NCBI GenBank assembly: GCA_028291365.1
Contig: JAQGIE010000218.1
Coordinates: 1-49,840 of the forward strand
Reading direction: 5' to 3'
DNA from: Rhodospirillales bacterium
GTDB lineage: Bacteria > Pseudomonadota > Alphaproteobacteria > BOG-932 > Roseiterribacteraceae
DNA length: 49,840 bases
The position numbers and the translations under genes were made by a program. This document shows positions 1-49,840 of this stretch, piece after piece (the first letter of the stretch is position 1; each line of letters starts with the position of its first letter). Under the pieces are notes generated by a model. It was not told the origin of the DNA. It did not search any database and saw only the letters and a program-made list of their open reading frames with translations.

Positions 1-40
1 GATACGATTGGCAGGACAGGACGGACACGCGGACGCGCCA

Positions 41-170
41 CTAGAGCATGACCAGATCAAATTGATCGGGACATGCTCTCTGACTCTTTGATTTGGCGCG
101 TTTTCCCTCCGCGAACCGGTACCCACCCCGTATCAAGTACGGGGCAGGCTTTCGCGGGAAAACGCGCTAG
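41..170. repeat. Dispersed nested-hairpin repeat, complete copy 1
   Basis: A non-coding segment bounded by CTAG at 41-44 and CTAG at 167-170. It holds two structures. The first is a hairpin at 43-79 (AGAGCATG against CATGCTCT, with an inner GATCAA/TTGATC). The second is a nested inverted repeat at 95-168, whose outer arms are GCGCGTTTTCCC and GGGAAAACGCGC and whose inner hairpin is CCCCGTA-TCAAG-TACGGGG. The same nested core recurs at 45235-45315, and partial copies lie at 15270-15325 and 32081-32122. The right-hand CTAG supplies the TAG stop codon of the adjacent minus-strand kinase gene. The element looks like a REP or MITE-like repeat that may act as a 3'-end terminator. No transposase is present. 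Positions 1-40 hold nothing recognisable. Confidence 0.75.
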
Positions 171-2695
171 TTGGCGTGTCCGCTTTCCGCCTTGCGCTCC
201 AGCCAAGCCTGGACTTCGACCCGATAGCGCGTGAATTCATGCGACAGGCGCGCGAGATATTCCGAGGCCTTGGCCTGGAACTCGCTTCGTTCGATACCGC
301 TCATCTGGGCACAGACGGCGTGTAGCTGCTGGGCGCCGACATTGGCGCTGGCGCTGCGCAGCGCGTGCAGGAGATCCCTGAACTGGGCGTAATCGCGATG
401 CCGTACCGCTTCTTCGATGTCGTCGAGCAGCGATTCGGAATCCGCGACATAGATGCCGACGATCTCGTCCAGGAAAGCGGGATCGGCATCCAGTTCGCTC
501 AGCTCACGCAGCGTGTCGCGATCGATCACCTGATCGCCCGACGGCTGGAAGCGCGGATGCAGCGTGATGTCGGCAACGCGTCCGTCGCGCGTCCCCTGCC
601 CCAAAGCCAGCCGTCCGGCAGCCGCGAGCAGCCCTTCGAGCGTGCGCAACAGACGATCCGCTTCGATCGGCTTGGGCAGGAAGGAGTCGACGCCCGCCTC
701 GATGCAGCGGCGCTGCGTTTCCAGCGTCGTGTCCGCGGTCAGTGCGACGATCGGAATGCGCTCCTGGCCGAGCTGCTGGATGGCATAGAGCTTGACGACG
801 TCGATGCCGCTGGTGCCCGGCATGTTCACGTCGACGATGAACAGATCGAACCGTTCGGCTTCGAGCCGGTCGAGCGCGTCGTCACCATTATTGACGATGG
901 TGGGCTCGAAACCGCCGCGACGCAGGATCTTGTCGATCACGCGGCAATTGACCGGATTGTCTTCGGCCACCAGCACGCGCGCCGGCGTGGCGCGGCGTGA
1001 CGAGGGTGCAGCCGGTCCGGCCGTGTCTTGATCGGCAACCGGCTCGATCCGCTCGACGATCGGCTGATCTTCGACCACGGGCCGCGGCACCAACAGTCGC
1101 AGGGTGCGATCGATCGAAGCGGGCGAAGCCGGCCAACCCAGCCGTCCGACGCAGGCGGCATCGAGGTCGAACGAGATGCTGCCGAATGCACCGTCGCCGA
1201 CCGCCACGACGAGATCCGAAGCGCGCAGCAGCCCGGACGGAAAATCGGCGATGCGGAACGGCGTGCGGTCGTCGACGACGATGCTGCGCCCGTTTTCGTC
1301 GGCCTGCTGCAGCATCGCCCGCAGCGAAGCGGCGTGTTCGACAGGCTCGACGCGCAGGCCGCGGGCGGTGAACGCGGCCGCGACCGACGGATCACGGCTG
1401 ACCACCATGACGAGCGAAGCAACATCGACCGCCGGTTCGGCGGCCGCAACGGGTTGGAGCGGCACCTCGACGGTGAACACGCTGCCGCTCTTCGGCACGC
1501 TCTGCACCGAAACCGTTCCGTGCATCAGCTCGGTGAGCTGCTTGACGATGGCAAGGCCGAGCCCGGCGCCGTCATGGCGCCGCCCCACACTTTCATCGAC
1601 CTGGGTGAAGCTGTCGAAGATGCGCGACAGATGTTCCGGCTCGATGCCGACGCCGGTATCGATGACGTCGAACGCGATCGGCCCCGCCGGCGTCGGCCGG
1701 ATCCGCAGGCGGACCGATCCGGTGTCGGTGAACTTGATCGCGTTGGCGATGAGGTTGAACAGGATCTGGCGCAGCTGCTGACGGCCGCCCTGCACCTGAT
1801 CGGGCACCTCGGCGGCGATCTGCACGGCGAGCAGCAGGCCTTTTCGGCGGGCCTGGATCTGGAGCATCGACACGGTCTCGGCCACGTCGGCATAGAGATC
1901 GAAGGTGACGCGCTCGACGCGTTCCTTGCCCGCCTCGATGCGGCTCAGATCGAGCACGTCTTCGATCAGCGACAGCAGCGAACGGCCGGCCTGGCCGATC
2001 GTGCGCGTCATCTCGGCCTGATCGCCGTCCATGCGCGTGCCGCGCAGCACGTCATTGGCGCCGATGATGGCATTGAGCGGCGTGCGCAGCTCGTGGCTCA
2101 TCACGGCAAGGAAACGACTCTTGGCACGGTTGGCGCGATCGGCCTGCTCTTTTGCTTCGGTCAGCTGCTTGATCAGCGAGGCCGCGTAGAGGGGGATCGC
2201 GATCAGGCACATGAGCAGGCCGATCGAAAGCTCCGGCAGGTCGCGCCAGAAGGGCGAGAAATACAGGACGACGGCGAAGAAGCTCGCCGAGATTGCGGTT
2301 GCGAGCAGCAACGCGCGGAGCCCGTAGCGGAAGCCGTTGCCCAGCCCCACCCACAGATACATCAGGAACAACGGCGTGCCGGTTTCGCCATCGAGCAAAA
2401 GCACGATCGACAGCGCGCCGAAGTCGCCGACCATGCCGATCAGCCGCCGGACGTGCGACACGCCGGGCCTGAGCGCGATCCACAGCAGGATCGGGAAAGC
2501 GGTGAGGAACCAGAGTCCCGCGACGAAGGCGCCGTCGAATTCGAACAGCTTGGTGCCCGGCGCGCGGGTCGCGGCCAGGTAGACCACGATCACGCCCATG
2601 ATCACGACCCGGATCAGCGCCTGCTGATGCTCGGTGTCGGGCCGTCTCGTGAAGCGCCGGGCAAGTGCGGTGAAGGTGCGCCGGAGCCGGTTCAT
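167..2695 (-). CDS. RpfC-like membrane hybrid histidine kinase (HK-REC-Hpt)
   Basis: 842-residue phosphorelay sensor. About five membrane segments occupy residues 25-175 and resemble the input region of Xanthomonas RpfC, the sensor of diffusible signal factor. A HisKA domain follows with phospho-His201 in SHELRTPLN, then an HATPase at about 300-415 (N-box near 316, GAGLGLA near 377). Residues 425-535 look like a degenerate receiver. A full receiver at about 573-690 carries Asp622 and the KP motif at 675, and a C-terminal Hpt domain has His777. The gene follows the receiver-PAS-kinase gene with about 7 bp between, so the two are almost certainly co-transcribed. Its TAG stop lies inside the repeat at 41-170. 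The RpfC relation is from family knowledge. The ligand is unknown, and no rpfF or HD-GYP gene is present here. Confidence 0.9.
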   Translation of the reverse strand: MNRLRRTFTALARRFTRRPDTEHQQALIRVVIMGVIVVYLAATRAPGTKLFEFDGAFVAGLWFLTAFPILLWIALRPGVSHVRRLIGMVGDFGALSIVLLLDGETGTPLFLMYLWVGLGNGFRYGLRALLLATAISASFFAVVLYFSPFWRDLPELSIGLLMCLIAIPLYAASLIKQLTEAKEQADRANRAKSRFLAVMSHELRTPLNAIIGANDVLRGTRMDGDQAEMTRTIGQAGRSLLSLIEDVLDLSRIEAGKERVERVTFDLYADVAETVSMLQIQARRKGLLLAVQIAAEVPDQVQGGRQQLRQILFNLIANAIKFTDTGSVRLRIRPTPAGPIAFDVIDTGVGIEPEHLSRIFDSFTQVDESVGRRHDGAGLGLAIVKQLTELMHGTVSVQSVPKSGSVFTVEVPLQPVAAAEPAVDVASLVMVVSRDPSVAAAFTARGLRVEPVEHAASLRAMLQQADENGRSIVVDDRTPFRIADFPSGLLRASDLVVAVGDGAFGSISFDLDAACVGRLGWPASPASIDRTLRLLVPRPVVEDQPIVERIEPVADQDTAGPAAPSSRRATPARVLVAEDNPVNCRVIDKILRRGGFEPTIVNNGDDALDRLEAERFDLFIVDVNMPGTSGIDVVKLYAIQQLGQERIPIVALTADTTLETQRRCIEAGVDSFLPKPIEADRLLRTLEGLLAAAGRLALGQGTRDGRVADITLHPRFQPSGDQVIDRDTLRELSELDADPAFLDEIVGIYVADSESLLDDIEEAVRHRDYAQFRDLLHALRSASANVGAQQLHAVCAQMSGIERSEFQAKASEYLARLSHEFTRYRVEVQAWLERKAESGHAN

Positions 2696-2702
2696 CGCTG
2701 TC

Positions 2703-4295
2703 TCACCCGGCCACGGGCGCCACGACGCGCACGCGGCGTGACGCGGGCAGGATCAGATCGACGCGCGTGCCGCGTCCGGGGTGGCTCTGCACCTGCAGCG
2801 AGCCGCCATGCAGCTCGGCGAGATCGACCGACAGCGGCAGCCCCAGCCCGGCCCCCGGCTCGGCATTTTCCCGGCGCGAGACGCGGCCGAAGCGCGCCAG
2901 CGCGACTTCGACTTCGTCGGGCGTCATGCCCAGCCCTTGATCGATGACGGTAAAGCGCAGGCCGCCCGTCTCGAGCGACTCCGCGGAAACGCTGACGCCG
3001 CGCTCGTTGCCGACGCTGGCGTGGATGGCGTTGACCACCAGGTTGATCAGCGCCTGCCGCAATTTGGTGAGGTCGCCGCGCAGACGCAGGCCGGTTTCCG
3101 AGCGCGTGACCAGCGGCACGTTGGCCTGCTCGGCCCGGAACAGCGCGATGGTGCGGACTTCTTCCAGCAGCGCTTCGGCCTCGAATTCGGTTTCGGCGAG
3201 CTCCATTACGCCGGCTTCGAGCTGCGCGCTGTCGAGCACGTCGCTGATCATCGCGAGCAGATGGTCGGCGCTGCTGCGGATGTGATGCACATATTCGAGG
3301 TAGCGCGGCGTTCCGATCGGCCCCAGCACCTCGCGTTCCATCATGTCGGCGAAGCCGATGATGGCGTTCATCGGCGTGCGCAGCTCATGGCTCATATTGG
3401 CCAGGAACGCGGTCTTGGCCCGGCTCGACCGGTTGGCGGCTTCGATCGCGGTCTGCAGCGCATTCTCGGCTTCGCGGCGCTGCGTGATGTCGGTCGCGAC
3501 GGTCAGGATCTCGGCCGCGGCGTTGGGCCGTTCCTGCAGTTTCGTCTTGGCGACCTGCACGAAAATACTGGCGCCCGACGCGCCGGTGAAGGCGAGCTCG
3601 CTGCGGCTCGACACGCCGCCGTCGAAACGCATCCGCGCATCCTCGGCGATCGATGCATGCGCGAAATCGTGGTCGGGCACGCATTCCGACAGCATGCGAC
3701 CTAGCAGGCGGTCGGGTTCTACACCGCAGGCACGTGCAAAGGCGCGGTTGGCCAAGGTCACCTTGCCTGACGCATTGGTAATGAAGACGAAACTCGGAAT
3801 CGTATCGAGCACCTGGCGCAGGCGGCGCTCGCTGACGGCAACGGTCTCGGCATGCTGCGCCTTCTCTTCGTCCAGCTCCTGACGCAGCGTCGTCGCTTCG
3901 ATGCGTGCGTTCCGGGTCCGATGATAGGCAGCGAGAATGTTTCGAACGCGTGTCTGGAACTCGCGATGGTCGATCGGCGAGAGAAGAAAGTCGGCGGCGC
4001 CCGCTTCGAGCGCCTCGTAGCGATAGGTCCGGTCCTCGTAGGCGGTGATCACGATCACCGGCGCATCGAAGTCGGGCTGGTCGGCATAGATACGCCGGAT
4101 GAAGTCCGCTCCGTTGAGAAGCGGCATCTTGAAATCGGTAATGACCAGGTCGACGGGCCGAACCCGGATACGCGCCAGCGCCGCGACCGGATCCGCGTAG
4201 CAATCGACTTCGGCTGAGCTGTCGAAAGCCCGGCTGAGCTTGCTAAGGATCGTTCGGTTGCTCGCTCGGTCGTCGACGATGACGATCGATGTCAT
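2703..4295 (-). CDS. Receiver-PAS-histidine kinase (RpfG-like receiver without HD-GYP)
   Basis: 530-residue soluble protein. The N-terminal receiver (1-125) has the acidic pair at 8-9 and phospho-acceptor Asp54 in LVITDFKMP. It resembles the receiver of RpfG but is not followed by an HD-GYP domain. A coiled-coil linker (about 130-160), a PAS domain (about 160-275), a HisKA with His303 (SHELRTPMN) and an HATPase ending GAGLGLPLS follow. Position 106 is Ser (LLSPID) where receivers have an almost invariant Lys before Pro, so phosphorylation may not switch this receiver in the usual way. It is the first gene of a two-gene operon with the RpfC-like kinase. The likely role is to receive phosphate from that kinase and pass on a second signal, which is inference. 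Confidence 0.88.
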   Translation of the reverse strand: MTSIVIVDDRASNRTILSKLSRAFDSSAEVDCYADPVAALARIRVRPVDLVITDFKMPLLNGADFIRRIYADQPDFDAPVIVITAYEDRTYRYEALEAGAADFLLSPIDHREFQTRVRNILAAYHRTRNARIEATTLRQELDEEKAQHAETVAVSERRLRQVLDTIPSFVFITNASGKVTLANRAFARACGVEPDRLLGRMLSECVPDHDFAHASIAEDARMRFDGGVSSRSELAFTGASGASIFVQVAKTKLQERPNAAAEILTVATDITQRREAENALQTAIEAANRSSRAKTAFLANMSHELRTPMNAIIGFADMMEREVLGPIGTPRYLEYVHHIRSSADHLLAMISDVLDSAQLEAGVMELAETEFEAEALLEEVRTIALFRAEQANVPLVTRSETGLRLRGDLTKLRQALINLVVNAIHASVGNERGVSVSAESLETGGLRFTVIDQGLGMTPDEVEVALARFGRVSRRENAEPGAGLGLPLSVDLAELHGGSLQVQSHPGRGTRVDLILPASRRVRVVAPVAG

Positions 4296-4434
4296 GCGCG
4301 CAGTCGTCCTTCCATCATGCTGCCGGGCGCGCGCAACCGCCCCGGATTCAACTCTAGCATGATGGAAATATGGACATATTGCAAAAGGATCGCCCGCGGC
4401 GGCCCTGAGCCGGTCGCCGCGGGGCCTCGCCGCT

Positions 4435-5127
4435 TCAGGCCATCCGGTCCCGGACGTAGTCCCAGTTCACCAGATTATCGAGAACGGCCTTCACGTGGTC
4501 CGGCCGCCGGTTCTGGTAGTCCAGGTAATACGCATGCTCCCAGACATCGACGCCGAGCAGCGCGCGCTTGCCCTTGGCGACCGGATTGTCGCCGCCCGGC
4601 GTGCTCATGATGGTGAGCTTGTCGCCGTCCTGGGCGAGCCAGCCCCAGCCCGAACCGAACACGCCCACCGAGGCCTCGGTCAGCTTGTCTTTCATCGCCT
4701 GGAAACCGCCGAGGTCCTTGTCGATCGCGGCAGCGAGTTTGCCCGACGGCGCCTTGGCGCCGCCCGGCTTGAACTGGTCCCAGTAGACGATGTGGTTCCA
4801 GGCCTGGCCCGCATTGTTGAAGATGCGCACGTCGTCCGGCTTGCCCGCCGACGCCTTCATCACCTCTTCGAGTTTCATGCCGGCATAGGGCGTGCCGGCG
4901 GTGAACTTGTTCAGATTGTCGAAATACGCCTTGTGATGCTTGCCGTAATGCAAGCCGACCGTCTGCGCCGAAATATACGGCGCCAACGCATCTTCCTTGA
5001 ACGGCAATGGCGGTTGCGTGAACGGGCCGGCCGTTTGTCCGAAAGCGAGATAGGGTTTCGCGATGGTCACCGCGGCGGCGCCGAGCGCGGCGGCGCGAAC
5101 GACATCGCGGCGCGAGAAGGTCTGCAT
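4435..5127 (-). CDS. sodB: Tat-exported Fe-type superoxide dismutase
   Basis: 230-residue Fe/Mn superoxide dismutase that converts superoxide to peroxide and oxygen. Metal ligands are His60 (GLHYGKHHKAY), His112 (WNHIVYW), Asp194 and His198 (DVWEHAYY). Gln108 in the N-terminal half (NNAGQAWNH), with no Gln at the MnSOD position in the C-terminal half, favours iron. About 30 residues precede the enzyme and form a twin-arginine signal (SRRDVVRAA plus a hydrophobic stretch), so the protein should act in the periplasm. That is less common than the cytosolic form. An AGGAGA box six bases before the ATG supports the start. The gene stands alone between the kinase operon and the molybdenum-cofactor genes. 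The 139 bp downstream (4296-4434) contain no gene that I can see. Confidence 0.92.
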   Translation of the reverse strand: MQTFSRRDVVRAAALGAAAVTIAKPYLAFGQTAGPFTQPPLPFKEDALAPYISAQTVGLHYGKHHKAYFDNLNKFTAGTPYAGMKLEEVMKASAGKPDDVRIFNNAGQAWNHIVYWDQFKPGGAKAPSGKLAAAIDKDLGGFQAMKDKLTEASVGVFGSGWGWLAQDGDKLTIMSTPGGDNPVAKGKRALLGVDVWEHAYYLDYQNRRPDHVKAVLDNLVNWDYVRDRMA

Positions 5128-5198
5128 GACGCGTCTCCTAATCCGATCATCCGAGGTCAGGGCGCGCCGGGAGCGACGGCCCGCTACGGTGCGCGACC

Positions 5199-5753
5199 CT
5201 ACTTCTTCTTAGGCCGGAAGGCGACGAGGACGGCGGGATCGGTGTCGAGATACGGACCGCCGATCAGTTCCACGCAATACGGAATTGCCGGCATCACCGC
5301 TTCGAGACATTCGCGGATCGCGCGCGGGCTGCCGGGCAGATTGACCAGCAGCGCGCCGCCGTCGCTTTCGGCGGCACCCGCATAGCGGATTCCGGCCTCC
5401 TGCCGCGACAGGATCGCGGTCGGCACGCTTTTCAGCGACACGGCGCGCATCAACTCGCCGAAACCCGGCATCAGCTTGTGGCAAACGGCGAGCGTCGCTT
5501 CGACCGTCACGTCACGCCGCGCCGGTCCGGTGCCGCCAGTGGTGACGACGAGGCAGCAACGTTCGCGATCGACGAGCTCGATCAACGACGCTTCGATCGT
5601 CGCGCGTTCGTCCGGCACCAGCCGATAGACGATCTCGTGCGGCGTGGTCAGCCATTCGGCGAGGCAGTCGCGGATCGCCTGGCCGCTCGCATCATCGTAG
5701 ATCCCGGCATGGGCACGGTCCGACGCGGTCAGCACCCCGATCTTTGCCGTCAT
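5199..5753 (-). CDS. mogA: Molybdopterin adenylyltransferase MogA
   Basis: 184-residue enzyme that activates molybdopterin with ATP to give adenylylated molybdopterin, the substrate of MoeA. The sequence follows E. coli MogA closely: an N-terminal IGVLTASDRA, an Asp near 48 in LVPDER, the TTGGTGPARRD loop at 71-81 with catalytic-type Asp81, then PGFGELMR and NLPGSP. The ATG at 5753 overlaps the TGA of mobA in an ATGA, which shows translational coupling and rejects a longer start in the same frame. It is the last gene of the mobB-moeA-mobA-mogA operon. A second domain of the same fold is fused to MoaC at 20419-21312, so this step is duplicated in the window. Confidence 0.95.
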   Translation of the reverse strand: MTAKIGVLTASDRAHAGIYDDASGQAIRDCLAEWLTTPHEIVYRLVPDERATIEASLIELVDRERCCLVVTTGGTGPARRDVTVEATLAVCHKLMPGFGELMRAVSLKSVPTAILSRQEAGIRYAGAAESDGGALLVNLPGSPRAIRECLEAVMPAIPYCVELIGGPYLDTDPAVLVAFRPKKK

Positions 5754-6346
5754 GTGCGCAACATCGCTTCGACGCGCGCCAGATCCTCGGGCAGGTTGAC
5801 GTTGAAGAAGGGATCGATCCCCTCGGTCGCGAAAGCAACTTCGATGACGCGGTAGTCCTGCATGAATTCCTTGATCCTGCGCTTGCCGCCATGCAGCGCG
5901 CTTTCGAGATCGTCGGCGAGATAGGTCGGCCACAGCGAAGCGGTCGGATGCGGGCGTCCTTCCGACACCGCGACCGCAATCTCGGCGCCTTCCTGGTCCA
6001 CCGCTTCGACGAAGCCGGCGGCGAGATCGAGCGGCAAAAACGGCGTGTCGGTCGGCACCGACAGAAGCAGCGGCTGATTGCGTGACGCGGCCCAGCGCAG
6101 CCCGGCGAGCACGCCGGCGAGCGGACCCGGAAAACCTGCAACCGGATCGGCCACCACCGGCAGCCCGAATCCGGCAAAGCGCGACGGGTCGCCATTGGCG
6201 TTGAGCGCGAGCTGCGCCGCCTGCGGCGCGACGCGATCGATGACATGCTCGAGCAGCGTACGGCCGCCCAGCTGCAGCAGGCATTTGTCGCCGCCGCCCA
6301 TGCGCGTCGCCAGTCCGCCCGCCAACAAGACGCACGCCGGCTTCAT
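5750..6346 (-). CDS. mobA: Molybdenum cofactor guanylyltransferase MobA
   Basis: 198 residues. It transfers GMP from GTP to Mo-molybdopterin to form the guanine dinucleotide cofactor used by DMSO-reductase-family enzymes such as formate dehydrogenase. The N-terminal nucleotide-binding motif LLAGGLATRMGGGDK (7-21) and the metal-binding region VPTDTPFLP (near 96-104) are typical. Length matches the family. A GGAG box seven bases before the ATG supports the start. It sits between moeA (31 bp upstream) and mogA (4-base overlap). Its presence implies that this organism makes MGD-type molybdoenzymes, consistent with fdhD further right. Confidence 0.94.
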   Translation of the reverse strand: MKPACVLLAGGLATRMGGGDKCLLQLGGRTLLEHVIDRVAPQAAQLALNANGDPSRFAGFGLPVVADPVAGFPGPLAGVLAGLRWAASRNQPLLLSVPTDTPFLPLDLAAGFVEAVDQEGAEIAVAVSEGRPHPTASLWPTYLADDLESALHGGKRRIKEFMQDYRVIEVAFATEGIDPFFNVNLPEDLARVEAMLRT

Positions 6347-6377
6347 GTTGTTTCTCCGCGCGCAGCGCGCACGATTT

Positions 6378-7592
6378 TCATGTCAGTCCCAACGCTCGCC
6401 ACGACAAGAACTGCAACGACTCGCCAGCCGAGATTGTCTCGGTCGCTTCGGGCAATTCAATCACGCCATCGGTTTCGATCACCGAAGTCAGCATGCCGAC
6501 ACCGTCGCGCGGAAACCGCGTCGCCACCAGCGCGCCGTCGTCGCGGCGGGTCAGATTCACGCGCACGAATTCGCGCCGGCCGGGTTTCTTGCGCCCGTCA
6601 AAGCCCGCAATCACCGGAACGCGCCGCGGCGGCGGCGCGGCGAAGCCGGCCAGGCGCAGCAGCGCCGGCTGCACCACCAGCAGCAAGGTCAGCAAGGCCG
6701 ACACCGGATTGCCCGGCAGTCCGAAGCACGGCGTCTCGGCAACATGGCCGATCGCGATCGGACGTCCCGGCTTGATCGCCAGCGACCAGAAATCGAGCGC
6801 GCCCCGCGCTTCGATCGCGGCGCGCACATGATCCTCTTCGCCCACCGACATGCCGGCCGAGCTGACGATCGCATTGGCATGGGCGGCGGCGCGGACCAGC
6901 GACGTTTCGATCGCATCGCGCCGGTCGGGCAGGATGCCGAGATCGTCGACGGTGCAGCCGAACGCGGTCAGCGCCGCGCGCAACATTGGCCGGTTGGAAT
7001 CGTAGATGCGCCCGCTGCCGGCGGTCGCGCCGGGTTCGGCCAGTTCGTCGCCGTTCGAAAAAATTGCGACGACGAGCGGCGCGCGCGTTGCGACGCGGCC
7101 GATGCCCAGCGCCGCAAGCAGGCCCAGCTCGGCCGCACCGAGCCGGCGGCCCGCCCGCAGCACCACCTCGCCCGCGTGCATGTCTTCGCCGGCACGACGG
7201 CGATTGGCACCGAGCTTGAGCCCGCCGGGCAATTCGACCGCGCCGTCTTCTTCGCGCGCGTCTTCCTGCATCACCACCGTGTCGGCACCGTCGGGCATCA
7301 TCGCACCGGTGAAGATGCGCAGCGCCTCGCCCGGCGCGACCGTGCCGGCGAAAGGATGACCCGCGGCGGCGCGTCCGGCGCCGACGCGCAGCTTTCCGGG
7401 CAGGTCCTGATGGCGCACCGCCCAACCGTCGACGGCGGAATTGTCGGCGGGCGGCACCGAGACCGGTGCCGTGATGTCGGCCGCGAGCGCGCGGCCACGC
7501 GCCACGGTCAGCGGCACGGTCTCGATCGCGGCGGTCGGTGCGAACCGTTCCGCGATCATGTCCAGTGCTTCATCGAGCGTGAGCAACGCCAT
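6378..7592 (-). CDS. moeA: Molybdopterin molybdotransferase MoeA, copy 1
   Basis: 404-residue enzyme that inserts molybdate into adenylylated molybdopterin. The N-terminal region has PADNSAVDGWAV (substrate-site Asp and Ser), followed by TGAMMPDGADTVVMQED, the MoeA central domain with DSNRPML, and a C-terminal GLPGNPVSALLT. The loop normally reading T-S/T-G-G-V-S-V-G is SSAGMSVGEEDH here, a departure not shared by the second copy at 23431-24645. The ATG overlaps the TGA of mobB by one base. Whether the altered loop changes substrate choice is unknown. Other bacteria use distinct MoeA paralogues for different cofactor end products. Confidence 0.93.
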   Translation of the reverse strand: MALLTLDEALDMIAERFAPTAAIETVPLTVARGRALAADITAPVSVPPADNSAVDGWAVRHQDLPGKLRVGAGRAAAGHPFAGTVAPGEALRIFTGAMMPDGADTVVMQEDAREEDGAVELPGGLKLGANRRRAGEDMHAGEVVLRAGRRLGAAELGLLAALGIGRVATRAPLVVAIFSNGDELAEPGATAGSGRIYDSNRPMLRAALTAFGCTVDDLGILPDRRDAIETSLVRAAAHANAIVSSAGMSVGEEDHVRAAIEARGALDFWSLAIKPGRPIAIGHVAETPCFGLPGNPVSALLTLLLVVQPALLRLAGFAAPPPRRVPVIAGFDGRKKPGRREFVRVNLTRRDDGALVATRFPRDGVGMLTSVIETDGVIELPEATETISAGESLQFLSWRALGLT

Positions 7593-8095
7593 CAGCGCAC
7601 CGTAGCCAGCGGAAGCGCCAGGATGAAGTCGGCGATCCTTTGCTCGTCATTGAGGTCGAGCCACGGAACGCGCGCGCCCGGCGGCGGCGACGGGGCTGCG
7701 ACCGCGACGATGGTCGGAGCGTCGGGAGGCCGCATTGCTTTGCCGGTCGTCTCGCGCCAGATCTCGATCTTGGCGTGAGCGCCGCGCTTGAAACCTTCGA
7801 CCAGCACCAGATCGACTGGGGCCATGCGCTGCAGCAATTCGTCCAGGCTGGGTTCTTCGCCGCCGCGATGCTCGCGCATCAACGCCATGCGCGCGGCACT
7901 CGAGATCAGCACCTCGGTGGCGCCGGCCTCGCGATGGATCCAGCTATCCTTGCCCGGCTTGTCGACTTCGAACGTGTGATGCGCGTGCTTGATGGTCGAG
8001 ACGCGGACGCCACGGGCGATCAGCGCCGGGATCAGGCGCGCAATCAGATGCGTCTTGCCGCTGCCGCTCCAGCCGGCGAGGCCGATAAGTTTCAT
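7592..8095 (-). CDS. mobB: Molybdopterin-guanine dinucleotide biosynthesis GTPase MobB
   Basis: 167-residue P-loop protein that assists MobA in MGD formation. It begins MKLIGLAGWSGSGKTHL with a Walker A motif, then STIKHAHHTFEVDKPGKDS, which is the conserved MobB region around 35-55, and DLVLVEGFKRG as the Walker B and EGFK motif. The start at 8095 was chosen because the family begins directly at the P-loop strand; the frame stays open upstream but that part is anti-coding to the neighbouring gene. It begins 22 bp after the DUF2817 gene and overlaps moeA by one base, so it belongs to the same minus-strand operon. Confidence 0.94.
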   Translation of the reverse strand: MKLIGLAGWSGSGKTHLIARLIPALIARGVRVSTIKHAHHTFEVDKPGKDSWIHREAGATEVLISSAARMALMREHRGGEEPSLDELLQRMAPVDLVLVEGFKRGAHAKIEIWRETTGKAMRPPDAPTIVAVAAPSPPPGARVPWLDLNDEQRIADFILALPLATVR

Positions 8096-8117
8096 CGGCC
8101 GATGGTACGAGCCCCGG

Positions 8118-9203
8118 CTAGCCGCGCGAAAGCCCCGCCAGGGCCTGCCGCACGAGCAGGCGCGATTGGCCCAGCACCATGCCCTTCCAGCGCTCGTCTT
8201 CGGCGAAAAAACAGTCCTTGAGGCCGGTCTTGATGCGCCGTCCCATCGGCGACTCGGGATCGCCGCCGGACTCGTGCAGCCAGGCATCGGCGCGAACCGC
8301 GTCGAGCATCGCCTTCAAGGGCCCGACGCCGAACTCCAGGGCCATCGAGGTCACCTTGGCCCGCGGCAGCAGGCGCGCAGCGCCGGTGAGGCTGTCGCCG
8401 AGGACGCGCGCCGACGACGAATCCACACTGCCTGGCGCCGCCCCGCCGAGCCCGAACCAGAGGCCGGCGCGCACCGCGCCGGGATCGTCCGGCGCGTGCG
8501 GCACGATGCGTTCGCAATGGCCGTACGGTCCAAGCCCGGTATGGATGTCGAGCAGCGCGACGCTGCACGCATGCGACATCTGTTCGGCCAAGATCGAAGT
8601 GAGCGTCCGTCGCGACCAGCTCGGCGCGTAGCCGCCGAAGAAGACGCCGCGCGGATCCGACCATTGCCCGGCCGAGATCGCCGCCTGCAACGCGGCTTCG
8701 CCGTGCATGGCCGCATAGGCGCGCAGCTTCGCGGAACAAGCGGCCCACATCGTTTCGTCGCCCTCGCCGGCCGGGCATATCGCGTCGCGCAACGAGTCGT
8801 AGGCCGGGTTCGGCGGCAGCGGCGCGGCGAACTCGACCCAGTTTCGGTTGACGTCGATATTGTTCTCGTCGACCCGCCGGCACCAGGCGAAGCCGAACGG
8901 ATTGATCGCATGCACCAGCAGCATCGCCACATTGTCCGGCAGGCGTTGCGTCTCGCTGTCAGCGAGGAGCGCGACCTGCACGCCCGAACCGCAAAAACCC
9001 TCGACGCCGTGCGTGCCTGCGATCAGGACCAGCACGGCCTCGGCATCGGCCGGACCGAGCCAGGCGGTGTCGGTGGTGAGCGTGTCGCCGGCCGGGCTTT
9101 GGCGTGGATGCAGATACGACCGCATGGTCGCGCCCGCTTTTTGCGCCGAGCCGAGAAATTTGCGCCGCGCCTCGGCGTAGCTTGGTGCGAAACAATCATT
9201 CAT
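8118..9203 (-). CDS. DUF2817 family M14-like metallopeptidase
   Basis: 361 residues from the preferred ATG at 9203 (an in-frame ATG at 9218 touches the upstream terminator). The protein has the carboxypeptidase-like zinc pattern of DUF2817: GTHGVEGF with His65 and Glu68, NIDVNRNW near 115-122, DIHTGLG, and an ALEFGV segment that may supply the general base. The family is predicted to hydrolyse peptides or amides, and the substrate is unknown. It is first in line before mobB, separated by 22 bp, but a hairpin terminator lies just upstream, so it likely has its own promoter in or near the terminator region. A link to cofactor synthesis is only by position. Confidence 0.85.
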   Translation of the reverse strand: MNDCFAPSYAEARRKFLGSAQKAGATMRSYLHPRQSPAGDTLTTDTAWLGPADAEAVLVLIAGTHGVEGFCGSGVQVALLADSETQRLPDNVAMLLVHAINPFGFAWCRRVDENNIDVNRNWVEFAAPLPPNPAYDSLRDAICPAGEGDETMWAACSAKLRAYAAMHGEAALQAAISAGQWSDPRGVFFGGYAPSWSRRTLTSILAEQMSHACSVALLDIHTGLGPYGHCERIVPHAPDDPGAVRAGLWFGLGGAAPGSVDSSSARVLGDSLTGAARLLPRAKVTSMALEFGVGPLKAMLDAVRADAWLHESGGDPESPMGRRIKTGLKDCFFAEDERWKGMVLGQSRLLVRQALAGLSRG

Positions 9204-9221
9204 TCGGTGCGTCCGCATGAA

Positions 9222-9250
9222 AACCCCGGCGCAACGGTTGCGCCGGGGTT
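9222..9250 (-). terminator. Rho-independent terminator of the TonB receptor gene
   Basis: A near-perfect inverted repeat (AACCCCGGCGCAAC against GTTGCGCCGGGGTT) lies 30 bp past the receptor stop. In the minus direction the stem is followed by TTTT, as expected for an intrinsic terminator. It separates the receptor gene from the DUF2817-mob operon. Confidence 0.75.
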
Positions 9251-9279
9251 CGTCGTATCGTGATGACCAATCGTGATGA

Positions 9280-11403
9280 CTAGAAGCGATAGTCGAAACG
9301 CAGGCCGTAAGTCTGCGGCGCGCCCGGAAAACCGATCGTGCCGAAGAAGCCGCTGTTGGACAGAAGCACCTGCGAATATTTCTGGTCGGTGAGGTTGCGG
9401 GCCCAGGCCGTCGCCGTCCAGCTCCCGACGTTCGGCGTGAAGGTCAGCGACGCGTTCACCAGCCCGTATCCGGCTTGCGTTTCCTTCGGCGTGTCGAACG
9501 AAACGAAGTAGATCTTGGAGGTGTGGAAATAGTCGCCGCGAGCGGTGAACTGGCCCCACGGCGCGTCCCAGCTATAGGCCGCGCCGAGATTGAAGGTCAT
9601 CTTCGGCGAGCGCGGCAAGGTCAGGCCCTTGAGATCGAGCACGCCGAGCGACGGCCGTTCCGAATCGATCGTCTTGTACTGGTCGTATTTCGCGTCGAGC
9701 AGCGCGAGGTTGGCGTTGAGAATGAGCTGCGACGTGACCGCCGCTTCGGCGCTGAACTCGGCCCCTTTGATCGTCGCCGCCGCCGCGTTGGTGATGCGCG
9801 ACGGGAAACCCGGCACGCTCTCGATCACCTGCAGGTCGGTGTAGTCGTAATAGAACATCGCGGCGTTGAGGCGCAGCCTGCGATTCATCAGATCGCTCTT
9901 GATGCCGGCTTCGTAAGCCCAGACCTGCTCGGGACGAAACGCCGGATTGGTCGTCGAGGTGGCGTTGTAGCCGCCGCTCTTGAAGCCTTTGGTCGCCGAC
10001 GCATAGGCCATCACGTTGGGCGCGAACGTGTAGTCGATCGCGAATTTCGGCGTGAAGGCGTAGAAATTCGCCTTGTCCTTGAACGTGGTGGCGGCGGTGT
10101 TGACCGTGCTGCGCACGTCGACGGTCCGTTCTTCAGCGCTGTAGCGCGCACCGGCCGTCAGGCGAATCTGGTCGGTGAGCTTGAAATAAGCCTGACCGAA
10201 AGCCGCGTAGGCATCGGTCGCGGCGCGGCCCTGCGGCACGATCGTCAGGTTGGCGTACCAGTATTTATAGAGATTATTCGCGCTGGCTTTTTCGCCCAGA
10301 TAGAACGCGCCGATCGTCCAATAGAAGCGATTGGCATCCGACTGTTCGAGGCGGACCTCCTGCGTCGTGGTGCGCGACGTTTCGGTCTGGTTGAGATTGT
10401 CGGCGTAGTGATAGCCGGTCTGATCGAGATCGAGCGCGTAGGCGAACGAGCTGTGCCGGTGCGCGGTGATCGACGTCGCGGTCAGATCGCCGATCTGCCA
10501 CTTGGCCGTCATCGACACGCTGTCGGCTTCGTTTTCGCCCCGCAGCGGGCCGTCGGCGTCGACCTTGCCGTTGCCCGACAGAATCGGCCGGTTATAGGGC
10601 GGCAAGTTCGCCGGCCCCGGATAGAAGGTGAAGGCGGCCAGGCCGCGAGTGTCTTTCTCGCGCCGCCAGCTGCCCGCGAAGCGCAGGCTGAACGTGTCGG
10701 TTGCCAGCACATCGACGATGCCGCGCGCCTGCGTCACGCCGAGCGAATCGATCCGGCGATCGTCGACCAGGTTGGGATAGAAGCCGTCACGCGTTTCGCG
10801 GCCGACCGCGACGCGCGCCAAAACCTTGTCGGCGACGATCGGGCCGCTGAGGACGAACGAGCCGTTCAGCGCATCGTAATTGCCGATCTCGACCGACGCC
10901 TTGCCGGTCCATTCGCGGGTCGGCGAGTTCGAGATGATGTTGATGGCGCCGCCGGTGGCATTGCGGCCGTACAGCGTGCCTTGCGGTCCCTTGAGGACTT
11001 CGACCCGTTCGACGTCAAGGAAGTTTGCGATCTGGCTCGCCGGGCGGGTGACATAGACGCCGTCGATATTGACCGCCACCGACGGATCCGAGGCGACGTT
11101 GAGCTGGTTGCTGCCGATGCCGCGGATATAGGGCTGGGCGTAGGCGGCATTGGTCGAGAACTGAAGGCCGGGCGTGAACTGCGCCAGATCGACCGTCGTC
11201 AGGATGCCGCGGGCCTGCAGGCCGGCGCCTGAAAAGGCGGTGATCGAGATCGGCACGGCCTGGAGGTTCTCGCCGCGCTTCTCGGCCGTGACGGTGATCT
11301 CTTCGAGCGCCTCGGCGGCGATCGCCGCCCCCGGCAGGATCAGCCCCAGAACGGCCAGGCACGATCCCAGACGTCGCCTCTTTCCCTGAATCCCAAGTGC
11401 CAT
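9280..11403 (-). CDS. TonB-dependent outer membrane receptor
   Basis: 707 residues. A cleavable signal peptide ends near AIAAEA (about residue 30), followed by a TonB-box-like EITVTAEKR. The plug domain (about 35-155) has IRGIGSNQ and VEVLKGPQGTLYGRNATGGAINI, and the rest is a beta-barrel ending in the aromatic outer-membrane signature YRF. It imports a substrate that cannot be named from sequence. It resembles the broad CirA/Fiu-like receptors with the TLYGRNATGGAIN motif that are numerous in sphingomonads and caulobacters. An AAGGAGG box lies six bases before the ATG. A sigma70-like promoter with an embedded palindromic operator precedes it. The divergent neighbour is an XRE-cupin regulator, which probably controls it. 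Confidence 0.93.
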   Translation of the reverse strand: MALGIQGKRRRLGSCLAVLGLILPGAAIAAEALEEITVTAEKRGENLQAVPISITAFSGAGLQARGILTTVDLAQFTPGLQFSTNAAYAQPYIRGIGSNQLNVASDPSVAVNIDGVYVTRPASQIANFLDVERVEVLKGPQGTLYGRNATGGAINIISNSPTREWTGKASVEIGNYDALNGSFVLSGPIVADKVLARVAVGRETRDGFYPNLVDDRRIDSLGVTQARGIVDVLATDTFSLRFAGSWRREKDTRGLAAFTFYPGPANLPPYNRPILSGNGKVDADGPLRGENEADSVSMTAKWQIGDLTATSITAHRHSSFAYALDLDQTGYHYADNLNQTETSRTTTQEVRLEQSDANRFYWTIGAFYLGEKASANNLYKYWYANLTIVPQGRAATDAYAAFGQAYFKLTDQIRLTAGARYSAEERTVDVRSTVNTAATTFKDKANFYAFTPKFAIDYTFAPNVMAYASATKGFKSGGYNATSTTNPAFRPEQVWAYEAGIKSDLMNRRLRLNAAMFYYDYTDLQVIESVPGFPSRITNAAAATIKGAEFSAEAAVTSQLILNANLALLDAKYDQYKTIDSERPSLGVLDLKGLTLPRSPKMTFNLGAAYSWDAPWGQFTARGDYFHTSKIYFVSFDTPKETQAGYGLVNASLTFTPNVGSWTATAWARNLTDQKYSQVLLSNSGFFGTIGFPGAPQTYGLRFDYRF

Positions 11404-11441
11404 AAGCCCCCTCCTTTGTTTTTTTGGTCCGGCGCCAGTTC

Positions 11442-11470
11442 ATCAAACAAGTTTGATATGCTTTCGTCAA
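11442..11470 (-). promoter_or_regulatory. Promoter of the TonB receptor gene with overlapping palindromic operator
   Basis: On the minus strand TTGACG (11470-11465), a 17-base spacer and TTTGAT (11447-11442) form a plausible sigma70 promoter. The palindrome ATCAAAC-AA-GTTTGAT (11442-11457) covers the -10 element, so a bound protein would block transcription. A closely matching palindrome is found at 13897-13910. Confidence 0.6.
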
Positions 11471-11594
11471 CCACTAGGGGCGCTGCCGATCACGCTATAA
11501 AACAGAGGCAGATATGGTGTAGGTGCAACAGCTCGAAATACGGCATTGCCGGACCGTGGCCGCTCGGTATCAGTGGCGTTTCGGGGAGGTCGAT

Positions 11595-12224
11595 TTGAAA
11601 AAGAAAAAGGCGGCACCGCCAAAGCGGACCCAGAAGCAGCATGACGAGATCGCGTCGAACCAGACGCTGTCGATCGCCTTCGCGTTGCGCGCGCGCCGAC
11701 GCAAGCTCGGCCTGACCCTGCGCGAGCTGGCGGAACAGTCGGGCCTTTCGGCGCCGTTCATCTCGCAGGCCGAACGAGGCCTGACGACGCCGTCGATCAT
11801 TTCGTTGATGCATCTGGCGCGCGCGCTGGAGGTCGAGCTCGGCTATTTCATCGACGTGCCCAAAGGCGGCCGCACGGTGCGTCGCGCCAACGATCCCGAA
11901 ATCATCGATCTCGGTCGCGTGAAGCACGTGCTGCTGAGCGGCGACCTCGACGATCCGAAAATGGAAGCGCTGGTCATCCAGCTCGAACCCGGCGTCGTCT
12001 CACCGACAGTGCGGCGCGAAGGCGAAGGCCTGTTCTACATGCTGGAAGGAACCGTGAAGTTCGAGATCGAAGACGACACGTACGTCCTGTCGGCCGGCGA
12101 CAGCGCGCATTTCGACCAGCGGCTGCGCTATAAGATGTTCAACGAAGGCAACAAGATCTCGCGCGTCCTGTGGGTCGGCACGCCGCCGCTGTTCGAACAC
12201 GCGACGAAAAAGAAAGACGACTAG
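11595..12224 (+). CDS. XRE-family regulator with C-terminal cupin domain
   Basis: 209 residues from a TTG start at 11595, preferred because GGGGAGG lies five bases before it. A GTG at 11523 would add 24 residues but has no such site. A Lys-rich N-terminus is followed by a helix-turn-helix (LRARRRKLGLTLRELAEQSG, then LSAPFISQAERG) and a cupin sensor domain over the last 90 residues (FYMLEGTVKFEIEDD, LSAGDSAHFD). Proteins of this layout commonly regulate small-molecule uptake or catabolism and bind palindromes. It diverges from the TonB receptor gene with a TCAAAC palindrome between them. It converges on the cyclophilin gene, sharing a CTAG in which both TAG stops overlap. It is the likely regulator of this module, by inference. 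Confidence 0.9.
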   Translation: MKKKKAAPPKRTQKQHDEIASNQTLSIAFALRARRRKLGLTLRELAEQSGLSAPFISQAERGLTTPSIISLMHLARALEVELGYFIDVPKGGRTVRRANDPEIIDLGRVKHVLLSGDLDDPKMEALVIQLEPGVVSPTVRREGEGLFYMLEGTVKFEIEDDTYVLSAGDSAHFDQRLRYKMFNEGNKISRVLWVGTPPLFEHATKKKDD

Positions 12225-12817
12225 GCGCGCGCGACGCCGCGCAGTGGAATCGGCCGCCGAAGCATGTGGTCCGATTCGGCGCGAGCATAGAGCGCGTCGA
12301 CCACCTGACCGCCGACCACCACCTCGCCGAAGGCGGCGAAGCCCGCGCCGTCTGGATTGCGGTGACCGCCGAAATCGAGTTCGGGCTGGTCGCCGACGCA
12401 GATGAAGAATTCCGACGCCGCCGTACCCGGTTCGAGCCGTGCCATCGAGACGGTGCCGTGACGATGGCGTAGCCCCGTCATCGCCGTCGTTTCATGCGCG
12501 ATCGGCGGCAGCGGCGGCGGCTTCTGGCCGAGATTCATGCCCCACTGCACGAGCGAGACTTTGACCGCAGGCTCGGGATGCTGATTGTCCGGCGTCACGA
12601 TGCGATAGACCGAGCCGTCGTCGAGATAATGCGCGTCGACATAGGCGAGAAAATTCGCCGTCGTGACCGGTGCTTTGCGCGGAAAGACGGCGATCAGCAA
12701 CGCGCCCAGCTCGGTGTCGACGCGAACCAGGACGCGCTGCGCCGCCGCGGCGAAGGCCGGCGAACCGGAGGCGAGCAACAGGGCCGGCATGCCGAGCAGC
12801 ATGTCGCGCCGGCGCAT
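12221..12817 (-). CDS. Exported cyclophilin-type peptidyl-prolyl isomerase
   Basis: 198 residues from the ATG at 12817. The frame stays open to 12856, overlapping the aminopeptidase stop. An N-terminal MRRRDMLLGMPALLLASGSPAFA is a signal peptide with a twin-arginine flavour. The rest is a cyclophilin core (VTTANFLAYVDAHYLDDGSVYRI, GTVSMAR, SEFFICVGDQPELDFGG, GFAAFGEVVVG), although the usual F-H-R-V reads Y-R-I, so isomerase activity may be reduced. It is transcribed after the prolyl aminopeptidase, suggesting a shared role in handling proline-containing peptides in the envelope. That functional link is inference. Confidence 0.87.
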   Translation of the reverse strand: MRRRDMLLGMPALLLASGSPAFAAAAQRVLVRVDTELGALLIAVFPRKAPVTTANFLAYVDAHYLDDGSVYRIVTPDNQHPEPAVKVSLVQWGMNLGQKPPPLPPIAHETTAMTGLRHRHGTVSMARLEPGTAASEFFICVGDQPELDFGGHRNPDGAGFAAFGEVVVGGQVVDALYARAESDHMLRRPIPLRGVARA

Positions 12818-12845
12818 CGAACACCAGCCGCGTCGATCGGTCTTC

Positions 12846-13838
12846 TCAGCGGGCAAGCTTCACCTTCAAGGCTTCGTGCGCGTCGAACACGGCGCGGGCG
12901 AGCGGCGGGTCGAGTTCGTCATGCGCCCCTTCGGCGATGATGCGCACGGTCGACCCTGGCCATGCCTTGTGCAGCGTCCAGGCCGCTTCGGTCGGCGTCG
13001 TGACGTCGTACCTGCCCTGCACGATGGCGCAGGGCAGATGAACCAGCTTCTGCAGCCCCTGCATCAATTGGTTCTCGCGAAGGAAGAAGCCGTTCAGCGT
13101 GTAATGCGCGAAGAGGCGCGACAGCGGCACCGCGATTTCGGGCTTCGAGGCGTCCTCGACCGTCGCCGCGTTGGGACGGATATGCACGGTCCGCCCCGAG
13201 AACTCTTTCAGCGCGCGCGCCGCAGGCTCGTAGATGCGCGGATCGGTATCGACGAGCCGGCCGCAATAAGCCGACATTGGATCGTGGCGCTCGGCTTCGG
13301 GAAGAAAGGCGAGCAGGTCGTCATAGGCTTCGGGAAACAGCATGCGCGTGCCGTTCCACCACCAGGCGATGTCGCTGACGCGCCCGAGAATGACGCCGCG
13401 CAGGCGAAAACCGAGACAGCGTTCGGGATGCGCCTCGCCATAGGCAAGCGCGAGACAACTGCCCCAGCTGCCGCCGGCGACGAGCCAGCGTTCGACACCG
13501 AGATGCAGGCGCAGCCGTTCGATGTCGTCGACCAAGGTCCAGGTCGTGTTGGCATGAATGCTCGCCAGCGGCCGCGACTTGCCGCAGCCGCGCTGGTGCA
13601 TCAGCACGATGCGATAGAACGCCGGGTCGAAGAACCGGCGATGCACCGGCCGCGCCGCCAGACCGGGTCCGCCATGGAGATAGATGACCGGTATGCCGGC
13701 CGGGTTGCCGCTCGCCTCCCACCAGATTTCGTGACCGTCGCCGACCGGCAGAAGGCCGCACGAATCGGGCTCGCTGGCCGGATACAGAAAGCTCAACTCG
13801 TCGGTGTCCCGCCCGATCGCCGCTGGAGAAGACTGCAT
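12846..13838 (-). CDS. pip: Prolyl aminopeptidase (S33 alpha/beta hydrolase)
   Basis: 330 residues from the ATG at 13838, which has an AAAGGAC box eight to nine bases upstream. An in-frame ATG at 13904 lies inside the operator palindrome and is less likely. The enzyme releases N-terminal proline from peptides. Visible motifs are the oxyanion loop YLHGGPG, VLMHQRGCGKSRP, the nucleophile elbow GGSWGS, the acid in GRYDVTTP and a terminal His in EGAHDELDPP. Length fits proline iminopeptidase. It is followed by the cyclophilin gene and diverges from the MFS transporter gene with a TCAAAC palindrome between, which places it in the same putative regulon as the TonB receptor. It probably trims an imported peptide-like substrate. 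Confidence 0.88.
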   Translation of the reverse strand: MQSSPAAIGRDTDELSFLYPASEPDSCGLLPVGDGHEIWWEASGNPAGIPVIYLHGGPGLAARPVHRRFFDPAFYRIVLMHQRGCGKSRPLASIHANTTWTLVDDIERLRLHLGVERWLVAGGSWGSCLALAYGEAHPERCLGFRLRGVILGRVSDIAWWWNGTRMLFPEAYDDLLAFLPEAERHDPMSAYCGRLVDTDPRIYEPAARALKEFSGRTVHIRPNAATVEDASKPEIAVPLSRLFAHYTLNGFFLRENQLMQGLQKLVHLPCAIVQGRYDVTTPTEAAWTLHKAWPGSTVRIIAEGAHDELDPPLARAVFDAHEALKVKLAR

Positions 13839-13896
13839 GCCCGGCTGTCCTTTTCGACCTGTATCGGGACGCAATCTAGCGATCTGTAGCAGTTCG

Positions 13897-13910
13897 TCAA
13901 ACATGTTTGA
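13897..13910. promoter_or_regulatory. Second TCAAAC palindromic operator
   Basis: TCAAACATGTTTGA is a perfect 14-bp palindrome between the divergent prolyl aminopeptidase and MFS genes. It matches the palindrome at 11443-11456 except for the central two bases. A further half-site TGTTTGA lies at 13922-13928. On the minus strand TTGACG in the operator, 16 bases, then TAGATT could serve as a promoter for the aminopeptidase gene. The XRE-cupin protein is the obvious candidate ligand, but this is inference. Confidence 0.6.
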
Positions 13911-13969
13911 TCGTTGACTTGTGTTTGACGGGCAAGCGATGGTGCGGCGTCCGTCTCGCGAGGAAAGCC

Positions 13970-15256
13970 ATGCGTGTTGTCCCCTCGACCCAGGCCGGCC
14001 CGGCCGGCCGCACGCAGCCGACGGCCCGCGCGACGCCGCGCGCCTGGTACGTGCTGGGCGTCCTCACCGTCGTCATGGCGATCTCCTATGCCGATCGCTT
14101 CGCGCTCGCGATCCTGCTCATCCCGATCAAGGAAGAGCTGCATCTGTCCGACACCGAGATCGGGCTGCTGACCGGACTCGCCTTCTCGCTCTTCTATGCG
14201 ATGTGCAGCCTGCCGATCGCGCGGCTCGCCGACCGCGGCTCGCGCAAGGCGATCCTGATCGTGGCGCTCGCCGCGTGGAGCGTGATGACGGGCATGACCG
14301 GCGCGGTGACCAATGTCTGGCACCTGTTCGTCGCGCGCTTCGGCGTCGGCGCCGGCGAGGCCGGTTCGGTGCCGGCGTCCTATTCGATCATCGGCGATCT
14401 GTTTCCGCCCGACCGGCGCACCACCGCGCTCGCCATTTTCACCGCCGGCGGACCGCTCGGCATGCTGATCGCGTTCGCGGTCGGCGGCTGGCTCGGCCAG
14501 GTCGTCGGCTGGCGCATGGCGTTTTTCGTCCTTGCCGTGCCTGGCATCGTCGTCGCGATCTTGATCGCAACGACGATCAAGGAGCCGGCGCGCGCCGTCG
14601 CCGCGGATCGCAGCGTCGAGCCGGTCTCGCTGGTGCTGCGCCGGACCATCGCCAACCGGCGGCTGTTTCACTATCTGCTCGGCTACAGCGTGTCGGTCCT
14701 GCTGCTGTACGGGCAGCTGCAATGGCTGCCCGCCTTCTTTCATCGCAGTTTTGGCGTCGAGGGTGCTGCGCTCGGCGTTTCGATCGCGATGACGCGCGGC
14801 GTCGGCACCATCGTCGGCCTCGTGCTCGGCGGCTGGCTTGCCGACCGCTTCGGCAAGCGCGACCCGCGCTGGCCCGATCGCATGATCTTCGGCGCCAACC
14901 TGGCGGGCCTGCTGCCGTCGATCGGCGTCGTCATCGCCGGGCAGCTCGATCTCGCGTATGCGCTATCGGTTGCGGCGGGTTTCTTCACCGCGCTCGCGAT
15001 CGGTCCATTGACCGCGGCGATCCAGGCCGAGGCGGCGCCGCGCGAGCGCGCCACGATCGGCGGCGTGATGCTGGTCATGTCATCGGTGATCGGCATCGGC
15101 GCCGGACCGCTGCTGGTCGGCGGGTGCAGCGACCTGCTGGCCGCTTCCGCCGGCGCGGACTCGCTGCGCTACGCGATGCTGATCGTGATCGCGCTGGGCG
15201 GGCCCTGGATGCTGGCGCATTTCGCAGTGGCGGCGCGGCGGCGCGCGATCGGGTAG
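13970..15256 (+). CDS. MFS transporter (Spinster-like)
   Basis: 428 residues from the ATG at 13970, which follows GAGGAAA by a few bases. Frames opening earlier would run through the operator. Twelve hydrophobic segments are apparent. The first loop carries YADRFALAI and the segment between helices 2 and 3 reads ADRGSRKAIL, the usual MFS motif. The second half repeats it as ADRFGKRDPRW. This pattern resembles the Spinster-like group of proton-coupled carriers. Its context, with a TonB receptor, prolyl aminopeptidase and XRE-cupin regulator under similar operators, suggests it moves the same small molecule or peptide across the inner membrane. Substrate unknown. Confidence 0.88.
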   Translation: MRVVPSTQAGPAGRTQPTARATPRAWYVLGVLTVVMAISYADRFALAILLIPIKEELHLSDTEIGLLTGLAFSLFYAMCSLPIARLADRGSRKAILIVALAAWSVMTGMTGAVTNVWHLFVARFGVGAGEAGSVPASYSIIGDLFPPDRRTTALAIFTAGGPLGMLIAFAVGGWLGQVVGWRMAFFVLAVPGIVVAILIATTIKEPARAVAADRSVEPVSLVLRRTIANRRLFHYLLGYSVSVLLLYGQLQWLPAFFHRSFGVEGAALGVSIAMTRGVGTIVGLVLGGWLADRFGKRDPRWPDRMIFGANLAGLLPSIGVVIAGQLDLAYALSVAAGFFTALAIGPLTAAIQAEAAPRERATIGGVMLVMSSVIGIGAGPLLVGGCSDLLAASAGADSLRYAMLIVIALGGPWMLAHFAVAARRRAIG

Positions 15257-15269
15257 AGCGCGATCCGAA

Positions 15270-15325
15270 CCCCGTATCAAGTACGGGGCAGGCTGCCGTA
15301 TCAAGTACGGGGCAGGCTTCGCCCG
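15270..15325. repeat. Dispersed hairpin repeat, partial tandem copy
   Basis: Two tandem copies of the inner hairpin CCGTATCAAGTACGGGG (15270-15288 and 15295-15312), each followed by CAGGCT, then a GAAAACGCGCC tail related to the outer arm of the element at 41-170. It begins 14 bp after the MFS stop codon and may serve as its 3'-end structure. Confidence 0.7.
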
Positions 15326-15381
15326 AAAACGCGCCGGCATCGTCTTTTTGCGGCAGCCGGCGTAGTTTTCGGCCGACTGCC

Positions 15382-16533
15382 ATGCCACTGCCGATCTATC
15401 TCGACCACCACGCCACCACGCCGACCGATCGCCGCGTGCTCGCTGCGATGCGCCCGTTCTTTGAAGATCGTTTCGGCAACCCGCATTCGGTCGAGCACGT
15501 CTATGGCTGGGAGGCCGAGCTCGCCGTCGCCATGGCGCGCGGCGAAATCGCCATGCTGATCGCGGCGGAGCCGGCCGAAATCATTTTCACCTCGGGCGCG
15601 ACCGAGGCCAACAATCTCGCCATTCTCGGCGCGGTGCGTGCGGCGCCGGCGTCGCGCCGCCATTTGATCATCAGTGCCGTCGAGCATCCCTGCGTGCGCG
15701 AAGCCGCCGAACTGGCGACGCGTGAAGGCGCGCGCGTCACGACCTTGCCGGTGGACCGGACGGGGCGCGTCGAGCCGGACGCACTGCGCGCTGCGCTCGC
15801 CGACGACACGTTGCTGGTGTCGGTGATGGCCGCCAATCACGAGATCGGCACCATCCAGCCGCTCGCCGAACTGGGCGCGATCACGCGGGCGCATGGCGCG
15901 CTGTTCCATGTCGACGCGGCGCAGGCGCTGTCGACGCAGGCGATCGACGTGAACCAGATCCAGGCGGATCTGATGTCGCTGTCGGCGCACAAGATCTACG
16001 GTCCCAAAGGCGTCGGTGCGCTGTGGCGCCGCCGCGACGTCAAGCTCGTGCCGCTCTTCGGCGGCGGCGGACAGGAGCAAGGTTTGCGCCCGGGCACGTT
16101 GCCGGTGCCCTTGATCATCGGTTTCGCCACCGCCGCGACGATCGCACGCGAAGAACGAACCGAAGACGCGCAGCGTCTCGCCGGGCTGCGCGAACACTTG
16201 CTGCGCGCGTTGCAGAACGCCGCGCCCGATCTGCGCGTGCATGGCGGGATCGAACATCGCCTGCCGCACAATCTGAATTTCGCTTTTCCGGGCGTCGCGG
16301 CGCAGGACCTGCTGTGGCAGGTGCGCGAGCAGATCTCGCTGTCGTCAGGCTCGGCCTGCAGCAGCGCCACGGTCGAACCGTCGCGCGTGCTGCTGGCGTT
16401 GGGGCTGGACGAGACGCAGGCGCTTGAGGCGCTGCGCATCGGGCTCGGCCGCTTCACCTCCGAAGCCGACATCGACGCCGCGGCCGACGCGCTGCTTCAG
16501 GCGCATTCAGCGATCCGGTCGGCGCGCGCATAG
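15382..16533 (+). CDS. Cysteine desulfurase (IscS/NifS-like)
   Basis: 383-residue PLP enzyme that releases sulfur from cysteine as an enzyme persulfide. It starts MPLPIYLDHHATTPTDRRV, typical of the family. It has TSGATEANNLAI, the PLP-binding Lys in SLSAHKIYGPKG, and the persulfide-forming Cys in LSSGSACSSATVEPS. The long reading frame opening at 13921 is chance open frame across the MFS gene; the ATG at 15382 is the right start. It is not in an isc or suf cluster. Its 3' end overlaps fdhD by 37 bp in convergent orientation and the Mo-cofactor genes follow, so it likely feeds FdhD and the molybdopterin-synthase sulfur relay. Confidence 0.92.
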   Translation: MPLPIYLDHHATTPTDRRVLAAMRPFFEDRFGNPHSVEHVYGWEAELAVAMARGEIAMLIAAEPAEIIFTSGATEANNLAILGAVRAAPASRRHLIISAVEHPCVREAAELATREGARVTTLPVDRTGRVEPDALRAALADDTLLVSVMAANHEIGTIQPLAELGAITRAHGALFHVDAAQALSTQAIDVNQIQADLMSLSAHKIYGPKGVGALWRRRDVKLVPLFGGGGQEQGLRPGTLPVPLIIGFATAATIAREERTEDAQRLAGLREHLLRALQNAAPDLRVHGGIEHRLPHNLNFAFPGVAAQDLLWQVREQISLSSGSACSSATVEPSRVLLALGLDETQALEALRIGLGRFTSEADIDAAADALLQAHSAIRSARA

Positions 16534-17303
16534 GCCGTGTGGCGCTTGCCGCGCGCGAGCGCGACCAAGGTCAGGTTCGACGTTTCCGCCATGCGCACCG
16601 CGAGCGCCGTCGGCGCCGACACCGAAACGACGATGCCGATGCCGAACGAAACCGCCTTCTGCACGATCTCGTAGCTGCAGCGGCTGGTCATGACGAGAAA
16701 CCCGTCGCGCGGGTCGATCCTCTGCCGCGCCATCGACCCGATCAGCTTGTCGAGCGCGTTGTGCCGTCCGACGTCTTCGCGCACCAGCGCGATGGTCCCG
16801 TCGCGCCCGGCCCAAGCCGCGGCATGGAGCGCGCGCGCTTCGCGGTTGAGCGGTTGCAGCTCGGGCAGCGCGTCCATGGCGCGCCCGATCGCGGCCGGCG
16901 CGATGGTCGGCGCCTCGCCGACGTCGCGCGACGGACGCACCGCTTCGGCGAGGGAATCGACGCCGCACAGGCCGCAGCCGGTCCGGCCGGTCAGGTTGCG
17001 CCGCCGCGCCTTGAGCGCCTGGAAGCGCTCGGACGCGACGGTCAGTTCGACCTCGATCCCGGTTTCGCGCGGTGTTTCGACCAGGTCGTAGAGCTCGGCC
17101 GGGCTTTCGAGGATGCCCTCGGACAGGCTGAAGCCCAGCGCGAAATCGGCCAGATCCTGGGGGGTCGCCATCATCACGACGTGGCTGATCCCGTTATAGA
17201 CCAGCGCCACCGGCACCTCCTCGGCGATGGTCTCGACACGAGGTTCGACCGCGTCGCCGTCCCAGCGAAGGCTCGGAATCTGGACCAAAGATGCGTTGGC
17301 CAC
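16497..17303 (-). CDS. fdhD: Formate dehydrogenase sulfurtransferase FdhD
   Basis: 268 residues. FdhD carries sulfur from a cysteine desulfurase to the Mo-bisMGD cofactor of formate dehydrogenase. The sulfur-carrying pair Cys110 and Cys113 sits in GRTGCGLCGVDS. REDVGRHNALDKL and TSRCSYEIVQKA are conserved family blocks. The last 37 bp overlap the end of the convergent cysteine desulfurase gene. No formate dehydrogenase structural gene is in this window. A perfect 25-bp inverted repeat (17323-17417) separates it from the divergent moaD. Confidence 0.94.
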   Translation of the reverse strand: MANASLVQIPSLRWDGDAVEPRVETIAEEVPVALVYNGISHVVMMATPQDLADFALGFSLSEGILESPAELYDLVETPRETGIEVELTVASERFQALKARRRNLTGRTGCGLCGVDSLAEAVRPSRDVGEAPTIAPAAIGRAMDALPELQPLNREARALHAAAWAGRDGTIALVREDVGRHNALDKLIGSMARQRIDPRDGFLVMTSRCSYEIVQKAVSFGIGIVVSVSAPTALAVRMAETSNLTLVALARGKRHTAYARADRIAECA

Positions 17304-17322
17304 GCCGCCGACCCCTTCTCGC

Positions 17323-17417
17323 TGTCACCCCGGCGAAGGCCGGGGCCCATGGTTTTGGCGACACGGACCTATTCCGGACCGCCACCACGACAGGCCCCGG
17401 CCTTCGCCGGGGTGACA
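17323..17417. repeat. Paired hairpin repeat between fdhD and moaD
   Basis: Two 25-bp arms (17323-17347 and 17393-17417) are exact reverse complements. Each arm is itself a hairpin, CCCCGGC-GAAG-GCCGGGG. This is the arrangement of two REP units in inverted orientation, as in BIME elements. Related pairs are at 20320-20420, 27556-27630 and 33181-33258. No coding potential of its own. Confidence 0.8.
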
Positions 17418-17507
17418 AAATTGCAGGGAGAGGACCATCGCCTTGGAGACTAGCGGCGTTATATCCGAGTGGAAACAACGCTTGGCCCGTGCTTGAGTCC
17501 TTCTCCC

Positions 17508-17750
17508 ATGCAAGCCATTCAGCTCCGCTATTTCGCCTTGCTCCGGGAGGAGCGCGGCCTGGCCGCCGAGGTGATCGAGACCACGGCCCGGACGCCGCGC
17601 GACCTCTATCAGGAGCTCGCCGGTCGCCATGGCTTCAGCCTGCCGGCCGAGCGCGTCGGGGTGGCAATCAACGAGTCTTTTGCGGGGATGGACCGCGAGC
17701 TCGCCGCCGACGACATCGTCGTCTTCATTCCGCCGGTGGCCGGGGGCTGA
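17508..17750 (+). CDS. moaD: Molybdopterin synthase small subunit MoaD
   Basis: 80-residue ubiquitin-like sulfur carrier. It ends in the diagnostic Gly-Gly (FIPPVAGG), where the thiocarboxylate forms. Length and the YFALLRE start match MoaD. The ATG at 17508 is chosen because the family starts three to six residues before RYFA. It is followed after one base by the MoaE-MoeB-rhodanese fusion, its expected partner and activator. Confidence 0.94.
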   Translation: MQAIQLRYFALLREERGLAAEVIETTARTPRDLYQELAGRHGFSLPAERVGVAINESFAGMDRELAADDIVVFIPPVAGG

Positions 17751-17751
17751 G

Positions 17752-19299
17752 ATGGCGCGGTTCACCATCGCGGCGACGCCGTTCGAGCACGAGCCGTTCG
17801 AGGCCGCCCTGCGCGACCATCGCGCCGGCGCCTACGCGACCTTCGAAGGCTGGGTGCGCGACCATAATGATGGCCGCAAAGTCGCACGGCTCGACTACGA
17901 GGCCTTCGAACCGCTCGCCATCGCCGAAGCCGAGCGGATCCTCGACGAAGCCCAGGCCAAATTCGCCATTCACGCGGCGCGCGCCGTACATCGCACCGGC
18001 ACCTTGCAGTTGGGCGACCGAGCCGTCTGGATCGGCGTCGCCGCCAGCCATCGCGACGAAGCCTTCCGCGCCTGCCGCTACATCATTGACGAGATCAAGG
18101 CGCGACTGCCGGTCTGGAAGAAAGAACATTACGCCGGTGGCGACGCGATCTGGGTGAATTGCCAGCACGCCGCGCCGTCGGAGCTTTCCTTCACGCCGAA
18201 GCTCGATGAGTCGCAACTCTATGCGCGCCAGTTGCGCCTGCCCGAGATCGGCGAGGCGGGCCAGGCGAAACTCAAAGACGCGCGCGTGCTGATCGTCGGC
18301 ATGGGCGGGTTGGGCAGTGCCGCAGCGCCGTCGCTCGCCGCCGCCGGCGTCGGCACGCTGGGGCTGGTCGAGCATGACGAGCTCGACGCATCGAACCTGC
18401 ATCGCCAGCTGCTCTACAGCGCCACCGACATCGGCAAGCCCAAGGCGCAGCTCGCGGCGGCACGCCTGTCGGCGCTCAATCCGTTCCTTTCGGTGCGCGT
18501 GCACAGCGACCGGCTGGGTCCCGCCAATTGCGCCGAGATCCTCGCCGGCTATGACCTGGTGCTCGACTGCACCGACAATTTCGCGACCAAATATCTGCTC
18601 AACGACGCTGCACATCTGCTGGGCGTGCCGGTCGTGCAGGCGAGCCTCTACCAATATGAGGGCCAGCTGCAGACGATCGACGCCGCATCCGACGGCGGTT
18701 GCCTGCGCTGCATCCATCCCGCCCCGCCGCCCGCGGGCGCGGTCGGCAATTGCGCCGAAGTCGGCGTGCTCGGCGTCGTGCCGCAACTGTTTGGCGCGCT
18801 GCAGGCGGCCGAAGCGCTGAAGCGGCTGCTCGGCATGCCGGGACAGCTGAGCGACGCGACCTTGCTGTTCGACCTTGCCACCTTCGAGACGCAGCGCTTC
18901 AAGCGGCCGCGCCGCCCTGACTGCGCCCTGTGCGGCGAGCAGCCGAGCATCACCAGCCTGACCGACGTGACGGTGGCGCAGGCGCCGCCGAGCGAGATCG
19001 AAGTCGACCTCGCGAGCATCGATCATGCGACCTTGCGCGGCGCGCGCTGGATCGATCTGCGCGAGCCGGCCGAACGGAGCGGCGCGGTACCGCCCGGCAC
19101 CTTGTCGCGCCCGTTCGGCGGGTTCGACGCCGACGCGCCGGGATTCGAGCCCGGCCCGCGCACCTTCCTGTTCTGCGCCGCCGGCCGTCGCTCGCTGCGC
19201 GCGGCGCAGAAACTGCGCGCGCGCGGCTGGAGCGACGTCTGGTCGGTACGCGGCGGCGCCGACGCGGTGCGCGCCATCCTGACGGAGACCGCCGAATGA
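17752..19299 (+). CDS. MoaE-MoeB-rhodanese fusion protein
   Basis: 515-residue three-domain protein. Residues 1-145 are the MoaE large subunit of molybdopterin synthase (FEGWVRDHNDG, SHRDEAF, active-site Lys pair at 123-124 in PVWKKE). Residues 155-395 are a MoeB/ThiF adenylyltransferase with VGMGGLGS, DASNLHRQ, DCTDN and zinc pairs Cys317/320 and Cys391/394. Residues 425-512 are a rhodanese domain with active-site Cys475 in CAAGRRS. MoeB-rhodanese proteins and separate MoaE are common. Joining all three would put MoaD adenylation, sulfur transfer and molybdopterin synthesis in one chain. All key residues are present. The gene starts one base after moaD and overlaps moaA in an ATGA. Confidence 0.93.
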   Translation: MARFTIAATPFEHEPFEAALRDHRAGAYATFEGWVRDHNDGRKVARLDYEAFEPLAIAEAERILDEAQAKFAIHAARAVHRTGTLQLGDRAVWIGVAASHRDEAFRACRYIIDEIKARLPVWKKEHYAGGDAIWVNCQHAAPSELSFTPKLDESQLYARQLRLPEIGEAGQAKLKDARVLIVGMGGLGSAAAPSLAAAGVGTLGLVEHDELDASNLHRQLLYSATDIGKPKAQLAAARLSALNPFLSVRVHSDRLGPANCAEILAGYDLVLDCTDNFATKYLLNDAAHLLGVPVVQASLYQYEGQLQTIDAASDGGCLRCIHPAPPPAGAVGNCAEVGVLGVVPQLFGALQAAEALKRLLGMPGQLSDATLLFDLATFETQRFKRPRRPDCALCGEQPSITSLTDVTVAQAPPSEIEVDLASIDHATLRGARWIDLREPAERSGAVPPGTLSRPFGGFDADAPGFEPGPRTFLFCAAGRRSLRAAQKLRARGWSDVWSVRGGADAVRAILTETAE

Positions 19300-20315
19300 C
19301 CGCGTCCGCACTCGCCCTCGCGCCGGAGCTTGCGCACGGCCTGGTCGACCGGTTCGGTCGCCGCCATACCTATCTGCGCATCTCGCTCACCGATCGCTGC
19401 AACCTGCGCTGCGGCTATTGCATGCCGCCCGAAGGCATTGCCTGGACGCCGCGCCCGTCGCTGCTCACCGAAGACGAGGTGGTACGGTTGGCGTCGGTAT
19501 TCGTGCATATGGGCATCGACAAGATCCGCCTCACCGGTGGCGAGCCGCTGGTGCGGCGCGACCTGGAATCGATCGCCTCGCGGATCGCCGCGCTGCCGGG
19601 TCTTTCGATCCTGGCGATGACCACCAACGGCATCTCGCTGGACCGCCGCGCGGCATCGCTGCGCGCGGCCGGTTTGAACACGCTCACGATCAGCCTCGAC
19701 ACGCTTCGCCGCGATCGGTTTCTCGAGATTACCAAGCGCGACAGTTTCGATGCGGTGATGGCGGGCATCGAAGCCTCGCTCGCGGCGGGATACGCGCCGG
19801 TCAAGATCAACATGGTCGTGATGCGCGGCGTCAATGACGACGAGATCGAGGATTTCGTCACCTGGGCGCAGGACCGCCCGCTGCAGATCCGCTTCATCGA
19901 ATACATGCCCTTCCCCGGCAACCACTGGCACAAGGCCGGCGTGGTGCCGTGGAGCGAGATTCGCGAGCGGCTCGAAACGCGTTGGCGCCTGGCGCCGATC
20001 GCGGTGCATCCGTCGGCGGTGGCGAAGGAATTCGCGCTGGTCGGGCATCAGGGCTCGGTCGGTTTCGTGACCTCGATGACCGACAGTTTCTGCGGCACCT
20101 GCAACCGGCTGCGCCTGACCTCGGACGGCAATCTCAAGACCTGCCTGTTCCACCCTGCCGAGCAATCGCTGCGCGATGCCTTGCGTGCCGGCGCCGACGA
20201 CGACGCGATCGAAACCCAGATCGCCTACGCCGTCGGCTTGAAGCAGGCAGCGCATGCGCCGATGGAAGAACTCACCCGCCTGGGCAATCGCGCCATGGTC
20301 GAGATCGGCGGATAG
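19296..20315 (+). CDS. moaA: GTP 3',8-cyclase MoaA
   Basis: 339-residue radical SAM enzyme that begins molybdopterin synthesis by rearranging GTP. The N-terminal cluster motif is CNLRCGYC (about 35-42), followed by LTGGEPLVRRD. The C-terminal second cluster uses CGTCNRLRLTSDGNLKTC. The chain ends in Gly-Gly (MVEIGG), needed for activity in known MoaA. Its ATG overlaps the TGA of the upstream fusion gene. It is followed by moaCB, whose product acts next, but a hairpin repeat of about 100 bp lies between them. Confidence 0.96.
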   Translation: MTASALALAPELAHGLVDRFGRRHTYLRISLTDRCNLRCGYCMPPEGIAWTPRPSLLTEDEVVRLASVFVHMGIDKIRLTGGEPLVRRDLESIASRIAALPGLSILAMTTNGISLDRRAASLRAAGLNTLTISLDTLRRDRFLEITKRDSFDAVMAGIEASLAAGYAPVKINMVVMRGVNDDEIEDFVTWAQDRPLQIRFIEYMPFPGNHWHKAGVVPWSEIRERLETRWRLAPIAVHPSAVAKEFALVGHQGSVGFVTSMTDSFCGTCNRLRLTSDGNLKTCLFHPAEQSLRDALRAGADDDAIETQIAYAVGLKQAAHAPMEELTRLGNRAMVEIGG

Positions 20316-20319
20316 ATTC

Positions 20320-20420
20320 ATTCCCCGCGAAGCTTGTCCCGGCCCCGAGCCGGGAGCGGGGATCCATGCAAAGGATCGCGCATTGGACGTACGAACTGGA
20401 TCCCCGCTTACGCGGGGAAT
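20320..20420. repeat. Paired CCCCGC hairpin repeat between moaA and moaCB
   Basis: The left unit (20320-20366) begins ATTCCCCGCG and ends GGGGATCCA, with a GC-rich insert in its loop. The right unit (20397-20420) is TGGATCCCCGC-TTA-GCGGGGAAT in inverted orientation. The last two bases of the right unit are the AT of the moaCB start codon, so the repeat runs directly into that gene. Confidence 0.78.
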
Positions 20421-21312
20421 GGCTGACGTCTCCGCCAAGATCACCACGCTGCGCACCGCCACGGCCAAGGCGGTGCTGCATGCCGACCCGGACACGATCC
20501 GCGCCGTCGTCGAAGGCCGCGTGCCCAAGGGCGATCCGTTGCCGGTCGCCAAGGTGGCCGCCATCCAGGCGGCCAAGGAAACACCGCGCGCGATTCCCTA
20601 CTGCCATCCGCTGCCGATCGACTGGATCGGGGTCGAGTTCGACGTGCGCGAACGCGAGATCGAGGCGCGCGTGTCGGTGCGCGTGATCCACAAGACCGGG
20701 GTCGAGATGGAAGCGCTGCACGGCGCCACCGTCGCGGTGCTGACGATCTACGACATGCTCAAGATGCTCGACGAGAAGATGTGGATCGACGGGGTCGAGC
20801 TCCTGTCCAAGAAAGGCGGCAAGAGCGACTTCGCGCGCGGCGACGGCATGCGCGCGGCGGTGATCACGCTGTCCGACCGGGGCCAGGCGCAGGACCGTTC
20901 GGGGCCGGTCATCGTTGAGCGGCTCGAAGCTGCCGGCGTCGGCGTCACCGCGCTCGAGACGATCGCCGACGAGCCGGCTCAGCTCGAAACGCTGATCCGC
21001 CAATTCGCCGACGAGCAGAAACTCGACCTCATCCTGACCACCGGTGGCACCGGTATCGGCCCGCGCGACACGACGCCCGAAACGACCCGGAAGCTGCTCG
21101 ACCGCGAGATCGTGGGGATCGGCGAAGCGATGCGTGCTTACGGCCAGGCCCGCCTGCCGGCCGCGATGCTGTCGCGCGGCGTCGCGGGCCTGCGCGGAAC
21201 GACCTTGATCGTCACGCTGCCGGGTTCGATCGGCGCCGTCAGCGACGCGATGGACGCGCTGCTGCCCGGTCTGCTGCACGCGATCGAAATCGCGCGCGGC
21301 GGCGATCACTGA
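20419..21312 (+). CDS. moaCB: Bifunctional MoaC-MoaB/MogA molybdenum cofactor protein
   Basis: 297 residues. Residues 1-145 are MoaC, which makes cyclic pyranopterin phosphate (IPYCHPLPID, KTGVEMEALHGATVA, DMLKMLDEKMW, LLSKKGGKSDF). Residues 146-297 are a MogA/MoaB adenylyltransferase domain (LSDRGQAQDRSGP, LTTGGTGIGPRDTTPE). Natural fusions of this kind start at M-x-DVS-K, as here, so the ATG at 20419 fits even though the frame is open upstream through the repeat. The only G-rich sequence upstream (GCGGGGA) is part of the repeat and touches the ATG, leaving no normal ribosome-site spacing. The MogA activity duplicates that of the gene at 5199-5753. The 3' end overlaps the convergent PIN gene by 7 bp. 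Confidence 0.93.
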   Translation: MADVSAKITTLRTATAKAVLHADPDTIRAVVEGRVPKGDPLPVAKVAAIQAAKETPRAIPYCHPLPIDWIGVEFDVREREIEARVSVRVIHKTGVEMEALHGATVAVLTIYDMLKMLDEKMWIDGVELLSKKGGKSDFARGDGMRAAVITLSDRGQAQDRSGPVIVERLEAAGVGVTALETIADEPAQLETLIRQFADEQKLDLILTTGGTGIGPRDTTPETTRKLLDREIVGIGEAMRAYGQARLPAAMLSRGVAGLRGTTLIVTLPGSIGAVSDAMDALLPGLLHAIEIARGGDH

Positions 21313-21827
21313 GGCAGCAGCGTCTCGACCTCACGGCTGAGGCGGTCGCCGGCGAACGGACGGACAATGCGTGCACCGAGGGGGTGCATGCCGGGCGCCA
21401 TGTCTTCGCTAATGACGAACGAGCAGCCGGCTTCGACCGCGGTCGCGATCAGCAGTGAATCCCAAACGCTGCCTTTGCCCGTCGATGCGGCTTCGAGGGC
21501 AGTACGTGTTGCCGTCGGGCCTTCGACACACATCCGGAACGTCTCGAGGAAACTGCGGGCCTTCACAGCCGCATCGGCGCGGCTCAACAGGTTCTTGCGA
21601 GATACCGCCGCAAAAAACTCGCGAACAGACTGCAAGGTCAGAAGGCAATCAGCCAACGCGGCACGCTGCAGCAACGAACTCGCCAAAGCCTGCCTGGCTG
21701 CAGACGCGGAATCGGCAGCGTAGATCAGCACGTTGGTGTCCAGCGTAAATCGCGCTGGTGGTCGCGTCAGATACGGCCTGCTGGGCGCTTCTTCGACGCC
21801 GCGCTGCGCGCCGCGCCTAGCGGTCAT
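21306..21827 (-). CDS. PIN-domain ribonuclease toxin (VapC-like)
   Basis: 173 residues. The PIN fold is recognised by acidic residues in FTLDTNVLIYAAD, SVREFFAAV, VWDSLLIATAVEAGC and VISEDM, which form the metal site of VapC-type RNases. About 25 residues precede the usual PIN start, so an internal start is possible. Its ATG overlaps the last 11 bases of the antitoxin gene, the normal arrangement for toxin-antitoxin pairs. Target RNA unknown. Confidence 0.86.
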   Translation of the reverse strand: MTARRGAQRGVEEAPSRPYLTRPPARFTLDTNVLIYAADSASAARQALASSLLQRAALADCLLTLQSVREFFAAVSRKNLLSRADAAVKARSFLETFRMCVEGPTATRTALEAASTGKGSVWDSLLIATAVEAGCSFVISEDMAPGMHPLGARIVRPFAGDRLSREVETLLPQ

Positions 21828-22074
21828 ACAAGGAGTCGCGATCGAAGTTCTCGGCGATCCCCAGCGGCTGCGGATCGTCGAGCCACGCTTTCATCCGCGC
21901 CAACGCTGCCTGCTGGGTGGGCGTCAGAATTCGTTGCCCCGGCATCATAGGCACCAGCCGCGCGACGGGCTCGCCGTGGCGGGTGATGACGATCTCGTCG
22001 CCGCTTTCCTCGACCTCGCGCACGCATTCGGTGAAACGCTGGTTCACCTCGCGCATCGTCAGCTGTTTCTGCAT
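21817..22074 (-). CDS. Phd/YefM-family antitoxin
   Basis: 85 residues. The N-terminal pattern MQKQLTMREVNQRFTECVREVEESGDEIVITRHGEPVARLVP is that of Phd/YefM DNA-binding antitoxins, with the TRHGEPVARL signature near 31-40. The C-terminal 40 residues would bind and neutralise the PIN toxin encoded by the overlapping downstream gene. The pair probably represses its own promoter. A frame one base off in the same place is a shadow. Confidence 0.88.
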   Translation of the reverse strand: MQKQLTMREVNQRFTECVREVEESGDEIVITRHGEPVARLVPMMPGQRILTPTQQAALARMKAWLDDPQPLGIAENFDRDSLYDR

Positions 22075-22124
22075 CGGTCATCTCCGGTCAGCTGCCGGAG
22101 CATGTAGCACGCAAGCGTGCTACG

Positions 22125-22883
22125 TCAAGATTTGGCCGCCTCGGCCAGCGCGATCGTGTGCGCGATCAGCGTGGTGTCGCCGGGATCGCCGTGGCCCGGC
22201 ACGACGATCTTGGCCTTGCCGAACTGCTTCTGAACCACGCGCGCGGTCGCGGGCCAGGCCGCGACGTTGGCGTCGCCGACGAAGCCGAGAGTCTTGCCCG
22301 CCTTGGCCCGGATCATGCAGCCGCCGAACAGCACCGACACATCGGGCAGGTACACCACGACATTGTCGCGCGTATGTGCAGCGCCGGGCTGCAGCATCTG
22401 CAGCTTGCGGCCGCCGACATCGAGTTCCTTGTCGCGGCCGCTCCACGATTCCTGCGCCGGCGTCAGGTCGCGCTTCGGCGCGTCCTGCTGCGTCAGCTCG
22501 TGCGCCAGCGAGTGCACGCCGTGGGCGTGCAGGATCGGCAGGCCCGACATGCGATCGTCATGCGCGTGGGTGACGACGATTTGCGCCGGGGCGCGGCCGG
22601 TCGCTTTCTTGGCCGCGTCAAACAGGAGATCGGTGTCTTCGTCTTCCCACGCCGTGTCGATCAGCCACGTCGTGTCGCGCCCGGCAACGACGAGCCCGTT
22701 GGACGGGAAATGTCCGACCTTGGGCAAGGTTTTCCAGCTCGTATGCAGCCACGTGCCTTTGGCGAGTTCGCGCAGCGCGAACGCAGGTTTCGGTTCTTCG
22801 GCGCGCAGCGGCTTGGCCAACCCGGCGACGAAACAGGCGAAGCAGCCGCACAGCACGGCGCGGCGGGAAGTGGTGATGGTCAT
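22125..22883 (-). CDS. Subclass B1-type metallo-beta-lactamase
   Basis: 252 residues with an N-terminal signal (SRRAVLCGCFACFVAGLA, possibly twin-arginine). All six B1 zinc ligands can be placed: His106, His108 and His170 for the first zinc, and Asp110, Cys189 and His231 for the second. They sit in THAHDDR, GAAHTRDN, LFGGCMI and VPGHGDPG, the patterns of VIM, IMP and NDM enzymes. WLIDTAW also matches. The Lys after the Cys ligand is Arg and the usual Asn of GN(L/V)GDA is Phe (GFVGDA), so substrate range may differ from clinical enzymes. The long frame to 24182 is chance. It lies between the toxin-antitoxin pair and a DUF1761 gene in one orientation. Function as a beta-lactamase is likely but untested. 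Confidence 0.88.
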   Translation of the reverse strand: MTITTSRRAVLCGCFACFVAGLAKPLRAEEPKPAFALRELAKGTWLHTSWKTLPKVGHFPSNGLVVAGRDTTWLIDTAWEDEDTDLLFDAAKKATGRAPAQIVVTHAHDDRMSGLPILHAHGVHSLAHELTQQDAPKRDLTPAQESWSGRDKELDVGGRKLQMLQPGAAHTRDNVVVYLPDVSVLFGGCMIRAKAGKTLGFVGDANVAAWPATARVVQKQFGKAKIVVPGHGDPGDTTLIAHTIALAEAAKS

Positions 22884-22927
22884 GGCGCGCAAAGATCCGA
22901 GTTTCGCGGCAATGATGAGGCAAAAAA

Positions 22928-23317
22928 TCAGCCGAACAGGCCAAGCACGACACCGAACGCGATGAATTGCAACACGTGATAGCCCGCGTCGATGAACCAG
23001 GTCTTCAGCTTCCGTGCGTCGAACGCATAGTTGATGCCGAAGCTGGTGGCGACGAAGAAGAGTCCGGTCATGGCACCGACATGAAAGCCGCGCCCAACCG
23101 TCGGCGCGGCGCCGATCAGCAGGCCCAGCCCATAGACCGCGACCAGCGACAGTAGATAGGCGGTACCGAAGACGAGCGCGGGATGGCCCTTCCCGGGTTG
23201 ATCGGGCGCCGCGCCGATCCGGTCGCGCTTGGGCCCGAAAAACCGATACCAGGGGCCGCCGATCGCGAAGGTCGCGAGCGCCGCGACGAAGACCGCGAGC
23301 AAATTGGGGTGCGCCAT
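22928..23317 (-). CDS. DUF1761 family small membrane protein
   Basis: 129 residues with four hydrophobic segments and the start MAHPNLLAVFVAALATFAIGGPWYRFFG, where the GxxWYxxxF pattern typifies DUF1761. The function of this family is unknown. It is 44 bp upstream of the metallo-beta-lactamase gene in the same orientation and may be co-transcribed with it. It diverges from moeA2. Confidence 0.85.
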   Translation of the reverse strand: MAHPNLLAVFVAALATFAIGGPWYRFFGPKRDRIGAAPDQPGKGHPALVFGTAYLLSLVAVYGLGLLIGAAPTVGRGFHVGAMTGLFFVATSFGINYAFDARKLKTWFIDAGYHVLQFIAFGVVLGLFG

Positions 23318-23430
23318 CTGTTCCTCCCGTCAGACCAAGCCGGAACGATGCAGTAAAAACGAGGGAGCGGCGAGGCAAGCCGCGCCACCTGATTGCGGCG
23401 CGATATGCCGAGGGATATAGCGGTCGAGCC

Positions 23431-24645
23431 ATGTCGCCCAACCATCTTTCCGAAGCGCTGACCCTGATCGCTGCGCGCGTCGAGCCGGTCACGGAAATCG
23501 AGCACGTCGCCCTGACCGACGCGATCGGCCGCGCACTGGCGACCGACATTCGTGCCGCCCTGACCCTGCCGCCGTTCGACAATACCGGCGTCGACGGTTG
23601 GGCCTTCCGCCGCGGCGACGTCACGGCCGAGACGAATGCGCGGCTGCGCGTCGCCGGTGAGAGCGCCGCCGGCATTCCCTTTGCCGGCGAGCTGCCGGCC
23701 GGCGGCACGACGCGCATTTCGACCGGCGCGGTGATCCCGAACGGTGCCGATACGGTCGTGATGCAGGAAGATTGCGAGCGCGACGGCGACGCGATCGTGC
23801 TGCGCAGCGTGCCCAAGCTCGGCGCCCATATTCGCCGGGCCGGGGAAGACATTCGCGCCGGCGACGTCGCGCTTGCAGCGGGCCGTCGACTGGCGCCGCA
23901 GGATCTGGCGCTGCTTTTGTCGCTGGGCGAGCGCGACGCGCCGGTGCGGCGCAAGCTGCGCGTCGGCATCATTTCGACCGGCACCGAACTGCGCACGCTC
24001 GACGACGGCAAGGGCCCGCCGCTTTCGGGCCAGATCTTCGATTCCAACCGGCCGATGCTGGCCGCGATGCTGCGGCGCTGGCCGGTCGACATCGAAACCC
24101 TGCCGATCCTGCGCGACGATCGCGGCGCCACCGAGCGCGCGCTGCTCGAGGCGTCGGCGCGCTTCGACCTGCTGCTCACCACCGGCGGCGTGTCGGTCGG
24201 CGATCACGATCACGTGCGCCCCAGCGTCGAGGCGCTGGGCGAAATCCTGTTCTGGCGTCTGTCCATCCGGCCGGGGCGGCCGGTGCTGCTCGGCCGTGTC
24301 GGCAACGCGCATGTGCTGGGCCTGCCGGGAAATCCGGTCTCGGTCGCGGTGATTTTCGCGCTGCTCGGCCGCGCCGTGCTGAGCGCGCTGGCGGGGTTCG
24401 ATGCGCCGCGTTTCGTGCGCCTGCCGGTCGCGCTCGACAGCGCCCATACCAAGCCGGCGCGGCTCAACGAATTCGTTCGCGCGCGCATCGAGAATGGCCG
24501 CGCCGTTCTGTATCGCGCGCAAGGCTCGAACCTGCTGACCTCGCTCGCGTGGAGCGATGGTCTATGCGACCTGCCGGCCGGCCGCGACGCCTTCGCGCCC
24601 GGCGACGTGGTCGACTTCCTGCCGTTCAGCGGGTTGTTCGACTGA
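23431..24645 (+). CDS. moeA: Molybdopterin molybdotransferase MoeA, copy 2
   Basis: 404 residues, the same length as the first copy but clearly diverged. It has PPFDNTGVDGWAF, STGAVIPNGADTVVMQED, DSNRPML, the canonical loop TTGGVSVGDHDHV (altered in copy 1) and GLPGNPVSVAV. It inserts molybdate into adenylylated molybdopterin. It is followed after two bases by a TSUP permease gene. Having one copy in the mob operon and another here suggests specialisation for different cofactor end products or enzymes, which is inference. Confidence 0.93.
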   Translation: MSPNHLSEALTLIAARVEPVTEIEHVALTDAIGRALATDIRAALTLPPFDNTGVDGWAFRRGDVTAETNARLRVAGESAAGIPFAGELPAGGTTRISTGAVIPNGADTVVMQEDCERDGDAIVLRSVPKLGAHIRRAGEDIRAGDVALAAGRRLAPQDLALLLSLGERDAPVRRKLRVGIISTGTELRTLDDGKGPPLSGQIFDSNRPMLAAMLRRWPVDIETLPILRDDRGATERALLEASARFDLLLTTGGVSVGDHDHVRPSVEALGEILFWRLSIRPGRPVLLGRVGNAHVLGLPGNPVSVAVIFALLGRAVLSALAGFDAPRFVRLPVALDSAHTKPARLNEFVRARIENGRAVLYRAQGSNLLTSLAWSDGLCDLPAGRDAFAPGDVVDFLPFSGLFD

Positions 24646-24647
24646 CG

Positions 24648-25457
24648 ATGGAGTTCGTGACGAGCGAAACGCTGGGGCTGCTGGTTGCAGCCGCGCTTTT
24701 TGCCGGCTTTGTCGATGCGATTGCAGGCGGCGGCGGTTTGATCGCGGTGCCGGCCCTGTTGTGGGCGGGACTGCCGCCCGCAATGGCGATCGGCACCAAC
24801 AAGGCGCAGGCCGTGTTCGGCACCAGCAGCGCCGTTCTCACCTTTCACCGGCGCGGTCATCTCGACATTCGCGATGCTGGCGCCGCCGTTGCAGCGACCG
24901 CAATCGGCGCTGCGCTCGGCGGTTGGGCGTTACGCCTGATCGATGCGAGTCTGCTGGCCGGAATCATTCCGGTGCTGCTGATCGGCGTCGCGCTGTTGTT
25001 CCTGTTCGGTCCGCGCCTCAGCGACGAGGACGCGCGCAGCCGTCTGTCGATGGCTGCGTTCGCGGGCACGCTGGCGCCGGCGATCGGCTTTTATGACGGG
25101 TTCTTCGGGCCTGGCGCCGGATCGTTTTTTACCATCGCTTTCGTGGTGCTGCGCGGATACGGGCTGCGGCGCGCGACGGCAAACGCCAAGCTGCTGAACC
25201 TGACCTCGAACCTCGTATCGCTGATCGTGCTGGCTGAATCGGGCCAGGTCATTTGGACGATCGGCCTGTCGATGGCCGTGTCGCAGCTGGTCGGCGGCTG
25301 GCTCGGCTCACGCGCTGCGATTCATTTCGGCGCCAATCTGATCCGGCCGATGCTGATTGTCGTGTCGCTGTCGATGACGGGGAAACTGCTCGCCAACGAG
25401 CACCATCCGATCCGCCTGTGGTTCGACCGGCAGGTCGTTCAGCGAACCGCGTCGTAA
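24648..25457 (+). CDS. TSUP family (TauE/SafE) membrane permease
   Basis: 269 residues, about eight membrane segments, in two repeated halves. AGFVDAIAGGGGLIAVPALLWAGLPP in the first half and GFYDGFFGPGAGSFFTIAF in the second are the signature blocks of TSUP anion exporters, which move sulfite, sulfonates or related oxyanions. The ATG lies two bases after the moeA2 stop, so the two are coupled. The substrate could be a sulfur or molybdenum oxyanion, but nothing in the sequence decides this. Its end overlaps the convergent solute-binding protein gene by 19 bp. Confidence 0.88.
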   Translation: MEFVTSETLGLLVAAALFAGFVDAIAGGGGLIAVPALLWAGLPPAMAIGTNKAQAVFGTSSAVLTFHRRGHLDIRDAGAAVAATAIGAALGGWALRLIDASLLAGIIPVLLIGVALLFLFGPRLSDEDARSRLSMAAFAGTLAPAIGFYDGFFGPGAGSFFTIAFVVLRGYGLRRATANAKLLNLTSNLVSLIVLAESGQVIWTIGLSMAVSQLVGGWLGSRAAIHFGANLIRPMLIVVSLSMTGKLLANEHHPIRLWFDRQVVQRTAS

Positions 25458-26446
25458 AAGCGGAACTCGAACAGCTCGTCGAGCTTGGTCGGTTTCGGCA
25501 ATGCGCCGAGTTCGACCATGAAATCCTGCAGCGCCGACGTGCCGGCGAGAATGCGGCGCGGATCGCCGACGAAACGCGGCGTCTCGTTCAGCAGCGCGCG
25601 CTTGAGCGTCGCGGGCTGGACCAGGCCGCGGCCGAGAAAGAAACCGAGATGCTCGGTGGTGCGGTCGGGATCGGCAGGGATGAATTTCAGCGCCCGCGCA
25701 TGCAGCGCGACCAGCGACTGGACCGCCTCGCTCCGCATCGCGATGGCGTTTTCGCTGGCGACCACCACGGCGCCGGGCTGGCCCGGAAACATCGCGCCGT
25801 TCGGCACCAGCGTGCGCGCGCCCGCATCGCGCTCCTGCACGATGGTGAGGATCGGTTCGAGGATCGAGGCGGCGTCGACGGCACCCGCCAGCAATTGTTG
25901 CTGGACCGCGTCTTCGCCGACCCCGATCACTTCGACGTCGCTCGGCGGGATCCTGGCGATGCGCAGCAGCCAGTAGCGCAACACCGCGTCGGGCACCGAA
26001 CCCTGCGGCAGGGTCGCGATCTTGGCGGCGCGGCCCTCGCGTTCGCGGAAGCGGCGGAACGAACCGGCCGGGTCCTGGGAGTCATAGTCGCGCGCCAGCG
26101 TTCCGCGCCCGACCAGCGCCACCTGATCGACCACGTTCGACGCGACCACACGCTGCGGCAGGCCGCGCGAGCGCGCCACCAGCGCCGGCCCGACGCCGAC
26201 ATAGGCGATGTCGAGCGAGTCCGCCGCCATCGCCTGCACCATCGCGGGCCCCGACGAGAACGGCGACAATTTGAGTTCGAGATTCTGCGACGCGGCCCAG
26301 CCCTCGCCCGCCAGCACGAACAGCGGCGTCATCGGCAGGATCGGAATATAGCCGACGCGCAACAAGGTCGTCGCGGCGCGCGCCGGCGCCACGCGCGACG
26401 CGACCGAAGCGGCCAGGCCGGCGCGCAGCAGGTCGCGACGGCGCAT
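25439..26446 (-). CDS. Orphan NMT1/TauA-like solute-binding protein
   Basis: 335 residues with a twin-arginine type signal (MRRRDLLRAGLAASVASRVAPARA). The mature part starts LLRVGYIPILPMTPLFVLAGEGW and contains MVQAMAADSLDIAYVGVGPAL, which is the layout of periplasmic binding proteins for sulfonates, nitrate or thiamine precursors. No permease or ATPase gene is nearby. It overlaps the stop of apbC by one base (TAATG), so it is co-transcribed with that Fe-S carrier gene. The ligand is unknown. Confidence 0.88.
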   Translation of the reverse strand: MRRRDLLRAGLAASVASRVAPARAATTLLRVGYIPILPMTPLFVLAGEGWAASQNLELKLSPFSSGPAMVQAMAADSLDIAYVGVGPALVARSRGLPQRVVASNVVDQVALVGRGTLARDYDSQDPAGSFRRFREREGRAAKIATLPQGSVPDAVLRYWLLRIARIPPSDVEVIGVGEDAVQQQLLAGAVDAASILEPILTIVQERDAGARTLVPNGAMFPGQPGAVVVASENAIAMRSEAVQSLVALHARALKFIPADPDRTTEHLGFFLGRGLVQPATLKRALLNETPRFVGDPRRILAGTSALQDFMVELGALPKPTKLDELFEFRFYDAVR

Positions 26447-27555
26447 TATGAAATACTGATGCGGGGCGGTGCCTTGGCGCCTGCCCCGCCTTCGAGCTTG
26501 GCGAGCACGCGTTCGGCGATGGCGCGATAGGCGGCGGCGTGCGGCCCGTCGGGCTGTTCGAGCATGATCGGACGGCCTTCATCCGAGGTGCGCCGAATGT
26601 CGGCGTGCAGCGGAATCTCGCCGAGGAAGTCGACGCCGAGACGGTACGCTTCGTCGCGTGCGCCGCCATGGCCGAAAATATGCGCCTCGTGCCCGCAATT
26701 AGGACAGACATAGGTCGACATGTTCTCGACCACGCCGAGGATCGGGATCGCGACTTTCTTGAACATCGACACGGCGCGGGTCGCGTCGATCAGCGCCAGA
26801 TCCTGTGGCGTCGACACCACCACCGCGCCCGAGAGCGGCGCCTGCTGCGAGATGGTGAGCTGCGCGTCGCCGGTGCCCGGCGGCATGTCGATGACGAGAA
26901 TGTCGAGCGGCGCCCACGCCACTTCGCGCATCAGCTGGTTCAGCGCGCCCTGCACCATCGGCCCGCGCCAGATCATCGCCTGGTCTTCCGGCACCAGCAG
27001 CCCGATCGTCATCGCCTTGAGGCCGAAGGCGAGCATGGGTTGGAGCATCTTGTTGCCGGTGACCTCGGGCTTGCCCTTGAGCCCGAGAATGCGGTGCTGC
27101 GACGGGCCGTAAATGTCGGCGTCGAGCACGCCGACTTTTTGGCCGAGCCCGGCCAGCGCCAGCGCCAGATTGGCGGCGGTGGTCGATTTCCCGACGCCGC
27201 CTTTGCCCGATGCGACCGCGATCACGTGGCGCACCCCGTCGAGCGGACGCTTGGCCGGCTGCTGCGGCGGGTGCGCATGCGCGCGCGGCGCGGCGGCAGG
27301 TGCGGCCGCGGGCGCGGCAGCTTTGGCCGCGGTCAGCACGACATGGACGCGTTCGATGCCGGGCAGTTCCGCGATGGCGTGTTCGGCTTCGGCGCGCGGC
27401 TTTTCCAGCTCGGCGGCGCGCGCCGGGTTGATCTCGATCGCGATCGAGGCACGCCCCGCGGCGATCGTGACGCCCGCGATCGAAGCAGGATCAAAGAAGC
27501 GGCCCAGCAGAGCGCGGACCTGGTCGGAAGAAGGCTGTTCCATCGCGTAAGGCAT
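26446..27555 (-). CDS. apbC: Iron-sulfur carrier ATPase ApbC/Mrp
   Basis: 369 residues. An N-terminal MIP18/DUF59 domain (about 8-75), an Ala/Pro-rich linker (76-105), then a ParA-like ATPase with ASGKGGVGKSTTAANLAL, DADIYGPSQHRILG and DMPPGTGDAQL, and the Fe-S binding CPNC motif (YVCPNCGHEAHIFG). It delivers Fe-S clusters to target enzymes. Two ATGs are possible, 27555 and 27543. The G-rich arm of a hairpin repeat ends directly before the first. One-base overlap with the downstream binding-protein gene. Confidence 0.93.
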   Translation of the reverse strand: MPYAMEQPSSDQVRALLGRFFDPASIAGVTIAAGRASIAIEINPARAAELEKPRAEAEHAIAELPGIERVHVVLTAAKAAAPAAAPAAAPRAHAHPPQQPAKRPLDGVRHVIAVASGKGGVGKSTTAANLALALAGLGQKVGVLDADIYGPSQHRILGLKGKPEVTGNKMLQPMLAFGLKAMTIGLLVPEDQAMIWRGPMVQGALNQLMREVAWAPLDILVIDMPPGTGDAQLTISQQAPLSGAVVVSTPQDLALIDATRAVSMFKKVAIPILGVVENMSTYVCPNCGHEAHIFGHGGARDEAYRLGVDFLGEIPLHADIRRTSDEGRPIMLEQPDGPHAAAYRAIAERVLAKLEGGAGAKAPPRISIS

Positions 27556-27630
27556 ATCCCCCGCGAAAGCGGGGGTCCATGCGTACGCTTGCCCCCCCCG
27601 GGCGTGGATCCCCGCTTGCGCGGGGAATTG
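27556..27630. repeat. Paired CCCCGC hairpin repeat between RND adaptor and apbC genes
   Basis: Left unit 27556-27579 (ATCCCCCGCGAAAGCGGGGGTCCA) and right unit 27605-27630 (TGGATCCCCGC, TTG, GCGGGGAATTG) in inverted orientation. It ends two bases before the RND adaptor stop codon and starts at the base next to the apbC ATG, so it fills the whole intergenic space. Confidence 0.8.
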
Positions 27631-27631
27631 A

Positions 27632-28711
27632 TTACGGAGCCGCGGCTTCCTTGGGATCCACCGGCGTACCCGGGAACAGGTTCTGCAAACCGCTGATGAT
27701 CAGACGGTCGCCCGCGAAGACGCCTTCAGTCACCAGCTGCGAGGCCTTGAAGACGCTGCCCAGCTTGATCTGGCGTTCTTCGACCTTGTTGTCCTTGCTG
27801 ACGACGTAAACGAACTTACCCTGCTGGTTCGAGCCCAAGGCCGCTTGCGGCACGAGCAAGCCGTTGGGCTCGTCGCGCAGCTTGACGCGTACATGCACGA
27901 ACTGGCCCGGCAGCACGGTCTTGCGTGAATTACGGAACACGCCGCGCATCGTGACCGTGCCGGTGGCACGATCGACCGAGTTGTCGACGAAATCGAGATG
28001 GCCGACCGCCACCGGCTCGTCGGCGCCCGGCATCAACAGCTGCGTTTCGACCTGGCCGACCACGCGCGCCTGGTTGATCTCGCTCAGCTCGGCGTCGCTT
28101 GGGGTGAAGAAGGCGTAGACCGGATCGAACTGCACCAGCGAGGTCAGCTTGGTGTTCACTTCGCTGACCAGGCCGCCGACGTCGATCTCGGTCCGGCCGA
28201 CGCGGCCGGGAAACGGCGCCTTCACCGTCGTATATTCGAGGTTGAGCTGCGCCTGGCGCAGCGCCGCCTCGTCCTGGTGCAATTGCGACACCTGCTGGTC
28301 GAGCGTCTGGCGCGAGGAGAAGCCGCGGGCCGCGAGCGGTTCGGTACGCGCGACGTTCTTCTTCGACAGCTCCACCGCCGCCTGGGCCCGCTGCAGCGCG
28401 GTCTGATAGTCGCGCGGATCGATCTGGTACAGGACTTCGCCGGCATCGACGTCGCTGCCTTCCTTGACCTTGCGCTCGGCGAGATAGCCGGTGACGCGCG
28501 CGCGCACGTCGATCGTGTTGATGGCGCGCGTGAAGCCGACGAACTCCCGATAGATCGGCACGTTTCGCGGGCCGATGGTGATGACGGGCACGGGAATTGG
28601 CGGCCGCGCGGGCTGCGCCTGCTGTTTGCGCGCGTGTGGCATCAAGATCCACCCTGCGGCGGCTATGGCCACCACCATCAGGGCGGCCAGAACGATACGC
28701 CTGCGGTTCAT
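27632..28711 (-). CDS. RND efflux periplasmic adaptor (AcrA/MexA-like)
   Basis: 359 residues from the ATG at 28711, which has GGAGA at proper spacing. An earlier in-frame ATG at 28732 overlaps the pump stop. An N-terminal membrane anchor (IVLAALMVVAIAAAGWIL) is followed by a lipoyl/hairpin region (DVRARVTGYLAERKVKEGSDVDAGEVLYQIDPRDY, TTVKAPFPGRVGR) and a beta-barrel domain (TMRGVFRN, VLPGQFVHVRV). It links the inner membrane pump to an outer membrane channel. It follows the pump gene in the same operon. No outer-membrane factor gene is present in the window. Confidence 0.93.
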   Translation of the reverse strand: MNRRRIVLAALMVVAIAAAGWILMPHARKQQAQPARPPIPVPVITIGPRNVPIYREFVGFTRAINTIDVRARVTGYLAERKVKEGSDVDAGEVLYQIDPRDYQTALQRAQAAVELSKKNVARTEPLAARGFSSRQTLDQQVSQLHQDEAALRQAQLNLEYTTVKAPFPGRVGRTEIDVGGLVSEVNTKLTSLVQFDPVYAFFTPSDAELSEINQARVVGQVETQLLMPGADEPVAVGHLDFVDNSVDRATGTVTMRGVFRNSRKTVLPGQFVHVRVKLRDEPNGLLVPQAALGSNQQGKFVYVVSKDNKVEERQIKLGSVFKASQLVTEGVFAGDRLIISGLQNLFPGTPVDPKEAAAP

Positions 28712-28724
28712 TCTTCTTCTCCGA

Positions 28725-31700
28725 TCAATCATGGCCGACGGGCACGGCGCCGTGTGGCGCCTGCAGCCGGTGAGCTTCGAGGTCCGCCGCTTCCTGCTCG
28801 AGTTCGGCGAAGCGCTTGCGCTCGCGCATGGTCTCGATGAGCGAGAAGAAAACCGGGACCGAAATCAGGCTGAGCACCGTCGCCGCCAGCATGCCGCCGA
28901 ACACGGTGGTGCCCAGCGACTGGCGGCTCGACGCGCCCGCGCCCGTCGCGACCACCAGCGGCACGACGCCGAGGATGAAGGCGAAGGCGGTCATCAAGAT
29001 CGGCCGCAGGCGCAGACGCGCCGCTTCGACCGCGGCCATGACGACAGGCATGTTTTCCCGTTCGCGACGCTCTTTGGCGAACTCGACGATCAGAATCGCG
29101 TTCTTCGCCGCCAGGCCGATCAGCATGACGAGGCCGATCTGCCCATAGATGTCGAGCGCCATGCCGCGAATCGTGAGCGCGGCCAGCGCGCCGAGCAACG
29201 CGAGCGGCACGGCGAGCATGATGATGACGGGCAGGATCCAGCTTTCATATTGCGCGGCGAGGAACAGGAACACGAAGACCAGCGCCAGCGCGAAGATCAG
29301 CGGCGCCAGGTCGCCCGCGCGCAGCTGCTGGAAGGTGACGCCGGTCCAGCTGTAGGTGATGCCCGGCGGCAGGACCTGCTGCGCCACTTCCTCCATCGCC
29401 TTGATCGCGTCGCCCGAGCTGTAGCCCGGCGCCGGACCGCCATTGATGAGAATCGAGCGGTACAGATTGTAGTGCGTGACGATGTCGGGACCGACGATCG
29501 GATGTGCTTCGGCGACCGCTGACAGCGGCACCATGCTGCCGCTGCGATTGCGCGCATAGAGCTGGGTAATGTCGGTCTCGTTGGCGCGGTTCTGCGACTC
29601 GGCCTGCAGGATGACGCGGTAGACGCGACCGAACAGGTTGAAGTCGTTGACGTAGAGCGAGCCGAGATAGATCTGCAGCGTCTGGAACACGTCGGTCAGC
29701 GTCAGGCCCTGCAACTTGGCCTTCTGGCGGTCGACGTCGAGATACATCTGCGGCACCTGGTCGGAGTAGAGCGAGAACACGCCCGCCATTTCCGGCCGCT
29801 GCCGCGCCCGCGCGATCAGCTCCTGCGCCACCTTGCCCAACGTCTGCGAACCGACGCCCTGCAGGTCCTGCAACTGAAATTCGAATCCGCCCGACACCGA
29901 CAGACCCTGGATCGACGGCGGCTGGATCGCGAAGACGCGCGCGTCGCTGATCTGGAAGAATTGCTGGTTGAGGTTGTTGATGATGGTCTTGATGTCAGGC
30001 CGGTCCCCGTAGGGCGCCAGACGCCCGAACTTGATGCCGGCATTGGGCTGGCTGACGCCCGAGATGAAGTTGTAGCCGTCGACTTCGACCGCGTTCACCA
30101 CGCCCGGCTGCTTCATCATGATCTCGAGCACGCGCTGGCTGACCTTTTCGGTCCGCTCGAGCGACGAGCCGTCCGGTCCCTGAATCGCGACGATGAAATA
30201 GCCCTGGTCTTCGTCGGGCAGGAACGCGGTCGGCAACGAGCGCACCAGCCCGAAGGCGATGACGATGCCGACCAGGAAGAAGGCGACGACCCAGCGCCAG
30301 CGCTGCACCGCCCCCGCCAGACGATTGGCGTAGCCTTCGCGGAAGGCGTTGAAGTTGCGGTTGAACCAGCGGAACGGACCGAAGGTCGGCTGGTCGTCGC
30401 CCTTGCGCAGCAACACCGCGCACAAAGCCGGCGACAAGGTCAGTGAATTGATCGCCGACAGGAACACCGAGATCGCGATGGTCAGCGCGAACTGGTTGTA
30501 GAGCGCGCCGGAGATACCGGGGATGAAGGCCACCGGCACGAACACCGCCATCAGCACCGCGGTGGTGGCGATGATGGGCGCGGTGACTTCGGCCATCGCG
30601 TCCTTGGCCGCCTGCATCGGCTTCTTGCCCATTTCCAGCTGACGCTGGACGTTTTCGACCACCACGATTGCGTCGTCGACGACGAGGCCGATCGCCAGCA
30701 ACATGCCGAGCAGGCTGACCGTGTTGATGCTGAATCCGAACACCAGCATCAGCGCGAAGGTACCGATCAGCGACACCGGGATGGTGACCGCCGGAATGAT
30801 CGTGGCGCGCCAGCTCTGCAGGAAGATGAATACGACCAGGAACACCAACAGCATCGCTTCGAACAGCGTGTGTGCCACTTCGGTGATCGAGTCGCGCACG
30901 AAGCTCGTCGTGTCATAGACGATCGTGTAGTCGACGCCGCTGGGGAAGCGCGTCTTGATCTTGTCCATCTCGGCGCGGATGCCTTCGGCCATCGAGAAGG
31001 CGTTCGAACCGGGCAGCTGGAAGATCGGCACCGCGACGCCGGGCTGGCCTTTGAGCTTGGCGGTCGAGCCGTAATCCTGGGCGCCGAGTTCGATGCGCGC
31101 CACGTCATGCAGCCGCACCACGCGGCCACTGTCATCGGTGCGCAACACGATGTCGCCGAACTGCTCGGCCGAGGTCAGACGGCCCTGGGTATTGACCTGA
31201 ATCTGGAAGGCGGCGCCGCCCGGCGGCATCGGCGGCGCGCCGATGCGGCCGGCCGCGACCTGCACGTTCTGCTCGAGCACCGCCTGCTGCACGTCCTGCG
31301 CGGCGATGCCCAGCGACGCCATCCGGTCCGGATTCAACCAGACGCGCATGGAGTAGCGCTTTTCACCGAAGATCAGCGCGTCGCCGACGCCTTTCACGCG
31401 CTTCAGCGCGTCGACGATCTGGATGTTGGCGTAGTTCGACAGGAACAGCGCATCGCGGCTGTTGTCGGGCGAATAGAGATTGACCACCAGCGCCACCGAG
31501 GGCTGGCGCTTCTGGGTCACGACGCCGCCGCGATTGACGATGTCGGGCAGCTGCGGCGAAGCGCGGGTAACGCGGTTCTGCACGTCGACCGCCGCGATCG
31601 CCACGTCGGTACCGATGTCGAACGTGACGTTGATCGTCGCGGTGCCGTCATTGGCCGCGGTCGAGGCGATATAGAGCATGTGCTCGACGCCGTTCACCTG

Positions 31701-31907
31701 GCTTTCGATCGGTGTCGTGACCGTGTCGGCCACGACCTCGGCCGAGGCGCCCGGATAGGCAGCGGTAACCGTGACCTGCGGCGGGATGATTTCAGGGAAC
31801 TGCGCGATCGGCAGGATCAACATGCAGATCGACCCGGCCAGCACGAAAATCATCGCGATGACCGCCGAGAAGATCGGCCGTTCAATGAAGAAATTGACCA
31901 TGCGCAA
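28725..31907 (-). CDS. RND multidrug efflux pump, HAE1 family (AcrB/MexB-like)
   Basis: 1060-residue proton-driven inner membrane pump. It begins FFIERPIFSAVIAMIFVLAGSI, has the first periplasmic domain, and shows the proton relay region LLAIGLVVDDAIVVVENVQR (near 395-415) and the second-half IGLVMLIGLAAKNAILIVEFAKE. Length and motifs match HAE1 pumps that export drugs, dyes and solvents. Transcribed first, with the adaptor 13 bp downstream. The upstream gap (31908-32118) contains a hairpin and a repeat fragment but no regulator gene, so local control is not evident. Confidence 0.95.
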   Translation of the reverse strand: MRMVNFFIERPIFSAVIAMIFVLAGSICMLILPIAQFPEIIPPQVTVTAAYPGASAEVVADTVTTPIESQVNGVEHMLYIASTAANDGTATINVTFDIGTDVAIAAVDVQNRVTRASPQLPDIVNRGGVVTQKRQPSVALVVNLYSPDNSRDALFLSNYANIQIVDALKRVKGVGDALIFGEKRYSMRVWLNPDRMASLGIAAQDVQQAVLEQNVQVAAGRIGAPPMPPGGAAFQIQVNTQGRLTSAEQFGDIVLRTDDSGRVVRLHDVARIELGAQDYGSTAKLKGQPGVAVPIFQLPGSNAFSMAEGIRAEMDKIKTRFPSGVDYTIVYDTTSFVRDSITEVAHTLFEAMLLVFLVVFIFLQSWRATIIPAVTIPVSLIGTFALMLVFGFSINTVSLLGMLLAIGLVVDDAIVVVENVQRQLEMGKKPMQAAKDAMAEVTAPIIATTAVLMAVFVPVAFIPGISGALYNQFALTIAISVFLSAINSLTLSPALCAVLLRKGDDQPTFGPFRWFNRNFNAFREGYANRLAGAVQRWRWVVAFFLVGIVIAFGLVRSLPTAFLPDEDQGYFIVAIQGPDGSSLERTEKVSQRVLEIMMKQPGVVNAVEVDGYNFISGVSQPNAGIKFGRLAPYGDRPDIKTIINNLNQQFFQISDARVFAIQPPSIQGLSVSGGFEFQLQDLQGVGSQTLGKVAQELIARARQRPEMAGVFSLYSDQVPQMYLDVDRQKAKLQGLTLTDVFQTLQIYLGSLYVNDFNLFGRVYRVILQAESQNRANETDITQLYARNRSGSMVPLSAVAEAHPIVGPDIVTHYNLYRSILINGGPAPGYSSGDAIKAMEEVAQQVLPPGITYSWTGVTFQQLRAGDLAPLIFALALVFVFLFLAAQYESWILPVIIMLAVPLALLGALAALTIRGMALDIYGQIGLVMLIGLAAKNAILIVEFAKERRERENMPVVMAAVEAARLRLRPILMTAFAFILGVVPLVVATGAGASSRQSLGTTVFGGMLAATVLSLISVPVFFSLIETMRERKRFAELEQEAADLEAHRLQAPHGAVPVGHD

Positions 31908-32040
31908 GCTCTCCTCGGCCCCGGACCCAAACGTCCATCAGCCGGGGCGCACTGAACCGATCCGTACAGTTCCCGTCAAGGAACCTTCAACAACGCTGCC
32001 GCACGTGGCAGGCGCGTCACAGTTGGATCGAAGCACGAAC

Positions 32041-32072
32041 GACAAGGGCCGCCCGCTCGGGCGGCCCTTGTC
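32041..32072. terminator. GC-rich hairpin, possible terminator
   Basis: A perfect 14-bp stem, GACAAGGGCCGCCC against GGGCGGCCCTTGTC with loop GCTC. It lies downstream of the 2-oxoacid oxidoreductase operon, before the RND operon promoter. No long T-run follows on either strand, so strength as an intrinsic terminator is uncertain. The remaining sequence of 31908-32040 shows no gene. Confidence 0.5.
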
Positions 32073-32080
32073 TCACATCT

Positions 32081-32122
32081 AAGTGGTTCGCGAGAAAAGT
32101 GGTTCGCGGGAAAACGCGCTAG
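32081..32122. repeat. Dispersed hairpin repeat, degenerate copy ending in CTAG
   Basis: AGTGGTTCGCGAG then AAAGTGGTTCGCGGG, then the AAAACGCG-CTAG tail shared with the copies at 41-170 and 45230-45315. The CTAG (32119-32122) forms the TAG stop of the minus-strand korB. Confidence 0.7.
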
Positions 32123-33174
32123 CGCAGCGATCCGTTGACCGCTTCGAGTGCGGCCGGTCCCGGCACCAGCTCGGCGTCGCCCAGCCGGTTGAGGCCGGTC
32201 GCGGGCGTGCGCAGCGCGCTGTGCAGATCGCTCGGTTCGGGATCGACGAACAGAAGCCCGGTGACGATCTCGCCCGCACGCCTGGCAGCGGCGAGATAGG
32301 CGATCGCGCCGTCGCGGTCATGCGCGTCGTAGTCGGGCGCCAGTTTGCGCAGGCGAAGCACGCTGCCGTCATGCTGGGTCACTTCGTCGACCGTGCCGGG
32401 TTCCTGCGCATGCACGATCTCGTCGCGGCCGACGATGAAGTCGAGCTGGTTCACCGCTTCGTTATGGGCGCGCACCCAGTCGAAGCTGCGGGTCGAGCCT
32501 TCATGATTGTTGAAGGCGACACAGGGGCTGATGACGTCGAGCAGCGCCGGTCCGCGATGCAGCAGCGCGCCTTGGATCAGCGGCACCAGCTGCGCCTTGT
32601 CGCCCGAGAAGCCGCGGCCGACATAGGTCGCGCCCAGCGACAGCGCCATCTGCGCCAGATCGATGCCTTCATCGGCATTGACCGCGCCCTTCTTGGATTT
32701 TGAGCCGCGATCGGCGGTGGCGGAGAACTGTCCCTTGGTCAGCCCGTACACGCCGTTATTCTCGACGATGTAGCACATGTCGACGCCGCGCCGCATCGCG
32801 TGCGCGAACTGGCCGAAGCCGATCGAGGCGGAATCGCCGTCGCCCGACACGCCGAGATAGATCAGCTCGCGATTGGCGAGGTTGGCGCCGGTCGCCACCG
32901 ACGGCATGCGCCCATGCACCGAGTTGAAACCGTGCGCCGGGTTCAGAAAATAGTTCGGCGTCTTGGACGAACAGCCGATGCCGGACAGCTTGGCGATGCG
33001 GTGCGGTTCGATCTCCAGCTCGAACACAGCCTGCACGATGGCGGCCGAGATCGAATCGTGGCCGCACCCGGCGCACAGGGTCGAGATCGTCCCTTCATAG
33101 TCGCGGCGCGTATAGCCGAGCTTGTTGGTCGGGAGCTGCGGGTGATGCAGCTTGGGTTTGGGGAGGAAACTCAT
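32119..33174 (-). CDS. korB: 2-oxoacid:ferredoxin oxidoreductase beta subunit (KorB-like)
   Basis: 351 residues from the ATG at 33174, the usual start before FLPKPKLHHPQLPTNKLGYTRRDYEG. It carries the thiamine diphosphate and Fe-S binding part: LCAGCGHDSISAAI, SGIGCSSKTPNYFL, and GDGDSASIGFGQFAHAMRR. This group oxidises 2-oxoglutarate (or a related 2-oxoacid) to acyl-CoA with reduction of ferredoxin. The gene begins four bases after the alpha-subunit stop. Its only G-rich upstream sequence comes from a hairpin repeat. The TAG stop lies in another repeat family. Confidence 0.93.
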   Translation of the reverse strand: MSFLPKPKLHHPQLPTNKLGYTRRDYEGTISTLCAGCGHDSISAAIVQAVFELEIEPHRIAKLSGIGCSSKTPNYFLNPAHGFNSVHGRMPSVATGANLANRELIYLGVSGDGDSASIGFGQFAHAMRRGVDMCYIVENNGVYGLTKGQFSATADRGSKSKKGAVNADEGIDLAQMALSLGATYVGRGFSGDKAQLVPLIQGALLHRGPALLDVISPCVAFNNHEGSTRSFDWVRAHNEAVNQLDFIVGRDEIVHAQEPGTVDEVTQHDGSVLRLRKLAPDYDAHDRDGAIAYLAAARRAGEIVTGLLFVDPEPSDLHSALRTPATGLNRLGDAELVPGPAALEAVNGSLR

Positions 33175-33178
33175 TGCA

Positions 33179-35071
33179 TCAATCCCCCACGAAGGCGGGG
33201 GTCCATCCCCCCGCACGACGCGCTGGTTGAGATGGATGCCCGCTGTCGCGGGCAATTTCGTTCGAAATCGCGCCGTGGATGAAGCGGGCCGTGATGGGCG
33301 AACCGTCGAAATGCACCAGCGACACGAGCTTGGCGGGATTGATGCCGAGCTCGGCGGTCAACAAGGTGCGCAGCTGCCCGTCGCGATTCTGTTCGACCAC
33401 GAAGATCTGGTCGTGGCGTTCGATCCAGGCTTTGACTTCGTCGGCGAACGGGAAGCCGCGCACGCGCAGCCCGTCGACCTGCAGCCCCGCCCCGCCCAGC
33501 ATTGCCAGCGCTTCGCGCATCGCGGGCGCGGTCGAGCCATAGAACAGCGCGCCGGTGCGGGTCGGGTGCGGCGCGTCGATCACGACCGGCGCCGGCACCA
33601 GATTCCGCGCCGTGGCATGTTTCTTCAGCAGCCGCTCGACGCTGTCGACATAGGCGGCGCCGTCCTCGGTGTAGCGCGCATAGCGGTCGTGGCTGCTGCC
33701 ACGCGTGAAATAGGCGCCCTTGGTCGGATGCGTGCCGGGATAGGTTCGGTACGCAATGCCGTCGCCATCGACGTCGAGATAGCGGCCGAATTCGAAGCCG
33801 GCCTCGAGCATCTCGGCGGTGACGACCTTGCCGCGATCGAGCTTGCGCGAGGCGTCCCATTTGAACGGCGCGCACAGCCGCTCATTCATGCCGATATCGA
33901 GATCGAGCATGACGAAGACCGGCGTCTGCAGCCGGTCGGCGAGATCGAAGGCCTGGGCGCCGAACTCGAACGCCTCGTACGGATCTTCGGGGAACAGCAG
34001 CACGTGCTTGGTATCGCCGTGGCTGGCATAGGCGCAGGCGAGCACGTCGCATTGCTGGGTACGCGTCGGCATGCCCGTCGAAGGCCCTGCCCGTTGCACA
34101 TTGAACAGCACGGCGGGAATCTCGGCGAAATAGGCGAGGCCCAGAAACTCGCTCATCAGCGAGATGCCCGGGCCCGACGTGCTGGTGAAGGCGCGCGCGC
34201 CGTTCCACGCCGCGCCCAGCACCATGCCGATCGAGGCGAGCTCGTCCTCGGCCTGCACGATGGCGAAGCGCTGATCGCCGGTGGCGCTGTCGACGCGGAA
34301 TTTCCTGCACCAGCGCTGGAAGGCTTCGGCGAGCGAGGTCGACGGCGTGATCGGATACCAGGCGCATACCGTGGCGCCGCCATAGACCGCGCCGAGCGCG
34401 GCGGCGGCGTTGCCTTCGACGAAGATCTTGTCGCCGACCTGGTCGCTCTTGCGCACGATGAGGCCGATCGGCTCGCCGAACGTCTCCTTGGCGCGTTCGC
34501 GGCCGAGGCGGAACGCTTCGACGTTGGGCGCGATCAGCTTGTCCTTGCCCTTGAACTGCTCGGCGATCAGCGTCTCGACCGTGTCGGCGTCCATCGACAG
34601 CAGAAACGACAGTGCACCGACATAGACGATGTTCTTGAACAGCTGGCGCTGCCGCGGATCCTTGTAGGCGGCGTTGCAGATCTCGGTCAGCGGCAGGCCC
34701 AAGGTGGTGACGTCGTCACGAAATTTCGACCGCGGCAGCGCGCGCGTCGAATCGTAGAACAGGTAACCGCCCGGTTCGATCGCAGCGAGGTCCTTGTCCC
34801 AGGTCTGCGGATTCATCTGGACCATGAGATCGACGCCGCCGCGCGCGCCGAGCCAGCCCGCTTCGGTGACGCGCACCTCGTACCAGGTCGGCAGGCCCTG
34901 GATGTTCGAGGGGAAGATGTTGCGCGGCGCGCAGGGCACGCCCATGCGCAGGATCGCCTTCGCGAACAGCGCGTTGGCGCTGGCCGAGCCCGATCCGTTG
35001 ACGTTGGCGAACTTGACGACGAAGTCGTTGACGGCCGCCAACTTATGATCGGCTAGGCGGCTCGATGGCAT
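33179..35071 (-). CDS. korA: 2-oxoacid:ferredoxin oxidoreductase alpha subunit (KorA-like), repeat-derived C-terminus
   Basis: 630 residues from the ATG at 35071, which overlaps the upstream flavoprotein stop by 19 bp. The gamma-type domain comes first (DFVVKFANVNGSGSASANALFAKAILRMG), then the alpha domain (EGNAAAALGAVYGGATVCAWYPITPSTSLAEAF, QAEDELASIGMVLGAAWNGARAFTSTSGPGISLMSEF). This fused gamma-alpha order is that of the KGOR group. The last 25 or so residues, after GAISNEIAR, are encoded by a hairpin repeat (33181-33258) and are not part of the family. The final TGA lies at the repeat edge. Partner of korB downstream. Confidence 0.92.
   Translation of the reverse strand: MPSSRLADHKLAAVNDFVVKFANVNGSGSASANALFAKAILRMGVPCAPRNIFPSNIQGLPTWYEVRVTEAGWLGARGGVDLMVQMNPQTWDKDLAAIEPGGYLFYDSTRALPRSKFRDDVTTLGLPLTEICNAAYKDPRQRQLFKNIVYVGALSFLLSMDADTVETLIAEQFKGKDKLIAPNVEAFRLGRERAKETFGEPIGLIVRKSDQVGDKIFVEGNAAAALGAVYGGATVCAWYPITPSTSLAEAFQRWCRKFRVDSATGDQRFAIVQAEDELASIGMVLGAAWNGARAFTSTSGPGISLMSEFLGLAYFAEIPAVLFNVQRAGPSTGMPTRTQQCDVLACAYASHGDTKHVLLFPEDPYEAFEFGAQAFDLADRLQTPVFVMLDLDIGMNERLCAPFKWDASRKLDRGKVVTAEMLEAGFEFGRYLDVDGDGIAYRTYPGTHPTKGAYFTRGSSHDRYARYTEDGAAYVDSVERLLKKHATARNLVPAPVVIDAPHPTRTGALFYGSTAPAMREALAMLGGAGLQVDGLRVRGFPFADEVKAWIERHDQIFVVEQNRDGQLRTLLTAELGINPAKLVSLVHFDGSPITARFIHGAISNEIARDSGHPSQPARRAGGWTPAFVGD
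33181..33258. repeat. Paired hairpin repeat read into the korA 3' end
   Basis: Left unit 33181-33206 (AATCCCCCACGAAGGCGGGG, then GTCCAT) and right unit 33232-33258 (ATGGATGCCCGCTGTCGCGGGC, a diverged arm) in inverted orientation. On the minus strand it is translated as the C-terminus of korA, and its GGGGGATT edge lies just before the korB ATG. Confidence 0.75.
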
Positions 35072-36846
35072 GCGCGATCCCCTGACTGAGCGATTTCGAG
35101 CAGGAACTTCTGCATGTCCCAGGCGCCGGTCGGACAGCGCTCGGCGCACATGCCGCAATGAAGGCAAACATCTTCGTCTTTGACCATGATCCGTCCGGTC
35201 TTGAGCGCGCCCGAAGCGTAGAGCGGCTGCGTCAGGTTGAGCGCGGGCGCGCTGAGCCGCTCGCGCACCTCGTTCTCCTCACCACTCCCGGTGAAGGTGA
35301 TGCAGTCGGTCGGGCAGATATCGACACAGGCGTCGCATTCGATGCAGAGCTTGTCCTCGAACACGGTCTGCACGTCGCAGTTCAGACAGCGCTGCGCCTC
35401 CTTGAATGCGAGCCGGTCGTCATAGCCGAGCTCGACTTCAAGCTTGATGTTCGACAGCGCGCGTTCGGCGGGAAGCTGCGGCACCTTGAATCGCAGATCG
35501 TTCGAACGGTCGTTGTCGTAGCTCCACTCGTGGATGCCCATCTTCTGGCTTGCCAGGGTCACGTGCGGCGGCGGCCGGTCGGCGACGTCCTGGCCCTGAC
35601 AGAATTTGTCGATCGAGATCGCGGCCTGATGCCCGTGCGCGACGGCCCAGATGATGTTCTTGGGCCCGAACGCCGCGTCGCCGCCAAAGAACAGTTGCGG
35701 CACCGTCGATTGCAGCGTGTCGGCGTTGAGCTTGGGCAGACCCCATTTGTCGAATTCGAGTCCGACGTCGCGCTCGATCCAGGGGAAGGAATTCTCCTGG
35801 CCGACCGCGATCAGCACTTCGTCGCATTCCATGCGCACGTCCGGCTCGCCGGTGGGCCTGGCGCTGCGCTTGCCGTCGGCGCCGACCACCGGTGCGACTT
35901 TCTCGAACACCATCGCGACCAGCTTGCCGTTCACGTGCTCGAAGCTTTTCGGCACCAGCCAGTTGTGGATCGGAATGCCTTCGTGCTGCGCGTCTTCCTT
36001 TTCCCAGGGCGACGCTTTCATTTCTTCGAAGCCCGAGCGCACCACCACGCGCACGTCTTCGCCGCCCAGGCGCTTGGACGAACGGCAGCAATCCATCGCG
36101 GTATTGCCGCCGCCAAGCACCAGCACGCGCTTGCCGATCGAGGTGACGTGGCCGAACGACACCGACGACAGCCAGTCGATGCCGATATGGATGCTGGCGG
36201 CCGCTTCCGTGCGGCCCGGCAGATCGAGATCGCGGCCGCGCGGTGCGCCCGATCCGACGAACACCGCATCGAAGCCCTGGCCCAGCAGCGATTTCAGACT
36301 GTCGACGCGTTCGCCGCTGCGCACCGTCAGGCCGAGCCGCGCGATGTAGCCGACTTCTTCGTCGATCACGCTTTCGGGCAAGCGAAAGCGCGGGATCTGG
36401 GTGCGGATCATGCCGCCGAGCTTGTTGTCGCCGTCGAACACGGTGACGTCGTAGCCGAGCGGCAGCAGGTCGCGCGCCACCGTGAGCGAGGCAGGCCCGG
36501 CGCCGATCAGCGCGACGCGCTTGCCGTTCTTCGCCGCCGCGGCGAGCGGCATGCGCGCGGTGACGTCGCCTTTATGGTCGGCGGCGACGCGCTTCAGGCG
36601 GCAGATTGCGACGGGTTCGTCTTCGACGCGGCCGCGGCGGCAGGCGGGCTCGCAGGGGCGGTCGCAGGTTCGACCGAGAATTCCGGGGAATACGTTGGAG
36701 TACCAGTTCACCATATACGCGTCGGCGTAACGGCCCTGGCTGATCATTCTGATGTATTCGGGGACGGGGGTGTGGGCCGGACAGGCCCATTGGCAATCGA
36801 CGACCCGATGAAAATGCTCGGGTGCTTTGATATCGGTGGGCTTCAT
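35053..36846 (-). CDS. GltD-like FAD oxidoreductase with two C-terminal 4Fe-4S clusters
   Basis: 597 residues from ATG 36846; a TTG at 36849 has slightly better spacing from GAGGTG. The N-terminal Fe-S ligands Cys18, Cys22, Cys61, Cys65 and Cys69 are those of the glutamate synthase small subunit. Two Rossmann folds follow (VALIGAGPASLTVARDL for FAD; VLVLGGGNTAMDCCR for NAD(P)). The end is a ferredoxin-like domain with CIECDACVDICPTDC and CLHCGMCAERCPTG. It heads the korA-korB operon and is the likely electron exchanger between ferredoxin, the oxidoreductase and NAD(P)H. It is not glutamate synthase itself, as no gltB is near. The 259 bp upstream (36847-37105) show no gene. Confidence 0.9.
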   Translation of the reverse strand: MKPTDIKAPEHFHRVVDCQWACPAHTPVPEYIRMISQGRYADAYMVNWYSNVFPGILGRTCDRPCEPACRRGRVEDEPVAICRLKRVAADHKGDVTARMPLAAAAKNGKRVALIGAGPASLTVARDLLPLGYDVTVFDGDNKLGGMIRTQIPRFRLPESVIDEEVGYIARLGLTVRSGERVDSLKSLLGQGFDAVFVGSGAPRGRDLDLPGRTEAAASIHIGIDWLSSVSFGHVTSIGKRVLVLGGGNTAMDCCRSSKRLGGEDVRVVVRSGFEEMKASPWEKEDAQHEGIPIHNWLVPKSFEHVNGKLVAMVFEKVAPVVGADGKRSARPTGEPDVRMECDEVLIAVGQENSFPWIERDVGLEFDKWGLPKLNADTLQSTVPQLFFGGDAAFGPKNIIWAVAHGHQAAISIDKFCQGQDVADRPPPHVTLASQKMGIHEWSYDNDRSNDLRFKVPQLPAERALSNIKLEVELGYDDRLAFKEAQRCLNCDVQTVFEDKLCIECDACVDICPTDCITFTGSGEENEVRERLSAPALNLTQPLYASGALKTGRIMVKDEDVCLHCGMCAERCPTGAWDMQKFLLEIAQSGDRACHRAA

Positions 36847-37105
36847 CAAGGTCGCACACCTCGCCAGGGCGATCGGTCAGATGCCGGACTCATGGGCGCC
36901 TCCAACTTGCCGTGCAGTGCTTGAAGACCGGATCGGACACCCGCGCTGTGCGGGCGTCAAGCAAGGCGCGGACCGCATTTCGCTGCTGCATCGCAAGATA
37001 GGAGACAAGATAGAAGACAGGCTGTCGGAGTCGAGATCGATCGGGCGTCGGGATCGGAACCGCCGCAGGGGCCCGCCGTGTTCCTTCCCTAAAGGAGAGA
37101 TGCAC

Positions 37106-37438
37106 ATGGTCGACATGGACGAAATCGAACGTCGTATTCGCGAGCGCGCCCATCAGCTTTGGGAACGCGAAGGCCGCCCGGAAGGCCGCGATGCGGCGCA
37201 TTGGGAGATGGCCAAGGAGCTGGTCGCGATCGAGGACAACCAGCGCAACATCACCAAGCCCAACCCGGTCGCCGAAGGGCATGTCTATGCCGATCGCGTC
37301 GGCACGGTCGAACCGCTGGAAGCGGTCGAGAATGCCGGTGAATTTCCCACCCTGACCGACCAGGGCGAAGGACGGGCCGCCCCGGTGCGGCGCGGCAAGG
37401 AAGAAAAGCAGGCGATGGAGGAAGAGACGACGGTCTGA
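37106..37438 (+). CDS. DUF2934 family small protein
   Basis: 110 residues. The start at ATG 37106 lies seven bases after AAAGGAGA, better than the ATG at 37100 which touches that site. The N-terminal MVDMDEIERRIRERAHQLWEREGRPEGRDAAHWEMAKEL is a DUF2934 domain, a short helical unit found in alphaproteobacterial proteins of unknown function, often charged and probably cytosolic. The remaining half is acidic and unstructured in appearance. The gene is 116 bp upstream of udgX, and a LexA-like box lies between, so it is probably separate. Confidence 0.8.
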   Translation: MVDMDEIERRIRERAHQLWEREGRPEGRDAAHWEMAKELVAIEDNQRNITKPNPVAEGHVYADRVGTVEPLEAVENAGEFPTLTDQGEGRAAPVRRGKEEKQAMEEETTV

Positions 37439-37482
37439 ACATTCGGGGTGATTCCCGACTCGACTCGTTCCGCCCCAGACGA

Positions 37483-37497
37483 GTACAAAAGAAGAAC
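37483..37497 (+). promoter_or_regulatory. LexA (SOS) box-like site upstream of udgX-imuA-imuB-dnaE2
   Basis: GTAC-AAAAGAA-GAAC differs by one base from the alphaproteobacterial SOS consensus GAAC-N7-GAAC. It is 57 bp before the udgX start, in the expected position for LexA control of a translesion synthesis operon. The match is by eye only. Confidence 0.5.
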
Positions 37498-37554
37498 ATC
37501 GCCGGGAGCCGGGAGCCAGGGTCCGTTGTTCTCTCAGGCGAGAGGAGACCGCCC

Positions 37555-38202
37555 ATGGCCATCAAGCTTCCGCCCGACAGCGCCGCCCGCTTTCTGCCCG
37601 AAAACCCCACCGATCTGGCGGCGCTGCGCGATGCGGCGGCCGGCTGCACCGCCTGCCCGCTGCACCAGCTCGGCACCCAGACCGTGTTCGGCGAAGGCTC
37701 GAAACGGGCCGATGTGATGCTGGTCGGCGAGCAGCCGGGCGACGCCGAGGACATCGCCGGCAAGCCCTTCGTCGGCCCTGCCGGCAAGCTGCTGGACCGG
37801 GCCCTCAAAGAGGCCGGGATCGACCGGCGGAAAACCTACGTCACCAACGCGGTGAAGCACTTCAAATGGGTCCCGCGGGGCAAGCGCCGGATCCATTCCT
37901 CGCCCAATACGATGGAAATTCGTGCGTGTAATCCGTGGCTTAAGGCCGAGATCCTGGCCGTCCGGCCGCGCGTCCTGGTCTGTCTGGGGGCGATCGCGGC
38001 CGCTGCGGTGATCGGGCCAAAATTTCGTGTAACGAAGGATCGGGGACGATTCGTCCCGAGCGAATTCGCGCCGTATGTGGTAGGAACGATCCACCCCTCG
38101 ATGCTTCTCCGGTTGGAGGACGAGGAGTCCAAACGGATTGAATATGGGCGGCTCGTCGAGGACCTCCGCTTGGTCCACGACGTACTGGCCCAAGCGGCCT
38201 GA
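37555..38202 (+). CDS. udgX: UdgX-type uracil-DNA glycosylase
   Basis: 215 residues. It has the family 4-like Fe-S cysteines (Cys31 and Cys34 in CTACPL, Cys125 in ACNPWL, and Cys in VLVCLGA), the motif GEQPGDAEDIAGKPFVGPAGKLLD near 58-81, and GTIHPSML near the end. Residues 110-114 are KRRIH, the loop that is diagnostic for UdgX, whose His attacks and stays covalently bound to the abasic site after uracil removal. The gene lies 13 bp before imuA, so it should be expressed with the mutasome. This links a DNA-crosslinking glycosylase to error-prone synthesis. Confidence 0.93.
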   Translation: MAIKLPPDSAARFLPENPTDLAALRDAAAGCTACPLHQLGTQTVFGEGSKRADVMLVGEQPGDAEDIAGKPFVGPAGKLLDRALKEAGIDRRKTYVTNAVKHFKWVPRGKRRIHSSPNTMEIRACNPWLKAEILAVRPRVLVCLGAIAAAAVIGPKFRVTKDRGRFVPSEFAPYVVGTIHPSMLLRLEDEESKRIEYGRLVEDLRLVHDVLAQAA

Positions 38203-38215
38203 AGCGGGCCGCTCG

Positions 38216-39019
38216 ATGGAAAGCCACCGGCTTGAAGCCGCGCTCGCCCCCCTCCTGGCGGCCGGGCTGGTGGCACGCGCCGGCGCATCTGCGTACGACG
38301 CCAGACCCGCGGCTTCGCCTGCGGCGACGGTGGTTGGGACGGGTGCGCCGGCGCTCGATTCTTGGCTGCCCGGCGGCGGGCTCGCCCGCGCCGGGCTGCA
38401 TGAATTCACCGGCGCTCCGCTCGACCTCGCCCCGCTCGCTTTCGCGCTCATTCTGGCCGGCCGTGGGGCCAATTGCAGTGGCGCGGGCCCCGTCATCTGG
38501 ATCCGTCTCGCCCATGCCACGTCCGAACACGGCCTGCCCTATGGGTTCGGCTTGGCGCAGATCGGGTTCGATCCCGACCGTTTGATCCTGGTCGACGCTC
38601 CCAATGCACGCGACGCGCTGTGGGCGGCCGAGGAATCGCTGCGCGCTTCGTGCGGCGACGCGGTGCTGCTCGACGGCGTCGCGCCCGATCTCACCGCGCA
38701 ACGGCGCTTGCTGCTGGCCGCCGAACAAGGCGAAGGCCCCGCCTTCGCCACCTACGCTGCAACCAAAGTGGCGACATCGAGCGCCGCCACGACGCGCTGG
38801 CTCGTGACGTCGCAAGCAGCTGGGCCGGATGCGGTGGGCGTCGGGGCGCCGCGCTGGCGCGTCGACCTCGAACGCTGCCGCGGCGGACGCGCCGGCCGCT
38901 CGATGCTGCTCGAATGGAACGAAGCCGGACGCGTGCTGGTCGAGGCGACCGACGCGCAGCTTCACGCTGCGCACAAGAAGCAGCCGGTGCCGGCGGAGAA
39001 GCTGCGGAAAGCCGGCTGA
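38216..39019 (+). CDS. imuA: ImuA-like mutasome protein (RecA/SulA-related)
   Basis: 267 residues from ATG 38216. The core resembles a RecA-like fold without a clear Walker A motif: ALDSWLPGGGLARAGLHEFTG, PVIWIRLAHATSEHGLPYGFGL, VLLDGVAPDLTAQRRLLLAAEQGE, WRVDLERCRGGRAG. Members of this group replace ImuA' in ImuB-DnaE2 cassettes and are needed for damage-induced mutagenesis. Its TGA overlaps the ATG of imuB by one base. Confidence 0.88.
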   Translation: MESHRLEAALAPLLAAGLVARAGASAYDARPAASPAATVVGTGAPALDSWLPGGGLARAGLHEFTGAPLDLAPLAFALILAGRGANCSGAGPVIWIRLAHATSEHGLPYGFGLAQIGFDPDRLILVDAPNARDALWAAEESLRASCGDAVLLDGVAPDLTAQRRLLLAAEQGEGPAFATYAATKVATSSAATTRWLVTSQAAGPDAVGVGAPRWRVDLERCRGGRAGRSMLLEWNEAGRVLVEATDAQLHAAHKKQPVPAEKLRKAG

Positions 39020-40638
39020 TGGCACGCCGTTACGTCGCCGTCTGGTTTCCCTTCTTCGCGATCGACCGCTGGCGCAGCGCGCGCAACGCGGCGGCGCCCG
39101 CGAACGACGATCCTTTCGTGCTGATCGAAGCGCACGCGCATGGGCCGCGCCTTGCCGCGCTCGATGCCAGGGCGCGCGCGCTGGGCCTGACCATCGGGCG
39201 TCCGCTCGGCGAAGCACGCGCTCTCGAACCGGCGCTGCAATATGACTGGATCGACGCGAGCCAGGATCGCGCAACGTTGGCGCGGTTCGCCGGCTGGGCG
39301 CAGCGTTGGACCCCGCTCGCCCATGCACAGCAACCGGACGGGCTGGCGCTCGACATCACCGGTTGCGCCCATCTGTTCGGTGGCGAAACCCATCTGCTGC
39401 AGGATCTGCGCGCGCGTTTCCGCGCCCTGGGCTACACCACGCGCGCCGCCGCCGCCGACACGCCGGGCGCGGCCTGGATGCAGGTGCGCTGGGGCGACGG
39501 CGAGTCGATTCCGCGTGGGCACCTGCGGCTGCATCTCAACAAGCTGCCGGTCGAAGCGCTGCAGCCCGACGAGGCGACGCGCGAGACGCTGCGCACGCTC
39601 GGCATTCGCGAGGTGCGCGAAATCGATGCGCTGCCGCGCGCCGGGTTGGGTGCCCGCTTTCCCGAGTTGCTGCAGCGGCTCGACGCGGCGCTGGGCCGCG
39701 TGCCGGAAGCGGGTCCGTCGCGGCGCGCGGTGCCGCGGTTTCGCACGCGGCTGGTTTTCGCCGAACCGATCGCGACGCGCGAAGCGCTCGAGGCTGCGCT
39801 GGACCGGCTGCTCGACGCGCTTTCGGTGCAGCTCGAACGCGAGGTGCGCGGCGCGAGGCGGCTCGACCTTACCTGGTTCCGCGTCGACGGCAGCACGCAG
39901 CTGACGCGCATCGACACCTCCGCGCCGACGCGCAGTGCGCCGCACCTGAAACGTCTCTTTCTCGAACGGCTCGACCGCGTCGATCCCGGTTTCGGCATCG
40001 ACGCGGCGACGCTGGTCGCGCCCGCGACCGACTACAATCCGGCGCATCAGCTCGGTGCGGGCGGCCTGCTCGGCGAAAGACTGCGCGATGCGGCGCCTTT
40101 GATCGACCGGCTGCAGACGCGGCTGGGCGCGTCGCGCGTGCTGCGCCCGGCGCCGCTCGACAGCCATGTGCCCGAACGCGCAGCGAGCTTCGCCGCCGCC
40201 GGCGGCGCGCCGGCCAGACATGCCTGGCCGGTGCGCGGTCCCCGCCCGTTGCTGCTGCTGCCGCGCGCCGAACCGATCGACGCGATCGCGCAGGTGCCCG
40301 ATCATCCGCCGCTGCGCTTCACCTGGCGGCAACGTACGCGCCGCGTGCTTGCGGCGGACGGTCCGGAACGGATCGAACCCGAATGGTGGCGTGAAGCGGG
40401 CGGCGCGCTCGACCGTCTGCTGCTGACCGCGACCCGCCTCGGCGATGAAGACGGCGACGAAGACGATGCATCACCGGTCGCGATCGACGACACGCTGTCA
40501 CCCGACCTGCCCGATCCGTCCTTGCGCGATTACTACCGCGTGCAGGCCGATGACGGCCGCCGCTACTGGGTGTTCCGCGTCGGCCTCTACCAGCCCGACC
40601 TGCCGACGCGCTGGTACCTGCACGGCATCTTCGCATGA
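39019..40638 (+). CDS. imuB: ImuB, catalytically degenerate Y-family polymerase
   Basis: 539 residues. It starts RRYVAVWFPFFAIDRWR, the ImuB version of the Y-family N-terminus, in which the catalytic acidic residue of DinB-type polymerases is absent (WFPFF in place of D-x-D-x-FF). LDITGCAHLFGGE and the helix-hairpin-helix region (LGIREVREIDALPRAGLGARFP) are typical. ImuB serves as a hub that binds the beta clamp and DnaE2 rather than synthesising DNA. The start overlaps imuA and the end overlaps dnaE2 (ATGA). Confidence 0.92.
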   Translation: MARRYVAVWFPFFAIDRWRSARNAAAPANDDPFVLIEAHAHGPRLAALDARARALGLTIGRPLGEARALEPALQYDWIDASQDRATLARFAGWAQRWTPLAHAQQPDGLALDITGCAHLFGGETHLLQDLRARFRALGYTTRAAAADTPGAAWMQVRWGDGESIPRGHLRLHLNKLPVEALQPDEATRETLRTLGIREVREIDALPRAGLGARFPELLQRLDAALGRVPEAGPSRRAVPRFRTRLVFAEPIATREALEAALDRLLDALSVQLEREVRGARRLDLTWFRVDGSTQLTRIDTSAPTRSAPHLKRLFLERLDRVDPGFGIDAATLVAPATDYNPAHQLGAGGLLGERLRDAAPLIDRLQTRLGASRVLRPAPLDSHVPERAASFAAAGGAPARHAWPVRGPRPLLLLPRAEPIDAIAQVPDHPPLRFTWRQRTRRVLAADGPERIEPEWWREAGGALDRLLLTATRLGDEDGDEDDASPVAIDDTLSPDLPDPSLRDYYRVQADDGRRYWVFRVGLYQPDLPTRWYLHGIFA

Positions 40639-43600
40639 CGACGATGCCCGCCTATGCCGAGTTGCAGGTCACGTCGAATTTCAGCTTCCTGCGCGGCGGC
40701 TCGTCGCCCGCCGAATATGTCGTCGCGGCCAAAGCGATCGGCCTGCGCGGGCTGGCGATCACCGACCGCAACAGCGTCGCCGGCATCGTGCGCGGCTGGG
40801 ACACGGCGCGCGAGCTGAACGAGGCGGCCAGGCAACAGGCCGAACGCGATCGGAAACCAGCACCCGAACCGTTTCGCTATCTTTCCGCCTGCCGCATCGA
40901 CCTGCTCGATGCGCCGCCCGTCCTGCTCTATCCGACCGATCGGGCTGCCTATGGCCGCATGACCACCCTGCTGACGGTCGGCAAGCGCCGCGCCGCCAAG
41001 GGGCAATGCCGCCTGATGCGCGACGATCTGCTGTCGCATGCACAAGGGCTGATCGCCGTCGCGCTGCCGCCCGAGACCTCGCTGCCGTACGGCGAAGCCT
41101 TCGCCGTCCACCTGCAGACGCTACGCGAAACATTCGGCGACAGGCTGTATGTCGGCGCCTCGCATGCGTTTCGCGGCGACGATGCGCGGCGCATCGCGAT
41201 GCTGCAGCACGAGGCGGACCGGGTTGGCGCGCCGTTGGTCGCGCTGGGCGACACGCTCTATCACGTTCCGGCGCGCCGCCCCTTGCAGGACGTGCTGACC
41301 TGCATCCGCGAGAAATGCACCATCCAGGAAGCCGGCTCGCGGCTGCAGGCCAATGCCGAACGTTGCCTCAAGACGCCGCGCGAGATGGCGCGGCTGTTCG
41401 CAGGTCACCTGGATGCGCTCGAACGTACGGTCGAGATCGCGAATCGCTGCAGCTTCGATCTCAAAGAGCTGAAATACGAATATCCGGCCGAACCGGTCCC
41501 CGAAGGATTGACGCCGCAACAGCATCTCGAAGAGCGCGTCTGGACGCATGCGGGCGAAAAATATCGCGGCGCAATTCCGACCGACGTACGCGACCGCCTG
41601 CGCAGGGAGCTGACGCAGATCGAGGAGCTGGAATACGCGCCGTACTTTCTCACCGTCTACGAGATCGTCAATTTCGCAAGACAGCAGAAGATCCTCTGCC
41701 AGGGCCGCGGCTCGGCGGCGAATTCGATCGTTTGTTATGTGCTCGGCATCACCGCCGTCGGCCCCGAGCGGATCGACACGCTGTTCGAACGGTTCGTGTC
41801 GCCCGAACGCAAGGAGCCGCCCGACATCGACGTCGATTTCGAGCATGAGCGGCGCGAAGAAGTCATCCAGCACATCTACGACAAATACACGCGCGAGCGT
41901 GCCGCCTTGGCCGCGACCTTGATCACCTATCGCCCGCGCAGCGCCATTCGCGACGTCGGCAAGGCGATGGGATTGAGCCAGGACGTGATCGATCGCCTGG
42001 CACATACGCTGTGGGGATGGGGTCGCGACGGCGTGCAGGCTGACTATGTGCGCGAAGCCGGGCTCGATCCCGACGAACCGGTCATCCGCGCCACCTTGGC
42101 GCTGACCCAGGCGCTGCTCGGCTTTCCGCGGCATCTGTCGCAGCATGTCGGCGGCTTCGTCATCAGCCGCGGCCCGTTGCACGAGACCGTGCCGATCGAG
42201 AATGCGGCGATGGACGACCGCACCGTCATCGAATGGGACAAGGACGATCTGGATTCGATCGGACTGCTCAAGATCGACGTACTGGCGTTGGGCATGCTGA
42301 CCTGCCTGCGCAAAGGTCTGGATCTGCTGGGGCGGCACAAGCAGATCCATCTGGAACTCGGAGACATCGAAGAAGGCGACCAGGCCACCTACGAGATGCT
42401 GCAGCGCGCCGACTCGGTCGGCGTGTTCCAGGTTGAAAGCCGCGCCCAGATGTCGATGCTGCCGCGGCTGAAGCCGAAGGAATTCTACGATCTCGTGGTC
42501 GAAGTCGCGATCGTGCGGCCCGGTCCGATTCAGGGCGACATGGTGCACCCGTATCTGCGCCGCCGGTCGGGGCAGGAAGAGATCACCTTTCCCAGCGAAG
42601 AGCTGCGCACGGTCCTGGAGAAGACGTGCGGCGTGCCGCTGTTCCAGGAACAGGCGATGAAGATCGCCATGGTTGCTGCGAAATTCACCTCCGCCGAAGC
42701 CAACCAGCTGCGTCGCGCGATGGCGACGTTCCGGCACAACGGCACGATCTACAAGCTCAAGTCCCGCTTTATCGAAGGCATGATCGGGAACGGGTACGAG
42801 CGTAAGTTCGCCGAAGACTGTTTCGCCCAGATCGAAGGTTTCGGCGAATACGGCTTTCCCGAAAGCCACGCCGCGTCCTTCGCGCTGCTCGTCTATGCCT
42901 CGGCCTGGATGAAGTGCCACCATCCCGACGTGTTCGCGGCGGCCATTCTCAACAGCCAGCCGATGGGCTTTTACGCGCCGGCGCAGTTGGTGCGCGACGC
43001 GCGCGAGCATGGCGTCGAGATCCGCCCCGTCGACGTCAATCTCAGCGAGTGGGACTGCACGCTGGAACCGGGCGGCGGAAAACATCACGCGCTTCGACTG
43101 GGTCTGCGGCAGGTGAAAGGCTTCAGTCAAAAAGAGGCTGAAGTGCTGATCGAAGAACGCGTGAAGATCGGCGCCTTCGAGCGCGTCGAACAGTTGCGGC
43201 GCATTCCCGGCTTGTCGGTCCGCGCCGTGCGGGCGCTGGCCAAGGCCGACGCATTCGGATCGATGCAGCGTTCGCGACGCGACGCGCTGTGGCGCGCCCA
43301 GGGATTCGATCCTGGCGCGCTACAGGCGCTCGAAGCCGAACGGATCGAGCCCGACGCCACGTTGCGCGCTGAGACGATCGGCGAAGCGGTGCTGCAGGAC
43401 TATGCGCATCTGCGCCTGTCGCTGAAAGCGCATCCGGTCGGGCTGTTCCGGCCGTCGCTGACGCGTGACGGTTACCTGCGCAACGACCGGCTCGCGACCT
43501 ACACGGACGGCGACGAGATCAGCGTTGCCGGCCTGGTCCTCATTCGGCAGCAGCCGGGCACGGCGAGCGGCGTCATCTTCGTCACGCTCGAAGACGAAAC

Positions 43601-43814
43601 CGGCATCGCCAATCTCGTCGTCTGGCCGAGCGTGTTCGAGCAATATCGCCGGATCCTGCTCGGCAGCGAAGTGATGGGCGTGCGTGGCCGCGTGCAGCGC
43701 GAAGGCATCGTCGTGCATGTCGTCGCCGAAGAACTGTTCGACCTCAGCGACCGGCTGCGCGCGCTGGCGCCCGCCAACGACGATCCGATGCCGCGCTCGC
43801 GCGACTTCAAGTGA
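40635..43814 (+). CDS. dnaE2: Error-prone DNA polymerase DnaE2
   Basis: 1059-residue C-family polymerase used in translesion synthesis. An N-terminal PHP domain (YAELQVTSNFSFLRGGSSPAE, GLAITDRNSVAG) is followed by the polymerase core, with catalytic PDIDVDF at about 396-402, GRGSAANSIVCYVLGIT, and a C-terminal OB domain (VAGLVLIRQQPGTASGVIFVTLEDETG). The length of about 1060 and the missing clamp and exonuclease-binding tail separate it from replicative DnaE1. It is the last gene of the udgX-imuA-imuB-dnaE2 operon. The 138 bp after it contain a weak GC-rich hairpin but no gene. Confidence 0.95.
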   Translation: MTTMPAYAELQVTSNFSFLRGGSSPAEYVVAAKAIGLRGLAITDRNSVAGIVRGWDTARELNEAARQQAERDRKPAPEPFRYLSACRIDLLDAPPVLLYPTDRAAYGRMTTLLTVGKRRAAKGQCRLMRDDLLSHAQGLIAVALPPETSLPYGEAFAVHLQTLRETFGDRLYVGASHAFRGDDARRIAMLQHEADRVGAPLVALGDTLYHVPARRPLQDVLTCIREKCTIQEAGSRLQANAERCLKTPREMARLFAGHLDALERTVEIANRCSFDLKELKYEYPAEPVPEGLTPQQHLEERVWTHAGEKYRGAIPTDVRDRLRRELTQIEELEYAPYFLTVYEIVNFARQQKILCQGRGSAANSIVCYVLGITAVGPERIDTLFERFVSPERKEPPDIDVDFEHERREEVIQHIYDKYTRERAALAATLITYRPRSAIRDVGKAMGLSQDVIDRLAHTLWGWGRDGVQADYVREAGLDPDEPVIRATLALTQALLGFPRHLSQHVGGFVISRGPLHETVPIENAAMDDRTVIEWDKDDLDSIGLLKIDVLALGMLTCLRKGLDLLGRHKQIHLELGDIEEGDQATYEMLQRADSVGVFQVESRAQMSMLPRLKPKEFYDLVVEVAIVRPGPIQGDMVHPYLRRRSGQEEITFPSEELRTVLEKTCGVPLFQEQAMKIAMVAAKFTSAEANQLRRAMATFRHNGTIYKLKSRFIEGMIGNGYERKFAEDCFAQIEGFGEYGFPESHAASFALLVYASAWMKCHHPDVFAAAILNSQPMGFYAPAQLVRDAREHGVEIRPVDVNLSEWDCTLEPGGGKHHALRLGLRQVKGFSQKEAEVLIEERVKIGAFERVEQLRRIPGLSVRAVRALAKADAFGSMQRSRRDALWRAQGFDPGALQALEAERIEPDATLRAETIGEAVLQDYAHLRLSLKAHPVGLFRPSLTRDGYLRNDRLATYTDGDEISVAGLVLIRQQPGTASGVIFVTLEDETGIANLVVWPSVFEQYRRILLGSEVMGVRGRVQREGIVVHVVAEELFDLSDRLRALAPANDDPMPRSRDFK

Positions 43815-43952
43815 CCCGACGGCAGGGAAAGCGCCCACGGATCCGGTTGATGAACGACCTGTTTACAGGAGACGCGCCGGAACTTCAGGCCGGCGTCGTG
43901 TTTCAAGTTCTCGCAAGCCAAGACGAGCGATGCGGCAGAGGGGAAAGCGGAC

Positions 43953-44360
43953 ATGAACATTCAACGCAACGCTTCAGTCCCCTCGCGTAAGGGCCCCGCC
44001 GAGTACTTCACCGGCTCGGTGCGGATCGACACGCCGTTCCAGGCGCCAGATCCGGCGCGTGCGGGCGGCGCGATCGTCACGTTCGAGCCCGGCGCACGCA
44101 CGGCCTGGCACACCCATCCGCTCGGCCAGACGTTGATTGTCACGTCCGGCCTCGGCTGGACGCAGCGGGAAAATGGCCCAATCGAGGAGATACGCCCCGG
44201 TGACGTCGTCTGGATCCCGCCCGGCGAGAAGCACTGGCACGGCGCAACCGACGCCACCGCGATGACGCATGTCGCCATCGCCGAAATGCTCGACGGCAAG
44301 GCCGTCGAATGGCTGGAACACGTCACCGACGAGCAATACCGGGCTGCAGCACGAGGCTGA
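43953..44360 (+). CDS. Small cupin-domain protein
   Basis: 135 residues forming a single cupin barrel. Metal ligands are apparent in [14 protein letters not shown] (two His and a Gln in the spacing of cupin motif 1) and [10 protein letters not shown] (motif 2). It resembles small stand-alone cupins related to carboxymuconolactone decarboxylase partners and (R)-mandelonitrile lyase. Enzyme activity cannot be assigned. No obvious operon partner. The following 204 bp (44361-44564) contain no gene that I can support. Confidence 0.82.
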
Positions 44361-44564
44361 GCGAACACGTCGTTAAAGGTAAATACGCGATTGGCGCTTT
44401 ATGTGGCGCGCAAGCCGGCGGATAGGCAGCGCGGAGCCTTCTTCGCCAGCGGCGGGACACAAGGACTGATCAGCGAGGCTTGTCGGAGCGTTCGGCCTGC
44501 CTGACGGCGACCGGATGCGACGTAGCGAAATCGCGCGCCGGGCGTTCCGATAGCCGTGATACGA

Positions 44565-44687
44565 TTACTTCTTCTTCGGTGGAATCGTCGAACCCTTGAA
44601 CGGCGACGGCGATGCCGCACCGGCGGCGTCTTTGTTCTTCTTCGGCTTCTTGAGTTCGCGAGTGCTGCGCTTCTGACTTTTAGCCAT
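44565..44687 (-). CDS. 40-residue Lys-rich small protein
   Basis: A short reading frame translating as MAKSQKRSTRELKKPKKNKD and then an Ala/Ser/Pro stretch ending STIPPKKK. An excellent ribosome site AGGAGG lies five bases before the ATG, which with the biased composition makes it a real gene despite its size. About a third of the residues are Lys or Arg, suggesting binding to nucleic acid or ribosomes. Similar short MAKSQ/MAKGQ basic proteins are common in alphaproteobacteria and have no known function. It is downstream of the cold-shock gene in the same orientation. Confidence 0.75.
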   Translation of the reverse strand: MAKSQKRSTRELKKPKKNKDAAGAASPSPFKGSTIPPKKK

Positions 44688-44742
44688 CACGTCCTCCTGG
44701 CACGGTCATCCGTGCGGTTGATGTCGATCAGGGAAGCGGAAA

Positions 44743-44765
44743 GGTCGGCAGCAAAGCCGCCGACC
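44743..44765 (-). terminator. Possible terminator of the cold-shock gene
   Basis: On the minus strand GGTCGGCGGC-TTT-GCTGCCGACC forms a nearly perfect 10-bp stem followed by TTT, 21 bp after the csp stop. The T-run is short, so partial read-through into the Lys-rich gene is likely. Confidence 0.5.
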
Positions 44766-44785
44766 CCCATCCGCTCACGCCGGCA

Positions 44786-44998
44786 TCAGCCAACAACTTT
44801 GAGGTTTTCGGCCGCCATCTTGCCGCTCTTGCGATCGGCGACGAGCTCGAAATCCAGCTTCTGGCCTTCGCGCAGCTCGCCGAGACCGGCGCGCTCCACG
44901 GCGCTGATATGAACGAAGGCATCGCTGCCGCCGCCGTCAACGGCGAGGAAGCCGAAGCCCTTTTGAACGTTAAACCACTTCACGGTTCCCGTAGCCAT
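44786..44998 (-). CDS. cspA: Cold-shock domain protein (CspA family)
   Basis: 70 residues from ATG 44998: MATGTVKWFNVQKGFGFLAV with the RNP1 motif KGFGFL, and DAFVHIS as RNP2. This is a single OB-fold that binds RNA and single-stranded DNA. Length and start match the family, so the frame open upstream is not used. A long untranslated region is likely in front, as is usual for csp genes. Confidence 0.95.
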   Translation of the reverse strand: MATGTVKWFNVQKGFGFLAVDGGGSDAFVHISAVERAGLGELREGQKLDFELVADRKSGKMAAENLKVVG

Positions 44999-45311
44999 GG
45001 GAAGCCCTTTCACACATTGTTTTGCGAGCCTGCGGAAACCGCGGGCTGTCGAATTCGCATCGTCGGGAGAGATGAGGTTCAGCTGGGCGCGAACGAATCC
45101 GCGCATGGCCAAGTCGTCTGGCCGTCTATCGACCGGCACACTTCGCCTCAAATGGCCGAGGAATACAAGCCGCGTCTCGAATTACGGCACCGCCGGCCAG
45201 TTTCCCAGGACGGCCGAGATGGGGCTAAGTTTTTGATTTGGCACGTTTTTCCTCCGGGAACCGGTATCCACCCCGTATCGAGTACGGGGCAGGCTTTCGC
45301 GGGAAAACGCG
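44999..45311. other. Non-coding region upstream of cspA
   Basis: 313 bp without a convincing gene. The right part is the repeat at 45230-45315. The rest probably holds the promoter and long leader of the cold-shock gene on the minus strand. I could not identify a clear promoter or cold-shock box by eye. Confidence 0.5.
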
Positions 45312-45315
45312 CTAG
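45230..45315. repeat. Dispersed nested-hairpin repeat, complete copy 2
   Basis: Nearly the same core as 90-170: TTTGATTTGGCACG, then the arm GTTTTTCCTCC, the inner hairpin CCCCGTATCGAGTACGGGG (loop base changed from A to G) and the tail TTCGCGGGAAAACGCG-CTAG. The CTAG at 45312-45315 forms the TAG stop of the adjacent minus-strand PrpF-like gene. The hairpin that precedes copy 1 (43-79) is absent here. Confidence 0.75.
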
Positions 45316-46451
45316 GCGGTCAGCACTTCGCCCTGGAACAGCCTCCGTGCGGTGCGGAACACGGTGGCGCTCGGAACCAGCAAGGCGCCGTCATCGCCGA
45401 TCCGCACGTCGGCATCGACCACCATCACGCCGGACGGATGGCCGATGCGGATCGAGGCACCCTCGCCGCGCACCAGCCCCTGCGCGACGCTGCCCGGCAC
45501 GCGGCAAGCGACCGCGAGACACAGCGCAGCAGTCAACGGCAGCGCGCGATGCGGTTGGCCGACCGACATGACGCGCGCGAGAATATCCATCGCCGATGCC
45601 GCCAGGATCTGCCCCGACAGAGTCGGATTGTCCTTGGGCGCCGACAGCAGCGCGACTTTGGGAATGCTGGCCATGCGCCTGGCGGCGTCGAGATCGGGTG
45701 CAATCCCCATCATGACGGCAGCGACCTGACGCAGCATTTCGAGCTGCGCCATCAGCGTCGCATTGCGCTCGATCTCGTGCGGGGATTCGGTCCCGATCAT
45801 GCCGAGATCCACAGCGGCGACATGCACGCCGGGATTGGCGGCGTCGATCAGGCTGGCGCGGATGTTCCCCAGACCCGGCAGGTCGAGCAGATCGACCGCA
45901 TTGCCGGTCGGCAGCAGCTTTCCGGTCTTGGCACCGCCTGGATCGGTGAAGTCGAGACGGATCGGCGCCGCCGTTCCCGCCACGCCGTCGAGCGCGAAAT
46001 CACCCGTGACGACGGCGCGCCCGCCCTCGACCGCAAAGCGCGCGACGATGATCTTGCCGGTATTGGTATTGTGGATGCGCACCGCCACGATGCCGTCGGA
46101 CGGTGCGGGAACCAGACCCTCATCGACCGCGAACGGGCCGATCGCCGACGACATGTTTCCGCAGTTTCCGCCGTAGTCGACCTCCGCTTCAGCGATCGAG
46201 ATCTGCGCAAACGTATAGTCGATGTCGGCGTCGCCGCGGCTGGGCGGACCGACGACGCAGATCTTCGAGAGCGACGACACGCCGCCGCCCATGCCGTCGA
46301 GCTGCCGCCCATTGGGATCGGGCGATCCCATCGCGGCCAGAAAGATTGCCGCCCAGTCGGCCCGATCGCGCGGCAAGTCGTCGGCGCGGAACAGGATCGC
46401 CTTGCTGGTGCCGCCGCGCATGAACACGGCGCGGGTCGCGCGCAGGACCAT
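45312..46451 (-). CDS. PrpF-family isomerase/tautomerase
   Basis: 379 residues with the diaminopimelate-epimerase-like fold of PrpF. FMRGGTSKAILFRADDLP near the start, DGMGGGVSSLSKICVVGP, and DYGGNCGNMSSAIGPFAVDEGLV with an active-site-like Cys are family signatures. Characterised relatives isomerise methylaconitate (PrpF) or 4-oxalomesaconate (GalD). No methylcitrate genes are near. Its position after a molybdenum hydroxylase and an amidohydrolase-like gene favours a tautomerase role in aromatic or heterocycle breakdown, by inference. Confidence 0.87.
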   Translation of the reverse strand: MVLRATRAVFMRGGTSKAILFRADDLPRDRADWAAIFLAAMGSPDPNGRQLDGMGGGVSSLSKICVVGPPSRGDADIDYTFAQISIAEAEVDYGGNCGNMSSAIGPFAVDEGLVPAPSDGIVAVRIHNTNTGKIIVARFAVEGGRAVVTGDFALDGVAGTAAPIRLDFTDPGGAKTGKLLPTGNAVDLLDLPGLGNIRASLIDAANPGVHVAAVDLGMIGTESPHEIERNATLMAQLEMLRQVAAVMMGIAPDLDAARRMASIPKVALLSAPKDNPTLSGQILAASAMDILARVMSVGQPHRALPLTAALCLAVACRVPGSVAQGLVRGEGASIRIGHPSGVMVVDADVRIGDDGALLVPSATVFRTARRLFQGEVLTA

Positions 46452-46469
46452 TTTGTTTTGTCGGCCGAT

Positions 46470-47075
<606 letters not shown>

Positions 47076-47099
47076 GACGGCACCTTCGGCTGGGTCGGT

Positions 47100-49310
47100 T
47101 CAAACTGGCAGACTGGCGACGATCTTGTCCATGGTCAGCGGATAGTCGCGCACGCGAACGCCGCATGCGTTGTACACCGCATTGGCCACCGCCGCGCCCA
47201 CGCCGCAGATGCCGAGTTCGCCGACACCCTTGCCTTTGACCGGCGACGACGCGGCGTCGAGTTCATCGAGGAACAGCACCTCGAGAGCGGGAATGTCGGC
47301 GTGAACCGGCACCTGATACTCGGCGAGATCGTGATTGATGAAACCGCCGAAGCGCGGATCGACCACCTGCTCTTCCATCAGCGCGGCACCGATGCCCATC
47401 GCCATTCCGCCCAGACATTGGCTGCGCGCGGTCGCCGGATTGATGATACGCCCGGCCGCAACGGCGCTCAGCATGCGCCGCACGCGGATCTCGCCGGTTG
47501 CCTGATCGACACCGACTTCGGCGAAGTGAGCGCCGAAGCTTGCCTGCGCGTAGCGCTTGGTCAGATCGCCGGCCTTCATTTCGCCGCTCGCGGAAAGTCC
47601 ATCCGGGCCGACCGCGTCGGCCAAGGTCACGCTGCGCGCGCCGTCGCCGACGCGGCCATCTTCGAAACGAACCGTAGCGGGTTCGAAGCCGAGCTTTTGC
47701 GCGATCGCGGTGCGAAGCTCGTCGCACGCAAAATACACGCCGGATCCGGCGCTGTTGGCACCCCACGAACCGCCGGAGCCCGACGAGCGCGGAAAGTTGC
47801 TGTCACCGAGCCGGACGGTGACGCGTTCGATCGGCAGACCCAGCATCTCGGCTGCGATCTGCGCCAGGATGGTGTAGCTGCCCGTACCGATATCGGTCAT
47901 CTGGGTTTCGACGACCAGCCTGCCCGTGCCGTCAAGCCGCACGCGTGCGCCGGAATCACGGATCTCATTGCCGCGAAACGCAGCGGCGACGCCGAGCCCG
48001 ACCAGCCAGGCGCCGTCACGCACCTGCCCCGGCATCGGATTTCGCTGCGACCAGCCGAACCGTTCGGCACCGATGCGCAACGACTCGACCAGGGCGCGCG
48101 ACGAGAAGGGACGGCTCGGTCCTTTATCAGGATCGAACGAGGTGTCGTTGCGGATGCGCAGCTCGACCGGATCGATGCCGAGTTTCTCGGCCAGCTCGTC
48201 CATGGCGCATTCGAGCGCGAGCAGGCCGACCGCTTCGCCGGGCGCACGCATCGATGCGCCCGGCGGCAGCTCGAGCGTCGAGAAACGCTCGCGGATCAGC
48301 CGATTGGCGCCGGCATACAGCAGCTTGGTTTGTTCGGCGGCGTTCTCGCCGCGCCCGCCGGGCTGGTTGCCCGACCATGCATCATGGCCGACCGCGACGA
48401 GACGTCCATCCGCTTCCGCGCCGAGACGCAGGCGCTGGATGGTCGCCGGACGATGCGTCGTGTGGTTGTACATTTGCGGCCGCGTCAGCGCGACCTTGAC
48501 CGGACGGCCGAGGATGCGCGCCGCCGTCGCCGCAAGAATCGCATCGCCGTAGCAAGCCAGCTTCAGGCCGAACCCGCCGCCGACGAAGGCGGAGACGACG
48601 CGGATTTTTTCTTCCGGCACCAGCAACGTCTCGGCGAGCACATGCGTCGCCCAGTGCACCACCTGATGCGAGGTGTAGAGCGTCAGCTCGTCACCGTGCC
48701 AGATGGCGGTGCTGGCGGGCGGCTCCATCGGCGACGGATGATGATCGGGCGTCGTGTAGGTCACGTCGATCGTGACCGGCGCCGCCGCGAAGGCGCCGTC
48801 GAAATCGCCGACCACGCTGTCCTTTCCGTGCGGTGCCGGACCGGCGTGCTGTCGTTCGGCGGCAAGCACGAAACGCCCGCTGGCGCGGCGGTAGCGCACC
48901 CGGATCAGGTACGCGGCGGCGCGCGCCTGTTCGAACGTGTCGGCGACGACGAAGGCGACCGACTGGCCGAAAAAGTCGACCTCGGGTCCGCGCAGATGCG
49001 GCACGGCGGCCTCGTATTGCGGCGCGATCGAATCGCTTTTCCCCTGCCGCGGCATGTTCTTGTGCGTCAGCACCAGCCGCACGCCCGGCGCCGCTTCGGC
49101 GTCGCGCGTGTCGATCTTGTCGATCGTGCCGTGGCCGATCGCCGAGCCGAGCAGAAACCCGTAGGCCGGATTGGGCGCCTCGGCATGATATTCGTACGCG
49201 TATTTGGCGCGGCCGGTGATCTTGTCCGGACCGTCGACGCGCGGTTGCGGTTTGCCGACGATGCGTTCGCGATCGAGCGGCGTCGTGGTGACGGGGCTGT
49301 CATAGGGCAT
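47100..49310 (-). CDS. Xanthine dehydrogenase family molybdopterin-binding subunit
   Basis: 736 residues from ATG 49310, which has AGGAGA at correct spacing. An earlier ATG at 49370 has no such site. It begins IVGKPQPRVDGPDKITGRAKYAYEY, as in aldehyde and purine hydroxylase large subunits, has FVGGGFGLKLACYG and MEPPASTAIWHGDELTLYTSHQ, and ends with GKGVGELGICGVGAAVANAV, where the GVGE Glu is the conserved catalytic base. It hydroxylates a heterocycle or aldehyde using Mo-molybdopterin. The FAD subunit is encoded just upstream. The Fe-S subunit probably lies beyond the edge. Confidence 0.93.
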   Translation of the reverse strand: MPYDSPVTTTPLDRERIVGKPQPRVDGPDKITGRAKYAYEYHAEAPNPAYGFLLGSAIGHGTIDKIDTRDAEAAPGVRLVLTHKNMPRQGKSDSIAPQYEAAVPHLRGPEVDFFGQSVAFVVADTFEQARAAAYLIRVRYRRASGRFVLAAERQHAGPAPHGKDSVVGDFDGAFAAAPVTIDVTYTTPDHHPSPMEPPASTAIWHGDELTLYTSHQVVHWATHVLAETLLVPEEKIRVVSAFVGGGFGLKLACYGDAILAATAARILGRPVKVALTRPQMYNHTTHRPATIQRLRLGAEADGRLVAVGHDAWSGNQPGGRGENAAEQTKLLYAGANRLIRERFSTLELPPGASMRAPGEAVGLLALECAMDELAEKLGIDPVELRIRNDTSFDPDKGPSRPFSSRALVESLRIGAERFGWSQRNPMPGQVRDGAWLVGLGVAAAFRGNEIRDSGARVRLDGTGRLVVETQMTDIGTGSYTILAQIAAEMLGLPIERVTVRLGDSNFPRSSGSGGSWGANSAGSGVYFACDELRTAIAQKLGFEPATVRFEDGRVGDGARSVTLADAVGPDGLSASGEMKAGDLTKRYAQASFGAHFAEVGVDQATGEIRVRRMLSAVAAGRIINPATARSQCLGGMAMGIGAALMEEQVVDPRFGGFINHDLAEYQVPVHADIPALEVLFLDELDAASSPVKGKGVGELGICGVGAAVANAVYNACGVRVRDYPLTMDKIVASLPV

Positions 49311-49376
49311 CGGATTCTCCTGAGCGCGTTCAAAAGTTGGAAAGCGTGGTCCGATCCAATTGGATCGCATCGCGCT

Positions 49377-49840
49377 TCAGGCGGCGACGGCGGCGAGCGT
49401 CCGGCGCAGCAGCGGCAGCTTGAACGCGTTCTGGGTCGTGGGACGCGCCTGGTCGAGCAGCGTCGAAACGACGGCTTCGTGCCCGCGCGCGAATTGGGCC
49501 TCGGCGGATTCGAGGCGCCACGGCTTGTGCGCGACGCCACCGAGCGCGAAACGCGCCCCACCGTCGCCGGTGATGATCGCCGCCACCGACACGGTGGCGA
49601 ACGCGTACGAGGCACGATCGCGCACTTTGCGGTAAACGTGCCGCCCGCCGACAGGCTTGGGCAGCGTGACTGACGTAATCAGCTCGCCGCGTGCGAGATT
49701 GGTTTCGATCTGCGGCGTGTCACCGGGCAGACGATAGAACTCGCTGATCGGAATGCTGCGTGTGGCGCCCGCCGCGTCGGTCGTATCGACCGTCGCGTCG
49801 AGCACGCGCATCGCCACCGCCATGTCGGACGGGTGCGTCG
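49377..49840 (-). CDS. Xanthine dehydrogenase family FAD-binding subunit, 5'-truncated by window edge
   Basis: About 154 C-terminal residues are visible and the frame stays open to the right edge. [50 protein letters not shown] and [19 protein letters not shown] match the C-terminal half of CoxM/XdhB FAD subunits, which pass electrons from the Fe-S clusters to an acceptor. It lies 66 bp before the molybdenum subunit gene. The ATG at 49823 is internal and not the true start. Confidence 0.88.

Follow-up and report, generated by a model that had tools for sequence, protein, structure and literature searches.

A conserved MoaE-MoeB-rhodanese chain encoded beside moaD and predicted to act in molybdopterin synthesis

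In E. coli, MoaD leaves molybdopterin synthase at each turnover, is re-adenylated by MoeB and re-sulfurated, and then returns to the synthase. Gene fusions have been published for MoaD-MoaE, MoaD-MoeB, MoaD-MoeBR, MoaC-MoaE and MoaC-MoaB, as have MoeB-rhodanese proteins (PMC1779556, PMC11237513, PMC2948915, PMC3227635, PMC4326299), so that the two types named in the first-pass annotation of the present locus, MoaD-MoaE and MoeB-rhodanese, are both documented. That annotation knew of no characterized chain joining MoaE, MoeB and rhodanese. No description of such a fusion was found in the searchable literature, outside which most subscription papers lie, and the portion consulted of a 2018 survey of molybdenum utilization with domain fusions (PMC6147048) does not mention it. 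The chain is not unique, however, as about 60 homologues were found; it represents a conserved, apparently undescribed domain architecture whose expected chemistry is that of the textbook pathway.

The window analyzed here is a 49,840-nt stretch, read on the forward strand, of contig JAQGIE010000218.1 from a Rhodospirillales bacterium (GCA_028291365.1). A single open frame of 515 amino acids on the plus strand extends from the ATG at 17752 to the end of its stop codon at 19299, and encodes MoaE, followed by an adenylyltransferase of the ThiF/MoeB type and, at the C-terminus, a rhodanese. The MoaE domain comprises residues 1-137 (17752-18162), as delimited by PF02391 and by residue mapping over 61 fused chains; the Pfam match covers residues 8-118 with an E-value of 2.8e-36 and 124.6 bits against a cut-off of 23.4. 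It is followed by a linker of residues 138-156 (18163-18219), the core of which (139-148) has a pLDDT below 50 and is disordered, and by the adenylyltransferase domain of residues 157-405 (18220-18966), which matches PF00899 (ThiF) at residues 157-391 (E 1.5e-72) and resembles MoeB, ThiF and Uba4 in Foldseek.

The rhodanese domain occupies residues of about 416-508 (18997-19275), as judged from the family profile and the fold. Its loop, CAAGRRS, has the catalytic Cys in the CxxGxR form of MoeBR and begins with Cys475 (codon TGC, 19174-19176), which is predicted from the sequence and the conservation of its column to carry the persulfide. The single-sequence Pfam score of this domain is 20.7 bits, just under the cut-off of 22.2. 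The profile of 34 relatives matches PDB rhodaneses, including GlpE and the rhodanese of Uba4, with E-values down to 2.6e-22; the Pfam domain is detected in 33 of 46 fused relatives; and the domain modelled alone (pLDDT 86) has rhodanese-type structures as its top Foldseek matches. Because Pfam for MoaE and ThiF and the profile and predicted fold for the rhodanese agree, all three domains are real, which confirms the proposed three-domain identity of the chain with an intact Cys475.

Immediately upstream, on the same strand, moaD (17508-17750) encodes an 80-residue sulfur carrier of the ThiS/MoaD fold (PF02597, 50.5 bits) that ends in PPVAGG, a free C-terminal Gly-Gly; against TIGR01682 it scores 53 bits, under the cut-off of 66. 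The one-base gap that had been noted between moaD and the fusion is present, and it is ordinary: an identical gap separates moaD and moaE in E. coli K-12 (819293/819295).

Relatives were collected by scanning a single genome for each species, from which the best 80 loci were taken together with same-family loci and the locus G334. Among these, MoaE and MoeB lie in a single open frame at 60 loci besides the window, a number that includes two loci of identical sequence (G334 and L106) and one, L103, with an in-frame stop inside MoeB. In this otherwise intact Krumholzibacteriota fusion the TAG lies at 6636, between LHR and TLY, and the locus is either a broken copy or a sequence error. Intact copies of the fusion are found in G001, of the same genus (86%), in three further members of the family (55-58%) and, within the class, in a distant family (42-43%). 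The approximately 55 loci beyond the genus and family relatives span nine phylum-level groups: Pseudomonadota (Rhodanobacteraceae, Lysobacteraceae, Steroidobacteraceae, Nevskiaceae, Acetobacteraceae and others), Bdellovibrionota, Hydrogenedentota, Krumholzibacteriota, Zixiibacteriota, Kiritimatiellota, Lentisphaerota, Armatimonadota and Melainabacteria. Many of the hosts are metagenome bins and several are cultured strains, with a complete genome for Dyella jiangningensis SBZ 3-12. The fusion was found in 2 of 399 genomes in the phylum sample, in 13 of 118 genomes of the Dyella jiangningensis family, where two further matches are without the MoaE part, and, among 385 genomes of the class, as six full-length copies and one truncated by the end of its contig.

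This conservation bears on the concern, raised at the outset, that a sequencing or assembly frameshift had artificially joined two genes. The same full-length chain is intact in about 60 independent genomes, the finished genome CP007444 among them, and third codon positions dominate the differences between the window and G001 in all three domains, that is, across the entire frame. Nothing was found in favour of an artefact, and since the intact chain is conserved in relatives, we regard the frameshift as refuted, its residual probability being negligible. No relative of the fusion was found in viral contigs, on which ground a viral origin was rejected; in plasmid records it was absent at useful similarity, the sole record covering more than 80% of the query carrying separate annotated genes.

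The catalytic residues examined are all retained in the window chain. In its MoaE part, R36, H100, R101, K116 and K123 correspond to R39, H103, R104, K119 and K126 of E. coli MoaE, and in its MoeB part, R218, K231 and D275 correspond to R73, K86 and D130 of E. coli MoeB; the importance of these residues we take to be established for the E. coli enzymes. The catalytic Lys pair (K119 and K126) is present in 61 of 61 fused chains, the equivalents of R39, H103 and R104 in all 60 that have a residue there, and those of the three MoeB residues wherever the column is filled among the 61. The rhodanese Cys column contains Cys in every fused chain that has the column (57/57). The MoeB domain also has R159, C334 and the zinc Cys C317/C320/C391/C394, and thus combines the ThiF fold and adenylation residues with two CxxC zinc pairs, as in MoeB and MoeBR; in relatives the second pair varies at its last Cys, frequently having His or a gap there.

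The whole-chain model has a mean pLDDT of 91.9 and shows three confident domains around the disordered stretch. With a pTM of 0.63 and a flexible linker, the domains are therefore reliable, and their relative placement is not. The best structural match in Foldseek is Uba4 (6yub, an E1-rhodanese), followed by MoeB of the MoeB-MoaD complex and then ThiF.

Taken singly, the parts of the chain resemble ordinary members of their families. The MoeB part is divergent by profile score, reaching 165 bits against a cut-off of 377 for TIGR02355 (MoeB) and 318 against 449 for its best NCBIfam match, NF006444 (the PRK08762 MoeB model), which spans residues 127-407 and leaves the MoaE domain outside. As these values lie under the equivalog cut-offs, the MoeB part is classed as MoeB-like by its fold and residues. 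MoeB-type NCBIfam models are matched by all 46 chains scanned, and among these members no NCBIfam model covering the whole three-domain chain was found, so that any single-domain name hides one or two functions.

The MoaE of the fusion is the only one found genome-wide. Two ThiF proteins exceed the cut-off, the other of which adjoins genes that we take, from reading their translations, to be ThiO and ThiG; likewise, of the two ThiS/MoaD proteins found, one is encoded next to the fusion and the other within the thiamine cluster. The fusion therefore supplies the genome's sole MoaE and, apart from the thiamine cluster, its sole E1-like enzyme, which argues that it very probably serves molybdopterin synthesis. 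The previously proposed link to molybdopterin synthesis is supported by this result; the free C-terminus of MoaD is supported as well. Of 22 other genomes with the fusion, 21 have no MoaE besides the fused one, and the exception has one weak extra match. The neighbours in 68 related loci include moaD (65), moaA (58), moaC (55) and moeA (51).

In the window, the operon continues on the plus strand with moaA (19296-20315; TIGR02666, 379 bits), which overlaps the fusion stop in ATGA, and with a moaC-moaB fusion (20419-21312; PRK03604, above cut-off), a second gene fusion within the same moa operon. A toxin-antitoxin-like module, a PIN-domain and Phd/YefM pair (21306-22074, minus strand), lies between this operon and moeA. 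The window has two MoeA genes, one at 23431-24645 and one at 6378-7592; the latter belongs to a second Moco cluster on the minus strand (5199-8287), together with a MoCF/MogA-like domain and MobB (7592-8287).

Dual roles are described for MoeZR and Uba4 homologues (PMC3227635), and the E1-rhodanese part could by analogy act mainly on another ubiquitin-like sulfur carrier, in tRNA thiolation or in cysteine synthesis as with MoeZR/CysO. We consider this quite improbable here, as the ThiS/MoaD-family proteins found in the genome are MoaD and ThiS with no third, both CxxC pairs typical of MoeB/MoeBR rather than MoeZ are present, and the operon content is Moco only.

The reading that we prefer, and hold to be very likely, is that the chain is a trifunctional enzyme of molybdopterin synthesis that arose from neighbouring moaE and moeBR genes, its reactions being those predicted from its domains. 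The ThiF/MoeB domain would adenylate the C-terminal Gly of the separately encoded MoaD, the rhodanese would use a persulfide on Cys475 to turn the MoaD acyl-adenylate into a thiocarboxylate, and the MoaE domain, acting as the large molybdopterin synthase subunit, would convert cPMP to molybdopterin using two loaded MoaD molecules. The loading of MoaD by a rhodanese has precedent in MoeBR and human MOCS3 (PMC3227635). Because a separate gene encodes MoaD, the protein has a free Gly-Gly end and no cleavage is required.

The first-pass annotation had placed these activities in a single assembly. The presence of the three domains on one chain stands; any benefit of their sharing it is presumed, and channelling has the same status. 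A scheme in which a dimer held by MoaE and MoeB passes MoaD from the adenylation/persulfide site to the MoaE pocket without cytosolic release, and in which the His-rich, often CxxC-preceded linker of most relatives binds metal and adds metal handling or control, appears to us rather unlikely.

The suggestion that a cysteine desulfurase about 1 kb away feeds the rhodanese is weaker than claimed. The gene at 15382-16533 (plus strand) encodes an IscS/NifS-type protein with an SSGSACSSA loop, whose best matches are under equivalog cut-offs, and the genome has further related aminotransferase-V proteins. A desulfurase occurs in one of the 68 neighbourhoods, that of the same genus, and was rejected as a conserved partner; fdhD occurs in four. 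In the window, fdhD (16497-17303, minus strand; TIGR00129, above cut-off), the divergent neighbour, sits between the desulfurase and moaD, and because of this arrangement the desulfurase may equally serve FdhD. It is a possible sulfur source for the fusion.

In sister lineages, moaE and moeBR are adjacent and unfused at twelve loci, and in those inspected moaE has the same tail and ends in a stop codon ahead of the moeBR start. At three loci (L079 at 5887, L095 at 5379 and L100 at 6519), a single in-frame stop with an ATG within a few bases divides the frame into moaE and moeBR. A quick MoeB-domain tree shows at least four changes between fused and unfused states, with one adjacent-gene locus nested in a fused group; its deep branches are weakly supported, and fused forms are over-represented because the search used a fused query, so the tree does not set the direction, fusion or fission. 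The adjacent genes in close relatives indicate a fused, or re-split, moaD-moaE-moeBR operon rather than new chemistry. The simplest reading is that the last two genes of such an operon have been fusing and splitting, and the present gene would have originated within it, either through fusion alone or through reversible fusion and fission.

The linker contains at least four His in 44 of 61 fused chains (L069, L078, L083 and others), amounting to 22% His against 2.8% elsewhere, and is often preceded by Cys-x-x-Cys (NCERC). The unfused MoaE tails of sister lineages retain this segment, and the window and G001, of the same genus, have lost it. That it binds metal is a guess; a literature search for histidine-rich MoaE found nothing.

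The linker also bears on whether the fused gene yields separate products, through cleavage of the chain or an internally started MoeBR, such that ordinary MoaE and MoeBR are in use. It is disordered by pLDDT and variable, identical parts are split by a stop in relatives, an in-frame ATG, GTG or TTG lies within it in 37 of 61 fused genes, and MoaX, another Moco fusion, requires cleavage (PMC4326299). However, the linkers of the window and G001 are without such codons, the fused state is retained in deep lineages, and there is no functional need for cleavage because the MoaD end is free. The chain could be cleaved or work as independent modules, and we give separate products only a minor chance beside the intact trifunctional enzyme.

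In the cultured soil bacteria Dyella, Rhodanobacter and Frateuria, the fusion likewise provides the only MoaE, and its description fills an annotation gap in NCBIfam. As a predicted natural chain of three activities, it offers a direct test of MoaD handover inside a single complex.

Compared with known systems, the chain shares with MoeBR/MoeZR and MOCS3/Uba4 the ThiF-rhodanese order and the catalytic residues, and with MoeBR both CxxC pairs, whereas it alone adds an N-terminal MoaE; the PRK08762/NF006444 model likewise describes its MoeB part without the MoaE domain. MoaX, the MoaD-MoaE fusion of M. tuberculosis, Deinococcus and Thermoproteales, has the inclusion of MoaE in common with it, but buries the MoaD Gly-Gly and needs cleavage (PMC4326299), while in the window MoaD is free and the partner of MoaE is MoeB-rhodanese. 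In the MoaD-MoeB and MoaD-MoeBR fusions of Thaumarchaeota, Euryarchaeota and others (PMC11237513), MoeB(R) is also fused to a Moco neighbour; those fusions carry MoaD, whereas the fusion described here carries MoaE instead.
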